Shown here: positions 1-64,000 of the stretch, piece after piece
Numbering within the stretch: position 1 is the first letter of the stretch
Layout of the letters: every line of letters starts with the position of its first letter
NCBI RefSeq assembly: GCF_016772475.1
Contig: NZ_CP068595.1
Location: 806,001 to 870,000, forward strand
DNA: 64,000 nucleotides
Reading direction: 5' to 3'
Origin: Paenibacillus sonchi
Lineage (GTDB): Bacteria > Bacillota > Bacilli > Paenibacillales > Paenibacillaceae
Translations under genes and position numbers: made by a program
Notes under the pieces: model-generated
Databases searched by the model: none
What the model saw: only the letters and a program-made list of their open reading frames with translations
What the model was told of the DNA's origin: nothing

Positions 1-1177
1 TTGATCATCATCCCGCTCTGGGACAGGGTGAACGGAATGAATACGCCGACCGCATACAGCGGAATCAGGTGCTCCGTCCGGCCTTCAAAAGCAATGATCA
101 GGAGGATCGACAGCAGCCCCAAGATAAGAATCCCATTGGAATAGCCCAGCCTGTCCCCCGGACCGTGAACATGCGCGGAATGAACTTATCCTTAGCCAGA
201 TTCACCGCCAGCAGCGGAAATGCGGAATAGCCGGTATTGGCCGCCAGGACCAGAATCAGCGCAGTCGTTCCCTGTACAAAGTAGTACATGAAATTCCGGC
301 CAAACACCTGCTCGGCAATAATGGAAACCACAGTGGCATCTTCCCGGGGAGTAACCCCATAGTAATACGCCATAAATACAATGCCGGTGAATAATACGGC
401 CAGCAGTGTACCCATAGCCGCCAGGGTTTTGGCCGCATTATTGGGCGCAGGTGCCTTGAAGTTGGGAATCGCATTGGATATAGCCTCCACCCCTGTCAGC
501 GCCGAGCTGCCCGAGGAAAATGCCCTCAGCAGCAGGAACAGGCTTATGCCCGCGACCGGCGTGCCGATCGGCGTATGCAAATCGGCGGGAACGCTGCCGC
601 TAAGAATCCGGAACACACCCAGACCAATCAGGACAAATAAAGCGAGTACAAACAAATAGACCGGATAAGCGAGGAATGACGCCGATTCCGTTACCCCGCG
701 CAGGTTCAGGGTTGTAATAATCAGAACGAAGAAAATGGCAATAAGCACATTATACGGATGCAGGCTGGGAAAGGCCGATGTAATCGCGTCCGTCCCGGCC
801 GAGACACTAACGGCTACCGTTAATATATAGTCCACCAGCAGTGAGCCGCCAGCCACAAGTCCCGGGTATTTCCCAAGGTTTTCTTTCGATACCACATATG
901 CTCCGCCGCCGTGGGGATAGGCAAATATAATTTGCCGGTAGGATAAAATCAAGGCCAGCAGCAGAACCAGTACCCCGGCAGCAATGGGAATGGAATACCA
1001 GAACGCCGCAGCGCTGAGAGTAACCAGCACCAGCAGGATTTGCTCAGGACCATAAGCAACCGAGGATAAAGCATCTGAAGAAAGAATTGCCAGTGCCTTG
1101 GTTTTGTTCAGTTTCTGGTCGCCAAGCTGATCTGATTTCAGCGGCCGCCCAATTAAAAATCTTTTTACCGAAGACAT
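1..1177 (-). CDS. kimA: KimA-type APC-family potassium importer, partial and frameshifted
   Basis: This gene encodes a multi-span inner-membrane permease of the amino acid/polyamine/organocation superfamily. It closely resembles my recollection of Bacillus subtilis KimA (YdaO), a high-affinity potassium importer. Matching features are an N-terminus with VKRFLIGRPLKS, then LSSDALSSVAYGPEQIL, YPHGGGAYVVSKENLG and LTGVEAISNAIPNF, with about ten hydrophobic segments. The 3' end lies outside the window. The reading frame breaks at a five-C run (155-159): after MFTVRG the current frame ends in WGCCRSS, whereas adding one base restores DRLGYSNG followed by GRTEHLIPLYAVG and FIPFTLSQSG up to the window edge. 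The start at 1177 is chosen because GAGG lies six bases upstream; ATG at 1180 is the alternative. No c-di-AMP riboswitch was seen upstream. The match is from memory, not from a search. Confidence 0.85.
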
Positions 1178-1352
1178 CATCAGCCTCACCCGTCACTTTT
1201 TAAAGTTATATTACCCTTCGAATTAAATAATAATCTCAGTTCCTTATTATACACTTCCCAGGCAATTACGGCTGATCTTCGTTTCTGTTCATATTCCTCC
1301 AAAAAACGGCGTTTAGGACGCCTAACCATTTAAAATTCCTTGTTTGCCTAAC

Positions 1353-1550
1353 TCAGCGAAATATCGCGTTATGAAGCCCGTTCAGGGTTAGTTTCTTTTT
1401 AACACGTGTGATGTTTACGGTAAGCGTGTTATCATCGACAAAGATCTGATCATCCCATAACGCTTCCAGCAATTCTTCGCGGGACAGAATCTCCCCGGCG
1501 TTTTGCATAAAGATATGTATCAGCCGGAACTCATTTTTGCTTAATTCCAT
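1353..1550 (-). pseudogene. Remnant of an OmpR-family response regulator (DNA-binding domain only)
   Basis: The 65 residues contain a typical winged-helix output domain: LSKNEFRLIHIFMQ, then LSREELLEALWDD and DNTLTVNITRVKKKL. This resembles BceR-like regulators. No receiver domain is present upstream, where an in-frame stop occurs eleven codons before the ATG. The C-terminus loses the usual TVRGLGY wing and ends in NAIFR. There is no convincing ribosome binding site. It looks like decayed debris of a former two-component gene. An independent small DNA-binding protein is possible but unlikely. Confidence 0.65.
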
Positions 1551-1604
1551 GGTCTGATCTTTATATTACAGCTTCATGCTCTCTTTAAGCAGTACGTGAA
1601 ATTA

Positions 1605-1644
1605 GAAAAAGCCGCCTCGGTTATTACTCATAACTCTGGCGGCT
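1605..1644 (-). terminator. Rho-independent terminator after cse60
   Basis: Read on the minus strand, AGCCGCC pairs with GGCGGCT, with an inner GTTAT/AATAAC pairing, and the stem is followed by TTTTT. It lies about 18 bases past the stop of the small sporulation gene. Confidence 0.8.
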
Positions 1645-1661
1645 TGCCCACAGGATACCTC

Positions 1662-1865
1662 TTATTTTGTAAAGATAACCATTGCCGTGTACTTGGTATC
1701 CGAGGGGGCTTTGTGTACTGAGTTTGTTGATACAGTGGTAGGAACAGCCTGATATTTGATATCTATAAGCTGCCCTTGTTTCATTGCCGATATGAATTCA
1801 TCTATCATATCACTAAGCTCCGTGATGTCGTGAGCTTCAAATGTTTCAACCGCATAATATGCCAT
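1662..1865 (-). CDS. cse60: Cse60-like small sporulation protein
   Basis: This is a 67-residue protein with the core IDIKYQAVP and a C-terminal YTAMVIF strand, the pattern I know from the Cse60 sporulation protein family (DUF2758). In Bacillus subtilis cse60 is expressed in the mother cell under sigma E; its biochemical role is not known. The start is the ATG at 1865, because AGGAGG sits eight bases upstream; an in-frame GTG at 1874 overlaps that ribosome binding site. It is a single-gene unit ending in a strong terminator, divergent from the lipoprotein gene at 2077. Family assignment is by motif only. Confidence 0.65.
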   Translation of the reverse strand: MAYYAVETFEAHDITELSDMIDEFISAMKQGQLIDIKYQAVPTTVSTNSVHKAPSDTKYTAMVIFTK

Positions 1866-2076
1866 TTCAATCACCTCCTGAATATCAAAATTCGACGTCA
1901 GGAATTATTTTCCTCCTTTTACTTTATTATTTTTTCATTATAAGGAACACAATCCTTCATATGACATCAAATTCTATTTTGTGGGATTGGCCGTGAATCC
2001 TTTACTGTTTTGATACTACTTTGCAGACGGACCTGGGATATACTAGCCACAGACCTAATAAAGGAGATTACACTTT

Positions 2077-3546
2077 ATGAATAAATCAGCGCTAAGCGCT
2101 CTTCTTGGATTAACTGTACTCGTGGCAGGCTGCAGTACGATGAAAACCCCCAGCGATTTGCTTAAGGCCCCGTCTCAGGGAAGCGCGGATGGAACGATAA
2201 CAAGCATTGTTCAGCCTTATCTGCCTGCGGGCGCCCACCTGACGGTGCCTGTACAATCGGAGTCCAGCAGCGCCATCCAATTGCAGGATCTCGATAAGGA
2301 TGGGCAGGAGGAAATTCTGGCCTTCTACAAAACAGACAAAACCGGCTATGAAATTAACGCGCTTGTACTGTCCAAAACCGGCGGCGAATGGAAAAAGCTG
2401 ATCAACATTACTGGAGTCGGCAGTGAGCTGGACTACGTAAAGTATGCTGATGTCACCGGGGATGGAGCAGCGGATGTGCTGCTGGGATTCAGCGGCGGTG
2501 AAGGCCTGGGCAGGGAGCTGTCAGTATACAGCCTCAGCGGCGGCCAATTATCGGAGATTCTGAAGCAGCCTTATGATTATCTGGCGGTCGGGGATATGAC
2601 GAACGAAGGAAAAACAGACCTCGCCTTGATCCATTCAACAGTCGACGGGGATAACCTTCCTCAATCCCACCTCCAGTTGCTGAGGCTTCAAGGCGGCAAG
2701 CAGCAGAGCTTATCCGACCAGAACATTAGCGGCATGGTTATGCAAGCGATGTATGCCAAGGTGGCCCCGGCAAAAAGCGCATTGATTATCGACGCAGCCA
2801 TTGGCGCTCATTCCTCCTATACCTCACTGCTGACTTGGGCTAATGGTTCTTTTACTGATATACTTGCATCAGACGATTATCAGCATCCGGCGCTGGCAGA
2901 CAGCAAGAATCTTGTGCTGAAGCCCCTGGCTTCTGAACCGGACGGCCCGCTGGGCGAACACAGCTTGGCCATTAAGGACTATCCGCTGTACAGCGAGGAC
3001 GTGAACGGAGATGGGATCATTGAGATCGGCTTTCTTGTTCCTCCTGCCGGTTCAGAGAGCTTCTCTCCGCTGGCTACCCCTTTTATCACTAAATATTATC
3101 AATGGGACGGACAGACAGGACTGAAGCTGGTGCAGGAGCAGTTCGACCGGTGGGGGTTCAATTTCCATATCCCGGCGTCCTGGACCGGCAAATACCTATT
3201 GGATATTACGGGAGAATCCCCTGCTCCATGGGAGCATATAAGCTTCAGCTACAAGGATGCAAATTCTGGTGAAAAGGCCCAGCTGCTGGAACTGCGCCTG
3301 CTGACGAAGAAGGATTGGCAGGCGGCTGAGGCGCAGCTGATTGCCGCCAAGGCTTCCTACAAGCTGCTCTACGAATTACAGAATACAAGTGATGAAACGG
3401 CGCCGACGGTGCTCGTTGCGGTGCTGCCCTCCGCAAATGCCGGCAGCAAGCTCACGGGACCCGCAGTCCAGGAGTATGAGCAGCTGAAGCTGACACTGGA
3501 GGAAGTCCGGCAGCTGGCCGGCACACCACAGAAGCCCCGGCCATAA
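2077..3546 (+). CDS. Lipoprotein with FG-GAP/VCBS-like repeats, upstream of a two-component system
   Basis: The 489-residue protein starts with a lipoprotein signal peptide; the lipobox is VAGC, so the mature protein would begin at Cys19. It contains at least four aspartate-rich loops of the kind found in FG-GAP/VCBS beta-propeller blades: DLDKDGQEE, DVTGDGAAD, DMTNEGKTD and DVNGDGIIE. These suggest a calcium-stabilised propeller on the outer face of the membrane. The start has AAGGAG about nine bases upstream. The stop is 15 bases before the response regulator, so the three genes are probably one operon, and the lipoprotein may act as an accessory sensor for the kinase. That role is inferred from context. 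No specific family was recognised. Confidence 0.8.
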   Translation: MNKSALSALLGLTVLVAGCSTMKTPSDLLKAPSQGSADGTITSIVQPYLPAGAHLTVPVQSESSSAIQLQDLDKDGQEEILAFYKTDKTGYEINALVLSKTGGEWKKLINITGVGSELDYVKYADVTGDGAADVLLGFSGGEGLGRELSVYSLSGGQLSEILKQPYDYLAVGDMTNEGKTDLALIHSTVDGDNLPQSHLQLLRLQGGKQQSLSDQNISGMVMQAMYAKVAPAKSALIIDAAIGAHSSYTSLLTWANGSFTDILASDDYQHPALADSKNLVLKPLASEPDGPLGEHSLAIKDYPLYSEDVNGDGIIEIGFLVPPAGSESFSPLATPFITKYYQWDGQTGLKLVQEQFDRWGFNFHIPASWTGKYLLDITGESPAPWEHISFSYKDANSGEKAQLLELRLLTKKDWQAAEAQLIAAKASYKLLYELQNTSDETAPTVLVAVLPSANAGSKLTGPAVQEYEQLKLTLEEVRQLAGTPQKPRP

Positions 3547-3561
3547 CAAGGAGTTGGAATC

Positions 3562-4256
3562 ATGAAGGTGCTGATACTGGAAGATGAAAAGCCCATACGC
3601 GATCTGCTGTCCATAAATCTGAAGCGTGCAGGCTTTGACGTTGTCGAAGCCGCCACCGGAGAAAGCGCCCTGGCTATTGCCGGAAAGGACAGGGATTTCG
3701 ATATTGCAATTATAGACCTGATGCTTCCCGGGATCAGCGGCTTCCAGGTGTGCGGTGAACTGCGCAGACAGTACCCCCGGCTTGGCATCATCATGCTGAC
3801 TGCCAAAAGTCAGGAGGTCGACAAAGTCATGGGACTGGAAGCCGGAGCAGATGACTACGTCGTGAAGCCGTTCAGTCCGGTGGAACTCACAGCGAGGGTT
3901 AGAGCACTGTACCGCCGGATGTACCCGGAGGAGGCTCCCCGCCGCAGAACAGCATCCGGTTGGCCCCGTTCACGCTCCTGCTGGATGAACGCAAATTACT
4001 GAAGAACACCATCGATGTCCCCCTCACCCCCACGGAGTACTCTATTGTGAAGCTGCTCATGGAGCAGCCTGGCAAAGCGGTTAGCCGTGATGACATACTG
4101 ACCTCCGTCTGGGGTCAGTATTTTATGGGTGAGCTTAAGATTGTAGACGTCAATGTCAGCCGGATCCGGCAAAAAATCGGACAGGAATCTTCCGGACCCC
4201 AATACCTCGAAACGGTGTGGGGATTCGGCTATTTATGGAGGGTGCACTCGTGCTGA
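3562..4256 (+). CDS. OmpR/PhoB-family response regulator, frameshifted
   Basis: The N-terminal receiver domain has the acidic pair EDE at residues 7-9, the phospho-acceptor Asp52 in IIDLMLPG, a Thr/Lys pair (MLTAK, VVKPF), and ends near residue 120. The winged-helix domain follows in the next frame (LTPTEYSIVKLL, SRDDILTSVWG, VDVNVSRIRQKIG, TVWGFGYLW). The two parts are separated by a frame change at the four-C run 3937-3940. One extra C restores a continuous protein of 231 residues, the normal length for the family. The stop overlaps the start of the kinase gene. The likely target is its own operon, but no binding site was identified. Confidence 0.85.
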
Positions 4257-5647
4257 AGGGAATCAGAGCCCGGCTCATTGTCTATATTACCCTTGTTCTG
4301 CTCCTGATTGTCCTGCTGCTGGAGGGGGTGTTTATTGCAGCTGTCCATTACTACTATCTGGGCAGCGCCATGGAGACACTGACATCGCGGGCCACGACCT
4401 CTGCTACCTTTTTTAATAAATATCTGGAGGGCTACTCCATCAATGAACGGGCCAGATATATACTGGAGAACCTCTCCCCTGACGAGAGCAGCAAGGTGGA
4501 AGTGCTGAGTCCGGAGGGAAAAGTAATTATCAACTCCTTCGGCTTCGCAAGCTCCGAGCGGATTGATACTCCCGATGTCAAAGCGGCTCTGGCCAGCGGC
4601 AAAGGGACTTACCAGAGCCTTACACCCGGTAAAGAGGAACGGATTCTGGCTGTATCCATTGCCTTAAAAGAATCCGGGACAAGTATTGGCGTACTGCGCT
4701 ATTCGGTCTCGGCCGAACCTTTATACAGCGTGATTGTAAAAATCCTCATTAACGCCGCCTGGGTGGGACTGCTGGTCATTGCCTTCGGGTTCCTGCTGAG
4801 TGTTATTATCGCCAAACGGATTGTAGAGCCGATCCAGCAGCTTACCGGTGTCGCCAAAGAAATGGCTACCGGGAATTTTGCCGTCAGGGCAAAGAAGCGG
4901 CACGACGATGAAGTCGGCACTCTGGCCGTCACGCTCAATTACATGGCAGAGGAAATGGTCAAAAGTGAAAAAATCAAATACGACTTCATCTCCTCTGTCA
5001 CGCATGAGCTGCGCACTCCGCTGACCTCCATCAAAGGCTGGGGCGAAACGCTGCTTGTGGGTGATTTGTCGGATACAGAAGAGACATTGATGGGGCTTGA
5101 GGTCATGACAGGCGAAACGGACCGCCTGATTGGACTAGTGGAGGACCTGCTGGATTTCTCCAAATTCCAGGCCGGTGAGCTGACGCTTGAGCTGGAACCT
5201 TATGATCTGCGGGGACTGCTTGAAGATTTGCTGCTGCAGTTCAGATACCGGGGGTCCACCAAGCAGATCCGCCTGTATGCCGATATCCCGGATGAGCCGC
5301 TGCCTGTAGACGGGGATTTCAACCGCTTGAAGCAGGTTTTTGTCAATCTGCTGGACAATGCCTTCAAGTTCACCCCGGCCCAGGGGGAGATCAGGCTCTC
5401 GGCAGTGCCAGGCGATACCCAAATAAGCATTACCGTTGCGGATAACGGTGAAGGCATTGAAGAAAGCGATCTGGAGAAGCTGGGCACCAAATTTTTCAAA
5501 GGCAAGTCCCGCCAATCCGGCAGCGGCCTTGGCCTTGCCATCTGCAAAGAAATTATCGAGATGCATGGCGGGAGACTGCGGATCGAGAGCGAATTCACCA
5601 AAGGCACTTCAGTCATTGTAGAGCTGCCGCGTTACCGGATGCAGTAG
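4250..5647 (+). CDS. Sensor histidine kinase (HAMP, HisKA, HATPase)
   Basis: This is a 465-residue membrane kinase partner of the preceding regulator. It has a transmembrane helix near residues 9-31, an extracellular sensor region to about 165, a second helix, and a HAMP linker (AKRIVEPIQQLT). The phospho-acceptor histidine is in SVTHELRTPLTSIKG. The ATP-binding boxes are NLLDNAFKFTP, VADNGEGI and GSGLGLAI. The start chosen is GTG at 4250, five bases after GGAGGGTG and overlapping the regulator's stop; a longer version from 4217 lacks such a signal. The signal sensed is unknown. The adjacent lipoprotein is a candidate input. Confidence 0.88.
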   Translation: MLKGIRARLIVYITLVLLLIVLLLEGVFIAAVHYYYLGSAMETLTSRATTSATFFNKYLEGYSINERARYILENLSPDESSKVEVLSPEGKVIINSFGFASSERIDTPDVKAALASGKGTYQSLTPGKEERILAVSIALKESGTSIGVLRYSVSAEPLYSVIVKILINAAWVGLLVIAFGFLLSVIIAKRIVEPIQQLTGVAKEMATGNFAVRAKKRHDDEVGTLAVTLNYMAEEMVKSEKIKYDFISSVTHELRTPLTSIKGWGETLLVGDLSDTEETLMGLEVMTGETDRLIGLVEDLLDFSKFQAGELTLELEPYDLRGLLEDLLLQFRYRGSTKQIRLYADIPDEPLPVDGDFNRLKQVFVNLLDNAFKFTPAQGEIRLSAVPGDTQISITVADNGEGIEESDLEKLGTKFFKGKSRQSGSGLGLAICKEIIEMHGGRLRIESEFTKGTSVIVELPRYRMQ

Positions 5648-5753
5648 ATATCCGGTGTGCGGGCAGCTCTTTTCGCTCTCGAACGGTCAGAACTATACAA
5701 AAAATCCACTATGATAATCCCACATGAAGACTACGGATTTCAAGGTCAACGAC

Positions 5754-5785
5754 TTATCCCCATTTTTATACACATCTTATCCACA
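5754..5785 (+). promoter_or_regulatory. DnaA-box triplet (copy 1)
   Basis: TTATCCCCA (5754), TTATACACA (5766) and TTATCCACA (5777) lie in the same orientation. The last two fit the DnaA consensus TTATNCACA. The same three boxes with the same 12- and 11-base steps recur at 47867-47898. They lie between convergent genes, so a promoter role is unlikely; DnaA titration is a possible function. Confidence 0.5.
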
Positions 5786-5835
5786 AAAAAGGCGCTACCC
5801 CAAAGTCTTCCTAACTAGACTTAAGGATAGCGCCT
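5784..5835 (-). terminator. Terminator of the iron-uptake operon
   Basis: On the minus strand AGGCGCTA pairs with TAGCGCCT, with an additional inner AAGTC/GACTT pairing, and is followed by TTTTTTG. It lies just beyond the stop of the permease gene. Confidence 0.8.
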
Positions 5836-5859
5836 GAATTAAATTCAAACCCCTTGCAT

Positions 5860-7928
5860 TTACGCCCCGCGCACAAGCGCGCGGTACATCAGAAACAGGA
5901 AATAGGGCGCGCCCAGCAGCATAATGATCAGGCCTGACGGAATTTCTGTCGGCGCTATGACCGTTCTTCCGACCGTGTCGGCAATAACAAGCAGCAAGCC
6001 GCCAAGCAGTCCCGACAAGATAATGGAGCGTCTTGTGTGGTGCCCGATCATCATCCGCACCGCATGCGGTGCCATGAGCCCGAGAAAACCAATCGTCCCG
6101 ACACTTGCAACAGCTCCGGCCGCAAGCAAAACACCGATAATCATCGCCCATAACCTCGTTCCGCGGACCGGCAGGCCAAAACCTGTTGAGCTTTCGTCGC
6201 CAAACGCCAGCAAATCAAATCTTCTGCCCAAATAGTACGACACAGGGAGAAGCAACAGCAAAAATGCAAACAGGCTGTAAAATTGCTCCCAGCTCCGCCC
6301 ATACGTTGAACCTGTCAGCCAAATAAATGCCGTGCTGCTCCAAAGACTGGCTTTGACGATCATGGCCTGGATGCCTGCCGAGCCGATTGCTGAAACTGCG
6401 ATTCCAAGCAGGATCAGTACAGACGGATTCAAAGCCCTGCGCCAGGCCAGCGTAAATACAAAGGCCGCCGCGACAACTCCACCCGCGATGGCGGCAGCCG
6501 GAAGGGCAAACACCGGCAATCCCGGCCACACGACCAGCAGGGTCAGCGCTCCAAACCCGGCACCTGAGGTCACGCCGATAATAGAGGCATCCGCGAGCGG
6601 ATTTCGCACGGCGCTTTGAATCAACACACCGCTGACGGCCAGCGCAATACCGCCGCAAGCGGCCACAAGCGTGCGCGGAAGCCGTAAATTCAGCAGAACC
6701 GAATACGCTTGATCTCCCCTGCCGACCAGACTCTCCAACAGATCGGATACCGGGATTCTTGTTCCCCCAAGCGACATGCTCACAAGAATGACCCCAATCA
6801 GGAGAACAGTCATGAATATCGCTGTCGGAGCAAAACGCATACGCAGTGCAGCCCCCCCTATATTCATCGAGGACTGCCCTCCACCTGAACCGGATATATT
6901 CTTCATCCTGGTGAGCACAAGCCAGATCAGCCAAGGCGCTCCAATAATCGCCATCACTGCCCCGACAGGCATTTCCCCCAGATTGCTCCGCACCATACGG
7001 GCAAGTGTATCTGCTGCAGTGATAAGCAATGCTCCCCACAGCGCACTCGCGGGAAGGAGCAGACGATGCTTGCGGATCCCGCTAAGCCGGACCAGATGGG
7101 GGCCACCAGACCTACGAAGCCAATGGGGCCAACCACACTGACCACAATCGCAGCCATTAGCACCGATATGCCGAGGCCCACCGCCCGGGTTAAGCCTACA
7201 CGCTGTCCAAGAGAGCGGGCGGTGGACTCATCCAGCTCCAGTGCATCAAACTGCCTGCCTCCGAGCAGAGAAATTCCCAGCAGGACAACAACAAAAGGCC
7301 AGGCGTATTGAACACCGCTCCAGTCCAGTTGAATCAAAGAGCCTGAACCCCACAAAAACAGATTTTGTGTTTCAGTCTGGAAAAAAATATGCAGGGCCGA
7401 AGTGAACGCTCCAAGCACCATCGATACGATCATGCCGGATAAAGCCAGGCGGACAGGCGTAGCCTTCCGTCCTCCGCCCAGGACATAGGCGGCTAGTGCC
7501 GCCAGCAATCCCCCGGCAGCTGCCAGCAGCAAAGGATACTGCTGCTGCATAGCCGGAAAAGCGACCATCCCCAGAACAACCATAAAGTAAGCTCCGGCAT
7601 TGATCCCCAGTGTATCTGAGGAAGCGAGCGGGTTTTTCGTTATCGTCTGCAATACAGCGCCGGCCGCAGCAAGTGCAGCTCCGGCCAAAATGCCAATCAC
7701 TGTCCGCGGCATCCGGATATCCCAGAGCAGATTATGCTCCATCACATCCTGACGGTGTAATAGTCCGTTCCATACCGCAGCAGCCGGAATGTTGGCCTCC
7801 CCGAAGCAGAGGCTTAGCAGGGATACAACGAAAAGGGCGGCCAGGCCGCCCCCAAATATTCCTATCAGCCGCCAGGTCATCCCGGGTGAGGTTTCTTTGC
7901 CCGTGTTGATGTTCATATAGGTGCTCAT
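5860..7928 (-). CDS. fhuB: FhuB-like fused FecCD siderophore permease, frameshifted
   Basis: Two complete FecCD-type permease halves lie in one reading frame once a break at the G run 7098-7102 (read as C on the coding strand) is repaired by one base. The restored protein has 689 residues, close to the 660 of E. coli FhuB. The first half carries MPRTVIGILAGAALAAAG and GPIGFVGLVAP; the restored frame continues HLVRLSG into LITAADTLARM. The second half starts near MNIGGAALRMRF and carries LRLPRTLVAACGGIALA and GTIGFLGLMAPHAVRM. There is no stop between the halves. It is translationally coupled to the binding-protein gene (4-base overlap). No ATPase gene follows, so it probably uses a shared FhuC/YusV-type ATPase encoded elsewhere. 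Exact substrate is unknown. Confidence 0.85.
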
Positions 7929-8962
7929 TTCGTTAAGGTATTTACAACTTCATCAACGAGGACTTTGGAGGAAACCGGACCGCCAAATACCCACGTTGTG
8001 CTGGCCAATCCGAAGGTACGTTTTTCTTTTACAAAAGTAAGGCCATTCCAGACGGAATTGTCCTTCAGTTCATTTGAGAAAATATCATCATCCTTTTGGA
8101 CGATATAGAGCAGATTCGTGTCCTTAACTGCAGGCAAGGCTTCAACGGTGGAGGTGGTGAATCCGTACATCTCGAATTTCTCCGGCTTCCAGTCGTTCTT
8201 CAGGCCAATCCGGTCCAGCGTTTGTACGGCCAGCGAGTTATCCGTAAAAAGACGCATGGTCGCTGCATTCTGATAGCTGTATGCCTGTGTCAGCACATAA
8301 TTCAGGCCTTCCTTGCCTGCTGCAGCCAGCTTCGTCTTCGCATCCGCATAATGTGCATCCAGATCAGCAAGAACCTTGTCCCCCTCAGCTGTTTTGCCGA
8401 CAGCAGCAGCAATGGTTTTGAAGATATTTTCCATCTCCGCATACTGGTCGCCTTGCCCCTCAGGCGGATACAGGCCCAAAATCAGTGTTGGCGCAATCGC
8501 CTTCAATTGATCATAAATCGCTTCATGGTTGTCAGTGTTGGCAATAATCAGATCCGGCTTCAAGGAAGCTATCGTCTCCAGATTCGGCTCGGAGCGGGTT
8601 CCCACATCCGTCACGCCTGCATCAAGTGGTGCTTCAGACGTTACATACAGCTTATAGTTTTCGTTGTCTGCATTACCTACCGGCTGCACACCAAGCGCAA
8701 TAACATCTTCTGTAAAAGTCCACTCCAGAACTACGACCTTTTTCGCGGGCTTGTCCAGCTTTACCTCGCCTTTAGCGTCTTTTAATACAATAGGGCCAGC
8801 TGCGGTTGCACTGCCCTCGTTCGTAGCGGCTGCATTTGGAGCGGCTGCATTGTTAGTTGCGCCTCCGTCCGCTGCTGAATGATTTGCGTTGTTAGATCCA
8901 CAGCCTGCTGCAACCAATACGACGATAATAAGCATCATTAAGCTCAATAACCTTTTGTTCAC
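7925..8962 (-). CDS. Iron-siderophore ABC transporter substrate-binding lipoprotein
   Basis: The 345-residue precursor has a lipoprotein signal (lipobox VAAGC, Cys21), a short Asn/Ala-rich linker, and a periplasmic-binding-protein-2 fold of the FecB/FhuD class. Typical signatures are KKVVVLEWTFTEDVIALGVQPVG near the start of the mature domain and ETIASLKPDLIIANTDNHEAIYDQLKAIAPT in the first lobe (only part of each run is diagnostic). It should capture a ferric siderophore outside the membrane and deliver it to the downstream permease. Two Fur boxes lie immediately upstream. It resembles FeuA/YfiY-like proteins; the specific siderophore cannot be told from sequence. Confidence 0.87.
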   Translation of the reverse strand: MNKRLLSLMMLIIVVLVAAGCGSNNANHSAADGGATNNAAAPNAAATNEGSATAAGPIVLKDAKGEVKLDKPAKKVVVLEWTFTEDVIALGVQPVGNADNENYKLYVTSEAPLDAGVTDVGTRSEPNLETIASLKPDLIIANTDNHEAIYDQLKAIAPTLILGLYPPEGQGDQYAEMENIFKTIAAAVGKTAEGDKVLADLDAHYADAKTKLAAAGKEGLNYVLTQAYSYQNAATMRLFTDNSLAVQTLDRIGLKNDWKPEKFEMYGFTTSTVEALPAVKDTNLLYIVQKDDDIFSNELKDNSVWNGLTFVKEKRTFGLASTTWVFGGPVSSKVLVDEVVNTLTK

Positions 8963-9004
8963 TCCGGATATCCCCCTATATGTATAACATTTAATTACGT
9001 ATCG

Positions 9005-9040
9005 TGATAATCGTTATCATTTCAGTGATAATGATTATCA
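9005..9040. promoter_or_regulatory. Double Fur box controlling the iron-uptake operon
   Basis: TGATAATGATTATCA at 9026-9040 is a perfect 7-1-7 Fur box and TGATAATCGTTATCA at 9005-9019 differs at one position. The two are 21 bases apart, about 43-78 bases upstream of the binding-protein start, a normal place for iron-dependent repression. Confidence 0.9.
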
Positions 9041-9100
9041 TTCATTAGTTATATTATATGGGATTCCGCTGAAAGTCAAAGTTAAAATTAAAATTAAATA

Positions 9101-9140
9101 GCCCCGCCTTATATTCAATCTTCTGAATACAAGGCGGGGC
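9101..9140 (-). terminator. Terminator after the NlpC/P60 gene
   Basis: GCCCCGCCTT pairs with AAGGCGGGGC, and an inner ATTCA/TGAAT adds to the stem. On the minus strand it is followed by a T/A-rich tract. It serves the hydrolase gene whose stop is at 9184. Confidence 0.75.
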
Positions 9141-9183
9141 AATAATAATAGACACTGTTTAAAGTTTTCTGTCCCAGAGGACT

Positions 9184-9639
9184 TTATTCACCGGCCATCT
9201 GACGATAGCTGGTATCGCTTACTACACGGCGGGCTGTAACATAACGGTCACGGTAATAGGAATCCGAGAGCTTGCTTATTCTTACGCCTTTGCTGCTTGA
9301 GGAATGTGCAAACTGGCCATCCCCGATATAAATGCCTGCATGGGAAACCCCGTTACCGAAAGTATTAAAAAAGACCAAATCCCCCAGCCGCAAGTCATCC
9401 TTGGACACCTCAGTGCCAGCCTTGGCTTGAGATCCTGTTGTACGCGGCAGATCACCTGCATTGAACTTCTCCATAATATATAAAATGAAGCCTGAACAAT
9501 CAAAACCGGCTGCCGTCGTTCCTCCCCATACATAAGGAGTTCCCAATACCCCATTCACTTCATTCTCAAGACTGATTTCACTTGCGTATGTATTCGCTGG
9601 AATAGCTGTGAATAATAGCGCAGACCCTATCAACGACAT
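9184..9639 (-). CDS. Secreted NlpC/P60 cell-wall endopeptidase
   Basis: This is a compact 151-residue hydrolase made of a signal peptide and one NlpC/P60 domain, with no SH3 or LysM wall-binding module. The catalytic Cys is in AAGFDCSGFILYI, the His in NGVSHAGIYIG, and the third position lies in the QFAHSSSSKG region. The family cleaves D-gamma-glutamyl-meso-diaminopimelate bonds in peptidoglycan stem peptides. From ATG 9639 the signal peptide (SLIGSALLFTAIPANTYA) lacks basic residues. An in-frame CTG at 9654 would add KKFI and give a normal n-region, with GGGAG upstream, so the true start may be CTG. It is a monocistronic gene with its own terminator. Confidence 0.85.
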   Translation of the reverse strand: MSLIGSALLFTAIPANTYASEISLENEVNGVLGTPYVWGGTTAAGFDCSGFILYIMEKFNAGDLPRTTGSQAKAGTEVSKDDLRLGDLVFFNTFGNGVSHAGIYIGDGQFAHSSSSKGVRISKLSDSYYRDRYVTARRVVSDTSYRQMAGE

Positions 9640-10230
9640 AATGAACTTTTTCAGAACCCTTTGCTCCCTTCAATGCCTACGGAGTTAGCTGAGGGTTCGG
9701 TTAAAGGTTCCCTATATTCCTTTGCTTTCAAGAATAATTCACCCAAAAGTGGTTCCCCCGTTTTCAAAATGAAATTCGGCAACAATTCATTAATTTTTTG
9801 TAACTATTTCTATAGTATTTTATCTAGTATCACTCTGTCAATCCTATTTCCTGTTTTATCGTTTTCATTGTAAAATAATACAAAAATATACCCAGTTTAT
9901 AGTATAACCTCCGCCAACAGGGAGCAAGTAACCCGTTAAATGAACATGATTTATACTAATTTTATCTCTCCCTCTGTAAGTCTATATTATATTAATAGTA
10001 TAAAGGTTACATAAATGTTACTCTCCGCTTCCTTGCCGCCAAGCCGCAATATCCGCTCCAGCGACTCGCCCCGCTCTTGCCTGGCCGGTCCGGATGGTGG
10101 AAAAAGGCCGAACGAAACGAAGCACCGCAACCCGTTAGCCCGGATTGCGGTGCTTCATTTTTGAAGAGGACACGTTAAAATCACCGGCATGGCACAATTT
10201 CAACTTTATTTTCCTAGTGAGATGTTAGAC
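9640..10230. other. Gene-poor gap with an orphan terminator and GC-rich relic
   Basis: No convincing gene is present. 9660-10020 is AT-rich. From about 10021 to 10110 the base composition turns sharply GC-rich, and this is followed by a strong plus-strand hairpin (AAGCACCGCAA pairing with TTGCGGTGCTT, 10118-10155) with a TTTTT tail. No intact plus-strand gene precedes it, so this may be the tail end of a deleted gene. Confidence 0.5.
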
Positions 10231-10827
10231 TTATTCGCTTGGTCTTCTCCAGGGATTGTCAGAATATTTGATAGGTCTAATAACTTTGCAAGGAACTCCT
10301 GCAGCAATAGTATTTGGCGGAATGTCTTTTGTAACTACACTCCCTGCTCCAATAATACTATTCTCGCCAATGGTCACGCCTTGTGTAATCTTAACATCAC
10401 CGCCAAGCCATACATTGTCCTGTAAGATTATGGGGGCAGAATAGACCCCTTTATCCGCTCTTTCAAAAGGATCTTCCGCATGATTTGCTGCATATAGTCC
10501 CGCTCTAGGACCTATGAACACATTGTTGCCAATTTTCACTTCGTTGCAATCAAGAATGATCATGTCATGGTTAATATATACCTCATTCCCAATCGAAATA
10601 TTAAAACCGAACTCACACCGGAAATCGGATTCAATATATACATTTTCCCCGACTTCTGCAAACAAGCCTTTTAGAATGGACATATCGTATTCATCATTTG
10701 TATTTACTTTGTAATTGTACTTCCTGCAAGTAGATATTGCCTGTGTTCGAAGTGCAGAAATATCTTTTCCGACATCATCATACATTTTCCCGGAATTTAT
10801 CATTTGTTTGATTTCTGAAATATTCAT
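10231..10827 (-). CDS. Maltose/galactoside O-acetyltransferase-like protein (hexapeptide repeat)
   Basis: The 198-residue protein has an N-terminal helical segment of about 55 residues, then a left-handed beta-helix of hexapeptide repeats (VGENVYIESDF, IGNEVYINHDM, IGNNVFIGPRAGLYAA, IGENSIIGAGSVVTKDIP). The catalytic His is the one in YAANHAEDP. It ends with AAGVPCKVIRPI. This is the LacA/Maa/NodL architecture, which transfers acetyl groups from acetyl-CoA to sugars. The gene is visibly AT-rich compared with its neighbours and sits 31 bases downstream of the DUF1349 gene on the same strand. The acceptor sugar is unknown. Confidence 0.85.
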   Translation of the reverse strand: MNISEIKQMINSGKMYDDVGKDISALRTQAISTCRKYNYKVNTNDEYDMSILKGLFAEVGENVYIESDFRCEFGFNISIGNEVYINHDMIILDCNEVKIGNNVFIGPRAGLYAANHAEDPFERADKGVYSAPIILQDNVWLGGDVKITQGVTIGENSIIGAGSVVTKDIPPNTIAAGVPCKVIRPIKYSDNPWRRPSE

Positions 10828-10858
10828 ATGGCCTCCTGATCAAAATAAATTAGCAAAC

Positions 10859-11464
10859 TTATTCACCATCTCTTATGTTCTTTACGGTTTTATTCTCCAG
10901 TGAAAAATTAGAGTAGATTCTATCGCCACCTTTTCCAGTCGGAGCTTGCGGGAGAAACCCTACCTTAACGGCCTCTTCGACAGGTAAATTAAAGAATCTT
11001 GCCATATAAAACTGAGTACCTGTTAATGAATAATGAAAAGCAAAGGACTGGCCTACCCGTGTAATCTGAAGCCAAACGGAATTACTGTCGATATTATTTC
11101 CATTCGCATCGTCTGATAATGAATTTGTTACTACGCTCACAATGGCATGGGTATTGAAATCGGTAAGTTCGAAACACAGTTTTGCCCAAACATTGATGTC
11201 TTTCATTACCATGACTGAAGCAGAATCATAAATATCTTTAAAATCATGCTGTACCTTTACGCGCATAACAAAATCACCAGAAACCTCCGTGAAAAAAAAC
11301 GGAGCGTTTGCGAGAGTGCTCGGGGTGGCCCCTTCTTCTGATACAGCTCCATTGTTGCAGAAAAAATCGCTATGCTCAGGCGCATACAATATCATTGCTT
11401 CATTCTCAAACCGGATGCTGCTTGGATTAAGCCAATTAAAGTTTTCAAAATCGGTCTGGCCCAT
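10859..11464 (-). CDS. DUF1349 domain protein
   Basis: A 201-residue cytoplasmic protein matching the DUF1349 (concanavalin-like beta-sandwich) pattern: NWLNPSSIRFEN, FFFTEVSGDFVMRVKVQHD, YDSASVMVMKD, WAKLCFELTD and RIYSNFSLE. Members are often annotated as regulators of enolase or as glycan-binding proteins, but no biochemical role is established to my knowledge. No signal peptide is visible. It shares low GC with the acetyltransferase gene that follows, suggesting the two were acquired or maintained together. Confidence 0.75.
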   Translation of the reverse strand: MGQTDFENFNWLNPSSIRFENEAMILYAPEHSDFFCNNGAVSEEGATPSTLANAPFFFTEVSGDFVMRVKVQHDFKDIYDSASVMVMKDINVWAKLCFELTDFNTHAIVSVVTNSLSDDANGNNIDSNSVWLQITRVGQSFAFHYSLTGTQFYMARFFNLPVEEAVKVGFLPQAPTGKGGDRIYSNFSLENKTVKNIRDGE

Positions 11465-11596
11465 TGGATTTCCCTCCTGTTTTTCCTAAATATGTACACA
11501 CTATGATGATATCATCAAAGATCATTTAGTGAAGGTAAAAAGTTATCAAATTATTGCAGAATATTCTCATACTGGTGTTTTTCAAGGCGTTAATTT

Positions 11597-11640
11597 TAAA
11601 AAAGCCCTGATACATCAAGGGGTTCTTGATCATCAGGACT
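11597..11640 (-). terminator. Terminator of the ktrA-methyltransferase unit
   Basis: On the minus strand AGTCCTGAT/ATCAGGGCT and ATCAAG/CTTGAT form a long stem followed by TTTTTTAAA, about 65 bases past the methyltransferase stop. Confidence 0.75.
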
Positions 11641-11705
11641 GACTATGTTGTGCTAAAACTATGTTCCAAACGGTGACAAGATGAGTTACAACTCACAAAA
11701 TGGGT

Positions 11706-12503
11706 TCATTTCCGCTGAATGCCCCGCTGCCGCATCCCCTCAAACAGCAGGATGGTAGCCGCCATAGCGGCGTTGAGCGATTCGGCCCGGCCGGCCATCG
11801 GGATGATAATGCTCTTGTCGACGAGGGCCGCCGCCTGCGGAGAGATGCCCTGGCCTTCACTGCCGATCAGCAGCCACTGGCTGCCGTGAAAATCATGGGT
11901 GTAGCAGGATTCCACCCCCGTCAGCGAAGTGCTAACCACAAGGGCACCGCGTTCCCGGGCCTGCGGCAGAATGTCGCTTAGTTCCCCCTCAACTACCGGG
12001 AGATGGAACATAGAGCCCATCGTGGAACGGAGGGTCTTGGGGTTGTACAGATCGGCGCAGCCTTTGCCGAGGATTACGCCGTCTGCGCCTGCGGCATCCG
12101 CGCTGCGGATGATCGTCCCCACGTTGCCGGGGTCCTGGACCCCGTCCAGCACCATAACCCAGCTATCCCGCTTTACGAGGATAGTTTCCAGTCCCTGCTG
12201 CCCCTTGCGCACAATGGCAAATACCGGCTGCGGCGTACCCGTGCTGCTGCATTTGGCAATGACCGCCGCCGAAACGCCGATCACCTCCATGCCCTGCACG
12301 GACTGAAGCAGCGGCTTCAGCTCCGCAGGCATGCCTTTATCCAGATCATAGGCCAGGCATTCCACATCGGCTTCGGCCAGCAAAGCCTCCTGCACAAGGT
12401 GGATCCCTTCGATGATATACTTGCCTGCTTTGTCGCGGTGCTTTTTCTCCTGCAGTCCGGCCCATTCTTTTACCCGTGTATTTTGGGGTGACCTAATTTC
12501 CAT
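11706..12503 (-). CDS. TrmH/SpoU-family rRNA 2'-O-methyltransferase (YsgA-like)
   Basis: The 265-residue protein has an N-terminal substrate-binding domain (about 1-95, including YIIEGIHLVQEAL) and a C-terminal SPOUT knot. The three SpoU motifs are seen: DGVQDPGNVGTIIRSADAAG (motif 1), LLIGSEGQGIS (motif 2) and IIPMAGRAESLNAAMAA (motif 3). It should 2'-O-methylate rRNA using S-adenosylmethionine. In Bacillus the ysgA gene also lies next to sspI, which agrees with the local order here. It is 29 bases downstream of ktrA and probably co-transcribed with it. Confidence 0.88.
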   Translation of the reverse strand: MEIRSPQNTRVKEWAGLQEKKHRDKAGKYIIEGIHLVQEALLAEADVECLAYDLDKGMPAELKPLLQSVQGMEVIGVSAAVIAKCSSTGTPQPVFAIVRKGQQGLETILVKRDSWVMVLDGVQDPGNVGTIIRSADAAGADGVILGKGCADLYNPKTLRSTMGSMFHLPVVEGELSDILPQARERGALVVSTSLTGVESCYTHDFHGSQWLLIGSEGQGISPQAAALVDKSIIIPMAGRAESLNAAMAATILLFEGMRQRGIQRK

Positions 12504-12532
12504 AAAGTCCTACCTTTCTGTTCCTGCCCTGC

Positions 12533-13195
12533 CTATTGATACGCCATTTCCAGCTTGGTCAAATTGTCCTTCCGGCCAACGATAACCAGTACATCCCCTT
12601 CGGCCAGCCGGTCCTCGGCTCTTGGAGAGATATTCATTTCCTCGCCCCGGCGGATCGCCATGACATTGCAGCCATATTTGGCACGGATATTCAGCTCCTG
12701 CAGATTTTTGCCCAGCATCGTTCCGGAGACCTTCATATCCAGAATGCTGTAATCCGGCGACAGCTCGATATAATCAAGAATATTGGGCGAAGCCAGATGA
12801 TGCGCCACCCGCATGCCCATATCCCGTTCAGGATAGATCACTTTGTCTGCGCCAATTTTGCTGAGCACCTTGCCGTGCAGCTCGCTTTTGGCCTTGACCA
12901 GAATCGCCGGTACGCCCAGGTCCTTCAGAATCAGTGTCGTTAGAATGCTGGCTTGAATATCTTCCCCAATCGCCACCACAACCACATCAAAGTTGCGGAT
13001 ACCCAGTGCGCGCAGCGCCTCTTCATCGGTGGAGTCTGCGGATACGGCATGGGTTACAATGCCCGAGATTTCCTGCGTGCGCTGCTCGTCAGCATCGATC
13101 GCCAGCACATCGAACCCCATACCGCTGAGTGCCTTGGCGACACTTGAGCCGAAACGCCCCATTCCGATAACGGCGTATTGTTTTTTTGCAGCCAT
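12533..13195 (-). CDS. ktrA: KtrA-type potassium channel regulatory subunit (RCK domain)
   Basis: A 220-residue cytoplasmic protein with an N-terminal RCK/Rossmann domain (GMGRFGSSVAKAL nucleotide loop, VLAIDADEQRTQEI acidic strand end) and a C-terminal TrkA_C domain (LGKNLQELNIRAKYGCNVMAIRR and LAEGDVLVIVGRKD). KtrA rings gate the membrane subunit KtrB and bind ATP/ADP and, in Firmicutes, c-di-AMP. The start is ATG 13195, six bases after GGGAGGT; an upstream in-frame GTG has no such signal. No ktrB gene lies nearby. Together with kimA this gives the window two potassium-uptake functions. Confidence 0.88.
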   Translation of the reverse strand: MAAKKQYAVIGMGRFGSSVAKALSGMGFDVLAIDADEQRTQEISGIVTHAVSADSTDEEALRALGIRNFDVVVVAIGEDIQASILTTLILKDLGVPAILVKAKSELHGKVLSKIGADKVIYPERDMGMRVAHHLASPNILDYIELSPDYSILDMKVSGTMLGKNLQELNIRAKYGCNVMAIRRGEEMNISPRAEDRLAEGDVLVIVGRKDNLTKLEMAYQ

Positions 13196-13379
13196 ATCTG
13201 TACCTCCCGTAGCAATTTGCATCTCACACAGTATAGCATAAGCCCACCCAAACTTGAATTTCCCCTGCACTTTCAGGGCACATTATAACGAGGCAATAGA
13301 AGCTGATCTTTAGAATTTAATCTGAGCGGCCAGCAGCCTCTCCGGATGAATAACCACTATAGTGAAGGAGGTATTACTC

Positions 13380-13616
13380 ATGCCGGTTACCATTGATTTG
13401 CGCCAGGCGATTATCCATAAGGTGCACGGACAATCCGAAGCCGAACTGCGGGAGATGATTGAAGGCTCGGTGGACGGGCCGGAAGCGGCGCTCCCTGGAC
13501 TTGGTGCTGTATTCGAAATGATGTGGAAGGATCTGGATCACGCCAAGCAGGATGCGCTGGTCTCGATGCTGCATAGGCATTTAGAAAAAATCACCCCAGG
13601 GTCCATTACCTCCTAA
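13380..13616 (+). CDS. sspI: Small acid-soluble spore protein SspI
   Basis: The 78-residue product shows the SspI pattern IDLRQAIIHKVHG and LPGLGAVFEMMWK. SspI is a minor spore-core protein, made in the forespore in Bacillus under sigma G. The start is ATG 13380 with AAGGAGGT nine bases upstream. It lies divergent to ktrA and is followed by a strong terminator. It is one of the clearest signs that the host forms endospores. Confidence 0.88.
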   Translation: MPVTIDLRQAIIHKVHGQSEAELREMIEGSVDGPEAALPGLGAVFEMMWKDLDHAKQDALVSMLHRHLEKITPGSITS

Positions 13617-13639
13617 GGAAGCGGGACGCATGGAGCTAG

Positions 13640-13687
13640 AAAACCTCCGCTATCTACGGTGCGGCACCGTAGGGCGGAGGTTTTTTT
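13640..13687 (+). terminator. Terminator of sspI
   Basis: AACCTCCGC pairs with GCGGAGGTT around a second inner stem CTACGGTGC/GCACCGTAG, followed by seven T. It may also protect against readthrough from prfC. Confidence 0.9.
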
Positions 13688-13728
13688 GCAAAAGCTTATT
13701 CGTTATTCGCAGCGGAACATCCGTTCAC

Positions 13729-15315
13729 TTAAGGAGCAGTTTCCAGGAACTTCGCGGTCGGGTTCTTCTCCATCGCGGTACGCATCGCGTATTCGTTCTC
13801 GAAGAGCACCACATAGTTGCCTTTCTTGTCCGTAACGAGTGTGGAGTTGATGCGGAACTTGCTCGGGTCCGGCTTGTTCTCATCCACAATCCAGCGTGCG
13901 AACTGGTAGCTCATCCGCTGGAGCTGCACATCCACGCCATACTCGCCCTTCATGCGGTATTCGAAGACCTCGAACTGCAGCTGTCCGACTACGCCCAGCA
14001 GGATATCGTCGAAGTTGACCGTGCGGAACACCTGAATCATGCCCTCCTCGGTTAGCTGGTCGATCCCCTTCTGGAACTGCTTTGATTTCAGCGCGTTTTT
14101 GATGCTGACTTTGGAAAAAATCTCCGGCGAGAACGTCGGCAGCTCGTCGAACTCAATATCCCCGGCCTGGCTCAGCGTATCCCCAATGCGGAAAATACCG
14201 GGATCGAACAGCCCGATAATATCCCCCGGAAAAGCCTCCTCAACAATATCCCGGTCCTGGGCCAGGAACTGCTGCGGCTGGGACAGCTTAATATCCTTGC
14301 CCGCACGCACATGCTTGACACTCATCCCGCGCTCGAACTTCCCCGACACAATCCGCAGGAAGGCGATCCGGTCGCGGTGGGCCGGGTTCATATTCGCTTG
14401 GATTTTGAACACATAGCCGGTAAATTTCTCGTTCGTCGGTTCAACGTCACCAGCGTTGCTGCGGCGCGGCTCCGGCTTCGGTGCCAGCTCCAGGAAATTG
14501 TCCAGGAAGGTCTGCACGCCAAAATTATTAATCGCACTGCCGAAGAACACCGGTGTCAGCTCACCGCGCAGCACTTTGTCATAGTCAAAAGCATCTCCTG
14601 CCACGTCAAGCAGCTCCAGATCCTGGCACAGCTGGTCATGCAGGTATTCTCCGGCCATCTCGCGGATGATCGGGTCATTATAGCTTTCTACCTTTTGAAC
14701 CTTAATTACAGAGTGGTCGTCGCCTTGGAACAGCTCTACCTGATTTTTCATCCGGTCATATACGCCACACAGCTCGCGTCCGCCCCCGATCGGCCAGTTC
14801 ATCGGTACGGACCGGATGCCCAGCACATTCTCCAGCTCTTCCATCAGCTCGAACGGACTTTGGCCTTCGCGGTCCAGCTTGTTGATGAAGGTAAAGATCG
14901 GAATGCCCCGCTTCGCGCAGACCTGGAACAGCTTGATGGTCTGGGCTTCCACACCCTTTGCGACGTCGATCAGCATGACCGCACTGTCCGCAGCCGTTAA
15001 GGTACGGTAGGTGTCCTCACTGAAATCCTGGTGACCCGGAGTATCCAGAATATTCACCCGGTGATCCATGTAGTCAAATTGCATCACGGAGGACGTTACC
15101 GAGATTCCGCGCTGCTTCTCAATTTCCATCCAGTCACTTGTCGCATGCTTGCTCGCTTTGCGGGCCTTAACCGACCCTGCCAAGCGGATCGCGCCGCCGA
15201 ACAGCAGCAGCTTCTCCGTCAATGTTGTTTTCCCCGCATCCGGGTGGGAAATGATCGCAAACGTTCTGCGTTTGTCCACTTCCTGTTGCAGCTTCTGATC
15301 CAGTGCCTTGTTCAT
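13729..15315 (-). CDS. prfC: Peptide chain release factor 3
   Basis: The 528-residue GTPase has the usual RF3 length. The P loop is SHPDAGKTTLTEK, followed by GISVTSSVMQFDY (switch I), DTPGHQDFSEDT (G3) and FINKLDREG (G4). The C-terminal domains include FKIQANMNPAHRDRIAFLR and GVVGQLQFEVFEYRMKGEYG. RF3 recycles RF1/RF2 from the ribosome after termination. ATG 15315 is chosen because AAGGGA lies eight bases upstream; the in-frame start 42 bases earlier lacks a signal. The gene stands alone. Confidence 0.93.
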   Translation of the reverse strand: MNKALDQKLQQEVDKRRTFAIISHPDAGKTTLTEKLLLFGGAIRLAGSVKARKASKHATSDWMEIEKQRGISVTSSVMQFDYMDHRVNILDTPGHQDFSEDTYRTLTAADSAVMLIDVAKGVEAQTIKLFQVCAKRGIPIFTFINKLDREGQSPFELMEELENVLGIRSVPMNWPIGGGRELCGVYDRMKNQVELFQGDDHSVIKVQKVESYNDPIIREMAGEYLHDQLCQDLELLDVAGDAFDYDKVLRGELTPVFFGSAINNFGVQTFLDNFLELAPKPEPRRSNAGDVEPTNEKFTGYVFKIQANMNPAHRDRIAFLRIVSGKFERGMSVKHVRAGKDIKLSQPQQFLAQDRDIVEEAFPGDIIGLFDPGIFRIGDTLSQAGDIEFDELPTFSPEIFSKVSIKNALKSKQFQKGIDQLTEEGMIQVFRTVNFDDILLGVVGQLQFEVFEYRMKGEYGVDVQLQRMSYQFARWIVDENKPDPSKFRINSTLVTDKKGNYVVLFENEYAMRTAMEKNPTAKFLETAP

Positions 15316-15755
15316 TGCACATATCCCTTCATATATAAATTCCTGCTTCTCTTCCATTGCCGGTTACCCATCAAATCGGTGCTCTGCTCATTTGTACAAA
15401 TCCCTTCATCGGTGAATTTTCCATTGCCTACAGTACACTTACAGTTACATCTCCGCTTCTGTTGAAAGCATCCTTCTCAGTATAACAAAATCAGGTGGAG
15501 ATTATCTACATCTAAGCGGGGGAAGGTAAATTATCTTGGGTTGTATAAGAGTGAATAGATTTGGCTGGAGCTGTAACTCCAGTGGATGGTTTGATTTCGG
15601 ATCACTGTGCCTACAGATTTCTTGATTTATACCGCTGCTCCCAGTGAAAATCCGCAGACAAAGGCGGACGTATTTGCTCCTACAGTTCAAACTTCCCCGC
15701 CACCACGTCTGCCTTTTTGTAGTCCTTTTGTTCAGCTTATATAATAATAAATATT
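15316..15755. other. Gap upstream of prfC
   Basis: This 440-base stretch holds the prfC promoter region and, at 15586-15701, a divergent copy of the ~120-nt structured repeat also found at 47570 and 61205. No protein-coding gene is supported. Confidence 0.5.
15586..15701 (+). repeat. ~120-nt structured dispersed repeat, copy 1 (divergent)
   Basis: It aligns along its length with the copies at 47570-47689 (same strand) and 61205-61323 (opposite strand). Shared landmarks are CAGATTTCTTGATT, ATCCGCAGACAAAGGCGGAC and CAGTTC-AAACTTCCCC. The outer arms GTTTGA/TCAAAC have each lost one base relative to GTTTGGA/TCCAAAC in the other copies, a matched change. Its inner stem is less well kept. Confidence 0.75.
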
Positions 15756-16049
15756 TTAGCTTTTATGGCGGACAAGCTCCTCTTTTCCAGTCATAACTTC
15801 AATCAGAATTGCTGAACCAAGCTTGAATCCGTGTTGAAATGCTGCTCTAGTTTGCAGGGAATCCGATTGAGCACATAGATAAAGCAAATCTTCCAACTCT
15901 TCAAAATCCTGCTCCGTAAGTTTCGTTTTCCACTTCTCGACTGCTTCGGTTATTTTTCGATTTAATAGGCGGTACTCCGGATCTGTGGAGATAACCGTTT
16001 CATCTGGAGAGATATTTCCGTAGTAAAGTTCTTCTAGAATCGACTTCAT
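15756..16049 (-). CDS. DUF6809-like small protein
   Basis: A 97-residue, acidic, helical cytoplasmic protein. It begins MKSILEELYYGNISP and contains EYRLLNRKITEAVEKWKTKL and FQHGFKLGSAILIEVM. I recognise this as the pattern of small Firmicute proteins grouped in DUF6809, which appear in many copies in Bacillus and Paenibacillus. No function is known. AAGGATG lies about ten bases before the ATG. There is no obvious operon partner. Confidence 0.65.
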   Translation of the reverse strand: MKSILEELYYGNISPDETVISTDPEYRLLNRKITEAVEKWKTKLTEQDFEELEDLLYLCAQSDSLQTRAAFQHGFKLGSAILIEVMTGKEELVRHKS

Positions 16050-16194
16050 TTAGCTTGTTCATCCTTTTCATATGGAATCGCAACTCCTTGAAAGAAGTAC
16101 CGGCACATGTTAGGATATTTATGCAGTCTGCCTTTCAGGTGTGATTGCGTGGGGGAAGTGGCGTCGTTCTTTTGCGGGGATGCGCCGCTTCTTT

Positions 16195-16368
16195 TTATTT
16201 TTCTTTGGACAAAAGCAACTTCACTCCCTGTCTTATCGCTTCAGTTCGAGAGAGATTATGCTTGGCACAATATGCGCTTAAGGCTACGTTCATCTCTTCG
16301 TCAAAGCGCACTTTAATACTAAAATTCTTAGGGTTGTCTGCTTTTGGCCGTCCGGTTCGTGGACTCAG
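16195..16368 (-). CDS. Small ribbon-helix-helix DNA-binding protein, likely CTG start
   Basis: A ~57-residue protein: a basic N-terminal arm (SPRTGRPKADNPKN), one beta-strand (FSIKVRFDEE) and two helices (NVALSAYCAKHNLSRTEAI, RQGVKLLLS), matching a CopG/Arc-type ribbon-helix-helix fold. No ATG exists at the expected place. CTG at 16368 lies eight bases after GAGG of a near-perfect GAGGTGATC Shine-Dalgarno and gives an N-terminus like many relatives (M-SPRTGRP). A longer frame from ATG-like codons up to 16419 would begin inside the promoter. No toxin partner was seen. It is probably autoregulated through direct repeats in its promoter. Confidence 0.65.
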   Translation of the reverse strand: MSPRTGRPKADNPKNFSIKVRFDEEMNVALSAYCAKHNLSRTEAIRQGVKLLLSKEK

Positions 16369-16383
16369 CTTGATCACCTCACT

Positions 16384-16432
16384 TTTTGCACTCCGCAAAT
16401 TCAACATTATATTTTGCACTCCGAAAAGTCAA
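16384..16432 (-). promoter_or_regulatory. Promoter of the ribbon-helix-helix gene with direct-repeat operator
   Basis: On the minus strand TTGACT (16432-16427) and TATAAT (16411-16406) form a promoter with a 15-base spacer. CGGAGTGCAAAA occurs twice, 28 bases apart: once filling the spacer (16423-16412) and once just past the expected start site (16395-16384). Such spacing suits cooperative binding of a ribbon-helix-helix repressor. Confidence 0.65.
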
Positions 16433-16454
16433 TTTAGTTGATCATTATCCGCTT

Positions 16455-16485
16455 AAAAATCCCCCTGCAGCCTCTGCAGGGGGAT
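16455..16485 (-). terminator. Terminator of zwf
   Basis: AATCCCCCTGCAG and CTGCAGGGGGATT are perfect complements with a 3-base loop; on the minus strand the stem is followed by TTTTTAAG, about 35 bases after the zwf stop. Confidence 0.9.
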
Positions 16486-16518
16486 TCCCTTCACACCATA
16501 TATCATTTACAGAATGAA

Positions 16519-18068
16519 CTAGCTGTTAGCCTGCCACACCACATTGTCCTCATCCTGTCCGTTGACCGGCCACCAGTGGAAGCCTTCACGGGCCAGCAGC
16601 TGGTCGGCTTCAACCGGTCCCCAGGAACCAGCCGGATAGGAGGCCAGGTCGCCGGTGCCTTCCCTCCAAGCCTGAGCAATACGGTCCACAAAAGACCAGG
16701 CCGACGACACTTCATCCCAACGGGTGAAGTAGGTCGAATCGCCGCGTGCCGCATCATGCAGCAGGCGCTCGTAGGCTTCCGGTGAGTTGATGCCTACCAT
16801 GCAGCTCTGGCAGAAGTCCATGGCGAGCGGCTGGATTTCCGACTCCGAGCCCGGCTTCTTGGCGTTGATCTTCACGTATATGCCTTCCATCGGATTCACG
16901 CGAATGACGAGGAGGTTTGGTTCGAGCTTATGCTTTTGGCCCAAATAGACGTTGGTCGGCATACCCTTGAACTCCACTACCACTTCTGTTGTCTTCACAG
17001 GCAGGCGTTTACCGGTGCGGATGTAGAACGGTACACCCGCCCAGCGGAAGTTGTCCACAAATACACGGGCCGCAAAATAGGTCTCCGTATTCGACTCCGG
17101 ATCAACCTTGTCTTCCTGGCGGTAAGCCGGGAGGGTTTTGCCTTTGTAGAGGCCTTGCGTATATTGTCCGCGCACCACATTCTCATGGACTTCCCCGGAG
17201 GAAGCGTAAGGCCGCAGTGAACGAAGCACTTTAACCTTCTCATCACGGATATCTTCAGCCAAAAGACGGCTTGGCGGTTCCATCGCGATCATCGTCAGCA
17301 GCTGCAGCATATGGTTCTGGCCCATATCGCGCAACGCACCGGCATGGTCATAATATCCGCCGCGTTCTTCCACACCAACGGTTTCACCGAGGGTAATCTG
17401 GATGTTGGCAATATGCTTGTTGTTCCAGAGCGGTTCGAAGAAAGCATTGGCAAACCGGATGACTTCAATGTTCTGCACCATTTCCTTGCCCAGGTAATGG
17501 TCAATCCGGTAAATTTCCTCTTCCTTGAACACCTGGCGGATCTGCTCATTCAGCTGTTCAGCAGATTCCAGATTGTAGCCGAACGGCTTCTCGATGACAA
17601 GACGGTTCCAGCCCCGGGTCTGCAGCATGCCGCCAGCCTTGAGGTTGAACGAGACACTGCCGAACAGCTCGGGAGCGAGGGCGAGATAGAACATCCGGTT
17701 CCCCGGAATCCGGAACTTCTCTTCCAGTGCTTCAGTCTGCGCGTTCAGCTCACGGAAGCCTTCAATATTGTTGATGTCCAGAGACTTGTATTCAAAATGC
17801 TGTACGAACTCATTCCATTCGGATGCATCCCCGCTTGGTAGCGGCAGAATTCCTGAATCGACTCCTTCACATCTTCACGGAATTCTTCTTGGGTACGGGG
17901 ACGCCGAGCCACGCCAATGACCGCGAAATCATGGGTCAGTTTGCCTTCACGGTACAAACTGTAAATCGCCGGGAAAAGCTTGCGGCGGGCTAGATCTCCG
18001 GTGGCCCCAAAGATAAAGAATACAGCACCGGGTGTATGCAGTGCATCAAGGGTTTGATTTTCAGCCAT
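16519..18068 (-). CDS. zwf: Glucose-6-phosphate 1-dehydrogenase, frameshifted
   Basis: The enzyme oxidises glucose 6-phosphate to 6-phosphogluconolactone with NADP+, the first step of the oxidative pentose phosphate pathway. The N-terminal part shows the coenzyme loop FGATGDLARRKLFP; the catalytic region shows RIDHYLGKEMVQN, with later motifs GERGGYYDHAGALRDMGQNH (as VEERGGYYDHAGALRDM) and IRTGKRLP. The frame breaks at the four-C run 17829-17832: QAG is followed by MHPNG instead of DASEWNEF. One base restores a 516-residue protein, normal for the family. A Fur-like box lies about 31 bases upstream of the start. It is monocistronic. Confidence 0.9.
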
Positions 18069-18098
18069 GGCTCCTCATCTCTCTGTATGTAATATAGT

Positions 18099-18113
18099 TG
18101 ACAATCATTCTCA
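18099..18113. promoter_or_regulatory. Fur/PerR-like box upstream of zwf
   Basis: TGACAATCATTCTCA (minus strand TGAGAATGATTGTCA) matches 12 of the 14 defined positions of TGATAATNATTATCA. It lies where a zwf promoter is expected. Whether Fur, PerR or neither binds is not shown by sequence. Confidence 0.5.
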
Positions 18114-18521
18114 ACGCCAAACAGTTCATAAAAAACGTACGACGGCGTGATGTCATTTTATCATATCCGTGGATAGGATGCTATCACATTCCTGACAGTT
18201 TTTCTCGGGATTTCGCAAATTTCCATTACTCTTTCTTATCTGGTTATGCACTCCCGCTTATAGGACTATGAAGCCTGCCATTCACACACATATTATAACC
18301 TCATGCCAGAGGCTCCGCAACGCGGTGCCTGCGTGTAGAGTTTTTGACCGGGATGCCCGCCCTAACCTCTAATATCACATCACGGTACGCCTAACTTTCA
18401 TCCATTCACATTGCAAGCACAACAAAAAACCGTCCACAGAGATTAAATCCGCGCAACGGCTTATCTGAAAATTAAATCTGGCATACCTTCTGCAAGAACC
18501 CATCCGCTTGTATATACATGC
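18114..18521. other. Gap between ywmB and zwf
   Basis: No gene is supported. A weak minus-strand stem with a TTTTTTG tail (about 18424-18462, arms near CCGTTGCGCGG) could end the ywmB transcript. Nothing else recognisable was seen. Confidence 0.4.
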
Positions 18522-19475
<954 letters not shown>

Positions 19476-19536
19476 CTATCCGGTCTAGTAATCTACTAAA
19501 CAGGATAACCAGGAAGAAAGATTATATACCTAGCAG

Positions 19537-20193
19537 CTATTCTGCAAGTCCGTTTTTATAGGCATAAATAGCCGCCTGGGTGCGATCCTCCACACCCAGC
19601 TTGGCGAGAATATTCGTCACATGGAATTTCACAGTCTTAATGCCGATGATCAGCTGGTCAGCAATATCCTGATTGGATCTGCCCTGAGCCAGCAGCTTGA
19701 GCACTTCCATCTCGCGTTCGGTAAGCTCCTTGTAGGCTGGCGCTTCACTGCTCTTGGCATTGGAGCGGAAGCGGTTCATCATTTTGGAGGCGACCTGCGA
19801 CTCCAGCACGGACTGGCCTCTTGCGGCTGCACGGATTGCATCCGCCACTTCGCTGGCCCGCGAGGTCTTCAGCAGATAGCTGAATGCGCCGGCCTCAATC
19901 ACCGGATACATTTTCTCATCGTCCAGATAGCTGGTCAGCACAATGACTTTGCAGTCCGGGTACAGCTTCAGAAGCTGCCTCGTTGTTTCAATCCCGTCCA
20001 TGCCATCCATCACCAGATCCATCAGGACCACATCTGGGTTGTATTCCTGGGCAAGCCGGATGCCTTCTTCTCCGCTTCCGGCTTCGCCCACCACTTCTAT
20101 TCCATCCTCGGTGCCAAGCACCGCGGCAAGACCAATCCGGACCATTTCGTGATCGTCTACAAGCAGTACTTTAATTGCTTCCTCCATCTCCAT
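19537..20193 (-). CDS. liaR: LiaR-like NarL-family response regulator
   Basis: A 218-residue regulator with an N-terminal receiver domain (LVDDHE; phospho-acceptor Asp59 in [14 protein letters not shown] and LLKTS) and a C-terminal LuxR-type helix-turn-helix ([22 protein letters not shown]). LiaR activates envelope-stress genes, in Bacillus mainly liaIH, after phosphorylation by LiaS. It follows liaS by 14 bases. The PspA-containing operon upstream on the same strand is the obvious target, although I could not identify its binding box with certainty. Confidence 0.9.
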
Positions 20194-20207
20194 GGCACCC
20201 TTGCCTC

Positions 20208-21241
20208 CTATTCGTTGACTAATGGTACAGTAATCTCGATCCGCATGCCTTTACCCGGAGCGGTAATGAACTGGATCGAGCCCCCGGTCTCGTTAATCCG
20301 CTCCTGCATATTCGACAGGCCGTAGGATGTCTGCTTGCTCTCATCCATCTCGAAGCCGACCCCGTCATCCCGCAGGGTGAGCCGGACGGTATCGCCCCGG
20401 CGGTGCAGCCGGATCTCCATCTTCTCCGCCTTGGCGTGGCGGAGTGTGTTGGAGATTGCTTCCTGCACGATGCGGAACAAGTGATTCTCCACACCCTTCA
20501 TCAGCTGCACATCCGGGTCCATTTCGAATACGATGTCGATCGGAATCTTGATCTCCAGCTCCTTGATCAGCTCCTGAAGTCCCTCCCGCAGCCCTTTCCC
20601 CTCCAGATAGACCGGACGCAGGTGCAGCAGCAGCGCGCGCATCTCGGACTGGGCAACGGCCGACATCTCTTCAATCAGCGCAATTTGCCGCTGTGCCTTG
20701 TCAAAATCCTTTTCCAGGGTCCGTCCTACCGCTGTTGCTGTCATGGAGATGGCGAACAGCTGCTGGGACACGGCATCGTGCAGTTCCCGGGCCAACCGCT
20801 GCCGTTCTTCCATAATTGCGGATACACGGGCCTGCTCGGCCAGCTTGGCATTGTTGGTGGAGAGCCGCTGCAGCGTGTTCACCTGGTTCTCCCATTTGCC
20901 GCTGATCCGGCTGAGCTGCCCGCTGAGCCTGCCCAGCTCATCATTGCCAAGATCCGGCATAGCCGGAGTCAGATTTCCTTTTCCCAGGCCACCAGGGTAG
21001 CCCGCAGCCGCTCCAGCTTCCGTTTGGTGCGAAACCCCTGGTAGAAGCCAAAAACAATACCGAACACCACAGGCAGCAGAATTAGCGTCACCGCTGTTCT
21101 TACGCCGATTTTCCAATCCTCAAACGGCTGCAAATATCCATATGTATACATAATGTACAGGATAACGAGCAGCATGACCAAAGAGAACAGAGCCCCCTCA
21201 CCCATGCTGCGCGTAACCATATTGCTGCTTTTTTTGCCCAT
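20208..21241 (-). CDS. liaS: LiaS-like sensor histidine kinase, frameshifted
   Basis: Two membrane helices lie near residues 18-35 and 48-66 with a short extracytoplasmic loop, as in intramembrane-sensing kinases. A HAMP-like linker follows, then a HisKA_3 domain with the phospho-acceptor in [18 protein letters not shown] and an ATPase domain with [25 protein letters not shown] and [10 protein letters not shown]. The frame breaks near 20977: VAWEKEI ends in a stop, but one extra G gives [13 protein letters not shown] and a 344-residue protein. Its partner is LiaR; LiaF would inhibit it in the absence of stress. Confidence 0.88.
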
Positions 21242-21280
21242 GCCGGGAAGCTCTCCTTCTTGGTTAAGTGTCAGGGCCGC

Positions 21281-21928
21281 TTAGTCTGCCCGCACATCCA
21301 GGTCACCCATTAGATAAGAAATATTAAATTTCACTTTCTGCTCACAGCTGTCGTAGTTAGCCGACTTCCAGTTCAACCGGTTCAGCATACCCGTATCGCG
21401 GTGGCTGCCGAACTCAATAGAGCCGAACAGCACGAAAGCCTCGATCTCCACCCCGTAATCCTCGGACAGATGAATATCCGTGTCGCCAAAAATCCCCTGG
21501 AACAGCATCACCGTCTCCCGGTCCTCTGCCATTGCCAGCGACAAATCAATATCTGCCTCCCCCAGCACATGCCAGGCACTCAGGCTGCGCATGACCCAAG
21601 GTGACAGATCCCAGTCAAATCTGGACGAGAAGCTTTGCTTCTGCATAAACCCGCCCCTGCGCTGCATCCGTCTGGATTTCACAAAAAACATCCCCAGAGA
21701 GATCAGGCAAATTCCGAGCACCAGCAGCAGATGATCCAGCATCAGCAGCACGGCCCCAACCCCCAGGAGCTTATACCCCTGCTTGACCTTGCCCGACGTT
21801 GTCCGGTAAATCCCGAGCAGCAGGAACAGAAGCGCGACAATGGAGAAAAATCCGAGCCATCTGCCAAATATCATTAAGCAGCCGACGCCGATCAGTCCAA
21901 TGGCAATCATACGGTTCCGTTTATCCAT
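21281..21928 (-). CDS. liaF: LiaF-like membrane regulator
   Basis: The 215-residue protein has about four N-terminal hydrophobic segments (IAIGLIGVGCLMIFG, FSIVALLFLLLGIY, LGVGAVLLMLDHLL, LVLGICLISLGMFFV) and a C-terminal beta-helical DUF2154 domain (LGEADIDLSLA, FGDTDIHLSEDYGVEIEAFVLFG split across repeats, YLMGDLDVRAD). LiaF keeps LiaS inactive until cell-envelope damage occurs. The start is ATG 21928 because AGGAGGTGCGAA precedes it. It is 39 bases upstream of liaS, giving the canonical liaF-S-R order. Confidence 0.88.
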   Translation of the reverse strand: MDKRNRMIAIGLIGVGCLMIFGRWLGFFSIVALLFLLLGIYRTTSGKVKQGYKLLGVGAVLLMLDHLLLVLGICLISLGMFFVKSRRMQRRGGFMQKQSFSSRFDWDLSPWVMRSLSAWHVLGEADIDLSLAMAEDRETVMLFQGIFGDTDIHLSEDYGVEIEAFVLFGSIEFGSHRDTGMLNRLNWKSANYDSCEQKVKFNISYLMGDLDVRAD

Positions 21929-21978
21929 TTCGCACCTCCTATATGTTTTGCGGAGCAAAACTCTCTTCGTAAGCATGT

Positions 21979-22168
21979 TATAACTGTATTTCCTACCATT
22001 AAAAAGTCCCAAATTTGCTCAAAAGCCAAGCTAATTGTACTCTCTACACTTAAAAAGACTGCAATTCAGTAAATAAGCGACTTTAGCCAATTTTAACTGC
22101 ACAAAATACATCTAACGTTAAAAGCACGGGGTTCCCCACCCTTTTAACTGCAGAAAATACAATTAGTT
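21979..22168. repeat. Four copies of a ~25-nt motif, two direct and two inverted
   Basis: Consensus TAATTGTATTTTCTGCAGTT followed by AAAAG. Copies start near 21981 and 22032 in the plus direction and occupy about 22091-22116 and 22141-22168 in the minus direction. The steps between like-oriented copies are about 50 bases, so the group can fold as a large palindrome. Confidence 0.6.
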
Positions 22169-22266
22169 AGGATGCCTTAAAGCTAGATGGGGTCTATCTG
22201 TGGTTCAACCTAACATTGAATTGCAGGGTTCATAAGGTTCTGCAGCGTTGCCCGCATCCCGCTATA

Positions 22267-22306
22267 AAAGCCATACCGGTATGGAAGATCCATACCGTAT
22301 GGCTTT
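22267..22306 (-). terminator. Terminator of the PspA operon
   Basis: AAAGCCATAC-CGGTATGG pairs with CCATACC-GTATGGCTTT around a 5-base loop, with one bulged base. On the minus strand it runs into TTTTAT. It lies about 50 bases after the second pspA-like stop. Confidence 0.7.
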
Positions 22307-22354
22307 ACCTTGATCAGCATATCATATCTGCCTATTGTTTAGGAACAGGCTTTA

Positions 22355-23059
22355 TTACTCTTTTTTATCCAATGAAGGAGAAGATGGAGTAGTGTTCAGC
22401 TTGCTCTTCAGTGCGGCGAGCTGTTCTTCCACTTTCAGCTGCTTTTCGGCATCAACCGGTTTGCTGTATGCTGTTGCCGAAGGGCTGTAAGGTGCACGCA
22501 GCACATCTGCTTCTGCTTCAAGCTGCATGATTTTTTCTTCCATGCGGTGGAATCCCAGGGACGCGCTGCCGCTCTCGATGGCATGAACACTGCTGATTTG
22601 CGACATTTGCTTTTTGGCCTTGGCCATTTGCGCACGGGATACCAGCTCGTTGCGTTTGTTGCGCAGCTTGTAGAATTCATCCTTCATATCATGAAGCTGC
22701 TGCACCAGTTCCTTAGCTTGAACCTCTGCCTGAGCGTGAAGCTCGCTGTATTCGGCATGCTTCTGGTCAAAGTAGATTTTTTCTTCCAGCAGCTTGCGGG
22801 TAACTTCCTCCTGGCCATTCTTCAGTGCCAGTTCAGCTTGAGCGGCACGTTGTCCGGATACTTTTGCCGCTTCCTCAACACGCTGCTTCATGCGGCGCTC
22901 ATTGGCCATCTGCTTCGCTACGGTTACCTCAGCTTCGTGAATTTCAGCCTCCATATCGCGCAGATATTGGTTCAGCATTACGATTGGGTCCTCTACCTTA
23001 TCCAGCAAGTCATTTACCGACGCCTTTGTCATATCCTTAATCCGTTGAAATACTCCCAT
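22355..23059 (-). CDS. PspA/IM30-family envelope-stress protein (second paralogue)
   Basis: A 234-residue, almost entirely helical coiled-coil protein starting [25 protein letters not shown], of which the amphipathic N-terminal helix and the [16 protein letters not shown] segment are diagnostic of PspA/LiaH. These proteins form ESCRT-III-like rings that bind and seal stressed membranes. A proline/serine-rich tail ([11 protein letters not shown]) ends it. It is the last gene of the four-gene operon, four bases after the PspC gene, and differs clearly from the PspA paralogue at 23553. Confidence 0.9.
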
Positions 23060-23062
23060 AAT

Positions 23063-23548
23063 TTACACTTCTCCCTTCTCGTATTTAGAAAGTTTTTGTT
23101 TGAGTTCTTCTACTTCTTTTTGCAATGCCTTCTTCTCAATGTCCTTCATCATGGCATCAATACCGGAGTCTTGTGCCGAATAAGCTCCCGCTTTGTCATA
23201 ACCGGGGTTGTAGCCCGGCTGGCTGCCGTAAGGGCCGTAGCCGCCTTGTCCTTGAGGACCATAAGGTCCTTGCGGTCCGCGTCCATGCTCAGGTCTGCCT
23301 GCGTATGGGCCGCCATAAGGGCCCCCCGGTGCGCCGGGCCCAGGTCCGAAAGGATTATACTGGGTCGGCTCCTTGGGAATAATAAACGCTGCGATGAAGT
23401 ACACCAGAATGGTGGTTCCGCCGGTAAAAGGAATGCTGACCAGCAGCAGAATCCGGAACAGCGTGGAGTCGATGCCGAGCGTCTCGGACAATCCACCTGC
23501 CAGCCCTGTCATCACCTTGTCTCGGGTTGAACGATACAATCGGGTCAT
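23063..23548 (-). CDS. PspC-domain membrane protein with Gly/Pro-rich linker and coiled coil
   Basis: The 161-residue protein begins with a PspC domain (MTRLYRSTRDKVMTGLAGG, then FRILLLVSIPFTGGTTILVYFIAAFIIP, about residues 1-62). A 70-residue flexible Gly/Pro/Tyr-rich linker follows, then a C-terminal coiled coil (MMKDIEKKALQKEVEELKQKL). PspC proteins recruit or sense PspA at the membrane. The C-terminal coiled coil could contact the PspA products on either side; this is inference. The start is ATG 23548 with AAAGGAG upstream. Confidence 0.85.
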   Translation of the reverse strand: MTRLYRSTRDKVMTGLAGGLSETLGIDSTLFRILLLVSIPFTGGTTILVYFIAAFIIPKEPTQYNPFGPGPGAPGGPYGGPYAGRPEHGRGPQGPYGPQGQGGYGPYGSQPGYNPGYDKAGAYSAQDSGIDAMMKDIEKKALQKEVEELKQKLSKYEKGEV

Positions 23549-23552
23549 AGAA

Positions 23553-24230
23553 CTACTCCTTTCCATCGTTGTTCAGCTTCTCCTTCAGGCGGGCCATCTC
23601 TCTTTCGAGTACAGTCGCCACGGTTTCTCCAGCCTGAATAGCGTATTCCTGCCCCATGCGGCGCAAATCGCGCAGGCTCTTCGCCTCCAGCTCCCAATCG
23701 CTCATCCGGTCTTCCAGCCGGCCGAACATCTTGGGAACATCACTGCCATTGCCATAAGCTGTGGCTCTTTGGTTCATGCGCTGCTGCAGCCGCAGCGACT
23801 CCATCCGTGCTGCATAATACTGGCGTTTGCTGTAGACCGTCTGATACTCCATTTTCAGCTCGTTGAGTTGGCTCTCAAGCTCAAAAAGTGATTGCTGGCT
23901 CTGCTCCAGCAGTCCGCTGTACTGCTCCAGCTTTTCCTCGTGAATGATCTTCTCCTGCAGCGCCAGCTTGGCCAGATGATCCTCGCCCGCCTTCAGCGCC
24001 AGCAGTGCCTGCTCTTCACGTTTGTTCTTCATGGCTGTCGCCTGATTGACCTGCTGCTGCAATTGCTTCGTATGGGCTGCATATTGCTGGTACAACCGCT
24101 CAGCTTCGGTGATTTCCTCACGGGTTGAATGTAGAAATTGATCGATCAGCTTCACCGGGTCCTGGCTTTGTTCCAGTCGTTCATTCAAGTTAGCTACGGT
24201 AATATCCCTCATGCGGCGAAAAACACTCAT
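23553..24230 (-). CDS. PspA/IM30-family envelope-stress protein (first paralogue)
   Basis: A 225-residue helical protein of the PspA/LiaH family. The N-terminus SVFRRMRDITVANLNERLEQ forms the membrane-binding helix, followed by SQDPVKLIDQFLHSTREEI and a long Gln/Glu-rich coiled coil. It is 46 bases after the LiaI-like gene and 4 bases before the PspC gene. It is shorter and more Gln-rich than the paralogue at 22355, suggesting distinct roles rather than a recent duplication. A function in membrane-damage response is inferred from family and context. Confidence 0.88.
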   Translation of the reverse strand: MSVFRRMRDITVANLNERLEQSQDPVKLIDQFLHSTREEITEAERLYQQYAAHTKQLQQQVNQATAMKNKREEQALLALKAGEDHLAKLALQEKIIHEEKLEQYSGLLEQSQQSLFELESQLNELKMEYQTVYSKRQYYAARMESLRLQQRMNQRATAYGNGSDVPKMFGRLEDRMSDWELEAKSLRDLRRMGQEYAIQAGETVATVLEREMARLKEKLNNDGKE

Positions 24231-24276
24231 GATTTCCTGCTCCCTCCCTGCTTCTTATTAAGTAATCTTCAGATGC

Positions 24277-24579
24277 TTAATATGTTCCATTTCTTCTGCC
24301 CTTCAGCACCGAGATGCCCCAAACCACCAGCGCGATACCGAGCAGCGGTCCGATGATCCAGGCAAGCTTGGCGATCAGGGACATGACACCGATGAACATT
24401 ACCACCCAGCCGATAATCTTGCGTCCGCTTTTAATTCCGTAGTACCCGAGAACAACCAGCAATACCGGGAACAAAATTCTGAACATTCCATGGATCAGCG
24501 GAAGGGCAATCCCCATCAGCATAATCGCTCCAAGCACGATCAGAACAATCGCAAGTCCGTTACCTTGTCTTCTTTGCAT
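24277..24579 (-). CDS. LiaI-like small membrane protein
   Basis: A 100-residue protein with three or four hydrophobic segments (LAIVLIVLGAIMLMGIALP, ILFPVLLVVLGYYGI, IIGWVVMFIGVMSLIA, IIGPLLGIALVVWGI) and a basic tail. It resembles the LiaI/LiaF transmembrane domain often encoded at the head of lia and psp operons, where LiaI anchors LiaH rings at the membrane. It is the first gene of the minus-strand operon and probably lies directly behind the stress-inducible promoter. Confidence 0.7.
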   Translation of the reverse strand: MQRRQGNGLAIVLIVLGAIMLMGIALPLIHGMFRILFPVLLVVLGYYGIKSGRKIIGWVVMFIGVMSLIAKLAWIIGPLLGIALVVWGISVLKGRRNGTY

Positions 24580-24877
24580 TTTTTCTCACCGCCTTTCGTT
24601 AACCTTGAACCTTATAGCCTTATTCTAGGGCAATCCGCAGACTTCTAAAACAGACCGGGGACGGTTTTGTGTACTGGACCTTAGTCGGGGAGGCTATGGG
24701 ACTGCAGGCTACCGGGCTTACGTTAGGCAGGAGTTTCACATTACTCTCCGCACTGTCAACTTTCAGTTTGCGTAATACTTCACCGTTGTACATAATTATG
24801 GAAGTAAAGAGGCCTCATCTTTAAACACCCCTTAATCGGACTCCAGCAACATGCGGCTGAACAAAGGAGCATAACCT
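24580..24877. other. Divergent promoter region of the psp operon and the Bce-like module
   Basis: This 298-base gap must hold promoters for both directions. I see a spaced TTAGTC...GGACTG pair (about 24681-24706) that might be part of a LiaR-type site, but the match is too weak to call. No gene is supported. Confidence 0.35.
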
Positions 24878-25564
24878 ATGAAAACGCTATTGATCGTAGA
24901 GGACGACCGCAGTCTCAATAAAGGCATCGCCCTGACCCTTGCCCAGAATGATCTGGCTATACAGCAAGCCTATGATATCACCTCAGCGGAGCAAATCCTC
25001 TCTTCTAATAAGATTGATCTTATCATCCTGGATATCCATCTTCCCGACGGAAGCGGACTGGACTACTGCGAGAAGATCCGCAGAACCTCCCAGGTGCCGA
25101 TTATCTTTTTGACTGCGAATGATATGGAACCGGATATCGTTACAGGGTTTGAGCTTGGGGGCGATGACTACATTACGAAACCTTTCAGCCTGATGGTCCT
25201 CCGGGCCAGGGTTATGGCCGTCCTCAAACGAACCGCCTCCCGCGGCGAGGACAAAATAACACTCGGTCCTTTAAGCTTTGATTTTGGAAAACTGGAATTT
25301 TATAAAAATACGGAACAACTCATCCTTAGCAAAACCGAACTGAAGCTGCTGAAAATTCTGGTGGCGAACCCCGGTACGATTTTAACCAGAGAACAATTAA
25401 TCGACAGGATCTGGATGCAGGAGGCGGAGTTTGTGGATGAGAACGCCCTGACAGTTGCCGTCAAACGTCTGCGTACCAAGATTGAGGATGAGCCTGCGGC
25501 TCCGAAATACATAAAAACAGTCTATGGCCTGGGGTATATGTGGGCGGAGAGGCCAAATCTATGA
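24878..25564 (+). CDS. OmpR-family response regulator of a Bce-like peptide-antibiotic module
   Basis: A 228-residue regulator: receiver domain (VEDDRSLNKG, phospho-acceptor Asp52 in IILDIHLPDGSG, LTAND, TKPFSLMVL) and winged-helix domain (LSKTELKLLKILVANPG, LTREQLIDRIWMQ, DENALTVAVKRLRTKI, TVYGLGYMW). The output domain resembles BceR/VirR-type regulators. Its stop overlaps the kinase start by four bases, and an ABC transporter follows, forming a regulator-kinase-ATPase-permease module of the kind that senses and resists cell-wall-active peptides. The likely target is the promoter of its own transporter genes. Confidence 0.9.
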   Translation: MKTLLIVEDDRSLNKGIALTLAQNDLAIQQAYDITSAEQILSSNKIDLIILDIHLPDGSGLDYCEKIRRTSQVPIIFLTANDMEPDIVTGFELGGDDYITKPFSLMVLRARVMAVLKRTASRGEDKITLGPLSFDFGKLEFYKNTEQLILSKTELKLLKILVANPGTILTREQLIDRIWMQEAEFVDENALTVAVKRLRTKIEDEPAAPKYIKTVYGLGYMWAERPNL

Positions 25565-26634
25565 CCAGCAGTAAATATGTCCGCAGCTTCAAACGGTACA
25601 ACCTCGTTTTTTCAGTAATCTTTTTGCTCCTGGTATCAGGTTATGCCGGTACAGTCTCCTTTCTGGAAGGGGAACACCCGGCACTCTTGGAACTGACAGT
25701 CCTCTTCGTGTCCTGCATGCTGCTCCTGGGAGGCGTAAGGAACTGGACACTGCGGCGGCAAATTACAAGCTTCATGGATTCTGTTGATGAAATGGTGGAC
25801 CGGGCGATTCATGGGCGGGAGAAAATGACCCATTTCGACGAGACCAGCCTCTCCTCCCTGGAGCATAAGTTATGGCGCTACATTGAGATCAACAAAGCGA
25901 ATGAGCAGAATCTGGAAACCGAAAAGAACACCATCAAAGAGCTGATCTCCGATATCTCCCATCAGACCAAAACCCCTCTCTCCAGTATCATGATGTACAG
26001 CCAATTGCTTGCCGAAACGCCGGAACTCAGCGGCAATACCCGGCTTCTGCTGAACGAGATAGAATCGCAATCGGAAAAGCTCGAATGGCTGATTACCTCT
26101 CTGGTCAAACTGTCGAGACTGGAAGCGGGCATGATCACGCTGCAAAGCACTGCCAGTCCCGTAATTGAGACAATTACCCGGGCCGTATCGCATATTTACA
26201 CCCGTGCAGAGAGCAAAGGAATCGGCATTCAGATTAAATGCGATCCGCTGACGAAAGCCCGCCACGATCATAAGTGGACAAGCGAAGCACTGTTCAACCT
26301 GCTGGAGAATGCAGTCAAGTATACAGAAGCAGGCGGCACCATCAGGATTTCAGCCGAAAGCAATGAGATGTTTACACGGATTGATGTTTCCGATACGGGA
26401 ATAGGGATTCAGAAGGAGGAGCTTAGGCATATCTTCAAGCGGTTTTACCGGGGATGTAGCGCCAGGGATTACGAAGGCATCGGGATCGGGCTTTATTTAA
26501 CGCAGAAAATTATCAGCATCCAGGGAGGTTTTATTACGGCGGCATCCGAGGTAGATAAAGGAACGAAGCTCTCGATTTTTCTCCCCAAATCTAAATGTGT
26601 CAATACCGACAGATTTCAGACACAACCCGGTTAG
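25561..26634 (+). CDS. Sensor histidine kinase of the Bce-like module
   Basis: A 357-residue kinase with two N-terminal helices (LVFSVIFLLLVSGYAGTV and LLELTVLFVSCMLLLGGV), only a short outer loop, and no HAMP domain. The phospho-acceptor is in ELISDISHQTKTPLSSIMMY. The ATP-binding boxes are LFNLLENAVKYTE, VSDTGIGI and GIGIGLYLT. The short loop suggests that it does not sense ligand itself and instead receives the signal from the FtsX-type permease. The start is ATG 25561, overlapping the regulator stop (ATGA). Confidence 0.88.
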   Translation: MTSSKYVRSFKRYNLVFSVIFLLLVSGYAGTVSFLEGEHPALLELTVLFVSCMLLLGGVRNWTLRRQITSFMDSVDEMVDRAIHGREKMTHFDETSLSSLEHKLWRYIEINKANEQNLETEKNTIKELISDISHQTKTPLSSIMMYSQLLAETPELSGNTRLLLNEIESQSEKLEWLITSLVKLSRLEAGMITLQSTASPVIETITRAVSHIYTRAESKGIGIQIKCDPLTKARHDHKWTSEALFNLLENAVKYTEAGGTIRISAESNEMFTRIDVSDTGIGIQKEELRHIFKRFYRGCSARDYEGIGIGLYLTQKIISIQGGFITAASEVDKGTKLSIFLPKSKCVNTDRFQTQPG

Positions 26635-26686
26635 AATGGTCTGGTATCTTAAGGAACAACCAAAGAGATGGAGGAATGACCTACCC

Positions 26687-27388
26687 ATGCCTATTTTGAA
26701 AATCGAACATCTGAAGAAATACTACGGAAAAGATCCGCAGACGACGGTAAAAGCACTGGACGATGTCTCGCTATCTGTGGAGAAAGGGGAATTTCTGGCC
26801 ATTGTCGGCACCAGCGGCAGCGGAAAAAGCACCTTGCTGCATATGCTGGGCGGCCTGGACCGGGCTACGGCAGGCAAGGTTATAGTAGACGGGAACGATA
26901 TTTTTGCGATGAGCGATGAGAAATTGACGATTTTCAGACGCCGGTCGGTCGGATTTATCTTTCAGAGCTATAATCTTGTCCCGATCCTGAATGTGCTCGA
27001 AAACATATTGCTTCCCATAGAGCTCGACGGCGGCAGAATCGATCAGGCGTATCTGGACGAGGTGATCCGCGCCTTGGGCCTTCAGGAGAAGATCCACAAT
27101 CTGCCTTCCAATCTCTCCGGCGGCCAGCAGCAGCGCGTGGCTATTGCCAGAGCCCTGGCTACCAAACCTTCTATTATTCTGGCGGACGAGCCTACAGGCA
27201 ATCTCGACAGCAAAACCAGCCAGGAGGTGCTGATTCTGCTGAAGCAGATGAGTGAGAAATTCAATCAGACCATCGTTATGATCACCCACAACGAGTCTAT
27301 CGCCCAGACCGCCGACCGCATTATTCGTATTGAAGACGGACACATTGTTTCGGGCAGCACTGCCTCCAGCGGAGCAAATCCGCTATGA
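26687..27388 (+). CDS. ABC transporter ATPase (MacB/Bce-type)
   Basis: The 233-residue ATPase has Walker [14 protein letters not shown], the Q loop [10 protein letters not shown], the signature [17 protein letters not shown], Walker [14 protein letters not shown] and the switch His in MITHNES. The pattern is that of the LolD/MacB/BceA family, which works with FtsX-like permeases. ATG 26687 gives the family's usual N-terminus ([13 protein letters not shown]); GGAGG lies twelve bases upstream, rather far. The stop overlaps the permease start by four bases. Confidence 0.92.
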
Positions 27389-29913
27389 TCAGCACAAACA
27401 ACCGCAAGATTGTGACCCGTCTCTCCCTGAAAAGCTTGAAGGCCAGTCCGATGCGCAATGTGGCTGTAATCTGCGCTGTCATCCTGACGACCCTGCTCAT
27501 CACTTCCATTTTCACAATGGTTCTAAGCCTTAACAAATCGATGGAATTAACCCAGATGAAAACCGTAGGCTCCGATTTTCACGGAGGCTTCAAATATCTT
27601 ACCCCGGCACAGGCGGAAACGCTGAAGAAACATTCCTCCATACGGGAATACGGCGTTTCACTGAATGCAGGCGACTTGCGGAATGAGGTGTTCAAAGACA
27701 ATCAGGTAGAAGTTAAGCAGATCGACGAATCTTACGCCAGGCACAGTTTTGTTAACTTTATTGAAGGCGGGCTGCCTGCCGCAGAAAATGAGGTTGTGCT
27801 GAACACCTGGGTGATGGATAAGCTCGGCATCCCGCATGTGCTGGGCCAGAAGGCCACTCTGGATATTGATATCGGGGAGCGTGTGGTTCGGCAGGATTTA
27901 ATTGTGTCGGGGTATTATGAGGCGGACAAAAACTTGTCGATTGCAGGACTCGCCTTCGTCTCTGAGGCTTGGGTGCAAAAGAACCTGTCCTCTATTGATC
28001 CGGTAAAGTCCAAAGCCAGCGGTTCCTACGTGAACACCACAGAGCTGAGCGTAATGTTCAGCAATGCCGTGGATATTGAAAAGAAACTGGACAAAGTGCT
28101 CGCGGATACCGGTCTGGATGTGCCGATCGGGATCAACTGGGCCTATACCACTTCGTCTCTCTCGGACAATATCATCAAAATGGTCCCTTATCTGACTGTC
28201 ATCCTTATCATTATGCTGAGCGGGTATTTGCTGATTTATAATATTTTTTATATCTCGGTCGTACGGGATGTCAAATTTTACGGCTTGCTAAAAGCCATCG
28301 GAACTACGCCGAGACAGCTCAAGAAAATCATCACCATCCAGTCTCAACTGCTGTATCTGGCCGGCCTCCCCTTCGGGCTCGGTTTTGGTTACGGAATTGG
28401 CCGGTTGTTGTCTCCACTGCTGGGCTCCCTTTCAGACGGGCCTGTTGAAACCTCCTATTCCAATAGTCCGTGGATCTTTATCGGGGGAGCCGTTTTCGCC
28501 TACCTGACGGTTTGGATCGCCGCAAGCAAGCCGGGCCGGATGGCCGCGCGGATTGCTCCTGTGGAGGCCGTGAGGTTCGCAGGCGTAAGCGCAAAGCACA
28601 AGGTAAATAAACGTTCGAAACGCGGAGCAAAGCTGTACGGCATGGCATTCGCCAACCTCTTCCGCAATAAAAAGAAGCTGTTCCTTATGCTAACCTCGCT
28701 CTCCTTAAGCATGATCTTGTTCAGCATTATTTTTACCGTCATTTCTTCACTGGATGTCAATAAGTACCTGAGCACGTTTTTATCTGGAGACATGGTCATC
28801 CGCAATAAGGCGATCGTGCTGTCCGCAGGCGAGCAGTCCGGTGATCCCTATAAGCTTTCGGGGCCTTTCATAGACGCGCTCGGCAAGATTGATGGAGTCG
28901 AAAGGGTGGACAGTGTCTATTTTAAATTTGAAAACTACACTATAGATGATACGATACGCGCAGCACTGAAGCCAATGGTTGAGACTGCTCCACTTGAACC
29001 GGCTCTTAAATGGGTTCTTAATAATAACTCCATTCAGCTCGATCTGTACGGCATTGATGCCGGCTGGTATGACCTGGTGCAGAAAGATGTCCTTGAAGGC
29101 AGCTTCGATCCACAGAAATTTGCCTCTGGAAATTATGTGCTGGTGACTGAAACCAAGTTGTCAGAGGATAATTACCAATCTTATTACCATCCGGGTGACC
29201 ATATTGAGTATAAGGGTCTTGGAAAGAGTTATGAGGTCATGGCCGTCTTAAATTATAATGCTCTATATGCTGCAACTACTCAATCCTACTCGGCCTATGG
29301 TTACAAAGCCTTCTTGCCCTCCTTAGAACTGACAAGGGAGCTGCCTGCCGGAAGCGGTCCGCCTATGGCTCTGTCGGCCACGCTTCACGCCGATCCGGCT
29401 AAGCTGGACAGTGCTATGCAGACCGCCAAATCCCTGGCGGCTTCAAGCGACGAACTCGTCTTCAAATCCAGGGAAGATTACAGGCAGGAGCTTGGCGGGT
29501 TCATCCGCATTTTCCAGACGGTAGGCTACGGCCTCAGCTTTGTCATTGCGCTGATCGGTGTCCTTAATTATATCAATACAGTGATTACCGGAGTCATTGC
29601 CCGAAGGAATGAATTTGCACTGCTGGAGAGCATCGGCATGACCAAGCGGCAGCTGAAAAAAGTTCTGGTGTATGAAGGGCTGTTCAATGTCCTTTTAACA
29701 GTGTCCATCACCTCCACGTTAGGCGTATTTCTGACTTACAGTATTTCCAAAAGTATCGCGGACAGCATGGCCTTTACCGTCTTCCATATGGGCTGGCTGC
29801 CTTTCATTCTGGCCGTTCCGGTCCTGGCTGCTATTGCGTATACAGTCACCTTATCCTCCTACAGAATGCTGAGCAAGGACACAATTGTAGAAAGATTGCG
29901 GCAAACGGAATAG
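27385..29913 (+). CDS. Large FtsX-domain ABC permease
   Basis: An 842-residue permease with an N-terminal helix (VAVICAVILTTLLITSIF), a ~200-residue outer domain, a first FtsX domain (LTVILIIMLSGYLLIYNIF, GLLKAIGTTPRQLKKII), another helix near residue 430 (LMLTSLSLSMILFSIIF), a second ~250-residue outer domain, and a C-terminal FtsX domain (VGYGLSFVIALIGVLNYIN, LLESIGMTKRQLKKVLVYEG). It has two large outer domains, unlike the single one of the ~650-residue BceB, so it belongs to the longer type. It likely recognises or removes a membrane-acting peptide and signals to the kinase. Substrate unknown. Confidence 0.87.
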   Translation: MISTNNRKIVTRLSLKSLKASPMRNVAVICAVILTTLLITSIFTMVLSLNKSMELTQMKTVGSDFHGGFKYLTPAQAETLKKHSSIREYGVSLNAGDLRNEVFKDNQVEVKQIDESYARHSFVNFIEGGLPAAENEVVLNTWVMDKLGIPHVLGQKATLDIDIGERVVRQDLIVSGYYEADKNLSIAGLAFVSEAWVQKNLSSIDPVKSKASGSYVNTTELSVMFSNAVDIEKKLDKVLADTGLDVPIGINWAYTTSSLSDNIIKMVPYLTVILIIMLSGYLLIYNIFYISVVRDVKFYGLLKAIGTTPRQLKKIITIQSQLLYLAGLPFGLGFGYGIGRLLSPLLGSLSDGPVETSYSNSPWIFIGGAVFAYLTVWIAASKPGRMAARIAPVEAVRFAGVSAKHKVNKRSKRGAKLYGMAFANLFRNKKKLFLMLTSLSLSMILFSIIFTVISSLDVNKYLSTFLSGDMVIRNKAIVLSAGEQSGDPYKLSGPFIDALGKIDGVERVDSVYFKFENYTIDDTIRAALKPMVETAPLEPALKWVLNNNSIQLDLYGIDAGWYDLVQKDVLEGSFDPQKFASGNYVLVTETKLSEDNYQSYYHPGDHIEYKGLGKSYEVMAVLNYNALYAATTQSYSAYGYKAFLPSLELTRELPAGSGPPMALSATLHADPAKLDSAMQTAKSLAASSDELVFKSREDYRQELGGFIRIFQTVGYGLSFVIALIGVLNYINTVITGVIARRNEFALLESIGMTKRQLKKVLVYEGLFNVLLTVSITSTLGVFLTYSISKSIADSMAFTVFHMGWLPFILAVPVLAAIAYTVTLSSYRMLSKDTIVERLRQTE

Positions 29914-30058
29914 CCATTAGCTTCTTCATCTTGCAAAATTAACGACATTCGTCCATATGGACTCTGCTTTTCTCCATACGCTTGGCCGCAAAACGGACTT
30001 ATAATGAAGCTGTCTCTCCATTTTACGCTTTCACTGCATATTCTAGGAGGTTGTTTCC

Positions 30059-32254
30059 TTGTCCATTATTTATGATGCCGAGCAACAGATTTTTCATCTG
30101 CAAACGACAAATACAAGCTATGTATTCGGCCTTGCCCGCGGCTCCTATCCCGTGCATCTGCACTGGGGCCGGAAAATCCGCGGCTCCGCCATATCCGACC
30201 TGTACGGTCCCGGGGCTATGGGCTTCAGCAGTACTGTTGACCCCAAGGAGCCTGCGTTCTCCCTGGATACACTTCCCCAGGAATATCCGGGGTATGGCTC
30301 AGGGGACTTCCGGGAGCCTGCTTATGAGGCCGAGCTGCTGAATGGCACATCCGTAGCCGAACTTACTTATGTAACCCATAGCATTCTTAAGGGCAAACCG
30401 GCACTGGAAGGGCTCCCTGCCGTATATGCCGAAAGCGGCGATGAGGCCGAAACCCTGCAGCTGGTGCTGGAAGATGCCACAGCAGGTCTGCGCGCTGAGC
30501 TGTCCTACACCGTAATGAGCGGTTTCGATGCTGTTATCCGCTCGGCACGGCTGACCAATACGGGCAGCGGTCCGCTGAAGCTGAACCGTGCCTTGTCGGT
30601 TGCCCTGGACTTTCCGCATGCCAACTACGAGCTGATTCAGTTGTCCGGGTCCTGGGCCCGCGAACGCCATCTCGTCCGTGCTCCCCTGCACAATGGACGG
30701 CAGGGCATTGACAGCAAGCGCGGGGCCAGCAGCCATCAGCAGAATCCGTTCCTGGCCCTTCTGGCCCCGCAGACCGTGGAAGACAGCGGAGAGGCTTACG
30801 GCTTCAGCCTGGTCTACAGCGGCAGCTTCAGTGCGAACGCCGATGTGGACCAATACGGAACTACACGCGTAACGATGGGCATCAATCCGTTCGGCTTCCG
30901 CTGGCTGCTTGCGCCCGGCGAGAGCTTCCAGACCCCCGAAGCGGTACTGGTCTATTCGGACCAGGGCATCGGCGGCATGTCCCGGATCTATCACCGGCTG
31001 TACCGGACCCGGCTGGCAAGAGGACTATACCGCGACGAGCCCCGCCCGGTGCTGATCAACAACTGGGAAGCTACCTACTTCAACTTCGATGCCGACAAAA
31101 TCGAAGATATCGCCCGTGCCGGCAAGGCGCTGGGCATCGAGCTGTTCGTGCTTGACGACGGCTGGTTCGGCCGCCGCGATGACGACACCACTTCGCTGGG
31201 CGACTGGTTCGTGGATACCCGCAAGCTGCCGCAGGGCCTGCCTGATCTGGTGGAACGGGTCAGACGGCTCGGCATGCAGTTCGGCCTCTGGTTCGAACCG
31301 GAGATGGTGTCGCCGGACAGCGAGCTGTACCGCGCCCATCCCGACTGGTGCCTGCATGTGCCGGACCGCAGACGCAGCCAGGCCCGCAACCAGCTGATTC
31401 TGGATCTGTCGCGCCCGGAGGTATGCGACTATATCATCGATTCCGTTAGCAGCGTACTGGCATCGGCACCGATCACCTATGTCAAATGGGATATGAACCG
31501 GCATATGACCGAGATCGGCTCTGCTGCCCTGCCGCCGGAACGCCAGGGAGAAACAGCCCACCGCTACATGCTGGGGCTGTACCGGGTCATGGAGGAAATC
31601 ACCTCCAAATTCCCGCATGTGCTGTTCGAAAGCTGCTCCGGCGGCGGCGGCAGATTCGATCCCGGCATTCTTCATTACATGCCGCAGACCTGGACCAGCG
31701 ATGATACCGATGCCGTGGAACGCCTCAAAATCCAGTACGGCACCAGCATCGTCTATCCGGCAAGCAGCATGGGCTCCCATATCTCGGCAGTGCCGAACCA
31801 CCAGGTGCACCGCAGCACCTCGCTCTCCATGCGCGGCGACGTGGCCATGTCCGGCAACTTCGGCTACGAGCTGGATCTGACCCTCTTCACACCGGAGGAA
31901 CAGGCGGAAGCGGCTGCCCAGGTAGCCTTCTACAAGGACATCCGTTCCCTCGTCCAGCAGGGCGATATGTACCGCCTGCTCTCGCCGTTTGAAGGCAATG
32001 AAACGGCCTGGATGTTCGTCGATGCGGACCGTTCCGAGGCACTGGCCGGCTACTTCCGTGTGCTGGCCGGACCGAATATGAGCCGCCCGCGCCTCCGCCT
32101 TCAGGGGCTGGACCCGGAGAAGGACTACGTCCTCAAAGAAACCGGCGCTGTATACGGCGGCGACCGGCTGATGTATGCCGGACTGCTCCTGCCGGAGCTG
32201 CACGGTGACTTCCAGAGCAAGCTGCTGCATTTTGTGGCGGTGGATAAACAGTAA
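30059..32254 (+). CDS. Alpha-galactosidase, GH36
   Basis: The 731-residue intracellular enzyme has the standard three-domain GH36 layout: N-terminal beta-supersandwich (1-~330), (beta/alpha)8 catalytic barrel and C-terminal beta domain. The nucleophile is Asp478 in VKWDMNRHMTE and the acid/base is Asp548 in TWTSDDTDAVE, at the same positions as in Geobacillus stearothermophilus AgaB as I recall. Other family motifs are LFVLDDGWFGRRDDD and FGLWFEPEMVS. It releases galactose from raffinose-type sugars and galactomannan oligomers. The start is TTG 30059, eight bases after AGGAGG. No transporter is adjacent, and a terminator follows. Confidence 0.94.
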   Translation: MSIIYDAEQQIFHLQTTNTSYVFGLARGSYPVHLHWGRKIRGSAISDLYGPGAMGFSSTVDPKEPAFSLDTLPQEYPGYGSGDFREPAYEAELLNGTSVAELTYVTHSILKGKPALEGLPAVYAESGDEAETLQLVLEDATAGLRAELSYTVMSGFDAVIRSARLTNTGSGPLKLNRALSVALDFPHANYELIQLSGSWARERHLVRAPLHNGRQGIDSKRGASSHQQNPFLALLAPQTVEDSGEAYGFSLVYSGSFSANADVDQYGTTRVTMGINPFGFRWLLAPGESFQTPEAVLVYSDQGIGGMSRIYHRLYRTRLARGLYRDEPRPVLINNWEATYFNFDADKIEDIARAGKALGIELFVLDDGWFGRRDDDTTSLGDWFVDTRKLPQGLPDLVERVRRLGMQFGLWFEPEMVSPDSELYRAHPDWCLHVPDRRRSQARNQLILDLSRPEVCDYIIDSVSSVLASAPITYVKWDMNRHMTEIGSAALPPERQGETAHRYMLGLYRVMEEITSKFPHVLFESCSGGGGRFDPGILHYMPQTWTSDDTDAVERLKIQYGTSIVYPASSMGSHISAVPNHQVHRSTSLSMRGDVAMSGNFGYELDLTLFTPEEQAEAAAQVAFYKDIRSLVQQGDMYRLLSPFEGNETAWMFVDADRSEALAGYFRVLAGPNMSRPRLRLQGLDPEKDYVLKETGAVYGGDRLMYAGLLLPELHGDFQSKLLHFVAVDKQ

Positions 32255-32296
32255 GCTTACGTTCAGATTATGTAGACGGAAAATACGTATAAAAAG

Positions 32297-32343
32297 CCAA
32301 ACATCCCTCACCCCAGGACCGCCTGGAGGTAAGGGATGTTTGG
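32297..32343. terminator. Bidirectional terminator between alpha-galactosidase and FMN reductase
   Basis: CCAAACATCCCT pairs with AGGGATGTTTGG, with an inner CCAGG/CCTGG. It separates two convergent genes; A-rich and T-containing flanks allow it to act in both directions. Confidence 0.8.
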
Positions 32344-32360
32344 TATATCACACAGGTTCC

Positions 32361-32900
32361 TCAGCGGAGTGTCTTCAGCGCACCGCTCCAGGCAACGACC
32401 TGATCCAGCATGCCGTTTACGTTCGTAAGGTGAAGCTCCGCCGGCTTAAAGGTCTGTCCGTTCTCAAAGTCAGTGAAAAGGGATAACGCCGGATGGATAC
32501 GGACATCCGCGATAGACAGCTCGCCCAGAATGCCGCGCAGATGTTCAGCCGCGCGGGCGCCTCCGACGGAGCCATAGCTTACAATCCCTGCAGCTTTATT
32601 GTTCCATGCTTCCCGGGCATAATCCAGAGCGTTCTTCAGCGCGCCGGTAATGCTGTGATTGTACTCCGCTACGATAAAAACGAAGCCATCCAGTGCATTC
32701 AGCTTGTCATTCCAACGTCCGGCTTGTTCCGAAGCATCCGCTTCGCCCAGTAATGGAAGCTTGAAATCCGCAATATCCACAATTTCATAATTGGCGTCGC
32801 CGCGCTGGTCGGCAATGCCTTTTACCCATTCGCCCACCTGCGGGCTTAAACGGCCCTGGCGTGTGCTTCCCAGAATAATACCAATATTCAATGCAGACAT
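32361..32900 (-). CDS. NADPH-dependent FMN reductase family protein
   Basis: A 179-residue flavodoxin-like protein with the flavin phosphate loop GSTRQGRLSPQVGEW, then AEYNHSITGALKNALDYA and VSYGSVGGARAAEHLRGIL. This matches the NADPH-dependent FMN reductase/azoreductase group (YhdA/SsuE-like). It would reduce FMN, azo dyes or quinones with NADPH. AGGAGG lies seven bases before the ATG. It is a single gene. The physiological substrate cannot be told. Confidence 0.87.
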   Translation of the reverse strand: MSALNIGIILGSTRQGRLSPQVGEWVKGIADQRGDANYEIVDIADFKLPLLGEADASEQAGRWNDKLNALDGFVFIVAEYNHSITGALKNALDYAREAWNNKAAGIVSYGSVGGARAAEHLRGILGELSIADVRIHPALSLFTDFENGQTFKPAELHLTNVNGMLDQVVAWSGALKTLR

Positions 32901-33022
32901 GATTGATCCTCCTCAAAAATAATGTATTCTCAATCTTACTTCCATTATATACTTCGAAGGATTAGTTTATCCTGATTATTGCTTTGGCAGGGAGCTGCGC
33001 AGCGGGCTTTTGCTTTTCATGT

Positions 33023-33970
33023 TCACCTGCCCTGTTCCATCATCTTTGCTGACGGTACCGCCCGGCTGCGGAAAACAGTAACCAGCACCACAGAAGCGAT
33101 AATGATCACGGCAGCGGTCAACGTATTGACAGTGAGCCGTTCGCCTGCGAGCAGCCAGCCGAAGAATACGGCGACTACCGGATTCACGAACGCATAGGTT
33201 GAAACCAGGGCAGCATCGGCGTTTTTGAGCAGCCAGATGTAGGCGGTATAGCCTATGATCGAGCCGAAGACGATCAGATAACCCAGAGCGGTATACGAAC
33301 GGAGGGAAATCGACGGAATGTCCAGCTTGGACCAGTCGCCGGTAAAATAGGAGAAAATCAGCAGCAGCACGCCACCTGTCAGCATTTGCGCAGCCGTTGA
33401 CATCAGTGGAGAATCCGGCATCCGGGCGCTGCGCGAGTACATGGACCCTGCCGCCCAACTGAGGGAAGCTGCCAGCAGAGTAATAATGCCGGTCAGGTCT
33501 GTAGCGGTCCCATTGTCTTGATGTCCCGGCTGGAAGACCAGAACGGCAATGCCCAGCAGTCCAAGCACAATGCCGGCGATAACGCCGGTGGTTGGACGTT
33601 TGCCGCTGCGGCTAAGCCAGCCGAACAGCATCATCCAGACGGGAACGGCAGCGACAATCAGGGAAGCAATCGATGAAGAGACCCCTTGCTCCGACCAGGC
33701 CACCAGTCCGTTCCCGCCAAGCAGCAGCAGCGCGCCGACGATGGCCGAAGACCGCCACTCGCGTCCTGCCGGACGCTTAGCCCCGCTTAATCTGGAAATG
33801 ACATAGAGTACAGCTCCAGCCACAAAAAAACGGATTCCGGCCATCAGAAAAGGCGGCATCGTCTCAATCGCAACCTTCATGCCGACATAAGTGCCTCCCC
33901 AAAATAAATAAACAGACACCAGCGCTATGCCAATCACGTACACCGGATTCGCCCCGGCCTTCTGCTTCAT
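33023..33970 (-). CDS. EamA/DMT-family transporter
   Basis: A 315-residue membrane protein with ten hydrophobic segments arranged as two EamA repeats (first about 10-145, second about 165-305). Motifs include FWGGTYVGMKVAIETMPPF in the first and LVSTYAFVNPVVAVFFGWL plus AGERLT in the second, typical of drug/metabolite exporters such as YedA/RhaT-like proteins. It probably exports amino acids or related metabolites. It lies 54 bases downstream of an Lrp-type regulator on the same strand, so amino acid-responsive control is plausible. Substrate is not known. Confidence 0.88.
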   Translation of the reverse strand: MKQKAGANPVYVIGIALVSVYLFWGGTYVGMKVAIETMPPFLMAGIRFFVAGAVLYVISRLSGAKRPAGREWRSSAIVGALLLLGGNGLVAWSEQGVSSSIASLIVAAVPVWMMLFGWLSRSGKRPTTGVIAGIVLGLLGIAVLVFQPGHQDNGTATDLTGIITLLAASLSWAAGSMYSRSARMPDSPLMSTAAQMLTGGVLLLIFSYFTGDWSKLDIPSISLRSYTALGYLIVFGSIIGYTAYIWLLKNADAALVSTYAFVNPVVAVFFGWLLAGERLTVNTLTAAVIIIASVVLVTVFRSRAVPSAKMMEQGR

Positions 33971-34024
33971 GCACTACCACCCTCTCCGTAAATAAATATG
34001 TACCTGCATAAATTGTTTGGCCTC

Positions 34025-34476
34025 CTATATTCCCTTCATTCCATCTTCATATATAGTAGATAAAATAAAGGTCGTCGAGGTTTCCTTGATGTGGGGAATC
34101 CGGAGAATTTCGTCCAGCAAAAGGGTAAGCTGCTCCGGTGAAGCCACTCTCACTTTCAGCAGCATGCACCACTCCCCGCCATCCGCTGGCATTCCAGAAT
34201 GTTTACACCAGGGATTTGAATGCCGATGATTTGATCTGCCGCTTCCCGGAAGCTTTGGCTGACAACCTTCACGGAGATCATGACCTTAATTTTCTGATCC
34301 AGCTTCCCCCAGTCCACAATGCCCCTGTATCCTTTAATCACACCGTTTTTCTCCAGTTTGCTGACCCGTTGATGCACCGTGGGCCGTGAGATATGCAGCA
34401 GCTTGCCAATCTCCTCGTGGGACAGTCTTCCATTCTCTTCAAGCAGCTTCAGAATTTTGATATCCAGTTCATCCAT
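34025..34476 (-). CDS. Lrp/AsnC-family regulator, frameshifted
   Basis: The N-terminal helix-turn-helix is typical (MDELDIKILKLLEENGRLS, HISRPTVHQRVSKLEKNGVI), followed by the RAM effector domain. The frame breaks at the four-C run 34174-34177: ECQRMAG is followed by SGACC and a stop. One extra base gives EWCMLLKVRVASPEQLTLLL and ends at YEDGMKGI, restoring a 150-residue protein of normal length. It probably regulates the adjacent EamA exporter in response to an amino acid. AGGCG precedes the ATG. Confidence 0.87.
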
Positions 34477-34960
34477 AGGAACGCCTCCCGGGCAAAATTA
34501 TAGCATAATCCCTATCATTTATGACTAATCGTTTTAGTTAATACCTATAATCAATCGGATCGTTATAACTGCAAACATTTATTTTCGTTATCGTTACCCA
34601 CAAAGCTATGACAGGGCCAGAAAATGACGATTCGTAAGGCTGTTGTCACGCGCAAAAAAATCCCCCTCCTTGCAGCCGGCAGCAAGTGATTCCTGCTTAG
34701 GGAACTGCTTGAGAAGAGATCTGGAAAGTACAAGTTTGCTCAAATCCCTAATCAGCGCTGGAACGGTGAGCATTTGCACCTTTTAACGGATTGTAGTCTG
34801 GTTAACTTGTAAATCGAGGGGAATCGCCTGATCCGCACCAATATCAACGGCTCTCATGTCCGGATCATTTCGCGGATGAATCATGAAGGGACCAGTTGAA
34901 GTGCTCACTGCGAGTCCTGGGCGAACTCTGCGTGGTCAACCTTGAATGGAATAAGCACGC

Positions 34961-35262
34961 TGAACCGGTGAGAATTTTGCACGTTGTTCAACGTTATGTG
35001 CCTTAAGTAATAGAAGGGGTGAGAAATTGCACGTGTACAGCATTGTATGCCTTACGCAAGCCGAATGGGCGAGAATCTTGTACGTTGTACAGTATTATGT
35101 GTCTTCCGCAAGCCGAATGGGCGAAAATCTTGTACGTTGTACAGCATTGTGTGCCTTACGCAAGCCGAATGGGCGAGAATCTTGTACGTTGTACAGCATT
35201 ATGTGCCTCACGCAAGCCGAATGGGCGAGAATCTTGTACGTTATACAGCATGGTGTGTCTTA
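34961..35262 (+). repeat. 52-bp tandem repeat array
   Basis: Four nearly identical units begin at 35055, 35107, 35159 and 35211, each starting CGCAAGCCGAATGGGCGAG and containing CTTGTACGTTGTACAGCAT. Two decayed, shortened copies precede them (about 34961-35005 and 35014-35054). Units abut directly with no spacers. Confidence 0.9.
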
Positions 35263-35344
35263 AGTTAGCTACAAGTCTTATTCACCCGCTAAGGTGGATT
35301 TGTTCTTTTTAGAAAATGCTTGCGAAGAAGCAGATGAGGTAGCG

Positions 35345-35532
35345 TATGTTGGAAAAAGGGAACCTATTTCCCCAATATATCAACATTCGCGGGAATTAAG
35401 TGGAAAAAGGAAACTTAATCAGGCCATATTCGTCCGTCAGGGGCGGAAAGGGCTGGATTAGTTTACTTTTTTCCACTTACTCTGCGGGGCGCGGGCAGCG
35501 TCGAGCAAATTAGTTAACCTTTTTCCACCTGG
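35345..35532 (+). repeat. ~200-bp palindromic dispersed repeat, copy 1
   Basis: Four GTGGAAAAAGG-type sub-repeats, two in plus (near 35349 and 35399) and two in minus orientation (near 35466 and 35509), make an imperfect palindrome. The whole stretch aligns with the reverse complement of 47330-47535. Confidence 0.75.
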
Positions 35533-35574
35533 AATTGCCGCAGGGTTCACGGAGGGTCCTTCAGGCAACGCTAA

Positions 35575-35616
35575 ACAAAACGGCTACGTTGTCGTATGAA
35601 GGGTGGCGTAGCCGCT
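35575..35616 (-). terminator. Terminator of the GbsR-type regulator
   Basis: On the minus strand CGGCTACG...CGTAGCCG is followed by TTTTGTTTAG. A second perfect hairpin (GAACAACGGCA/TGCCGTTGTTC, 35624-35649) lies between it and the gene. Confidence 0.7.
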
Positions 35617-35726
35617 TTGTACGGAACAACGGCAGTTTTGCCGTTGTTCAACCCCCGCAGGCCGGGATGCCCACTAAGCCCGGTTTATATAGCACAATTG
35701 CCCCCCACTTGCTGCATAGTTGCTGC

Positions 35727-36290
35727 TCAGCCTTCCCTGCCGGGAAGCCTGCCGAAGAACTCCCCTTCCTCCAGGCCCGACACAAACCGCTGCAGCCAGG
35801 CATAATATTCTACCGCATGCTGGAGCTTGTCCAGATCCCGCAGGCAGGCCTGCCGCTCCTCTTCGGGAGTGTCTGCCGCCTGGGTCAGCGCCTGAAGCTC
35901 AGGCATCACCGTACTCATCGCTTCCTGCATGACATCGATTTCCCGCTGGAGCTTCAGGCTGAAGAAGTTTTTGAATGCCTGAAAAAAATCCGTCTCCGCA
36001 ATATACAGCTCTTTCCGCTCACGTTTCTCGTCCAGCCTGGTCACCATCCGGGAAGCGATCAGGGAGCGGACACCGTAGCTCATATTGCTTTTGCTCATAT
36101 TCATGACCTGCTTCATTTCCTCCAGCGTCATCGGCTTGTCCTCAAAGAACATGATCCCGTAGAGCTGTCCAAAGGAATAATTGGCGCCATACAGATCCAT
36201 CGTCTGTGCTATCGCATCAATCATGGGACGCAGCAGCTGCTCCCTGGGTGATAAATGCTGGTTGTCCCCGCCAAATGCGGCCTGTTTCAT
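35727..36290 (-). CDS. GbsR/MarR-family transcriptional regulator
   Basis: A 187-residue winged-helix protein. The DNA-binding part (about 25-95) has YSFGQLYGIMFFEDKPMTLEE and MNMSKSNMSYGVRSLIASRMV, characteristic of the GbsR/OpcR branch that senses choline or other osmolytes in Bacillus. The C-terminal half is helical. ATG 36290 is preferred because GAAGGTG precedes it; GTG 36305 is an alternative. It is divergent from a Ugp-like ABC importer and may control it. The ligand is unknown. Confidence 0.82.
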   Translation of the reverse strand: MKQAAFGGDNQHLSPREQLLRPMIDAIAQTMDLYGANYSFGQLYGIMFFEDKPMTLEEMKQVMNMSKSNMSYGVRSLIASRMVTRLDEKRERKELYIAETDFFQAFKNFFSLKLQREIDVMQEAMSTVMPELQALTQAADTPEEERQACLRDLDKLQHAVEYYAWLQRFVSGLEEGEFFGRLPGREG

Positions 36291-36510
36291 TCGCTGCACC
36301 TTCACTCTTTTATAGAATCGTTCCCTCTACATTACACAATACTGAAGCTTCTTTGCAGCTTTCCTGCAAATTTTACACAATTTCCGAATGATGTTTACCT
36401 CCGCTTGACCATAAGGCCGCGCCATGAGTGTACAATTTTTTTTGAACAGAGAGCTTTCCTCTGCATTATACCGCAAAACAAAGCTGATGGAATGGGGTAT
36501 CGGAACAAAA

Positions 36511-37392
36511 ATGACACGCTCAAAGGTTATTAGCGGCTTGAAGCCCATACTGTTCACGCTGCCGGCGATGGTACCGTTCGTCCTGTTCTGGCTGGCGCCG
36601 CTGTTGTATGTGCTGTATCTCAGCTTCACGGAATGGGATTTTATGAGCCCGGAAAAAACTTTTGTCGGATTACAAAATTATGCTGATCTCTTCAGCAATC
36701 CGGCCTTTTACAAGGCGCTGAGAGTAACTGTGCTCTTCTGTGCAGGCAGTGTGCTGCCGATCATTCTGCTCGGCCTCGGGCTTGCCCTGCTGATGAACCG
36801 CAAGCTGAAAGGCTCCGCACTCTATCAGGTGCTGCTGTTCTCGCCATGGGTTACGCCAACCGTTGCAGTATCCATTGTCTGGTCGTGGATCTATGAACCT
36901 GAGGTCGGCCTTGCCAATACAGTGCTGGATGTCCTCGGACTCGAAAAAATCGGCTGGCTGCAGGACCCCGAATGGGCGCTTGTGGGAGTCCTTCTGGTGA
37001 CCATCTGGAAATCCGTGGGCTGGGCGATGATCTTTTATCTGGTGGCGCTGCGGAATGTGCCTTCAGATCTGCTTGAAGCGGGGGACCTCGATGGCGCAAG
37101 CGCTGGACAGAAGTTCTTCCGCATCACCCTGCCGCTGATCTCGCCAACCACCCTGTTTCTGTTCGTGGTCCAGCTTATCCAGGCGCTTCAGGCCTACGAT
37201 CAGATCAATGTGCTGACCCAAGGCGGCCCCTCCGGCTCTACCCGCACACTGCTGTATCTGTATTATCAGTCCGCCTTCGAATCCTTTCAGATCGGAGAGG
37301 CTTCCAGTGTGGCTGTCGTTCTTGTCACCATCTGCATGCTGCTGTCCGTATTCTCCTTCGGCGTCAGCAGGCGGACCACGCATTATCAATAA
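36511..37392 (+). CDS. Sugar/glycerophosphate ABC permease, UgpA/MalF type
   Basis: A membrane permease of about 293 residues with six helices. It has MVPFVLFWLAPLLYVLYLS at the start and the EAA cytoplasmic loop (EAGDLDGASAGQKFFRITLPL) near residue 195, which contacts the ATPase. The start is uncertain: ATG 36511 gives a usual N-terminus (TRSKVISGLKP), while in-frame starts at 36487 and 36424 are possible; none has a strong ribosome binding site. It forms a pair with the next gene. No ATPase gene follows, so it probably uses a shared MsmX-like ATPase. Confidence 0.88.
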   Translation: MTRSKVISGLKPILFTLPAMVPFVLFWLAPLLYVLYLSFTEWDFMSPEKTFVGLQNYADLFSNPAFYKALRVTVLFCAGSVLPIILLGLGLALLMNRKLKGSALYQVLLFSPWVTPTVAVSIVWSWIYEPEVGLANTVLDVLGLEKIGWLQDPEWALVGVLLVTIWKSVGWAMIFYLVALRNVPSDLLEAGDLDGASAGQKFFRITLPLISPTTLFLFVVQLIQALQAYDQINVLTQGGPSGSTRTLLYLYYQSAFESFQIGEASSVAVVLVTICMLLSVFSFGVSRRTTHYQ

Positions 37393-37425
37393 TCTTTTCA
37401 TTTTCCAAAAAGGAGGTCTCACCGC

Positions 37426-38268
37426 TTGCGTATACTCACTCGGCTGGGCGGCCCGGTCCGCCATCTGTTTTTTGCCGCGCTTGCCCTGCTGATGGCTTTT
37501 CCCTTCTATTGGATGGTCACCAGCGCACTGAAAACCAATGATGAAATCTGGCGCTCCCCGCCTACGCTCTGGCCTGAAGTGCCGCTCTGGGGCAATTTTG
37601 CCGCTGCCTGGAATGAGGCTCCGTTCGCTAGATACATGGGGAACAGCATATTCGTCGCTGCTTCCATTGTCATTCTGCAGATCATCAACTCCGGCATGAT
37701 GGCTTATGCGCTGACACATATGAAATTCCGCCTGAAGGGACTTTTTGCCGGAGTCATTCTGTTTGGGTATATGGTCCCGGCTACCGCAGTTTACCTGCCC
37801 GGCTATCTTGTGCTGTCTGAGCTGCATCTGCTGAATTCCTATGCCGGCCTGATTCTCTCTAACTGTGTAAGCATCTTTGCGATCTTTTTGATCCGTCAGG
37901 CGTTCCTGCAGGTCTCGCATGAGCTGGTGGAGGCCGGTGAAGTGGACGGCGCCTCGCATATGCGGATTCTGTGGACGGTGCTGGTGCCGGTTACGAGGTC
38001 TTCCTTTGCCGTGCTGGCGCTGATTACCTTCATTGATCAGTACAACAATTATTTCTGGCCGATGCTGATTACCAAAAACCCTGACCTGCAGTTAGTCTCG
38101 GCCGGCCTGCGCAGCTTTTTCGTGGAAGGGGGTGCATACGGATTACAATGGCCGCTGATCATGGCCGCCAGCGCCTTCACTATCGCCCCGCTGCTGCTTG
38201 TCTTCCTGCTGGCGCAGAAAACGATTATGCAAAGTGTCAATATGACGGCAGGTTCAAGTAAAGGCTGA
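37426..38268 (+). CDS. Sugar/glycerophosphate ABC permease, UgpE/MalG type
   Basis: A 280-residue inner-membrane permease with six helices. It begins with LLMAFPFYWMVTSALKTNDEIW, has the EAA loop VEAGEVDGASHMRILWTVL near residue 170 and IDQYNNYFWPMLIT after it, typical of MalG/UgpE. The start is TTG 37426, about eight bases after AAGGAGGT. It pairs with the preceding permease to form the channel for the solute delivered by the lipoprotein encoded next. Confidence 0.9.
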   Translation: MRILTRLGGPVRHLFFAALALLMAFPFYWMVTSALKTNDEIWRSPPTLWPEVPLWGNFAAAWNEAPFARYMGNSIFVAASIVILQIINSGMMAYALTHMKFRLKGLFAGVILFGYMVPATAVYLPGYLVLSELHLLNSYAGLILSNCVSIFAIFLIRQAFLQVSHELVEAGEVDGASHMRILWTVLVPVTRSSFAVLALITFIDQYNNYFWPMLITKNPDLQLVSAGLRSFFVEGGAYGLQWPLIMAASAFTIAPLLLVFLLAQKTIMQSVNMTAGSSKG

Positions 38269-38302
38269 AATCTTACATTAATGAACAAAGAGGAGAATGA
38301 TG

Positions 38303-39649
38303 ATGAACGTATTAAAAAGGTTGTCACTGGTATCCATGATTGCCGGACTCACAGTACTCACGGCTTGTGGCGGAAATTCCGCTTCGGGCAATGATACAGC
38401 AGGGGTTGGTGCCTCCGCAGCTCCCGCTGCGGACGCCGCACCGGCACAAGGCAAACCGGTAACGATTGAATTCTGGTATGGACTCGGCGGCAAGCTCGGC
38501 GAAAATATGGAAACGCTCATTCAGAAATTCAATGCCTCGCAGCAGGAGGTCATCGTCAAAGGTATTGTGCAGGCGGATTACAGCGAAACAGAACAGAAGC
38601 TTCAGGCGGCCATTGCTACCGGACAGGTTCCTGCAGCCGTACTCTCCTCCAATATGGACTGGGCGCGCAAGGGATATTTTGCTTCAATGGATGAGCTGAT
38701 TGCAGAGCAGCCGGATTTTAATAAAGAGGATTTTGTCCAGACCTTCCTGAAGCAGGGCCAGGTTGACGGCAAGCAGTATTTCCTTCCGATGTACGGAACG
38801 ACACAGGTTATGTATTACCGTAAGGATGCTTTTGAGAAAAGCGGGATTGACGCCAGCCAGCTGAAGACTTGGGAAGACCTCGCCGCAGCCGCGAAGAAAA
38901 TGACTGTTCAAGACGGCGGCAAAACAACCTTCTTCGGCTGGGAGCCGATGTGGGGCTCCGGCAACATGATTGATGCTGTGATGAGCAAGGGCGGCAGTAT
39001 TCTTAGCGAGGATGGAACGAAAGTAACCATTGACTCTCCTGAGTGGGTAGAGACCTGGGACCTGTTCCGCAAATGGATTCACGAGGACAAGATCATGCGC
39101 ATTCACTCCGGCGGACAAGGCTGGGAGTATTGGTACAAAACCATTGATGATGTGATGAAGGGCCAGGCGGCAGGCTACACCGGCTCCAGCGGGGACCAGG
39201 GCGATCTGGATTTCAGTATCGTCTCGGCCATGGAGCAGCCGGGCTGGGCAGGAGTAGGTGAAGGAAAACCGGTAGCAGAGGCGCTTATGGCCGGCATTCC
39301 GGCCAAGGCCGGAGATACCGAGAAGCAGGCAGCTATGAAGTGGCTGACCTACTTCACGAATTCCGAGAACACCGCCTTCTGGTCGATCAACACCGGATAC
39401 ATTTCCGTCCGCCAGTCTGCCCTTAAAGATCCGGCATTCGTCTCGTTCAGCGAGACCAATCCGCAGATCAAAGTTCCATTGATGCAGGCATCCCACGCCT
39501 CCGCCCCGTTCCAGGACCCTACCGGGGGCAAAATCAGCGATGCGCTAAAAATCGCTGCCGACAAGGTGCAGATTGAGAATACCCCGGCGGCAGAAGCGCT
39601 TAAGGAAGCACAGCAAACCGCCCAATCGGCACTGGATAAGATGAAATAA
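38303..39649 (+). CDS. UgpB-like extracellular solute-binding lipoprotein
   Basis: A 448-residue family-1 binding protein with lipobox LTAC. The mature N-terminus (TIEFWYGLGGKLGENMETLI) and QAAIATGQVPAAVL resemble E. coli UgpB, which binds glycerol 3-phosphate and glycerophosphodiesters; YGTTQVMYYRKDAFEKSGID lies in the hinge region. The third ATG of a run of three is best spaced from GAGGAG. Together with a downstream HAD phosphatase and a metallophosphoesterase this suggests, but does not prove, import of a phosphate ester. A plain oligosaccharide is the alternative. Confidence 0.85.
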   Translation: MNVLKRLSLVSMIAGLTVLTACGGNSASGNDTAGVGASAAPAADAAPAQGKPVTIEFWYGLGGKLGENMETLIQKFNASQQEVIVKGIVQADYSETEQKLQAAIATGQVPAAVLSSNMDWARKGYFASMDELIAEQPDFNKEDFVQTFLKQGQVDGKQYFLPMYGTTQVMYYRKDAFEKSGIDASQLKTWEDLAAAAKKMTVQDGGKTTFFGWEPMWGSGNMIDAVMSKGGSILSEDGTKVTIDSPEWVETWDLFRKWIHEDKIMRIHSGGQGWEYWYKTIDDVMKGQAAGYTGSSGDQGDLDFSIVSAMEQPGWAGVGEGKPVAEALMAGIPAKAGDTEKQAAMKWLTYFTNSENTAFWSINTGYISVRQSALKDPAFVSFSETNPQIKVPLMQASHASAPFQDPTGGKISDALKIAADKVQIENTPAAEALKEAQQTAQSALDKMK

Positions 39650-39695
39650 GCAGGAATATAATGACGTAAAATGATTAAATTCAAGGGGTGGCAGC

Positions 39696-40621
39696 ATGCC
39701 TGAACTCATCACACCGCAAGGGAAGCATTCCATTTCCGCAATCCTGTTCGACAAGGACGGCACGCTGCTCCAGTTCATCTCCCTCTGGGGAAGCTGGGCC
39801 GAGTGTTTCCTGGAACAGTTCACCCGGCAGCTGGCAAAGCGCGGTCTTGAATTCCCGGTTCAGCATCGGGCCGCCCTGCTGGGGACTGTCCACGATGCCG
39901 GGGGAGAATTACCGGCTATGACCGCAATGGTCCCTTGGCCATGGGCACAATGAGCGATCTGTACGCCATCCTGTCCTGGCAGGGCTACCTGCTCGGCTTG
40001 TCCTGGGCCGAGTCCATGGAACTGGTGACGCTCTGCCGTCAGGAAGCGGATGCGCTGCTGGAGCGGAGCAGGCCGGTGCTCCCCCTCCCCGGCCTGCTCC
40101 ATTTCCTGGACCAATGCGCAGCCTGTGGTGCAGCCCTCGCCGTAGTAACCGCCGATGAAACGGCCGCAGCGGAAAACCACCTCCGCTGGCTTGGCATCCG
40201 CGGGTATTTCTCCGCCGTGATTGGCACGGATCAGGTCGAACGGGGAAAGCCATTCCCCGATATGGCGCTGCTGGCCTGTGAACGGCTGGGGGTACTTCCT
40301 GCCGAGGCCGCCGTGATTGGCGATACGAACGGCGACATGCGGATGGCCAAGGCCGCCGGTGCGGCTGTGGCCGTTGGAATTGCCGGCGCGGCGGACTCCG
40401 TGGCGGGGAATACCAGCGCGGTGGACGCAGCAGCGCACGGCGGGATCACTAGCGCGGTGGACGCAGCGGCGTATGGCGGGATCACCAGCGCGGTGGACAC
40501 AGCAGCGTACGCCGGGATTACTAGCACGGTGGACGCAGCGGCGGCGCGCTGTCTTTTGCCTGATGCTGATTCTATTGTGCAGTCCTATGCAGAACTAAGT
40601 ATCGAAAGGAAAGCAAGATGA
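39696..40621 (+). CDS. HAD-family phosphatase, frameshifted, with an internal 12-residue repeat
   Basis: The N-terminus shows the HAD nucleophile motif ILFDKDGTLLQF. Later motifs are VVTADET (motif II), a Lys in VERGKPFPD (III) and VIGDTNGDMRMAKAAG (IV), like phosphoglycolate phosphatases. The frame breaks at the five-G run 39900-39904; one extra G joins DAGGRITGYDR to GPLAMGTMSDLY and gives 308 residues. Between motif IV and the final helix (LLPDADSIVQSYAEL) lies a tandem 12-residue repeat, four copies of GITSAVDAAAYG-type sequence. Its stop overlaps the SMR start. It probably dephosphorylates the imported compound or clears a metabolic by-product. Confidence 0.8.
40406..40549 (+). repeat. 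36-bp coding tandem repeat inside the HAD gene
   Basis: Four in-frame copies of a 36-bp unit (GGGATCACTAGCGCGGTGGA plus 16 bases), encoding G-I/N-T-S-A-V-D-A-A-A-Y-G variants. Copies differ by only a few bases, indicating recent expansion. Confidence 0.85.
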
Positions 40622-40959
40622 GGGCCGAAGGGGCATGGGCCTGGGTTTTTCTGGTACTGGCGATTCTGTTCGAGCTGTCCGGAACCATCTCTATGAAAAT
40701 ATCCCATGGCTTCACCCGGCTCTGGCCCTCCGTGCTGATGTTCCTGTTCTACGGGATCAGCTTCACCTCGCTGAATGTGGCGCTCACCTCGATCAAGGTC
40801 GGAGTAGCTTATGCGGTATGGTCAGGCGCGGGAATCATCCTGATTTCTCTGGTGGGGGCGTTGTATTTCGGCGAACGGATGACCCTGTCCTCCCTCTTAT
40901 GGGTGACTGTGATTGTGGCCGGAATTGTGGGTTTGAACATTAGCGCCAAGGGACATTAA
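40618..40959 (+). CDS. SMR-family small multidrug transporter
   Basis: A 113-residue protein with four hydrophobic helices and the SMR signatures: a membrane Glu in WVFLVLAILFELSGTISMK and the loop/helix AYAVWSGAGIILISLVGALYFGE. EmrE-like dimers export cations by proton exchange, and some SMR proteins export guanidinium or polyamines. Overlap with the HAD gene indicates translational coupling. It is single; SMR proteins of the heteromeric type occur as gene pairs, so a homodimer is expected. Confidence 0.88.
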   Translation: MRAEGAWAWVFLVLAILFELSGTISMKISHGFTRLWPSVLMFLFYGISFTSLNVALTSIKVGVAYAVWSGAGIILISLVGALYFGERMTLSSLLWVTVIVAGIVGLNISAKGH

Positions 40960-41106
40960 CAGAGTTAATAGTATTAACGATGTTCCTGCCAGCACCTGCA
41001 AACCGATCTGATTCCTGAACCGGACTATCCACGACGAAACGGGCTGTAAATGTACAGAGTTGCTTTTATTCAGTTGATCATGCAATCCAAGGAGGCTCTT
41101 TCGAGA

Positions 41107-42096
41107 ATGAGTACAAACGAATCTGGCGGACAACAGCCGCTGCTCACCTTCCAAATCATCACGGATACCCATGTCACCGCTGATCCATCGCATGAGTATA
41201 ATCTGAATTTCGGGCGGGCGCTGGAGGATCTGGCCCTCCATGCCCAGGGCAGCAGCGGGATTATGCATATTGGGGATATTACGGATCATGGCTTTACGGA
41301 AGAATACGAGGAAGTCCACCGCATTCTGCAGCTGCATCAGGCAGCACTCCCGGAGATCCGTTACACCTTGGGGAACCATGACGTGGGTCTCGGCCACTGG
41401 GAATCCCGCCTGGCGATGTACACCTCCCGCACGGGAATGACCGGCCCCTATCATGACCACTGGATCGGCGGGTATCATTTTATTTTCCTTGGAACAGAGG
41501 AAGGATTGCCTACCTTCTGCAATCTGTCAGAAGAGCAGCTCCGATGGCTGGACCGGAAGCTTGGGGAGCGGGCGGCGGAAACCCGGGAGCTTGGCCGGCA
41601 GCTAACAGACCCTTTTGAGCTTGCCGGGCAAACGGTCGTTGAGCACGAACCTGGAAGGCTGCCTGTGAGCGTTCAGGCATTTGGCGACACTGCAGCGCAA
41701 GCACAGCCTATATTTTTGTTCCTGCACCAGCCGCTGAAGGATACAGTAGCAGGTTCGCTCGAGTCACAGGAGTGGTACGGGGTGACACAGGATAAGGAAC
41801 TGCGGGCCATCCTGGCCAAGTATCCGCAGACTCTTCTCTTCACCGGCCATACCCACTGGGAGCTTGAGGTCAGCAACACGATGTACCCCGGCAACGGCGA
41901 AACGGCAACTATGTTCAATGCCGCTTCTGTTGCTTACCTTTGGACTAACGCGGATGAGCACAAAAGCGGCAGCCAAGGGTATTACGTGGAAGTCTACAGC
42001 GATAAGGTGCTTGTCCGGGGACGGGATTTCACTACGGGGAGCTGGATTGAATCAGCGCAGTATGAGGTGGTTACGCCTGTAAATGTACGCGGATAA
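41107..42096 (+). CDS. Calcineurin-like metallophosphoesterase
   Basis: A 329-residue cytoplasmic phosphoesterase with the two-metal motifs in order: ITDTHVTAD, HIGDITDHG, LGNHDVGLGHWE, FLHQPLKD and FTGHTHWE. The family includes phosphodiesterases such as GlpQ-unrelated CpdA and Rv0805 types. The start is ATG 41107, eleven bases after AAGGAGG. It lies 147 bases after the SMR gene and ends the plus-strand run that begins with the Ugp-like importer. A role in cleaving phosphodiesters brought in by that importer is a hypothesis. Confidence 0.87.
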   Translation: MSTNESGGQQPLLTFQIITDTHVTADPSHEYNLNFGRALEDLALHAQGSSGIMHIGDITDHGFTEEYEEVHRILQLHQAALPEIRYTLGNHDVGLGHWESRLAMYTSRTGMTGPYHDHWIGGYHFIFLGTEEGLPTFCNLSEEQLRWLDRKLGERAAETRELGRQLTDPFELAGQTVVEHEPGRLPVSVQAFGDTAAQAQPIFLFLHQPLKDTVAGSLESQEWYGVTQDKELRAILAKYPQTLLFTGHTHWELEVSNTMYPGNGETATMFNAASVAYLWTNADEHKSGSQGYYVEVYSDKVLVRGRDFTTGSWIESAQYEVVTPVNVRG

Positions 42097-42464
42097 TGCC
42101 ATGGCAGATGGATGTTTGCCAAACAAGACATATACTTTTCAGGTGTCACATTGACGATACAGCTGTAGCAAAAAACAGCCCTCTCCGCAGTGGAGAAGGC
42201 TGTTTGCGTGCCAGCACCTTCCCTGCAATCAGCTTGATCCTCACCATAGGTTGTCCGAATAAAATCTCCCATCTAGCTGTTCTTTTAAATTACAATACTC
42301 AACAAATAGACACTTTATTCCAGAAAAAAGGGTTGAACCAGTGGGGCAAGAGAATATAATTTATTATATAAATGGAAAAAAGAGGTGATGTTCCGAACTG
42401 AGTATTCTATATTTCTTGTATACTGGTTTTCTAACAATTCCACATTTAAAAAGGAGAAATAGCG
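42097..42464. other. Gap before the subtilase gene
   Basis: Contains the terminator hairpin at 42172-42206 and, beyond it, an increasingly AT-rich region with TATAAT-like sequence near 42354. A 24-codon reading frame (ATG 42388 to TAG 42462) ends two bases before the subtilase ATG; its ribosome binding site is too close, so it is not called a gene. Confidence 0.4.
42172..42206 (+). terminator. Terminator after the metallophosphoesterase gene
   Basis: AACAGCCCTCTCC...GGAGAAGGCTGTT forms a stem with a small loop and a T-containing tail. It is nearly identical to the hairpin at 44388-44424 on the other side of the subtilase gene; the first stem pairs differ in a matched way. Confidence 0.75.
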
Positions 42465-44330
42465 ATGAGTATGAAAAGGACAGCAGGAGGAGTATTTCTA
42501 TCTGCAATGCTGTTATCTAATGTTTCTCTGGCTTATGGGCAGTCTTCCCAACCTTTTAAGATTGACCCTTCGTTTATAAATACAAAAACAATAGAAACCT
42601 CCCAGAACATTCAAAGTAACATCCAATCATTACCTGTTCCTATGTTGAAGAAATCAAACACGCTTCCCTACGAGAACCCTAACGATGTTGTTGAAAGAAC
42701 CAACAAAATATTTTTCAATTCTGATGAAGAATTCACAAAAGCCGAGAATGAGAATAAATCGACAATCCCTGTTGAAGTTGTTGCAGAGGATAATCAGCCG
42801 ACAATTCAATTAAACGAAAAAAAATTCGAAAATCAGCTCAGCGTCCTATTTAAGAGTGAATTAAAGTTCAAAAAAGTAAGTAACCGAACATATCATATGG
42901 ATGTTACTAAAGAACAACTGGATATTCTGAAAGAAATGAAGGAATTAAAGTTTGCCATTATACAACCGAAAAAAGAAAAAGGCTCATACATTGCAGAAAC
43001 CGCTGGAGAGCAGCCTATCACTCCTTTTTTAAATGCAGCCAGTGAGATGACGGGAGTTACCAAAGCTCGCAGTGATTTTAAAGTGACCGGAGCTTTAGAC
43101 GGCATGGAGACCACTTACACTAAAAGCGATGTTGTAATTGCTGTTGTTGATACTGGTATAGATGCTAATCATGTTGATTTAGATGGGGGTAAAGTAATAG
43201 GATGGTATGACTCCGTAAATGACAAAACCAAACCTTATGATGATCACGGGCATGGTACACATGTAGCAAGTATTGTGGCAGGTACAGGGGAAGGTGATCC
43301 TAATGTTCAGACTGGCGTGGCCCCAGGCGCTGCATTAGTAGGTGTTAAGGTTCTTGATAGTAGCGGCCACGGATCTAACGCTGATATTATCGAAGGACTG
43401 CAATGGCTCTACAACAATCTTCATTCATACAATGTTAAAGCTGTTAACTTTAGTATAGGGACTCTGAATTCATATGAAGACGCATCTAATGTAATTACGT
43501 GGATCAAAAAAATTGAGAACGCTGGAGTTCCTGTATTCGTTGCGGCTGGAAATTCAGGCCATGGCTATAATGGTACTGAATTTCTAGGCAAGTACTATGA
43601 TACACTTAGCACTTATGCCAAATATACATCTACATCCGTAGCCAGTATAAAGGACCCCTATGAAGGAGGCTGGGGATTGAGTGTCTTTTCATCCAGAGGT
43701 ACAGGCAGTACAGGTCCTTTTATTTCTGCACCAGGTGAGAGCATTAGAGCGGCTAAAGCTAACTCTAGAAACGAATACGTCACCATGAGCGGAACTTCAA
43801 TGGCCACCCCTTTTGTAGCTGGAACCTACGCGCTGATGTATGATGCAGCTTACTCAAGAGGTACATCAAGCTCTATTAGTTTTTCTATATTTGACATGGG
43901 TACTCAAGGGTATGACAAGTTGTACGGCAATGGTATATTATTTGCTTATGAGTCCATTAAAAATGCCGCCCAAGAACAAGGTGATTTTGATAATCATCGC
44001 GCTTTGATTTCTGTACCCGGGGGACATGTGGCTAAAGATTATGTTGATGTATATGCGGTAAAACAGAATGCAACGAGTGCAGATCTTAACGCTACATTAT
44101 TGATCATAAATGAAAATAAGGAAAATTTGGATTTAGCAATATGGGAACCAGGAGCTGATCCATACCAAGGTGCGCCCGCTACCTATTACATCGGAGAGAA
44201 TACAGAACTCCCTCAGGAAAATATCAATATTAAAACACCTAAGCAGGGTACTTATTATTTTGGAGTATTCGGAAAAGATCATAGTGCCGACTACACCTTG
44301 GAAATCACCGGTAATAACATTACTCCTTGA
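42465..44330 (+). CDS. Secreted S8 (subtilisin-like) peptidase
   Basis: The 621-residue precursor has a signal peptide (TAGGVFLSAMLLSNVSLAYG), a long propeptide to about residue 200, a catalytic S8 domain and a C-terminal beta domain resembling pre-peptidase C-terminal (PPC) domains. The triad is Asp229 (VVDTGID), His263 (GHGTHVASI) and Ser445 (SGTSMATPFVAG); the oxyanion Asn lies in AAGNSGHG. AAAGGAG precedes the ATG. The gene is clearly more AT-rich than its neighbours and lies between two near-identical terminator hairpins, which suggests later insertion. The protein likely degrades external protein for nutrition. Confidence 0.92.
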   Translation: MSMKRTAGGVFLSAMLLSNVSLAYGQSSQPFKIDPSFINTKTIETSQNIQSNIQSLPVPMLKKSNTLPYENPNDVVERTNKIFFNSDEEFTKAENENKSTIPVEVVAEDNQPTIQLNEKKFENQLSVLFKSELKFKKVSNRTYHMDVTKEQLDILKEMKELKFAIIQPKKEKGSYIAETAGEQPITPFLNAASEMTGVTKARSDFKVTGALDGMETTYTKSDVVIAVVDTGIDANHVDLDGGKVIGWYDSVNDKTKPYDDHGHGTHVASIVAGTGEGDPNVQTGVAPGAALVGVKVLDSSGHGSNADIIEGLQWLYNNLHSYNVKAVNFSIGTLNSYEDASNVITWIKKIENAGVPVFVAAGNSGHGYNGTEFLGKYYDTLSTYAKYTSTSVASIKDPYEGGWGLSVFSSRGTGSTGPFISAPGESIRAAKANSRNEYVTMSGTSMATPFVAGTYALMYDAAYSRGTSSSISFSIFDMGTQGYDKLYGNGILFAYESIKNAAQEQGDFDNHRALISVPGGHVAKDYVDVYAVKQNATSADLNATLLIINENKENLDLAIWEPGADPYQGAPATYYIGENTELPQENINIKTPKQGTYYFGVFGKDHSADYTLEITGNNITP

Positions 44331-44387
44331 TTCTAATTAACGTTAAAAAAGTATACTCTTTCTTTCAGTAAATTTATAGAACAACAA

Positions 44388-44424
44388 AAAGCAGCCCTCT
44401 CCGCAGTAGAGAAGGCTGCTTTTT
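44388..44424. terminator. Terminator between the subtilase and metQ
   Basis: AAAGCAGCCCTCTCC...GAGAAGGCTGCTTT forms a strong stem, with TTTTTG on the plus side and A-rich sequence on the other, so it can end transcripts from both convergent genes. Confidence 0.8.
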
Positions 44425-44534
44425 GTATGCCAGCATCCGTAAATAGATCACTGGACCAGAACAACGCATTTCTGCCGCTGTTTCCGGCCCGGGCCGGATT
44501 AGCCCGCAGCAGAGCTTACAGCGGCTACTTTGCC

Positions 44535-45380
44535 TCAAAACGCAGGCAAAGCAATGTCCGCATAGTTGTCCTCAAGGAACTTCTTTACTTCCGGGCCGCT
44601 GATGCGCTTCGCCAGCTTTTGGATGGCGTCGGAATCCTTGTTGTCCTCGCGGGCCACCAGGGTGATGGTGAATTCGGAGTCGCTTCCTTCGGTGATCAGC
44701 GCGTCCTTCTTCGGTGTCAGTCCGAGCGGGCTGGCATAGGCCGGAGTCATTGCCACCAGGTCGGCGTCATCCAGCATGCGGGCCAGCATCAGCAGGTCAA
44801 CTTCCTGGAACTTGAACTTTTTGGCGTTCTCGGTAATGTCGGCCTGGGTCGCCTGAATGCCCACGCCTTCCTTCAGCTTGATCAGTCCGGCCTTTGCGAA
44901 CATTTGCAGCGAGCGTCCGGTATTGGAGGGGTCATTCGCCATGACCAGGGTTGCCCCCTCCGGCAGATCGGCAATTGACTTATACCGTTTGGAATAACCG
45001 CCGTAGATCGCATCATATACCGGCTGCACCTCCACCAGCTTGGAGCCCTTGCTGGCATTGAACTGCTTCATGTAGGGAACGTGCTGGAAAAAGTTCGCGT
45101 CCACTTCCTTATTAGCCAGCGCCTCGTTAGGCTGGACATTGTCAGACAGAATGACGACTTCCATGTCTACGCCGTCTTCCTTGAGCAGCGGCTTCACGAT
45201 ATCAAGGATATCGGTCATTGGCGGAATGAGCGAGGCCACTTTAATTTTGACTGGTTCGGTGGCAGTTGCTGCCGGCGCAGTGGCTTCAGGTGTGCTTTCA
45301 ATTTTCTTGTTGTTTCCGCAGCCTGCGGCAATCATGACCAATACGAGCAGCATAAGTGTGTATTTCAACGTTTTTTTCAT
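44535..45380 (-). CDS. metQ: MetQ/NlpA-family methionine-binding lipoprotein
   Basis: A 281-residue lipoprotein (lipobox IAAGC, Cys20) of the NlpA family. Signatures are VDMEVVILSDNVQPNEALANK, DANFFQHVPYMKQFN and VMANDPSNTGRSLQMFAKAG. It should bind methionine or a related sulfur compound and pass it to the permease encoded just upstream. GGGGG lies twelve bases before the ATG. The gene is the last of three in the minus-strand importer operon, whose order is ATPase, permease, binding protein as in other Firmicutes. Confidence 0.9.
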   Translation of the reverse strand: MKKTLKYTLMLLVLVMIAAGCGNNKKIESTPEATAPAATATEPVKIKVASLIPPMTDILDIVKPLLKEDGVDMEVVILSDNVQPNEALANKEVDANFFQHVPYMKQFNASKGSKLVEVQPVYDAIYGGYSKRYKSIADLPEGATLVMANDPSNTGRSLQMFAKAGLIKLKEGVGIQATQADITENAKKFKFQEVDLLMLARMLDDADLVAMTPAYASPLGLTPKKDALITEGSDSEFTITLVAREDNKDSDAIQKLAKRISGPEVKKFLEDNYADIALPAF

Positions 45381-45451
45381 TAGTGCAGTGAACCCCCATT
45401 TTTATATATTGTTGTTGTTCTGTTGTTAATAAGCCTAAGGCTCCCGGCCGC

Positions 45452-46114
45452 TCAGCGTTTATCCAGCAGCCTTGCCAGGGTGCTTCCCGCAAACTGGATA
45501 ATCTGCACCAGTACAATCATTACGAGAATCGCATAGACCATCACCTCGGTCTCAAAACGCTGATACCCGTAGCGGATGGCGAAATCGCCAACTCCTCCCC
45601 CGCCGACCACGCCCATCACGGTTGAAAAGGAAATGAAGCTGATGGTTGAAGCCGTCAGGCCAAGCACCAGGCCCGAACGCGCCTCCACATACAGGAACTT
45701 GAAGATCAGCCCGGCCTTCGAGGCTCCCATGGACAGTGCAGCTTCAATGGTACCCTTCGGCACTTCCAGCAAAGACTGCTCCACCAGCCGCGAGTAATAA
45801 GCGATAGCGACAATGGACAGCGGCACGGCAGCCGCCATAGTACCGATGGCCGTACCCACCAGGATGCGGGTGAAGGGAATCAATGCAACCACCAGCAGCA
45901 GGAACGGAAAAGAACGGACCACGTTGACAATGGTGTTCAGTACAAGCGACAGCGTCTTGTTCTCATAGAGCTGGCCCTTGCGGCAAAAGTATAAAACAGT
46001 CCCCAGCGGAAGCCCGAGCAGCACTGCCGCTCCTGCCGAAATGCCGACCATGACAAAAGTTTCCCCGATGGACTCCCACATCTGATCCTGGTATTTCAGC
46101 AGATTCTCAAACAT
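45452..46114 (-). CDS. metP: MetI-type methionine ABC permease
   Basis: A 220-residue permease with five predicted helices. It begins [20 protein letters not shown] and shows VVRSFPFLLLVVALIPFTR and the coupling loop EVPKGTIEAALSMGASKAGL, typical of MetI/MetP. The start at ATG 46114 overlaps the end of the ATPase gene. Upstream extension to 46273 would lie inside the ATPase gene and lacks a signal. It moves methionine inward with MetN and MetQ. Confidence 0.92.
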   Translation of the reverse strand: MFENLLKYQDQMWESIGETFVMVGISAGAAVLLGLPLGTVLYFCRKGQLYENKTLSLVLNTIVNVVRSFPFLLLVVALIPFTRILVGTAIGTMAAAVPLSIVAIAYYSRLVEQSLLEVPKGTIEAALSMGASKAGLIFKFLYVEARSGLVLGLTASTISFISFSTVMGVVGGGGVGDFAIRYGYQRFETEVMVYAILVMIVLVQIIQFAGSTLARLLDKR

Positions 46115-46868
46115 GCGCTTCCCCCGCTTTGCCCGTAATCCGCTCACGGTAGCTCCCCGAATGGCCTTTCGGTGCCAGAAAACCGCCGTCTCCGCGGGAA
46201 AAGGAATCGACGATCCGTCCGCCTTCCATGACAGATACGTCGGTACAGATCTTCCGCACAACATCCAGCTCATGCGTGACGATGACTACAGTTACCCTCA
46301 GCATGTCATTGATATGCTGTAGCACATCAAGGATATCGGCCGTTGTCCCAGGGTCGAGCGCAGAGGTTGGTTCATCGCACAGCAGCAGCTTCGGGCTGTT
46401 CGCCAATGCCCGGGCGATCGCCACCCGTTGCCGCTGCCCTCCGCTGAGCTGGGCGGGATATTGGTCTGCCTTGCTCTCCAGGCCGACAAAGTGCAGGCAT
46501 TCCCGGACCCGCTCCATCCGTCCGCTGCGCGGCGCTCCGGCCAGCTCCAGCGGAATAGCCACATTCCGGCTGACGGTGGCATTGCCCACCAGATTGAACT
46601 GCTGGAAGATCATGCCGATCTTCTGCCGTTCCCTGCGCAGCAGCTTCTCCGGCATTTCCGTCAGCAGTCTGCCGTCCAGCGTCACAGTGCCTGCATCTGG
46701 ACGCTCCAGCAGATTGATCAGCCGCAGCAGGGTGGATTTACCGGCACCGCTGGCCCCGATTATGCCGTGAATAGCTCCGGCCCGAACCTCCAGCGATACC
46801 TTATCAACAGCACAATACCGGCCTTCTTTCAGATCGAAGCTTTTGCTTACCCCACTCAGTGCTAGAAT
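46107..46868 (-). CDS. metN: MetN-type methionine ABC transporter ATPase, atypical start codon
   Basis: The frame encodes a MetN-like ATPase: [11 protein letters not shown], Walker [22 protein letters not shown] loop MIFQQFNLV, signature [17 protein letters not shown], Walker [14 protein letters not shown] and switch IVTHELDVV. It lacks the C-terminal ACT/NIL regulatory domain of longer MetN proteins, with about 253 residues. No ATG, GTG or TTG lies at the expected N-terminus; ATT at 46868, six bases after AAGGGGGG, fits best, otherwise a base error has removed the start. Initiation at the GTG at 46685 would delete Walker A. No SAM riboswitch or methionine T-box was seen upstream. Confidence 0.85.
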
Positions 46869-47329
46869 ATGAAGCCCCCCTTCCAGACTGCCTGGACTTT
46901 CCAGATTGCAGCACTAAGACTCGCAACAAAGTGTATTATAATTATTTAAAATCTGTTTTATCAAAAATCTCTTTAAATAATAAGGTATTTTTTTCGCTGT
47001 GTCATCATTTTTCTGAAAATGATATATTAAGGTTGTGAAGCATTGTCCGAAAAAGAGCAGCAGCCTTCTTTCCCAAAATGATTCACAAAGCGGTCCCAAT
47101 GCATACATTGCCTAAGCCATCCTGCAAAATGATTCCCAAGAACTCAAAGCCCGCCAGCAAAACAGTAATTCACAGAACTACAGCAGGACTACAGCAGCAC
47201 ACAAGCAGAAAAGGCTGCGCCGTCCTTGACTGATAAGGCAGCCGTTTTGAATTTCAGTCAGCGTCGCCTGGAGAATCCTGTATGAATCCTTCGGCAATTC
47301 CTAATTTGCTCGAACGCCCTATTCTCCGC

Positions 47330-47535
47330 AGGCAAAGTGGAAAAAAGGTCACTAATTTGCTGGGGCACCCTATTCTCCGCAGGTGAAGTGGAAAAAGGTT
47401 AACTAATTCGGCTCATTTCGCTCCCGACGAAGGAATATGGCCCAATTAAGTTTCCTTTTTCCACTTAACTCTCACAATTGTTGATTTTAGTGAGAAATAA
47501 GTTCACTTTTTCCAACTAGATAGAGTGAACTTAAG
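47330..47535 (-). repeat. ~200-bp palindromic dispersed repeat, copy 2
   Basis: Its reverse complement aligns along its length with 35345-35532. Sub-repeats GTGGAAAAAGG occur near 47337 and 47388 (plus) and near 47457 and 47502 (minus). The 21-base stretch around GTGGAAAAAGGTTAACTAAT at 47388 is exactly repeated in inverted form at about 35509-35529. Confidence 0.75.
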
Positions 47536-47569
47536 ATATTTACATTAGGGACTTTGTCGGGACTCCGGT

Positions 47570-47689
47570 GAATGTTTGGACTTCCGGCCGCTGTTGTCTG
47601 CAGATTTCTTGATTATTCCCGCTGTTCGCGGTGGAAATCCGCAGACAAAGGCGGACGCTACCGCTCCTCCAGTTCCAAACTTCCCCTCC
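47570..47689 (+). repeat. ~120-nt structured dispersed repeat, copy 2
   Basis: Outer arms GTTTGGA and TCCAAAC enclose CCGC/GCGG and a long inner stem TTGTCTGC-x-GATTTC / GAAATC-x-GCAGACAA. It aligns almost base for base with the reverse complement of 61205-61323, which has different but still complementary stem bases. Confidence 0.85.
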
Positions 47690-47866
47690 ACCCTTTTCCC
47701 TTTTGTTAGTTTTTCAAGTTCGCTTTATATAGATGGACGCTTGACCTGGAGATTCCGCCGCTTGTGCCATGGACGCACTGCTTATCTGCTTCTTCGCAAA
47801 GGCCAGTTGGAAAAAGGAGAGCGAACCGGGCTGATCTCCACGTGAATCCGCTCAATTCACGTCTAC

Positions 47867-47898
47867 TTATCCCCAACTTTATACACATCTTATCCACA
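47867..47898 (+). promoter_or_regulatory. DnaA-box triplet (copy 2)
   Basis: TTATCCCCA (47867), TTATACACA (47879) and TTATCCACA (47890) repeat the boxes and exact spacing seen at 5754-5785. Confidence 0.5.
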
Positions 47899-47932
47899 AA
47901 AGGGGAATTATAATTTCCTAAATATGCACAAA

Positions 47933-47960
47933 ACACCGCTGATCCCAGATCAGCGGTGCA
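47933..47960 (-). terminator. Terminator-like hairpin without an adjacent gene
   Basis: CACCGCTGAT and ATCAGCGGTG pair perfectly around a short loop; on the minus strand TTTTGTGC follows. The nearest minus-strand gene ends at 48113, where another hairpin already exists. Confidence 0.6.
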
Positions 47961-48031
47961 CTCTTTGAATCCCCGATTTCAGCCCGCCCGGCCGTTCAAA
48001 AGTAGCCTTCGGCCGGTATCCTAACGTCCTG

Positions 48032-48075
48032 ACAGGAAAGTCCGCAGCCCTGAATCAGGCTGCGGACTTTCCTGT
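48032..48075 (-). terminator. Terminator of the nucleoside-uptake operon
   Basis: ACAGGAAAGTCCGCAGCC pairs perfectly with GGCTGCGGACTTTCCTGT around an 8-base loop, about 40 bases past the last stop of the operon. Confidence 0.8.
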
Positions 48076-48112
48076 TGTACTAAAGATGCTTCGTGCTGTT
48101 TATGAGCCGCTT

Positions 48113-49525
48113 CTATTTCCGTTGATGCGGATTCCCGTTCTCAAGCTCTGCGCGAATCTTCAGGAACACCTGATAGCTCCGCTCGGCAACCTCTGATATT
48201 GCAATCGGATGAAATCCGGGCAGATCGGCATACAGCGTGTCATTCAGCGGTGCCGTCCAGCTGTCCGGCAGCTGTGCAGCCCCCAGCTTCGCTCCCATGA
48301 TGGAGCCAACGGTAGCACCGTTGCAGTCCGTATCCATTCCCGCATATACCGAAGCCACCACTGCCTTCTCAAAATCACCGCCTCCGTACACCAGTGAGGC
48401 GGCGACAATGGCGGCATTGTTATTGGTATGCACCGGATCATAGTGGCTGAACCGGTCCCACAGCCTGCTGACAAGCTCCCGTTCGCTGCCTGCTTTGTGC
48501 GCGATTGCAATTCCCTTCAGCACATCACTGGCCAGCCTGCTTGTCTGCGGAATCTCGCTCAGTCCGATTTCCACAATGCGCTCATTATCCAGCCCCGCGA
48601 ACGCGGCGGAGATCATCGCGGCATAGAACATTTCGCCGTAGATTCCGTTCTTTACATGGGAAAAGGAAGCATCCCGCCAGCCCAGCTCGGCGGCCAGCTC
48701 GGGGTAGCCGGCAGCTCCGTAGGCCAGCCCGTCCGCGCGGATGGCTGCGCCGATCCACTCCCGGTACGGATTGAGGTGCATGCGCACCCGCTCCTGCCGC
48801 AGCGGCCAATCTTCCGGCTTCTCGCCGTGCAGATGGGAGGTTTCCCGGGCAAAATTCATGTAGGCCTGCGTTTCTGCGGTGCATACCTGGCTATAGGTCA
48901 GATGCCCGTGCCACAGCTTGCCGATATCCCACGAATCCCAGTCCAGCCCCTTCTGCTCCAGCAGCATCAGGCCAAGCAGCGTGTAGCGGATATCGTCGTC
49001 ACTCTCCATATATCTGATCTTCTCTCTGGTGCTTGTGAACGACCAGCCGCTTAAGCCCAGACCATATTCGGCTTCCGCCCGCGAGTGCTCCGGAGTGTAG
49101 CCCTTAATCGGCCAGGCATCCGCCCCGCGGAACCACAGCTCAATATTTTCCCAGCCCGGACGCCCGTCCTTGCCATACAGATAATCCCAATACTCCAGCG
49201 GCTTGCCCAGCGCACAGCCGACACTTCTGCCCAGCCAGGCTCCGTAGAAGCGGTCCCTCCACTGCTCAGGAGTCCACTCCACCGCCAGCCTGCGCGGCCC
49301 TTCCGGACGCAAACGCCGGATCGCTGCGAGCTCCGACGGCTCCTGATACGGGAAGTCTTCTGCCACAGGAAGTGACATCAGTTCCCGGTAAACCTCCATC
49401 AGCTTGCCTTCCTCGCTTCCAGCAGCGGCAAGCTTCTCTGCCAGGCTGCCGGTCCGGCAGCCTTCCTCCTCACGCTGCAGCAGCTCCAGCCGCACCGTCT
49501 CCTGAAGCTGTTCCCAGCCCGCCAT
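48113..49525 (-). CDS. ADP-ribosylglycohydrolase family protein
   Basis: The 470-residue protein has a ~90-residue N-terminal extension, then the all-helical ADP-ribosylglycohydrolase (DraG/ARH/crystallin J1) core. The metal-binding elements are GAWLGRSVGCALGKPLE, ESDDDIRYTLLGL and AGMDTDCNGATVGSIMGA. The family removes ADP-ribose from proteins or cleaves ADP-ribosyl/nucleoside-like N-glycosides using Mg. It follows the nucleoside hydrolase by three bases in a nucleoside-import operon, so a role in catabolism of an imported ADP-ribose-like or nucleoside compound seems more likely here than reversal of protein modification. That is inference. Confidence 0.87.
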   Translation of the reverse strand: MAGWEQLQETVRLELLQREEEGCRTGSLAEKLAAAGSEEGKLMEVYRELMSLPVAEDFPYQEPSELAAIRRLRPEGPRRLAVEWTPEQWRDRFYGAWLGRSVGCALGKPLEYWDYLYGKDGRPGWENIELWFRGADAWPIKGYTPEHSRAEAEYGLGLSGWSFTSTREKIRYMESDDDIRYTLLGLMLLEQKGLDWDSWDIGKLWHGHLTYSQVCTAETQAYMNFARETSHLHGEKPEDWPLRQERVRMHLNPYREWIGAAIRADGLAYGAAGYPELAAELGWRDASFSHVKNGIYGEMFYAAMISAAFAGLDNERIVEIGLSEIPQTSRLASDVLKGIAIAHKAGSERELVSRLWDRFSHYDPVHTNNNAAIVAASLVYGGGDFEKAVVASVYAGMDTDCNGATVGSIMGAKLGAAQLPDSWTAPLNDTLYADLPGFHPIAISEVAERSYQVFLKIRAELENGNPHQRK

Positions 49526-49528
49526 GCG

Positions 49529-50491
49529 CTATTTCTCTCCCGCCGCAAGCCCATGCTCCCGGTCGAGTCTGTCCAGCGCATCGAACAGCAGCTTCATGAA
49601 GGCTTCGCGGTCCACGCCCAGCAGCACCTGTGTATTGGCGGCACGGTCCGGCTTTTTTCTCCGGTCGGCCACCGTCATTCCTCTGGTCAGCCGGCCTTCC
49701 GTTTCCACCGTAACGTGCAGATGCTCCGATTCAAACAGCTCCGGCCGCAGCAGCCAGGCCACCGCACACGGATCATGCAGTGCGCTGCCGACATAGCCCA
49801 TTTTTTTGCCATAAATCGAATAGAAATCAAGCAGCTCGCCTACCATCACGGACACAGGTCCCCGCGATTTCAGCTCCAGAATCTCTTCTTCAAAAATGGC
49901 CGCTTTATCCGTCACATCCAGTCCGCTCATTACAATGGGAATCCCGGATTCGAAGACAATTCGCGCCGCTTCGGGGTCCACATAAATATTGAACTCTGCC
50001 GTTGCAGTCACATTTCCGTAAGCCAGTCCGCCGCCCATCAGGGAAATCTTCTCGATCTTTTCCTTTACTTCGGGATAAGCTGTAATTAAAAGGGCAATAT
50101 TCGTAAGCGGTGCCGTCGGCACCAGTGTAATTTTCTCTTCCGATGACCGGATGATCTCCAGCATGAATTCTACCGCGCCCTGTTCCACCGGCTTGAACCT
50201 GCTGGCCGGAAGCGCAGGGCCGTCCATGCCGGATTCGCCGTGGGCCTGTTCCCCGGTTACCAGCTTGCCGAGCAGAGGTGCTGCCGCTCCTTTGGCTACG
50301 GGGATGTCGGCATTGACAAAGCTGAGCACTTTGAGCGCATTGTCCGTGATTTTATCAAGAATCTGGTTGCCGCCAACCGTGGTAATCCCCCGGATTTCCA
50401 GCTGCTCCGGATGAGCCAGCGCAAGCAGAATGGCAATCGCGTCATCATGCCCCGGATCGCAGTCAATAATGATAGGTGTTGGCATCGTCAT
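49529..50491 (-). CDS. Nucleoside hydrolase (IunH/Rih family)
   Basis: A 320-residue hydrolase with the calcium site DCDPGHDDAIAILLAL at the N-terminus, GITTVGGNQ, LVPTAPLTNIALLI and a C-terminal HDPCAVAWLL. It cleaves the N-glycosidic bond of nucleosides to ribose and base. Located 28 bases downstream of the last nucleoside permease gene, it would process nucleosides as they enter. Base preference cannot be read from sequence. Confidence 0.92.
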   Translation of the reverse strand: MTMPTPIIIDCDPGHDDAIAILLALAHPEQLEIRGITTVGGNQILDKITDNALKVLSFVNADIPVAKGAAAPLLGKLVTGEQAHGESGMDGPALPASRFKPVEQGAVEFMLEIIRSSEEKITLVPTAPLTNIALLITAYPEVKEKIEKISLMGGGLAYGNVTATAEFNIYVDPEAARIVFESGIPIVMSGLDVTDKAAIFEEEILELKSRGPVSVMVGELLDFYSIYGKKMGYVGSALHDPCAVAWLLRPELFESEHLHVTVETEGRLTRGMTVADRRKKPDRAANTQVLLGVDREAFMKLLFDALDRLDREHGLAAGEK

Positions 50492-50519
50492 CGCTCCCTT
50501 GTGAGTTTATCTGTAAAAA

Positions 50520-51458
50520 TTATTTGGAAGTAGTAGTCTTCAGCTTCTTGTTCTTCTTCCGTGTTTCGGATACGGCGTAAATGATCAGGCCGATGACGGT
50601 CGCCACATAGGGAAGCGTAGCGATCAGCTCCGCCGGAATCTTCAATACCTGAAGGGCATTGGCGAGCGCGTCGGCGGCACCGAACAAAAGTGAGGTTAAC
50701 GCCGTACCCACTGTCGTGCTCCGGCCCATCGATTCGGCGGCAATCGCAATCCAGCCCCGTCCGGCCACCATATCGCGGGTGAACAGTGACAGATAGCCCA
50801 TCGACATGTAGGCTCCGCCCAAGCTGGCGAAGAACCCGCTGAGCAGGAGTGCGGTATACTGGATTTTGATCACACTGACTCCGACCGACTGGGCCGCATG
50901 CGGATTTTCGCCTACCGAGCGGATACGCAGCCCAAGCGGCGTGCGGTTCAGCAGATAATAAACCACAAGCACAGAGAGAATCGAGAGATAGGTCAAAATA
51001 TGATGGCCTGAGAGGATCGGGCCCAGCACCGGAATATCCTTCAGCAGCGGAATCTCCACACTCGGCAGCACCTTGCTCGCTAAGGAAGTGGAAGAGCCCT
51101 TGTCCCCGCTAAGCAGATACAGAATGAATACTGTACCGCCTGATGCGAACATATTGATCGCCACACCGCCGAGAATAATATGGGTTTTGAATTTCAAGGT
51201 GAAAAAAGCCAATATCCCCGCAATAAGCGTTCCTGATAATACTGCTCCCAGCAGTCCGACCCAGGCGCTATGCGTATAGGCACTTACAATGACACCGGTC
51301 AAAGCGGAGACGAGCATAATGCCTTCCATCCCGATGTTGATGATGCCCGCGCGGTTTGAGATCAGCGCACCCAGCGCAGCGAACAGAATCGGCGTAGTCA
51401 CCCGCAGCACCGAAAAGGCAAAATCCGTCGTCAGAATGACGTTCAGCAGACTGTTCAT
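50520..51458 (-). CDS. nupQ: Nucleoside ABC permease (NupQ-like)
   Basis: A 312-residue permease of the BPD_transp_2 family with eight to ten helices. Motifs include SNRAGIINIGMEGIMLVSAL near the N-terminus and RSVGENPHAAQSVGVSVIKIQY in the central loop, as in Bacillus NupQ/YufQ. It overlaps the end of the partner permease gene by four bases and pairs with it in the guanosine/nucleoside importer NupNOPQ. Confidence 0.9.
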   Translation of the reverse strand: MNSLLNVILTTDFAFSVLRVTTPILFAALGALISNRAGIINIGMEGIMLVSALTGVIVSAYTHSAWVGLLGAVLSGTLIAGILAFFTLKFKTHIILGGVAINMFASGGTVFILYLLSGDKGSSTSLASKVLPSVEIPLLKDIPVLGPILSGHHILTYLSILSVLVVYYLLNRTPLGLRIRSVGENPHAAQSVGVSVIKIQYTALLLSGFFASLGGAYMSMGYLSLFTRDMVAGRGWIAIAAESMGRSTTVGTALTSLLFGAADALANALQVLKIPAELIATLPYVATVIGLIIYAVSETRKKNKKLKTTTSK

Positions 51459-52501
51459 GCTTCCTTGGCCTCCTTCAGCAGCATCCGGTTCTTCCAGAAC
51501 TTGAGGAATTGCTCAGCGGAAATCAGCAGAATAATAACGGCTTGAATAATGGAGATCATCTCGGACGGCACATCGGACAGCCGTGCCATCAGATCGGCGC
51601 CTATCCGGATATAGGCCAGAAACAGCGCAGAGGCGATGACGGACAGCGGGTTGTTTTTGGCCAGCATCGCTACCAGCGCACCATCCAGGCCATATCCCGG
51701 CAGCGAGGTCCACTGGAACCGGCTGTACATCCCGAGCACTTCCACCGAGCCGCCCATGCCGGCAATAAATCCGGCGATCAAGTGGACCAGGATAATGACC
51801 TTGGCCGTCTTCATTCCAGAATAGCGGGCGAATTCGCGGTTGGCCCCTGTCATCCGCAGCTCGTACCCCCACTTGGTCCGGTAGAGAAACAGATGGGCCA
51901 GTACAATCAGCACCAGTACAATAATCAGTCCGGTATGAATCCGGGTGCCCGGGAAAATTTTGCTCAACTGCGCCGTCTTCTCGAATTTAAAGGAAACATT
52001 GGCAAAAGCTTTGGCATCCCGCAGGTGATAGTTCAGCAGGTACAGCCCCACGCCAAACAAAATATTATTGAACATCAGTGAAGTTACCAGTTCATTGGCG
52101 TTCCACTTGGCCTTGAGAATACCAGGGACCGCTGACAGCAGCGCCCCTACGATGGAGCCTGCGGCAATCGCCACCAGCGGATGCAGCCAGCCGCCCAGAC
52201 TGAGGTGAATCGCCAGTACAGAAGCAACGACACCGGAGAAATAAAAGATCCCTTCCGCCCCCAGGTTGAACATATTGGCCCGGAACAGTAATGAAACGGC
52301 CAGCCCTGTGAACATCAGAGGTATCGCCATCTCAATGACGTTGCCGATATGCCCCTTGGTGGATAACGGCTCCAGCAGGAAGATGCCGATGGTCTTCACC
52401 GGCTGGTCGCTGACAAGCGAGATGATCAGAAAGGCAATAATCAGCGCTATGACAATAACCGCCGCTGTCCGGATGGCCTCGAAGTATTTGACTTTAAACA
52501 T
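51455..52501 (-). CDS. nupP: Nucleoside ABC permease (NupP-like)
   Basis: A 348-residue permease of the same family, with FNLGAEGIFYFSGVVASVLA, LKAKWNANELVTSLMFNNIL and ELRMTGANREFARYSGMKTAKVI. It matches NupP/YufP in length and motifs. The start overlaps the ATPase stop by eight bases, so the ATPase and both permeases are translationally coupled. Together they form the membrane part of a nucleoside importer. Confidence 0.9.
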   Translation of the reverse strand: MFKVKYFEAIRTAAVIVIALIIAFLIISLVSDQPVKTIGIFLLEPLSTKGHIGNVIEMAIPLMFTGLAVSLLFRANMFNLGAEGIFYFSGVVASVLAIHLSLGGWLHPLVAIAAGSIVGALLSAVPGILKAKWNANELVTSLMFNNILFGVGLYLLNYHLRDAKAFANVSFKFEKTAQLSKIFPGTRIHTGLIIVLVLIVLAHLFLYRTKWGYELRMTGANREFARYSGMKTAKVIILVHLIAGFIAGMGGSVEVLGMYSRFQWTSLPGYGLDGALVAMLAKNNPLSVIASALFLAYIRIGADLMARLSDVPSEMISIIQAVIILLISAEQFLKFWKNRMLLKEAKEA

Positions 52502-54056
52502 GGTTTACGGCCCTCCCGGTCTGCTCTTTATCCTGCCGGTGGATTCCCAGCATATACAGTCCCAATTCCTCCTCGCTTACCGCAGAAGGTTTATCAAAAT
52601 AGGCGACAATCTGACCCTCATACATGACAAGGAGGCTGTCGCTGAGCTCCAGAATTTCATTCAAATCCGCCGATACCAGCACAATGGCGCAATGATCCGA
52701 GCGCAGCTCCAGCAGCTTCTGGTGAATGAATTGCGCAGCCCCGATGTCCACACCCCGGGTCGGCTGCTCGGCAATGAGCAGCTGCGGATTCGTGGAGCAT
52801 TCCCTGGCGACAACCACCTTTTGCATGTTGCCCCCGGACAGCATGCCGATCGGCTGCTGCGGGCCGGAGCAGCGCACCTTGAACTCCTCTACCAGCGAAG
52901 CTGCCAGAGCGGCAATCTTGGAGCCCTTGAGAAATGGCCCCTTGTTCATATCCTTCGAACGATACCGCGTAGAAATCAGGTTGTCGGCAATGCTGGCCTC
53001 TCCAGCAGAGCCTTGGCGCATCCGGTCCTCGGGAATATAAGACACCCCCAGGCCGCGGATGTCCAGGATATCCGCATCACGGATATCTGTCCCTTGTACA
53101 CGTACTGATCCGCTGGAGGATACGCCGCGCAGGCCGCCGGTCAGCGCCTCGATCAGCTGTGTCTGCCCGTTCCCCTCGACACCGGCGATGCCGACAATCT
53201 GTCCTTCGCGGACCGAGAAGCTGACCTCGGACAACAGCGCTTTTCCTTGGCTGTCTGTGACGCCCAGCCGGTCCACCGCAAGCACCGGCTGGCCGAGGGA
53301 GGTCTTGTCCTTCTCATATTTCAGCACCACATCCCGGCCGACCATCAGCCGCGAGATTTCCTGCTCGCTTACTTCGCTCGTCTGAAAGACGCCTTCGCTT
53401 CTGCCGCCGCGCATAATGGTAATCCGGTCGCAGATCGCTTTGACTTCCTTCAGCTTGTGCGAGATAAATACGATCGTATGTCCCTGCCCCTTAAGCTGCT
53501 GCAGCTCATGGAACAGCTCCTCCGTTTCCTGCGGGGTCAGCACTGCCGTCGGCTCGTCGAGGATGAGGATTTGGGCGCCGCGCACGAGCGCCTTCAGAAT
53601 CTCCACCTTCTGCTTCATGCCGACGGTCAGGTCCTCCACCTTCGCTTTGGGATTCACCGCGAGGTTGTATTTGCGCGCCGTCTCCTCCGTCAGACGCACC
53701 GCTTCGCTATAATCGAAGCCTACGCCTTTGCGCGGCTCCATGCCCAGCACCATATTTTCCGCCACGGTAAAAGAAGGCACCAGCATGAAATGCTGATGAA
53801 CCATGCCGATGCCGCGGTCAATCGCATCCTGCGGGGACTGGAGCCTTACTTTGTCTCCCCGGATGTAGATCTCACCGTCACTTGGCTCTTCCATCCCGAA
53901 CATAATCTTCATCAGAGTGGATTTGCCCGCACCGTTCTCTCCTGCAATCGCATGGATTTCTCCTTCGCGCAAAGAAAATGCAACGTTCTTGTTCGCAACA
54001 ACGCCGTTCGGATACACTTTGGTGATTCCCCGCATTTCCAGCAGAGCATTTGCCAT
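52494..54056 (-). CDS. nupO: Nucleoside ABC transporter duplicated ATPase (NupO-like)
   Basis: A 520-residue protein with two ABC domains. The first has Walker A GENGAGKSTLMKIMFGM, signature LTVGMKQKVEILKAL and Walker B ILILDEPTAVLTP. The second has a degenerate Walker A (GVEGNGQTQLIEALTG), LSGGNMQKVVVARE and LLIAEQPTRGVD. This is normal for the RbsA/NupO class, in which only one site is fully active. A hairpin lies between this gene and the binding-protein gene upstream. Confidence 0.92.
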   Translation of the reverse strand: MANALLEMRGITKVYPNGVVANKNVAFSLREGEIHAIAGENGAGKSTLMKIMFGMEEPSDGEIYIRGDKVRLQSPQDAIDRGIGMVHQHFMLVPSFTVAENMVLGMEPRKGVGFDYSEAVRLTEETARKYNLAVNPKAKVEDLTVGMKQKVEILKALVRGAQILILDEPTAVLTPQETEELFHELQQLKGQGHTIVFISHKLKEVKAICDRITIMRGGRSEGVFQTSEVSEQEISRLMVGRDVVLKYEKDKTSLGQPVLAVDRLGVTDSQGKALLSEVSFSVREGQIVGIAGVEGNGQTQLIEALTGGLRGVSSSGSVRVQGTDIRDADILDIRGLGVSYIPEDRMRQGSAGEASIADNLISTRYRSKDMNKGPFLKGSKIAALAASLVEEFKVRCSGPQQPIGMLSGGNMQKVVVARECSTNPQLLIAEQPTRGVDIGAAQFIHQKLLELRSDHCAIVLVSADLNEILELSDSLLVMYEGQIVAYFDKPSAVSEEELGLYMLGIHRQDKEQTGRAVNHV

Positions 54057-54098
54057 GGGTCATCAACGCCTTTCAACTTGGGTAATCTGCAAAAATAG

Positions 54099-54136
54099 GC
54101 AGCTGGAACTCTTCGTAACGAAGAGATTCCAACTGC
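54099..54136 (-). terminator. Intercistronic hairpin between nupN and nupO
   Basis: GCAGCTGGAACTCTTCGT and ACGAAGAGATTCCAACTGC pair with two mismatches. No long T run follows, so it may act as a partial terminator or as an mRNA stabiliser that raises the binding protein over the ATPase and permeases. Confidence 0.6.
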
Positions 54137-54159
54137 GGGAGCCGGCTTACCGGTGTGAC

Positions 54160-55296
54160 TTAAGGTTTAACGGCATTACGGATGGCTTCAACCTCAGAGG
54201 TTTCCATGCCCATTGCGTTGTCGACCGTAATTTCCTTGTTGATCAGCTTTTGCTTCACTTCTTCCACTTTGGCCTGCAGGTCTGCCGGAAATACATTCTT
54301 GTAAATGTCGTTCTCAGCGATGCCTACGCCATCTTCCACAAAGCCCAGCACATCGCGTTTGCCCATCTCCAGCGTGCCGTCCTGCAGTTTTTTCACTGCG
54401 CCAAGAATGGCCATGTCGATCTTTTTAATAGCGGAGGTGACAATCAGATTGGCTTTTTCGCTGTCCGTGTCCTTGAGCAGCATCGCCTGGTCGGAATCGA
54501 CGCCGATCGCGTATTTGGTCTTCTCCTTCGCTGCATCAAAAATGCCAAGCCCCGTGCCGCCCGCGACGTTGAAAATCACATCCACGCCCGAGTTATACTG
54601 GATCAGCGACAATTCCTTGCCCTTCGCCGGGTTCACAAAGTCGCCCGCATACGATACGGCCACCTTCACATCGGGATCTACATACTGCGCTCCCTGAATG
54701 TAGCCGACGAGAAAGGCGTTGATTCCGGGAATATCCATCCCGCCTACGAATCCGATCACGTTCTCCTTGTTGGCGTTTGGCATATCGGATTGTGTAGCAA
54801 GCGCCGCTACCGCTCCTGCCAGGAATGAAACCTCATTAGTCGAATAGGACATGTTGTACATATTCTCTGGTGCTTCTTCGATGTCGGTGTCGTAGTTGAT
54901 GAATTTTTTGTCCGGATTTGCTTCCGCTGTCGCATTGAACATTTCGGTAATTTCCGATCCGCCGGAGATCACAACATCCCAATCTTCAGCAGCGATATCG
55001 TTAAAAGTCGGCTCCCATTTTGTCTTGTCCGCGCCCATTTCCACGACTTTCGTCTCCGCGCCAAGCTCGTCCTTCACCTTCTGCAGGCCGCTGTTGGCTG
55101 CATCAAAAAACGACTTATCCCCCAGTGTTCCCGGAATCAGCAGCACAACCTTCAGCTTGTCCCCTGCGGCAGCTTCTCCGCCCTCCGCATTCGTTCCCGT
55201 ATTGGCAGCATTTTTATTGCCGGACGAATTGCTTCCGCAAGCCGTAACCAGTACCATTACCGCCAGCAACAATAAAGCGAGCACATTCTTTTTCAT
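54160..55296 (-). CDS. nupN: BMP-family nucleoside-binding lipoprotein (NupN-like)
   Basis: A 378-residue lipoprotein (lipobox VTAC, Cys20) of the basic membrane protein family. Typical segments are LIPGTLGDKSFFDAANSGLQ, ITEMFNATAEANPDKKFINY, GFVGGMDIPGINAFLVGY and VIFNVAGGTGLGIFDAAK. PnrA/BmpA/NupN proteins bind purine nucleosides. It is the first gene of the operon; no purine riboswitch was seen upstream, and an AraC regulator lies divergent to it. Confidence 0.92.
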   Translation of the reverse strand: MKKNVLALLLLAVMVLVTACGSNSSGNKNAANTGTNAEGGEAAAGDKLKVVLLIPGTLGDKSFFDAANSGLQKVKDELGAETKVVEMGADKTKWEPTFNDIAAEDWDVVISGGSEITEMFNATAEANPDKKFINYDTDIEEAPENMYNMSYSTNEVSFLAGAVAALATQSDMPNANKENVIGFVGGMDIPGINAFLVGYIQGAQYVDPDVKVAVSYAGDFVNPAKGKELSLIQYNSGVDVIFNVAGGTGLGIFDAAKEKTKYAIGVDSDQAMLLKDTDSEKANLIVTSAIKKIDMAILGAVKKLQDGTLEMGKRDVLGFVEDGVGIAENDIYKNVFPADLQAKVEEVKQKLINKEITVDNAMGMETSEVEAIRNAVKP

Positions 55297-55623
55297 TGTC
55301 TAAGTTCACACCCCTGTTTGTATTGGATTAACGCTGAACCAATAGCATAATGTCCCAATTGCACGTTTTGTTAACCGGGCAGCAGGAAGCAGCATTCATG
55401 AAAGACGGTTGAAATTCTGAAAATTAGCAAATTACTATGAAAAACAAACATTACGTGTTACATTCCCACCTTAAACCGGGTAAATTCCGAACAAGATGGC
55501 CAGTCCAGTTGTGAATCTTCGGTTTAATTGATAAGATCATAACAAATGAAAACATAAATATTTATATATTTTCGGTCAACTTTTTGTACGATTCGGCTAA
55601 AAGACGATAAACGGAGGTTCATC
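55297..55623. other. Divergent promoter region of nupN and the AraC gene
   Basis: A 327-base AT-rich gap that must hold both promoters. No riboswitch, catabolite-response element or clear operator was recognised. Confidence 0.4.
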
Positions 55624-56378
55624 ATGGATCGGGTCCTATATATTGTAAATGCAGAGCATGAAGCGAATACTTATATTCCGCCGCATCAGCATGAATGTTT
55701 TGAGCTGGTCTATTATATCCACGGTCATGGGACTACGAGTATTGGACCGCGCAGCTTTCATTTCCGTCCCTTCACCTTTGCCCTGATCCCGCCCAATTTC
55801 AAGCATGACGAAAATCATCAGCCAAGCCCGGAGGTTCTCTTCGTTGGCTTCCACTGCGGAAATCCGATTATCAATACACTGTCCGGTGTCTACGATGACG
55901 ATAAGGAACATACCGTGCTGCAAACACTGCTGCGGATGAACGAAGAGTTCAAGCGCAAGCGCGACGGGTTCGCCGAGCTGCTGAATCTGCAGATGAGCGA
56001 AGTCACTGTGTATCTCCAGCGGCTGCTTGCCGCGTCGGATTTTCATTCTCCGGCAGAAGACCAAATGCAGTATGTACTGAATTATATGAACGAGCATTAC
56101 CGCCACAAGCTTTCGATCACATCGCTGGCTGAAATGTCCGGTTACAGCTATGACCGGTTCCGGCATCTGTTTAAGGAAAGATTTGGCCATTCCCCCACCG
56201 TTATCTTTTACTGAAGCGCCTGGATTATGCCAAGTCCCTGCTGCTGCATACCCAAATGCATATCTCCGGGGTATCTGCGGCTGCCGGGTTCGTGAACGAT
56301 GCCCAATTCTGCAATATGTTCAAAAGAGAGATCGGCCTCTCCCCGCGCACTTTCCGCCTCCGGAGCAAGGTCAAATAG
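55624..56378 (+). CDS. AraC-family regulator with cupin-type sensor domain, frameshifted
   Basis: The N-terminal half is an AraC_binding cupin (YIPPHQHECFELVYYIHGHG, then FALIPPNFKHDE); the C-terminal half has two helix-turn-helix units. The frame breaks at the five-C run 56192-56196: FGHSP is followed by TVIFY and a stop. One extra C gives HRYLLLKRLDYAKSLLL and the second unit ISGVSAAAGFVNDAQFCNMF, ending LRSKVK, for a 251-residue protein. CGGAGG precedes the ATG. Being divergent from the nucleoside-uptake operon, it may regulate it. Confidence 0.85.
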
Positions 56379-56551
56379 CAGCTTTTGTGCATAAATGTTG
56401 GATTTGTTCACTCCCCTGAACACCGTCCTGTGCACTTTTCTCATGTTGCTCCACTGTTCTGTTCACGGTGTGAAGCTTATACTGGTACTATGAACAATAG
56501 AGAACAGCCGTGACCGTACATCCGCGTACACAGAGAATTAGGGGGATGCTT

Positions 56552-58781
56552 ATGAGACTGAACAAGGCCGGCAATAAAAGAGCGCTGTACAGCAGAATAT
56601 TGGTCAGTATGACGTTATGTGTGTCCTTAACCTTCCTAGCCTCCACCATCATCTATTACAACTATTATATTGGCGTAGAAAAAACGCAGGCTTTCCGCTC
56701 CGACCTCGGCAATCTCACGCAAACGAGCAAAGAGGTGGTCAACATGACCGATGCGGCGCAATCGCTTTCATTCCAGATCTACCGCAACAGCACCGTTTCC
56801 AAAATTGTGTTCTACGACAAGCCGGATATCTATGATGTCACGGCTGCCATGTCCGAACTGGGGAATTACCTCAGCTCCATGCCGTATATTGAATCCATCT
56901 ATGTCTACAATCCCAAAAGCGCCAGGCTGTACATCGCCTCCTCCCACGGCCAGAACGGCGTCTTTACCGAGCAGGAGCTGGTGGACAGAAATATCCTGGA
57001 TATTCTGAACCACTACCAGGAATACAAGCCGTTCACGCCCATTCCGCGTGTGTATTCCAATGGTGCTGCGGAGAACGGTCAGGTCCGGGCTTATACCTTC
57101 CTGTGCTACGATGCGATTGGCTGGGACAGGGCCATTAATTCAGCCGTAATTGTGAACATTTCCGCTCCCTGGATTAACAAAGAAATCACCAGTCCCGTGG
57201 ACTCCAAGAGCGACACTTTTATTCTTGCGGATCAGGGCAAGCTGCTGTCTGTGGACAGTCTGGAACCACACCGCTTGTCTCCGCTGGAAGCAGCTTGGGT
57301 CCAGCAGCGGATTCAGGGACGGGAGGCCGGTTATTTTATCGGCCAATTCGGCGGGGTCAACTCGCTGATCTCTTATACGGCGCCGGATGATCTAAGCTGG
57401 CAGTATGTGCGCATCACACCGTATGACATCATTATCAAGCAGACCAACAGCATCCGCAACGCCACCCTGCTGATTGCTGCGCTGATTTTCGTAGGAGGCC
57501 TTGCCTTTTCCTGGCTCATGTCGCGCCGAGTGTATCTGCCGATTGACCGGATTGTCCGGGAGATGAATATTCTCGAAGGCGAAAAACGCGACAGCATGTT
57601 CACCATCCGGCAAAATACGCTGCGCGATCTGATTCTCGGCCTCAAGCCGCTGCAATCCATCCAGCAGGTCGAGAAGCTGCGGCAGCTCGGCATTCATTTT
57701 ACCTTCGACGATGATTACCGTTTGATTCTGCTGCGGATTGACAATTACCAGGAGTTCAGAGAGTCCCGCTCCTCGTATCTGCTTGCCTATAAGTTCGCCA
57801 TTATGAACATCGCTTCAGAGATTTGCGGCCAGACCTACCGCGTAGAGACGGTAGATATGAATGATGACGGCATTCTGGTTCTTCTGAATATTGTGGACCC
57901 CAAGGAATACACGGACACAGAACTGATTGAGACGCTGCTCCGCCAGATTCAGCAGGCCTGCTCCGATTATCTGAAGGTCAGCCTGACGCTTGCCTACAGC
58001 CATATAGACCACAATCCCGTGCAGCTGCATCAGCTCTACAAGCAGGTTAGAGAAGCATCGAACCACAGATTGTTCTTCGGCCATGGCTGCATCATCAGCG
58101 CCCAGTCCATCTGTGCCCTTCAAGCTAACATTTATCACTACCCTACCGAAAAAGAGAAAAAGCTCACCGACGCGCTGATGAGCGGCAAAATCGACGAGGC
58201 CCGGGAGCAGTTCAGCAGCATTATCCGGGAGACGGCAGACTATCCGTTTCCATCGGTGCAGCTGGCTGTATCCCGGCTCAGTGTGACGATCAAGGAGATC
58301 CTCATCAACATCCAAAAACGTAACCGTTTACAAAATGAAGGCACTGCTGAGCTGCCAGCTTTGGATTCGGTCGAAACCGTTGATGCGCTGGAGCAGGCCT
58401 TTTTCGCTCTCTTTAGTGAAATGCACGAACAGCTGGCCGAGAAAAAACTCCAAGCAGCATGACCTGGTCCGCCAGATCAATCAAAAGATCAACGAAGCTT
58501 ATATGGAGCCGAGTCTAAGCCTGAACCAGATTGCTGATGAACTGGATATGTCGCCGATCTACATCAGCCGCCTCTATAAGCAGCAGACGCTGACCAGTAT
58601 CGTGGATGTCATTCTGGAGGTGCGGATGCGCGAGGTCTGCAGCCTGCTGGAGAATACCGGTCTGCCGGTGACCACCATCGCCGAACGCTGCGGCTTCACC
58701 AGCAGCTCCTACCTGCACCGGATGTTCAAGCGCAGCTTCGGCACCACCCCTACCGACTACCGGCGTTCCAGGCAGGCATAG
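56552..58781 (+). CDS. Membrane-bound AraC-family regulator with extracellular sensor, frameshifted
   Basis: This large regulator has an N-terminal helix (ILVSMTLCVSLTFLASTIIYY, residues ~16-35), a ~250-residue outer Cache-like sensor, a second helix (NATLLIAALIFVGGLAFSWL), a cytoplasmic HAMP-like and YesN-type linker, and a C-terminal AraC DNA-binding domain (SLNQIADELDMSPIYISRLYK, TTIAERCGFTSSSYLHRMFK). The DNA-binding part is in another frame; the break is in the six-A run 58442-58447 (one A too many, or two missing). ATG 56552 is chosen because AGGGGG lies six bases upstream. Such proteins usually control nearby carbohydrate ABC genes; the LplA/LplC importer 3 kb away is a candidate. Confidence 0.82.
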
Positions 58782-58821
58782 TGTCATCTAAGACACCCCT
58801 TTAGGCTTGTCTTTGTATTAT

Positions 58822-58851
58822 TAGGTCAGCCAGAAACTACTGGTTGGCCTA
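58822..58851 (+). terminator. Terminator after the membrane AraC regulator
   Basis: TAGGTCAGCCAG pairs with CTGGTTGGCCTA (with one G-T and one bulge-like mismatch) and is followed by TTCTTGT. Confidence 0.65.
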
Positions 58852-58983
58852 TTCTTGTATGTGTTTTAATTTAGTTAAAAAAAATCAATCGTTTTGACGG
58901 TCAGCTCCGTCTTACTTGTGAAAACATATTTTGGGGCGACTTCTTCCATAGTGAGGCACAAACAAGGAAGAAGGGGGTGTTGA

Positions 58984-59493
58984 ATGGTGGAGAACATAAT
59001 GAACAAGGCCAATACAGCGGATCTTGCGCTGATGGATGAAGAGGTATTCTTTCAGCGGCTTGCGGGCGAGCACCGGAAACTGTATGCGATCGCGTACAGC
59101 TATCTGCGTTCCGAGGCGGATGCCCTGGAAGCGGTGCAGGAAGCGTCGTGCCGGGCCTGGATGAAGCGCAAAAAGCTCAAAAACGAGCAGGCATTCACGC
59201 CCTGGCTAATCCGGATTACCATCAACTGCTGCATGGATGAGCTGCGGCGCAAAAAGCGCGTCTTTCCGGCGGAGAAGCTGGAGGAGAAGGAAACCCAGGA
59301 GATGAGGAGCAGCGACCGGCTCGATCTGGAGCGGGCGATGAACCGGATGAAGCCGAAATACCGGCATGTCGTGATGCTCAAATATTACCAGGATATGACG
59401 AGTGCCGAAATTGCCAAGGTGCTGAACAAGCCCGAAGGCACGATCAAAACCTGGCTGCGCGAAGGACTCAAGCAGTTGCGGAACTATTTGTGA
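58984..59493 (+). CDS. ECF-type RNA polymerase sigma factor
   Basis: A 169-residue sigma-70 family protein with region 2 (LYAIAYSYLRSEADALEAVQ, EASCRAWMKRKKLKNEQAF, PWLIRITINCCMDELRRKKR) and region 4 (RMKPKYRHVVMLKYYQDMTS, AEIAKVLNKPEGTIKTWLRE). It has no sigma region 3, as expected for ECF factors. Its stop overlaps the frame of the next gene, a DUF4179 membrane protein that would serve as its anti-sigma factor. GGGGG precedes the ATG at good distance. The stimulus and regulon are unknown. Confidence 0.9.
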   Translation: MVENIMNKANTADLALMDEEVFFQRLAGEHRKLYAIAYSYLRSEADALEAVQEASCRAWMKRKKLKNEQAFTPWLIRITINCCMDELRRKKRVFPAEKLEEKETQEMRSSDRLDLERAMNRMKPKYRHVVMLKYYQDMTSAEIAKVLNKPEGTIKTWLREGLKQLRNYL

Positions 59494-59513
59494 ACATGCG
59501 GGAGGTGGCTGAA

Positions 59514-61034
59514 ATGTCTGAGAAAGAAGAGCGCATCCTGAAGCAGGATGCCCAGGAGGTCAATCTAAATGCGGAGACGATTCGGGAAATGAAAATATTT
59601 AATGCAATGCGTAACGGAGTAGCGCAGGGAAAAAAACGCAGCAAGCGGCGTTTCTATTCTTACGGAGCGGGGGCGGTACTGGCCGCGGCGGCAGCCGTCT
59701 TTCTGATCTTCTTCCCCATCGGCCTGCCAGCCGGAGGTACGGACGATTTCGACCCCGGCGGTTCAGTGCAGGCGGCCAGCACCAAAAGCTGGGATGATTT
59801 TGCGGCCTATCGCAACCAGCCATTACACAATCGGCTGGTTGCCGACATACTGGAACGAAATCTGGTCATACCGGTCCGCCAAAGCGCAACAAACAAAGGA
59901 TACCGCATGGATGTGGATGGCGCCGTCACGGATGGCCGTAAAGTGTATATCCTGTTCAGCGTGCACAACGATACGGATAAAGAAATCACACCCGCGGATA
60001 CGAAAATTCAATTCGGGGATTTCGAGGTTCCATATCCGCATCGAGGCGCAGCCCTGGAAATGGCTTACGATAGTGAATCCCGGATTCCGCCCGGCCAAAG
60101 CAAGGATTATATTTATTCCACCAACTATCCGGGTTCCATCGCCTATTCCAAGGATGTGAAGTTCACTCTGATTCTCACCGAAACGTCCGACCAGGCGCTC
60201 GCTTCCAGCAGCAACAAATACCGGACCGGCCTGGAGGTATCGTTCGAGCTTGATCCGGCCAGATTCAAGGACCAAGAGCATACACTGCCTGTGGATCGCA
60301 CGCTGACGGTGGACGGTCAAAAGATCAAAGTGCTCCAGGTGGAGTATACTCCGCTTAATACCTATGTCGATCTGGAGTATGACAAGGCGAACACCAAACG
60401 GATTTTCAGCCTGCTTAATCCTGTTCTGATCGCAACCACCGGGAGTCAAACCGATAAATTGGTTTATCCGGGCAGAATCACGGCCGATAATTCCGAGGTG
60501 TACAAAGACCAATCGCAGGCAACGCTGGTGTTCAAGCATACCGGGCTTAACCAGCCGGATTCCGCCTCGCTGAAGATTGCCGGTATCTCGGCCCTGGAGC
60601 CGGACCGCATGAAATTTGCGGTCGATCTGAACAAGCAGCAAGTTATTGAAGCCCCGACAAACGATTGGGAAATTGTCACATCCAAGCAAGAACATAATGC
60701 AACAGAGGCAGAGATTCTGCTCCGGCGCAAAGTGACCAACCTGTTTTATTATACCGATTCGCAAGGGGCGGTGCAGGCGGAGTACATCGGCGCAAGCCTG
60801 GCCGACAAATTTACCGATGCGAAGGGCCAGGTGCATGAAAGAACGAATCGGGAAACTGCACTACACAATTTCGGCGGCACCACGATCTCTAGTGATGGTA
60901 CGGGTATGGATGAGATGAGTTTATTTTTTGACAGTCAAGCTGCAGATTACCCGCAGCCGCTTACCCTATCAGTTGAACGCATCTGGAATCCAATTTTGGA
61001 GACGCAGAGTATCGAGCTGTTCTCCAAGAAATAG
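59514..61034 (+). CDS. DUF4179 membrane protein, putative anti-sigma factor
   Basis: The 506-residue protein has a short cytoplasmic N-terminus (about 45 residues), one membrane helix (AGAVLAAAAAVFLIFFPIGL), then a DUF4179 domain (LHNRLVADILERNLVIPVRQ region; GYRMDVDGAVTDGRKVYILF) and a long outer beta-rich region. This layout is that of the single-pass anti-sigma proteins paired with ECF factors in Paenibacillus and Clostridia. The start at 59514 has GGGAGGTG upstream; an earlier GTG at 59490 overlaps the sigma stop. It probably holds the sigma factor at the membrane until an outside signal arrives. Confidence 0.85.
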   Translation: MSEKEERILKQDAQEVNLNAETIREMKIFNAMRNGVAQGKKRSKRRFYSYGAGAVLAAAAAVFLIFFPIGLPAGGTDDFDPGGSVQAASTKSWDDFAAYRNQPLHNRLVADILERNLVIPVRQSATNKGYRMDVDGAVTDGRKVYILFSVHNDTDKEITPADTKIQFGDFEVPYPHRGAALEMAYDSESRIPPGQSKDYIYSTNYPGSIAYSKDVKFTLILTETSDQALASSSNKYRTGLEVSFELDPARFKDQEHTLPVDRTLTVDGQKIKVLQVEYTPLNTYVDLEYDKANTKRIFSLLNPVLIATTGSQTDKLVYPGRITADNSEVYKDQSQATLVFKHTGLNQPDSASLKIAGISALEPDRMKFAVDLNKQQVIEAPTNDWEIVTSKQEHNATEAEILLRRKVTNLFYYTDSQGAVQAEYIGASLADKFTDAKGQVHERTNRETALHNFGGTTISSDGTGMDEMSLFFDSQAADYPQPLTLSVERIWNPILETQSIELFSKK

Positions 61035-61121
61035 AAGCTTACCGCAGATATCGCAAAAGCGTGTATCCCTTAGAATAGATAATCTCCAGATACTCGGACT
61101 CGGAGACACACTCTTCCCTCC

Positions 61122-61160
61122 TCCCCTTTGTCCCGAAAGATGACAAAGGGGCTCTTTGTC
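61122..61160 (+). terminator. Terminator of the sigma/anti-sigma operon
   Basis: CCCCTTTGTC pairs perfectly with GACAAAGGGG around a 9-base loop, followed by CTCTTTGTCTTG. Confidence 0.8.
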
Positions 61161-61204
61161 TTGTCCTGATGAACTTAGGAATTACCATAAAGGTGTATAG
61201 TAAC

Positions 61205-61323
61205 GGAGGGGAAGTTTGGAACTGTAGGAGCGAACGCGTCCGCCTTTATGTTTGGATTTCTACCGCAATCGCGGTATGAATGAGGAAATCCAAACATAAC
61301 AGCGGCCGGAAGTCCAAACATTC
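61205..61323 (-). repeat. ~120-nt structured dispersed repeat, copy 3
   Basis: The reverse complement aligns closely with 47570-47689. Its inner stem reads TTATGTTTGGATTTC / GAAATCCAAACATAA, a perfect pairing whose bases differ at several pairs from the other copy. Confidence 0.85.
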
Positions 61324-61393
61324 CCTGGAGTTACGACCAGCACCAAGTATGACAGCTCCTATGTTCATCAGGACTTCATCCAAACAGCAAGAA

Positions 61394-61421
61394 GCCCCGC
61401 CAGCCAACAGGCTTTCGGGGC
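61394..61421 (-). terminator. Terminator of the lplA-like gene
   Basis: GCCCCG pairs with CGGGGC around a loop that itself has AGCC/GGCT; on the minus strand TTCTTGCTG follows. It lies just after the binding-protein stop. Confidence 0.65.
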
Positions 61422-61428
61422 AACTCCT

Positions 61429-63027
61429 TTACTTAATACCTTTTTCAGCAGTATAAGCGTTCCACTGCTTCGTCCATTCGGCCTGAATCTTTTCCAGACC
61501 CGCCTGTTTGGCCTTCTGCATAAAGGTTTCCAGCCCTTTGTCCACATCCGCTACCAGTCCCGCCTCCAGCGGAAACAGGTACTGCTTCTCTACCTGCTCC
61601 AGGGCGGCTTTCTCTGCCTGATAAGAGGTGTAGTCCTCGGCAAATCCCAGGAACAGGTCCGGCTTCTGGATCTTGTCCAGCTCCTCAAAAATTGCCTTCA
61701 CCCCGTCAAAGCCCTTGTCGAACAACATGAATTCCGGATTTCTCCACGCCCAGCCGTTCATGCCTTCCCGGGTGAAGCCATTGGATGTGCTCGTGCCGAC
61801 CAGCTTGTAATAGCCGTCCTCCACCGTGTAGTTCTTGCCTTCAATTCCGTATTGCGTCAACTGGTTATACCGTTTGTCCAGAACCAGCTTCTGATAGAAA
61901 GCGAGTGCCCGCTCGGGATTTTTGCTGCTCTTCGGAATCGCAAAACCATTGTGTATAGGATGTACGGGTGTTGCATAACCTGTGGTTTTGCCGAACGGAT
62001 AGTAGGCCAGCTCCCAATCGGGATGTGTGGTGCTGATCTTCATCTTCATGTCATTATAGCGCGTCGGGTTATCCCCGAACATGCTGGCTGCTTTGCCGGA
62101 AGTAATCGGGTCCTGCATCGTATCCTTGATATTCAGCACATTCTTGGGAATAAAACCTTTGTCTGCCCAGCGCTTCATGGTTTTCAGTTCTTCTTTTTGC
62201 TCATCGGAGCCCCAGTAGGAGTACACTGTAGTTGGCGATTCATACTTCACGCCCATGCCGTACGGCAGAGCGCCAACCATTTTGTTCAGCTCGGTATAAA
62301 TGTAATGAAGATTGTTCCCAATATCACTGTTCAGGGACATTGGCATCAAATCCGGCTCGTTTTTGGCAATGCCGTCCATGTAGGCTTCATAGCTGGCCAG
62401 ATCCGTTGGGGCTGGAAGATTATATTTCTTGCGCAGATCCTCACGGTATACAAAACCGTTGGTCACATATTCTTTATAGGTTGCGGGAACGGTGTAGATT
62501 TTGCCGTCCACCTTCACATCTTCCCACATGGTTTCAGGAACGAATTTCTGCAGCTCCGGAGCAGCTTTGGGCAGCAGATCATCCAGCGGCAGGAAGGCGC
62601 CCCGTTTGGCATAGGATTGGTACTGGGTCCAGTCCGCTGTAAAAATCAGATCAATCGCCTGGCCCGAAGAGAGCAGCAGCTTGTATTTCTGATCCCAGTC
62701 CGTCCAGCTCGTATAGTTGAACTTCACGGTAGCATTCAGTTCCTCCTGGGCCATCTTGTTGATTTCATCCTGAATGACCGGCAGATCCTTGGGAGCGTCG
62801 CCAAGCATGTAGAACTGCAGCTCCACCTTCTTCGAGGTGTCAATTCCGGTGTCCGCTGCGGCTGCGGCGTTGCCCTCTGTTTTCACGGCTGTATTGCTTC
62901 CGCCCTCTGTCCCCGCGCTGTCTTTGTTCCCGTTACTGTTATTGCCGCCGCATCCCGCAAGAAGCGAAAGGGCCAGCGCAGCCATTGTAAGCGTTACTAG
63001 TGTTTTTCTGCCTGTTGTCTTTTTCAT
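61429..63027 (-). CDS. LplA-like extracellular solute-binding lipoprotein
   Basis: A 532-residue family-1 binding protein (lipobox LAGC, Cys26). The mature N-terminus (KVELQFYMLGDAPKDLPVIQ) and LDDLLPKAAPELQKFVPETM belong to the LplA/YtcQ group, which binds oligosaccharides from plant cell walls or similar glycans. AGGAGGGTTCAT precedes the ATG. It lies downstream of an LplC-like permease on the same strand, so the rest of the importer lies beyond the window edge. The ATPase is probably the shared MsmX-type protein. Confidence 0.9.
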   Translation of the reverse strand: MKKTTGRKTLVTLTMAALALSLLAGCGGNNSNGNKDSAGTEGGSNTAVKTEGNAAAAADTGIDTSKKVELQFYMLGDAPKDLPVIQDEINKMAQEELNATVKFNYTSWTDWDQKYKLLLSSGQAIDLIFTADWTQYQSYAKRGAFLPLDDLLPKAAPELQKFVPETMWEDVKVDGKIYTVPATYKEYVTNGFVYREDLRKKYNLPAPTDLASYEAYMDGIAKNEPDLMPMSLNSDIGNNLHYIYTELNKMVGALPYGMGVKYESPTTVYSYWGSDEQKEELKTMKRWADKGFIPKNVLNIKDTMQDPITSGKAASMFGDNPTRYNDMKMKISTTHPDWELAYYPFGKTTGYATPVHPIHNGFAIPKSSKNPERALAFYQKLVLDKRYNQLTQYGIEGKNYTVEDGYYKLVGTSTSNGFTREGMNGWAWRNPEFMLFDKGFDGVKAIFEELDKIQKPDLFLGFAEDYTSYQAEKAALEQVEKQYLFPLEAGLVADVDKGLETFMQKAKQAGLEKIQAEWTKQWNAYTAEKGIK

Positions 63028-63155
63028 ATGAACCCTCCTAAACGTTTTGTAAGCCTAGCTCCCTGAATTCACCTCGTACAAAACTGTCTTCATCTTGTAA
63101 CTCTATGTTAGCCGAATAACAAAAGCCCGGTAATGGTGCTTTCTGCCATACGGTT

Positions 63156-64000
63156 CTAACCTTTTACAGCCCCAATCGTTAGTCCCTTCACAAAATAGCG
63201 CTGGATGAACGGGTACAAAAACAGGATGGGTCCGGTAACAATGATAGCCATCGCCATCTTGGTCGATTCGGTAGGCAAATCGCTGCCCAGGCTTACTCCG
63301 GTACCTGCGCCCATATTGGCAATGAAAGCCGCCGAATTGATGACATTGTACAGATGGAACTGCAGCTGGTACTTATGGGGGTCATTGATGAACAGTGAAG
63401 ATGAGAACCAGTCGTTCCAGTAGGCCAGAGCGAGGAAGAGGCCAACCGTGGCGATGCCGGGCATCGACAGCTGGAGCACAATCCTCCAATAGATTTTGAA
63501 ATCACCGGCCCCGTCGATCTTGGCGGATTCGAACAGCTCCTCTGGGACGGCGGAACGGATGAAATTTTTCATCAGAATAATCAGGAACGGCGTCATCAGC
63601 CCCGGAAAAATCAGTGCCCCGTACGAATCAGTGAGATGCAGATATTTGGTCATCATAATGTACCAGGGCACCAGTCCCCCGCCGAACAGGGTAGTGAAGT
63701 AAATGTAGAACGAGAAGGTATTGCGATATTTAAAATCCTTGCGGGCCAGCACATAACCGGCCATCGTCATAAAAAACAGCCCCAGCGTCGTGCCCGTCAC
63801 CGTTGTAAACAGCGTAACGCCATATGCCCGCAGCACCTCGTCCGGGAAGGTGAACACCGTTTTGTACCCCTCCAGCGAGAATTGCGCCGGTATCAGATGA
63901 TATCCATCCTTAATAATCGAATCATTGGCCGTCAAGGAAGCCGAAATAATCAGCAGGAACGGGACCAGACAGGCCAGCGAGCCGAGAATGATAACCGTGT
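63156..64000 (-). CDS. LplC/YtcP-type ABC permease, partial at window end
   Basis: A carbohydrate permease reading in from beyond the window edge; 281 residues are visible and the C-terminus is complete. It has LACLVPFLLIISASLTANDS in the visible part before the first internal Met, the EAA loop LFESAKIDGAGDFKIYWRIV near the middle, and the ending YFVKGLTIGAVKG, typical of LplC/YtcP. The 128-base gap to the binding-protein gene is normal for such operons. The partner permease (LplB type) should lie further upstream. Confidence 0.9.
   Translation of the reverse strand, partial: TVIILGSLACLVPFLLIISASLTANDSIIKDGYHLIPAQFSLEGYKTVFTFPDEVLRAYGVTLFTTVTGTTLGLFFMTMAGYVLARKDFKYRNTFSFYIYFTTLFGGGLVPWYIMMTKYLHLTDSYGALIFPGLMTPFLIILMKNFIRSAVPEELFESAKIDGAGDFKIYWRIVLQLSMPGIATVGLFLALAYWNDWFSSSLFINDPHKYQLQFHLYNVINSAAFIANMGAGTGVSLGSDLPTESTKMAMAIIVTGPILFLYPFIQRYFVKGLTIGAVKG

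What the first reader, a model, noticed from the sequence alone, without database searches (positions are those of the whole stretch)
47570..47689. Family of ~120-nt intergenic elements with compensatory stem changes
Three gaps carry related elements: 15586-15701, 47570-47689 and 61205-61323 (inverted). Copies 2 and 3 share nearly all loop and flank bases (GAATGTTTGGACTTCCGGCC, AAGGCGGACGC, CAGTTCCAAACTTCCCC), yet the inner stem changes on both arms: TTGTCTGC/GCAGACAA in one and TTATGTTT/AAACATAA in the other. Conserved pairing with changing bases is the mark of a selected RNA or DNA fold, or of a mobile palindromic element. I know of no named family that matches, but I could not search.
Basis: seen in the sequence. 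Interest (0 to 1): 0.75.

Follow-up and report, generated by a model that had tools for sequence, protein, structure and literature searches.

The report
Structured mobile DNA repeat of Paenibacillus
The three repeats belong to a large, apparently undescribed family of short hopping DNA elements found throughout the bacterial genus Paenibacillus, which insert at TA sites, probably using another element's enzyme, and whose two halves keep matching each other even as their sequence changes.

Summary
The three ~120-nt stretches are cores of one family with about 74 copies or fragments in this genome, present in all 36 same-genus genomes sampled and 6 of 23 others of the order. Full copies are ~211-260 bp with terminal inverted repeats TATARNNTGAACTT. 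Window copy 2 (47519-47729) is absent from the nearest relative, leaving one TA. IS630-family insertion sequences in related genomes carry nearly the same ends. So recent copies are MITE-type elements, most likely moved in trans by an IS630 transposase, as proposed for pneumococcal RUP. Covariation is strong: 30 of 35 pairs change on both sides (shuffles 21.7), in 469 cells (shuffles 117). G-U and A-C cells are similarly rare (58, 43), unlike a small riboswitch control (19, 1), which favours pairing kept in DNA rather than RNA. Outer arms pair copy by copy. Copies lie antisense to co-directional neighbour genes (42 of 45) and on the lagging strand (61 of 74). What the conserved three-way core is for, and whether selection or hairpin-templated correction keeps the pairing, is unresolved.

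The parts
47519..47729 (+). copy 2, full element of 211 bp with terminal inverted repeats
   Evidence: absent from G028 (L149) and G015 (L150); boundaries from the empty site CCAAC-TA-GATGG in G028
47517..47518 (.). left TA of the 2-bp target duplication of copy 2
47730..47731 (.). right TA of the target duplication of copy 2
47570..47689 (+). core of copy 2 (three-way-junction fold)
   Evidence: R1 match 146.9 bits, E 1.1e-38 (this copy is one of the 32 the model was built from)
61164..61373 (-). copy 3, full element by its paired outer arms TCCTGATGAAC / GTTCATCAGGA; no IS630-type ends; lies between convergent open frames
   Evidence: same site in G015 and G031 with an identical core; interrupted by a deletion in G028
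61205..61323 (-). core of copy 3, inner stem TTATGTTT/AAACATAA subtype
   Evidence: R1 match 129.5 bits (in the model)
15544..15744 (+). copy 1, decayed full element with degenerate ends (TATAAGAGTGAA ... GTTCAGCTTATATA)
   Evidence: sequence; boundaries by resemblance only, no clean empty site
15584..15702 (+). core of copy 1, inner stem partly broken
   Evidence: R1 match 93.9 bits (in the model); fold z -0.93

Best explanation
The stretches are cores of a genus-wide family of non-autonomous mobile DNA elements (MITE type). Shown: recent copies are 211-260 bp, end in TATARNNTGAACTT inverted repeats, and where an empty site could be resolved they sit at a duplicated TA. Inferred: an IS630-family transposase, encoded by a ~1.16-kb insertion sequence with nearly the same ends in related genomes, cuts them out and inserts them in trans. 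Shown: a conserved three-way-junction core (CTTCCGRYCGCTG ... AAAGGCGRWCGCTNNCGCTYCT) is framed by stems whose sequences differ between copies but stay complementary, without the G-U bias of an RNA. Inferred: the pairing is kept at the DNA level, because a hairpin or cruciform formed when the element is single-stranded is either the form acted on during movement or is copied arm-to-arm by template switching. Shown: orthologous copies have exchanged blocks, so conversion between copies spreads arms and modules together. Inferred: copies survive mainly where they lie antisense to surrounding transcription, because the other orientation disturbs it, or because of replication-strand effects.
For: Copy number and spread. 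Empty sites with a single TA: copy 2 against L149; L003 against L178, L006 against L198, and L090, which lies inside a copy of another repeat whose 17 printed counterparts in G028 (L180-L196) lack it. Ends: 99 hits to the end motif against 1 for the reversed control; IS630-family transposase (NF033545, PF13358) in a unit with both ends, 1133-1164 bp, at five loci in three genomes (L222, L229, L233 of G028; L223 of G032; L224 of G009; family scan made on L229 only, DDE_3 in all five); the seven insertion-sequence ends compared match 14-16 of 17 bases. Covariation on 86 rows: 94.8% of cells paired against 77.5% shuffled, 30 of 35 pairs with both-sided change against 21.7, 0 of 500 shuffles reaching any measure, slid controls 34-56% paired. 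DNA rather than RNA: G-U 58, A-C 43, other mismatches 77 among 2462 cells outside helix 4, against G-U 19, A-C 1 in 182 pairs of seven c-di-AMP riboswitches (Fisher p 0.0008 if cells were independent, which they are not). Arms pair copy by copy: own against swapped partner, p 1e-7 to 0.002 in the four groups of 20 or more. Block exchange at orthologous sites. Orientation.
Against: No IS with a pair of matching ends was found in this genome: its three DDE_3 matches show at most one weak end-like site and one match holds a stop. 32 of 74 copies lack one or both recognisable ends; no recent insertion of that kind was shown, nor were they all tested for age. Two of nine genomes (G036, G011) have no DDE_3 match yet 38 and 60 R1 matches. 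An IS630-type transposase should need no internal structure (recalled), so mobility does not explain the conserved core. Helix 6 alone leans to G-U (29 against 9) and helix 4 keeps a T-G pair, so folding of one strand is not excluded. Over all columns, unpaired ones are no more conserved than paired ones (0.77 against 0.80); only those round the junction are near-invariant. Alignment A3 was fitted to the model, related rows inflate the shuffle control, and 53 of its 86 rows lie in loci fetched with a pattern that fixes 18 bases of the core.
Confidence: 0.72

Rival explanations
1. The core is a functional structured RNA (riboregulator or processed transcript) that has been carried to many places as MITE cargo.
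For: Conserved junction bases framed by covarying stems are typical of structured RNAs. Orientation relative to genes is strongly biased. Helix 6 leans to G-U. The core of copy 3 is identical at one site in three species whose surrounding 1.4 kb is 93-96% identical.
Against: G-U 58 against A-C 43, whereas the riboswitch control gave 19 against 1. No Rfam family. No promoter- or terminator-like site in 47400-47900, though chance alone would give under one. No open frame recurs beside more than three loci. The biased orientation puts the modelled strand antisense to the neighbouring genes.
Confidence: 0.15
2. The pairing is a neutral by-product: hairpin-templated strand switching and conversion between copies keep the arms complementary, and no fold is under selection.
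For: Both-sided changes with similarly rare G-U and A-C cells. Even unconserved outer arms pair copy by copy. Block exchange at orthologous sites.
Against: Conserved imperfections persist: T-G in helix 4 in 71 of 84 scorable rows, a bulged T in the outer stem of copies 2 and 3, and near-invariant unpaired bases round the junction. A correction process should erase such imperfections. Recent differences between orthologues look mostly one-sided, by eye.
Confidence: 0.3
3. The core is a single-stranded DNA substrate of an unidentified recombinase or host factor (as with REP/RAYT or attC), and IS630-type ends were added later in one lineage.
For: Conserved asymmetric junction with variable stems, lagging-strand bias (61 of 74 and 44 of 55), and core copies without recognisable IS630-type ends across the genus.
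Against: No associated gene was found beside copies in this genome. The strand bias is confounded with gene direction: between convergent or divergent neighbours it is only 22 of 33, p 0.08. The four resolved empty sites are all of the TA type.
Confidence: 0.2

Closest known systems
RUP (repeat unit of pneumococcus)
   Same: Short intergenic MITE-type repeat, 110 copies in one genome, ends similar to those of IS630-Spn1, hypothesized to move in trans (PMC3049150, passages read).
   Different: RUP is ~107 bp, AT-rich and called 'simple' there; its shared structure missed the threshold in PMC2267715 (passage). Here a three-way core with covarying stems, 211-260 bp, throughout one genus. No sequence comparison with RUP was made; its TA duplication is recalled.
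bcr1 of the Bacillus cereus group
   Same: Intergenic repeat of 147-167 bp with a conserved predicted structure (table passages of PMC2267715) and mobile-element character (title in its reference list).
   Different: Sequence not compared here; its ends and target duplication differ by recall only.
BOX elements of pneumococcus
   Same: Modular, structured, many intergenic copies of varying length (PMC3049150, passages).
   Different: Some BOX copies are reported as expressed; BOX ends resemble ISSpn2, not IS630 (same passages). No sequence comparison made.
REP/REPIN with RAYT transposases
   Same: Palindromic intergenic DNA, thought to be acted on as hairpins (recalled).
   Different: REPs are 20-40 bp (abstract of PMC3733652, listing only); no RAYT gene was noticed beside copies, though none was searched for by family.

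Membership tests
IS630-dependent MITE (RUP-like) | short element without its own transposase gene | tested here: met
   full copies 211-260 bp; no gene recurs beside more than three of the loci compared, and that one is transporter-like (Pfam on one of its copies)
IS630-dependent MITE (RUP-like) | terminal inverted repeats like those of an IS630-family IS | tested here: met
   ends match 14-16 of 17 bases; IS630 transposase by NF033545 and PF13358. Only 42 of 74 copies show both ends, so the remaining 32, copy 3 among them, do not meet it
IS630-dependent MITE (RUP-like) | 2-bp TA target duplication | tested here: met
   four resolved empty sites; a fifth (L024/L179) is compatible but ambiguous; the other copies were not resolved
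IS630-dependent MITE (RUP-like) | movement by the IS transposase in trans | not testable with these tools
   needs a transposition assay
structured RNA family (Rfam) | match to a curated covariance model | tested here: not met
   no match over the core at or near a gathering score
structured RNA family (Rfam) | G-U favoured over A-C in stems | tested here: not met
   58 against 43; riboswitch control 19 against 1; helix 6 alone 29 against 9
structured RNA family (Rfam) | transcription as a discrete RNA | not tested
   no expression data available here
REP/RAYT | associated Y1 RAYT gene | tested here: inconclusive
   no shared gene within 1-1.5 kb in this genome; no search for RAYT by family was made

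The most novel reading that the evidence does not exclude
A three-way-junction DNA fold, not an RNA and not just terminal repeats, is the selected part of a hyperabundant Paenibacillus element: the folded single strand, exposed on the lagging-strand side, is recognised by an as yet unknown factor that drives spread or exchange, and IS630-type ends are only one of its vehicles.
Probability: 0.22. Interest if true: 0.78.

Novelty: new variant of a known kind. Interest (0 to 1): 0.52.

Why it matters
The family is present in every one of the 36 same-genus genomes sampled, at 5 to at least 60 copies each, yet matches no Rfam family and no paper found here. It gives a clean test of when compensatory change means a functional RNA: the covariation is strong, but the G-U/A-C count points to DNA. 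Automated screens for structured RNAs might well call such elements RNAs.

Tried and rejected
Known RNA family: rejected (the sub-threshold hits are far below gathering scores and, but for one over the left arm, lie outside the element). Plasmid or phage cargo: two weak plasmid hits, both Paenibacillus; no phage hit. Shared neighbouring gene as mobilizer: only ORFs running through the element itself, overlapping loci, and paralogues; the widest recurrence is a transporter-like gene at three loci. Array system (CRISPR- or integron-like): the multi-copy loci L252 and L271 look like local tandem duplications of one unit. Promoter or terminator in copy 2: none found. Replication alone as the cause of orientation: cannot be separated from transcription; six copies between co-directional lagging-strand genes split 4 (antisense) to 2. 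Rapid arm-to-arm correction: recent orthologous differences look mostly one-sided (by eye, no count made). Paenibacillus riograndensis RNA-seq paper PMC5670726: passages only; 'repeat' does not occur in its main text; supplements not readable here. Pattern hits outside the genus: Marinobacter, Bifidobacterium, Natrialbaceae and Cohnella loci (L286, L294, L295, L297) gave no R1 match at E 1e-4 and are taken as chance or unconfirmed.

Rows dropped or partial: 3 of 77 R1 matches were left out of the orientation counts (two opposite-strand shadows, one 35-nt match); partial copies of 54-83 nt were kept. All 86 rows were used; one search gives all 86 and a reduced set; seven short or opposite-strand rows were removed. 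One search used 67 of the 74 copies of this genome, leaving out seven weak or partial ones, and did not test the 20 foreign copies with one end. For G028, 55 places shown were used; others were not listed. The riboswitch control used 7 of the 10 alignments printed. Ten orthologous pairs with G028 were compared. Searches of papers show only the top rows (20 of 749, 12 of 16, 12 of 216). Structure prediction, protein homologue search and viral-contig scans were not used.

Full report
Observation. The three stretches exist at the stated places and are one family. Copies 2 and 3 fold better than all 200 shuffles; copy 1 is a decayed member. The genus is Paenibacillus: 72 of the 80 records listed by a pattern scan of named genomes are so titled, 4 are one 'Bacillus sp. 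FJAT-27264' genome, and 4 are unrelated or unconfirmed.

Extent. Aligning 30 genomic copies plus the two other window copies showed that the conserved ~120-nt stretch is only the centre. Many copies end in CTATATARANTGAACTT and its complement; in 28 measured ones the ends span 212-225 bp, or 257-259 bp in a long form with an extra ~40-nt hairpin in the right inner arm. The end motif occurs 99 times with at most one mismatch, against 1 for the reversed control.

Copy number. R1, built from 32 copies, finds 77 matches at E <= 0.01 in this genome, of which I count 74 as distinct copies or fragments. BLAST found two plasmid places, both Paenibacillus, and no phage.

Mobility. Against the nearest relative G028 (99% identity in the neighbouring protein), copy 2 is missing...CCAAC-TA-GATGG... 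in G028 is ...CCAAC-TA-[211 bp]-TA-GATGG... here; G015 is empty too. L003/L178 gives GGTT-TA-GGTT and L006/L198 also resolves to TA; L090 sits inside a copy of another interspersed repeat whose 17 printed counterparts in G028 read CCAAC-TA-GC or close variants. L024/L179 is compatible but ambiguous.

Candidate mobilizer. Nine genomes were searched for DDE_3; seven had matches. Five loci in three genomes hold a 1133-1164-bp unit with both ends of the form TATARNTTGAAC (one end with a first-base change) beside TA. The one examined (L229) encodes IS630-family transposase in two open frames. The seven insertion-sequence ends compared match the element end TATAAGTTGAACTTAAG at 14-16 of 17 bases. 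None of this genome's own three DDE_3 matches has such a pair of ends. I infer trans-mobilization; it is not shown.

Structure. On 86 matches from many species (A3), 94.8% of cells pair (shuffles 77.5%), 30 of 35 pairs change on both sides (21.7) in 469 cells (117 +/- 12); 0 of 500 shuffles reach any of the five measures, and sliding by one to three columns drops pairing to 34-56%. Relatedness among rows inflates the first control. In distant copies the outer stem is rewritten too, for example GAATGTTTGGA/TCCAAACTTCC against CGGATTGTTCT/AGAACAATTCC. Bases round the junction (CTTCC, TTG, AAA, CGCT-type) are near-invariant, but over all columns unpaired ones are no more conserved than paired ones (0.77 against 0.80), and 53 of the 86 rows lie in loci drawn by a pattern that fixes 18 bases.

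DNA or RNA. If one RNA strand were selected, G-U should be tolerated and A-C not. Outside helix 4 there are 58 G-U and 43 A-C cells and 77 other mismatches among 2462; without helix 6, which leans to G-U (29 against 9), it is 29 against 34. The same count on seven c-di-AMP riboswitches from related genomes gives 19 and 1 in 182 pairs. The control is small. G-T is also the milder mismatch in single-stranded DNA (recalled), so a slight lean to it does not prove RNA. Outer arms pair with their own partner better than with partners from other copies (-32.4 against -25.3 kcal/mol for 21 copies of this genome without recognisable ends, p 0.002; -31.5 against -22.9 for 39 from other species, p 1e-7, RNA energies as a stand-in, swapped pairs not independent).

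How copies evolve. At ten orthologous sites compared with G028, the long/short module differs at four (L012, L030, L081, L084), and at L030 the left arm and core have been replaced while the right end is kept. Copies thus exchange blocks, and the elements differ more than their flanks at eight of the ten sites (not L085, whose left flank aligned badly, nor clearly L004). Copy 3 is at the same site in G015 and G031 with an identical core and three arm differences in G031, and is interrupted by a deletion in G028.

Orientation. The modelled strand lies on the C-rich, presumably lagging, strand in 61 of 74 copies here (p 1.4e-8) and 44 of 55 in G028; between co-directional genes it is antisense in 42 of 45 and 29 of 36. 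Genes were called by a simple codon-score script, and 14 of the G028 copies share both flanks with a copy here (5 more one flank). Removing these leaves 29 of 36 on the lagging strand (p 0.0003). Bias is seen in copies with and without both recognisable ends (34 of 42; 27 of 32). Replication and transcription cannot be separated with these numbers (22 of 33, p 0.08, where neighbours are convergent or divergent).

Known or new. Nothing in Rfam, and no paper among those listed by searches describes it by title, abstract or the passages read; that covers only the open-access library. The working principle (IS630-type ends, no transposase of its own) is that of RUP (PMC3049150, passages). The three-way core, copy-specific paired arms and strand-symmetric covariation set it apart, so I file it as a new variant of a known kind.

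Noticed in passing
window 47337-47517 and 35348-35528: Two mutually inverted copies of a second repeat. A related repeat sharing AAGTTCCCTTTTTCCAAC gave about 26 places in G028 with the L090 flank query; several elements of the main family abut it at CCAAC-TA.
   Followed up: partly
window 9659-9791 (-): c-di-AMP (ydaO/yuaA) riboswitch, upstream of the open frame at 9184-9639.
   Followed up: no
L252:1228-1788 and L271:7140-7872: Three tandem copies of the element, spaced 182 bp (P. xylanexedens) and 244-245 bp (P. cellulosilyticus).
   Followed up: partly
L012 (G000:C1:3708387): The element's right end TATATAA lies 14 bases before an ATG preceded by GGAAGG, and a long open frame runs on from inside the element.
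   Followed up: no
L151:3860-4300: In G031 an IS630-ended copy appears to sit inside an older copy of the family that is present at the same site in G028 and G015 (by eye).
   Followed up: no
G000:C1:5433711-5433801, 1043230-1043365, 6298909-6299058: Paired ends only 91-150 bp apart, probably deletion derivatives of the element.
   Followed up: no
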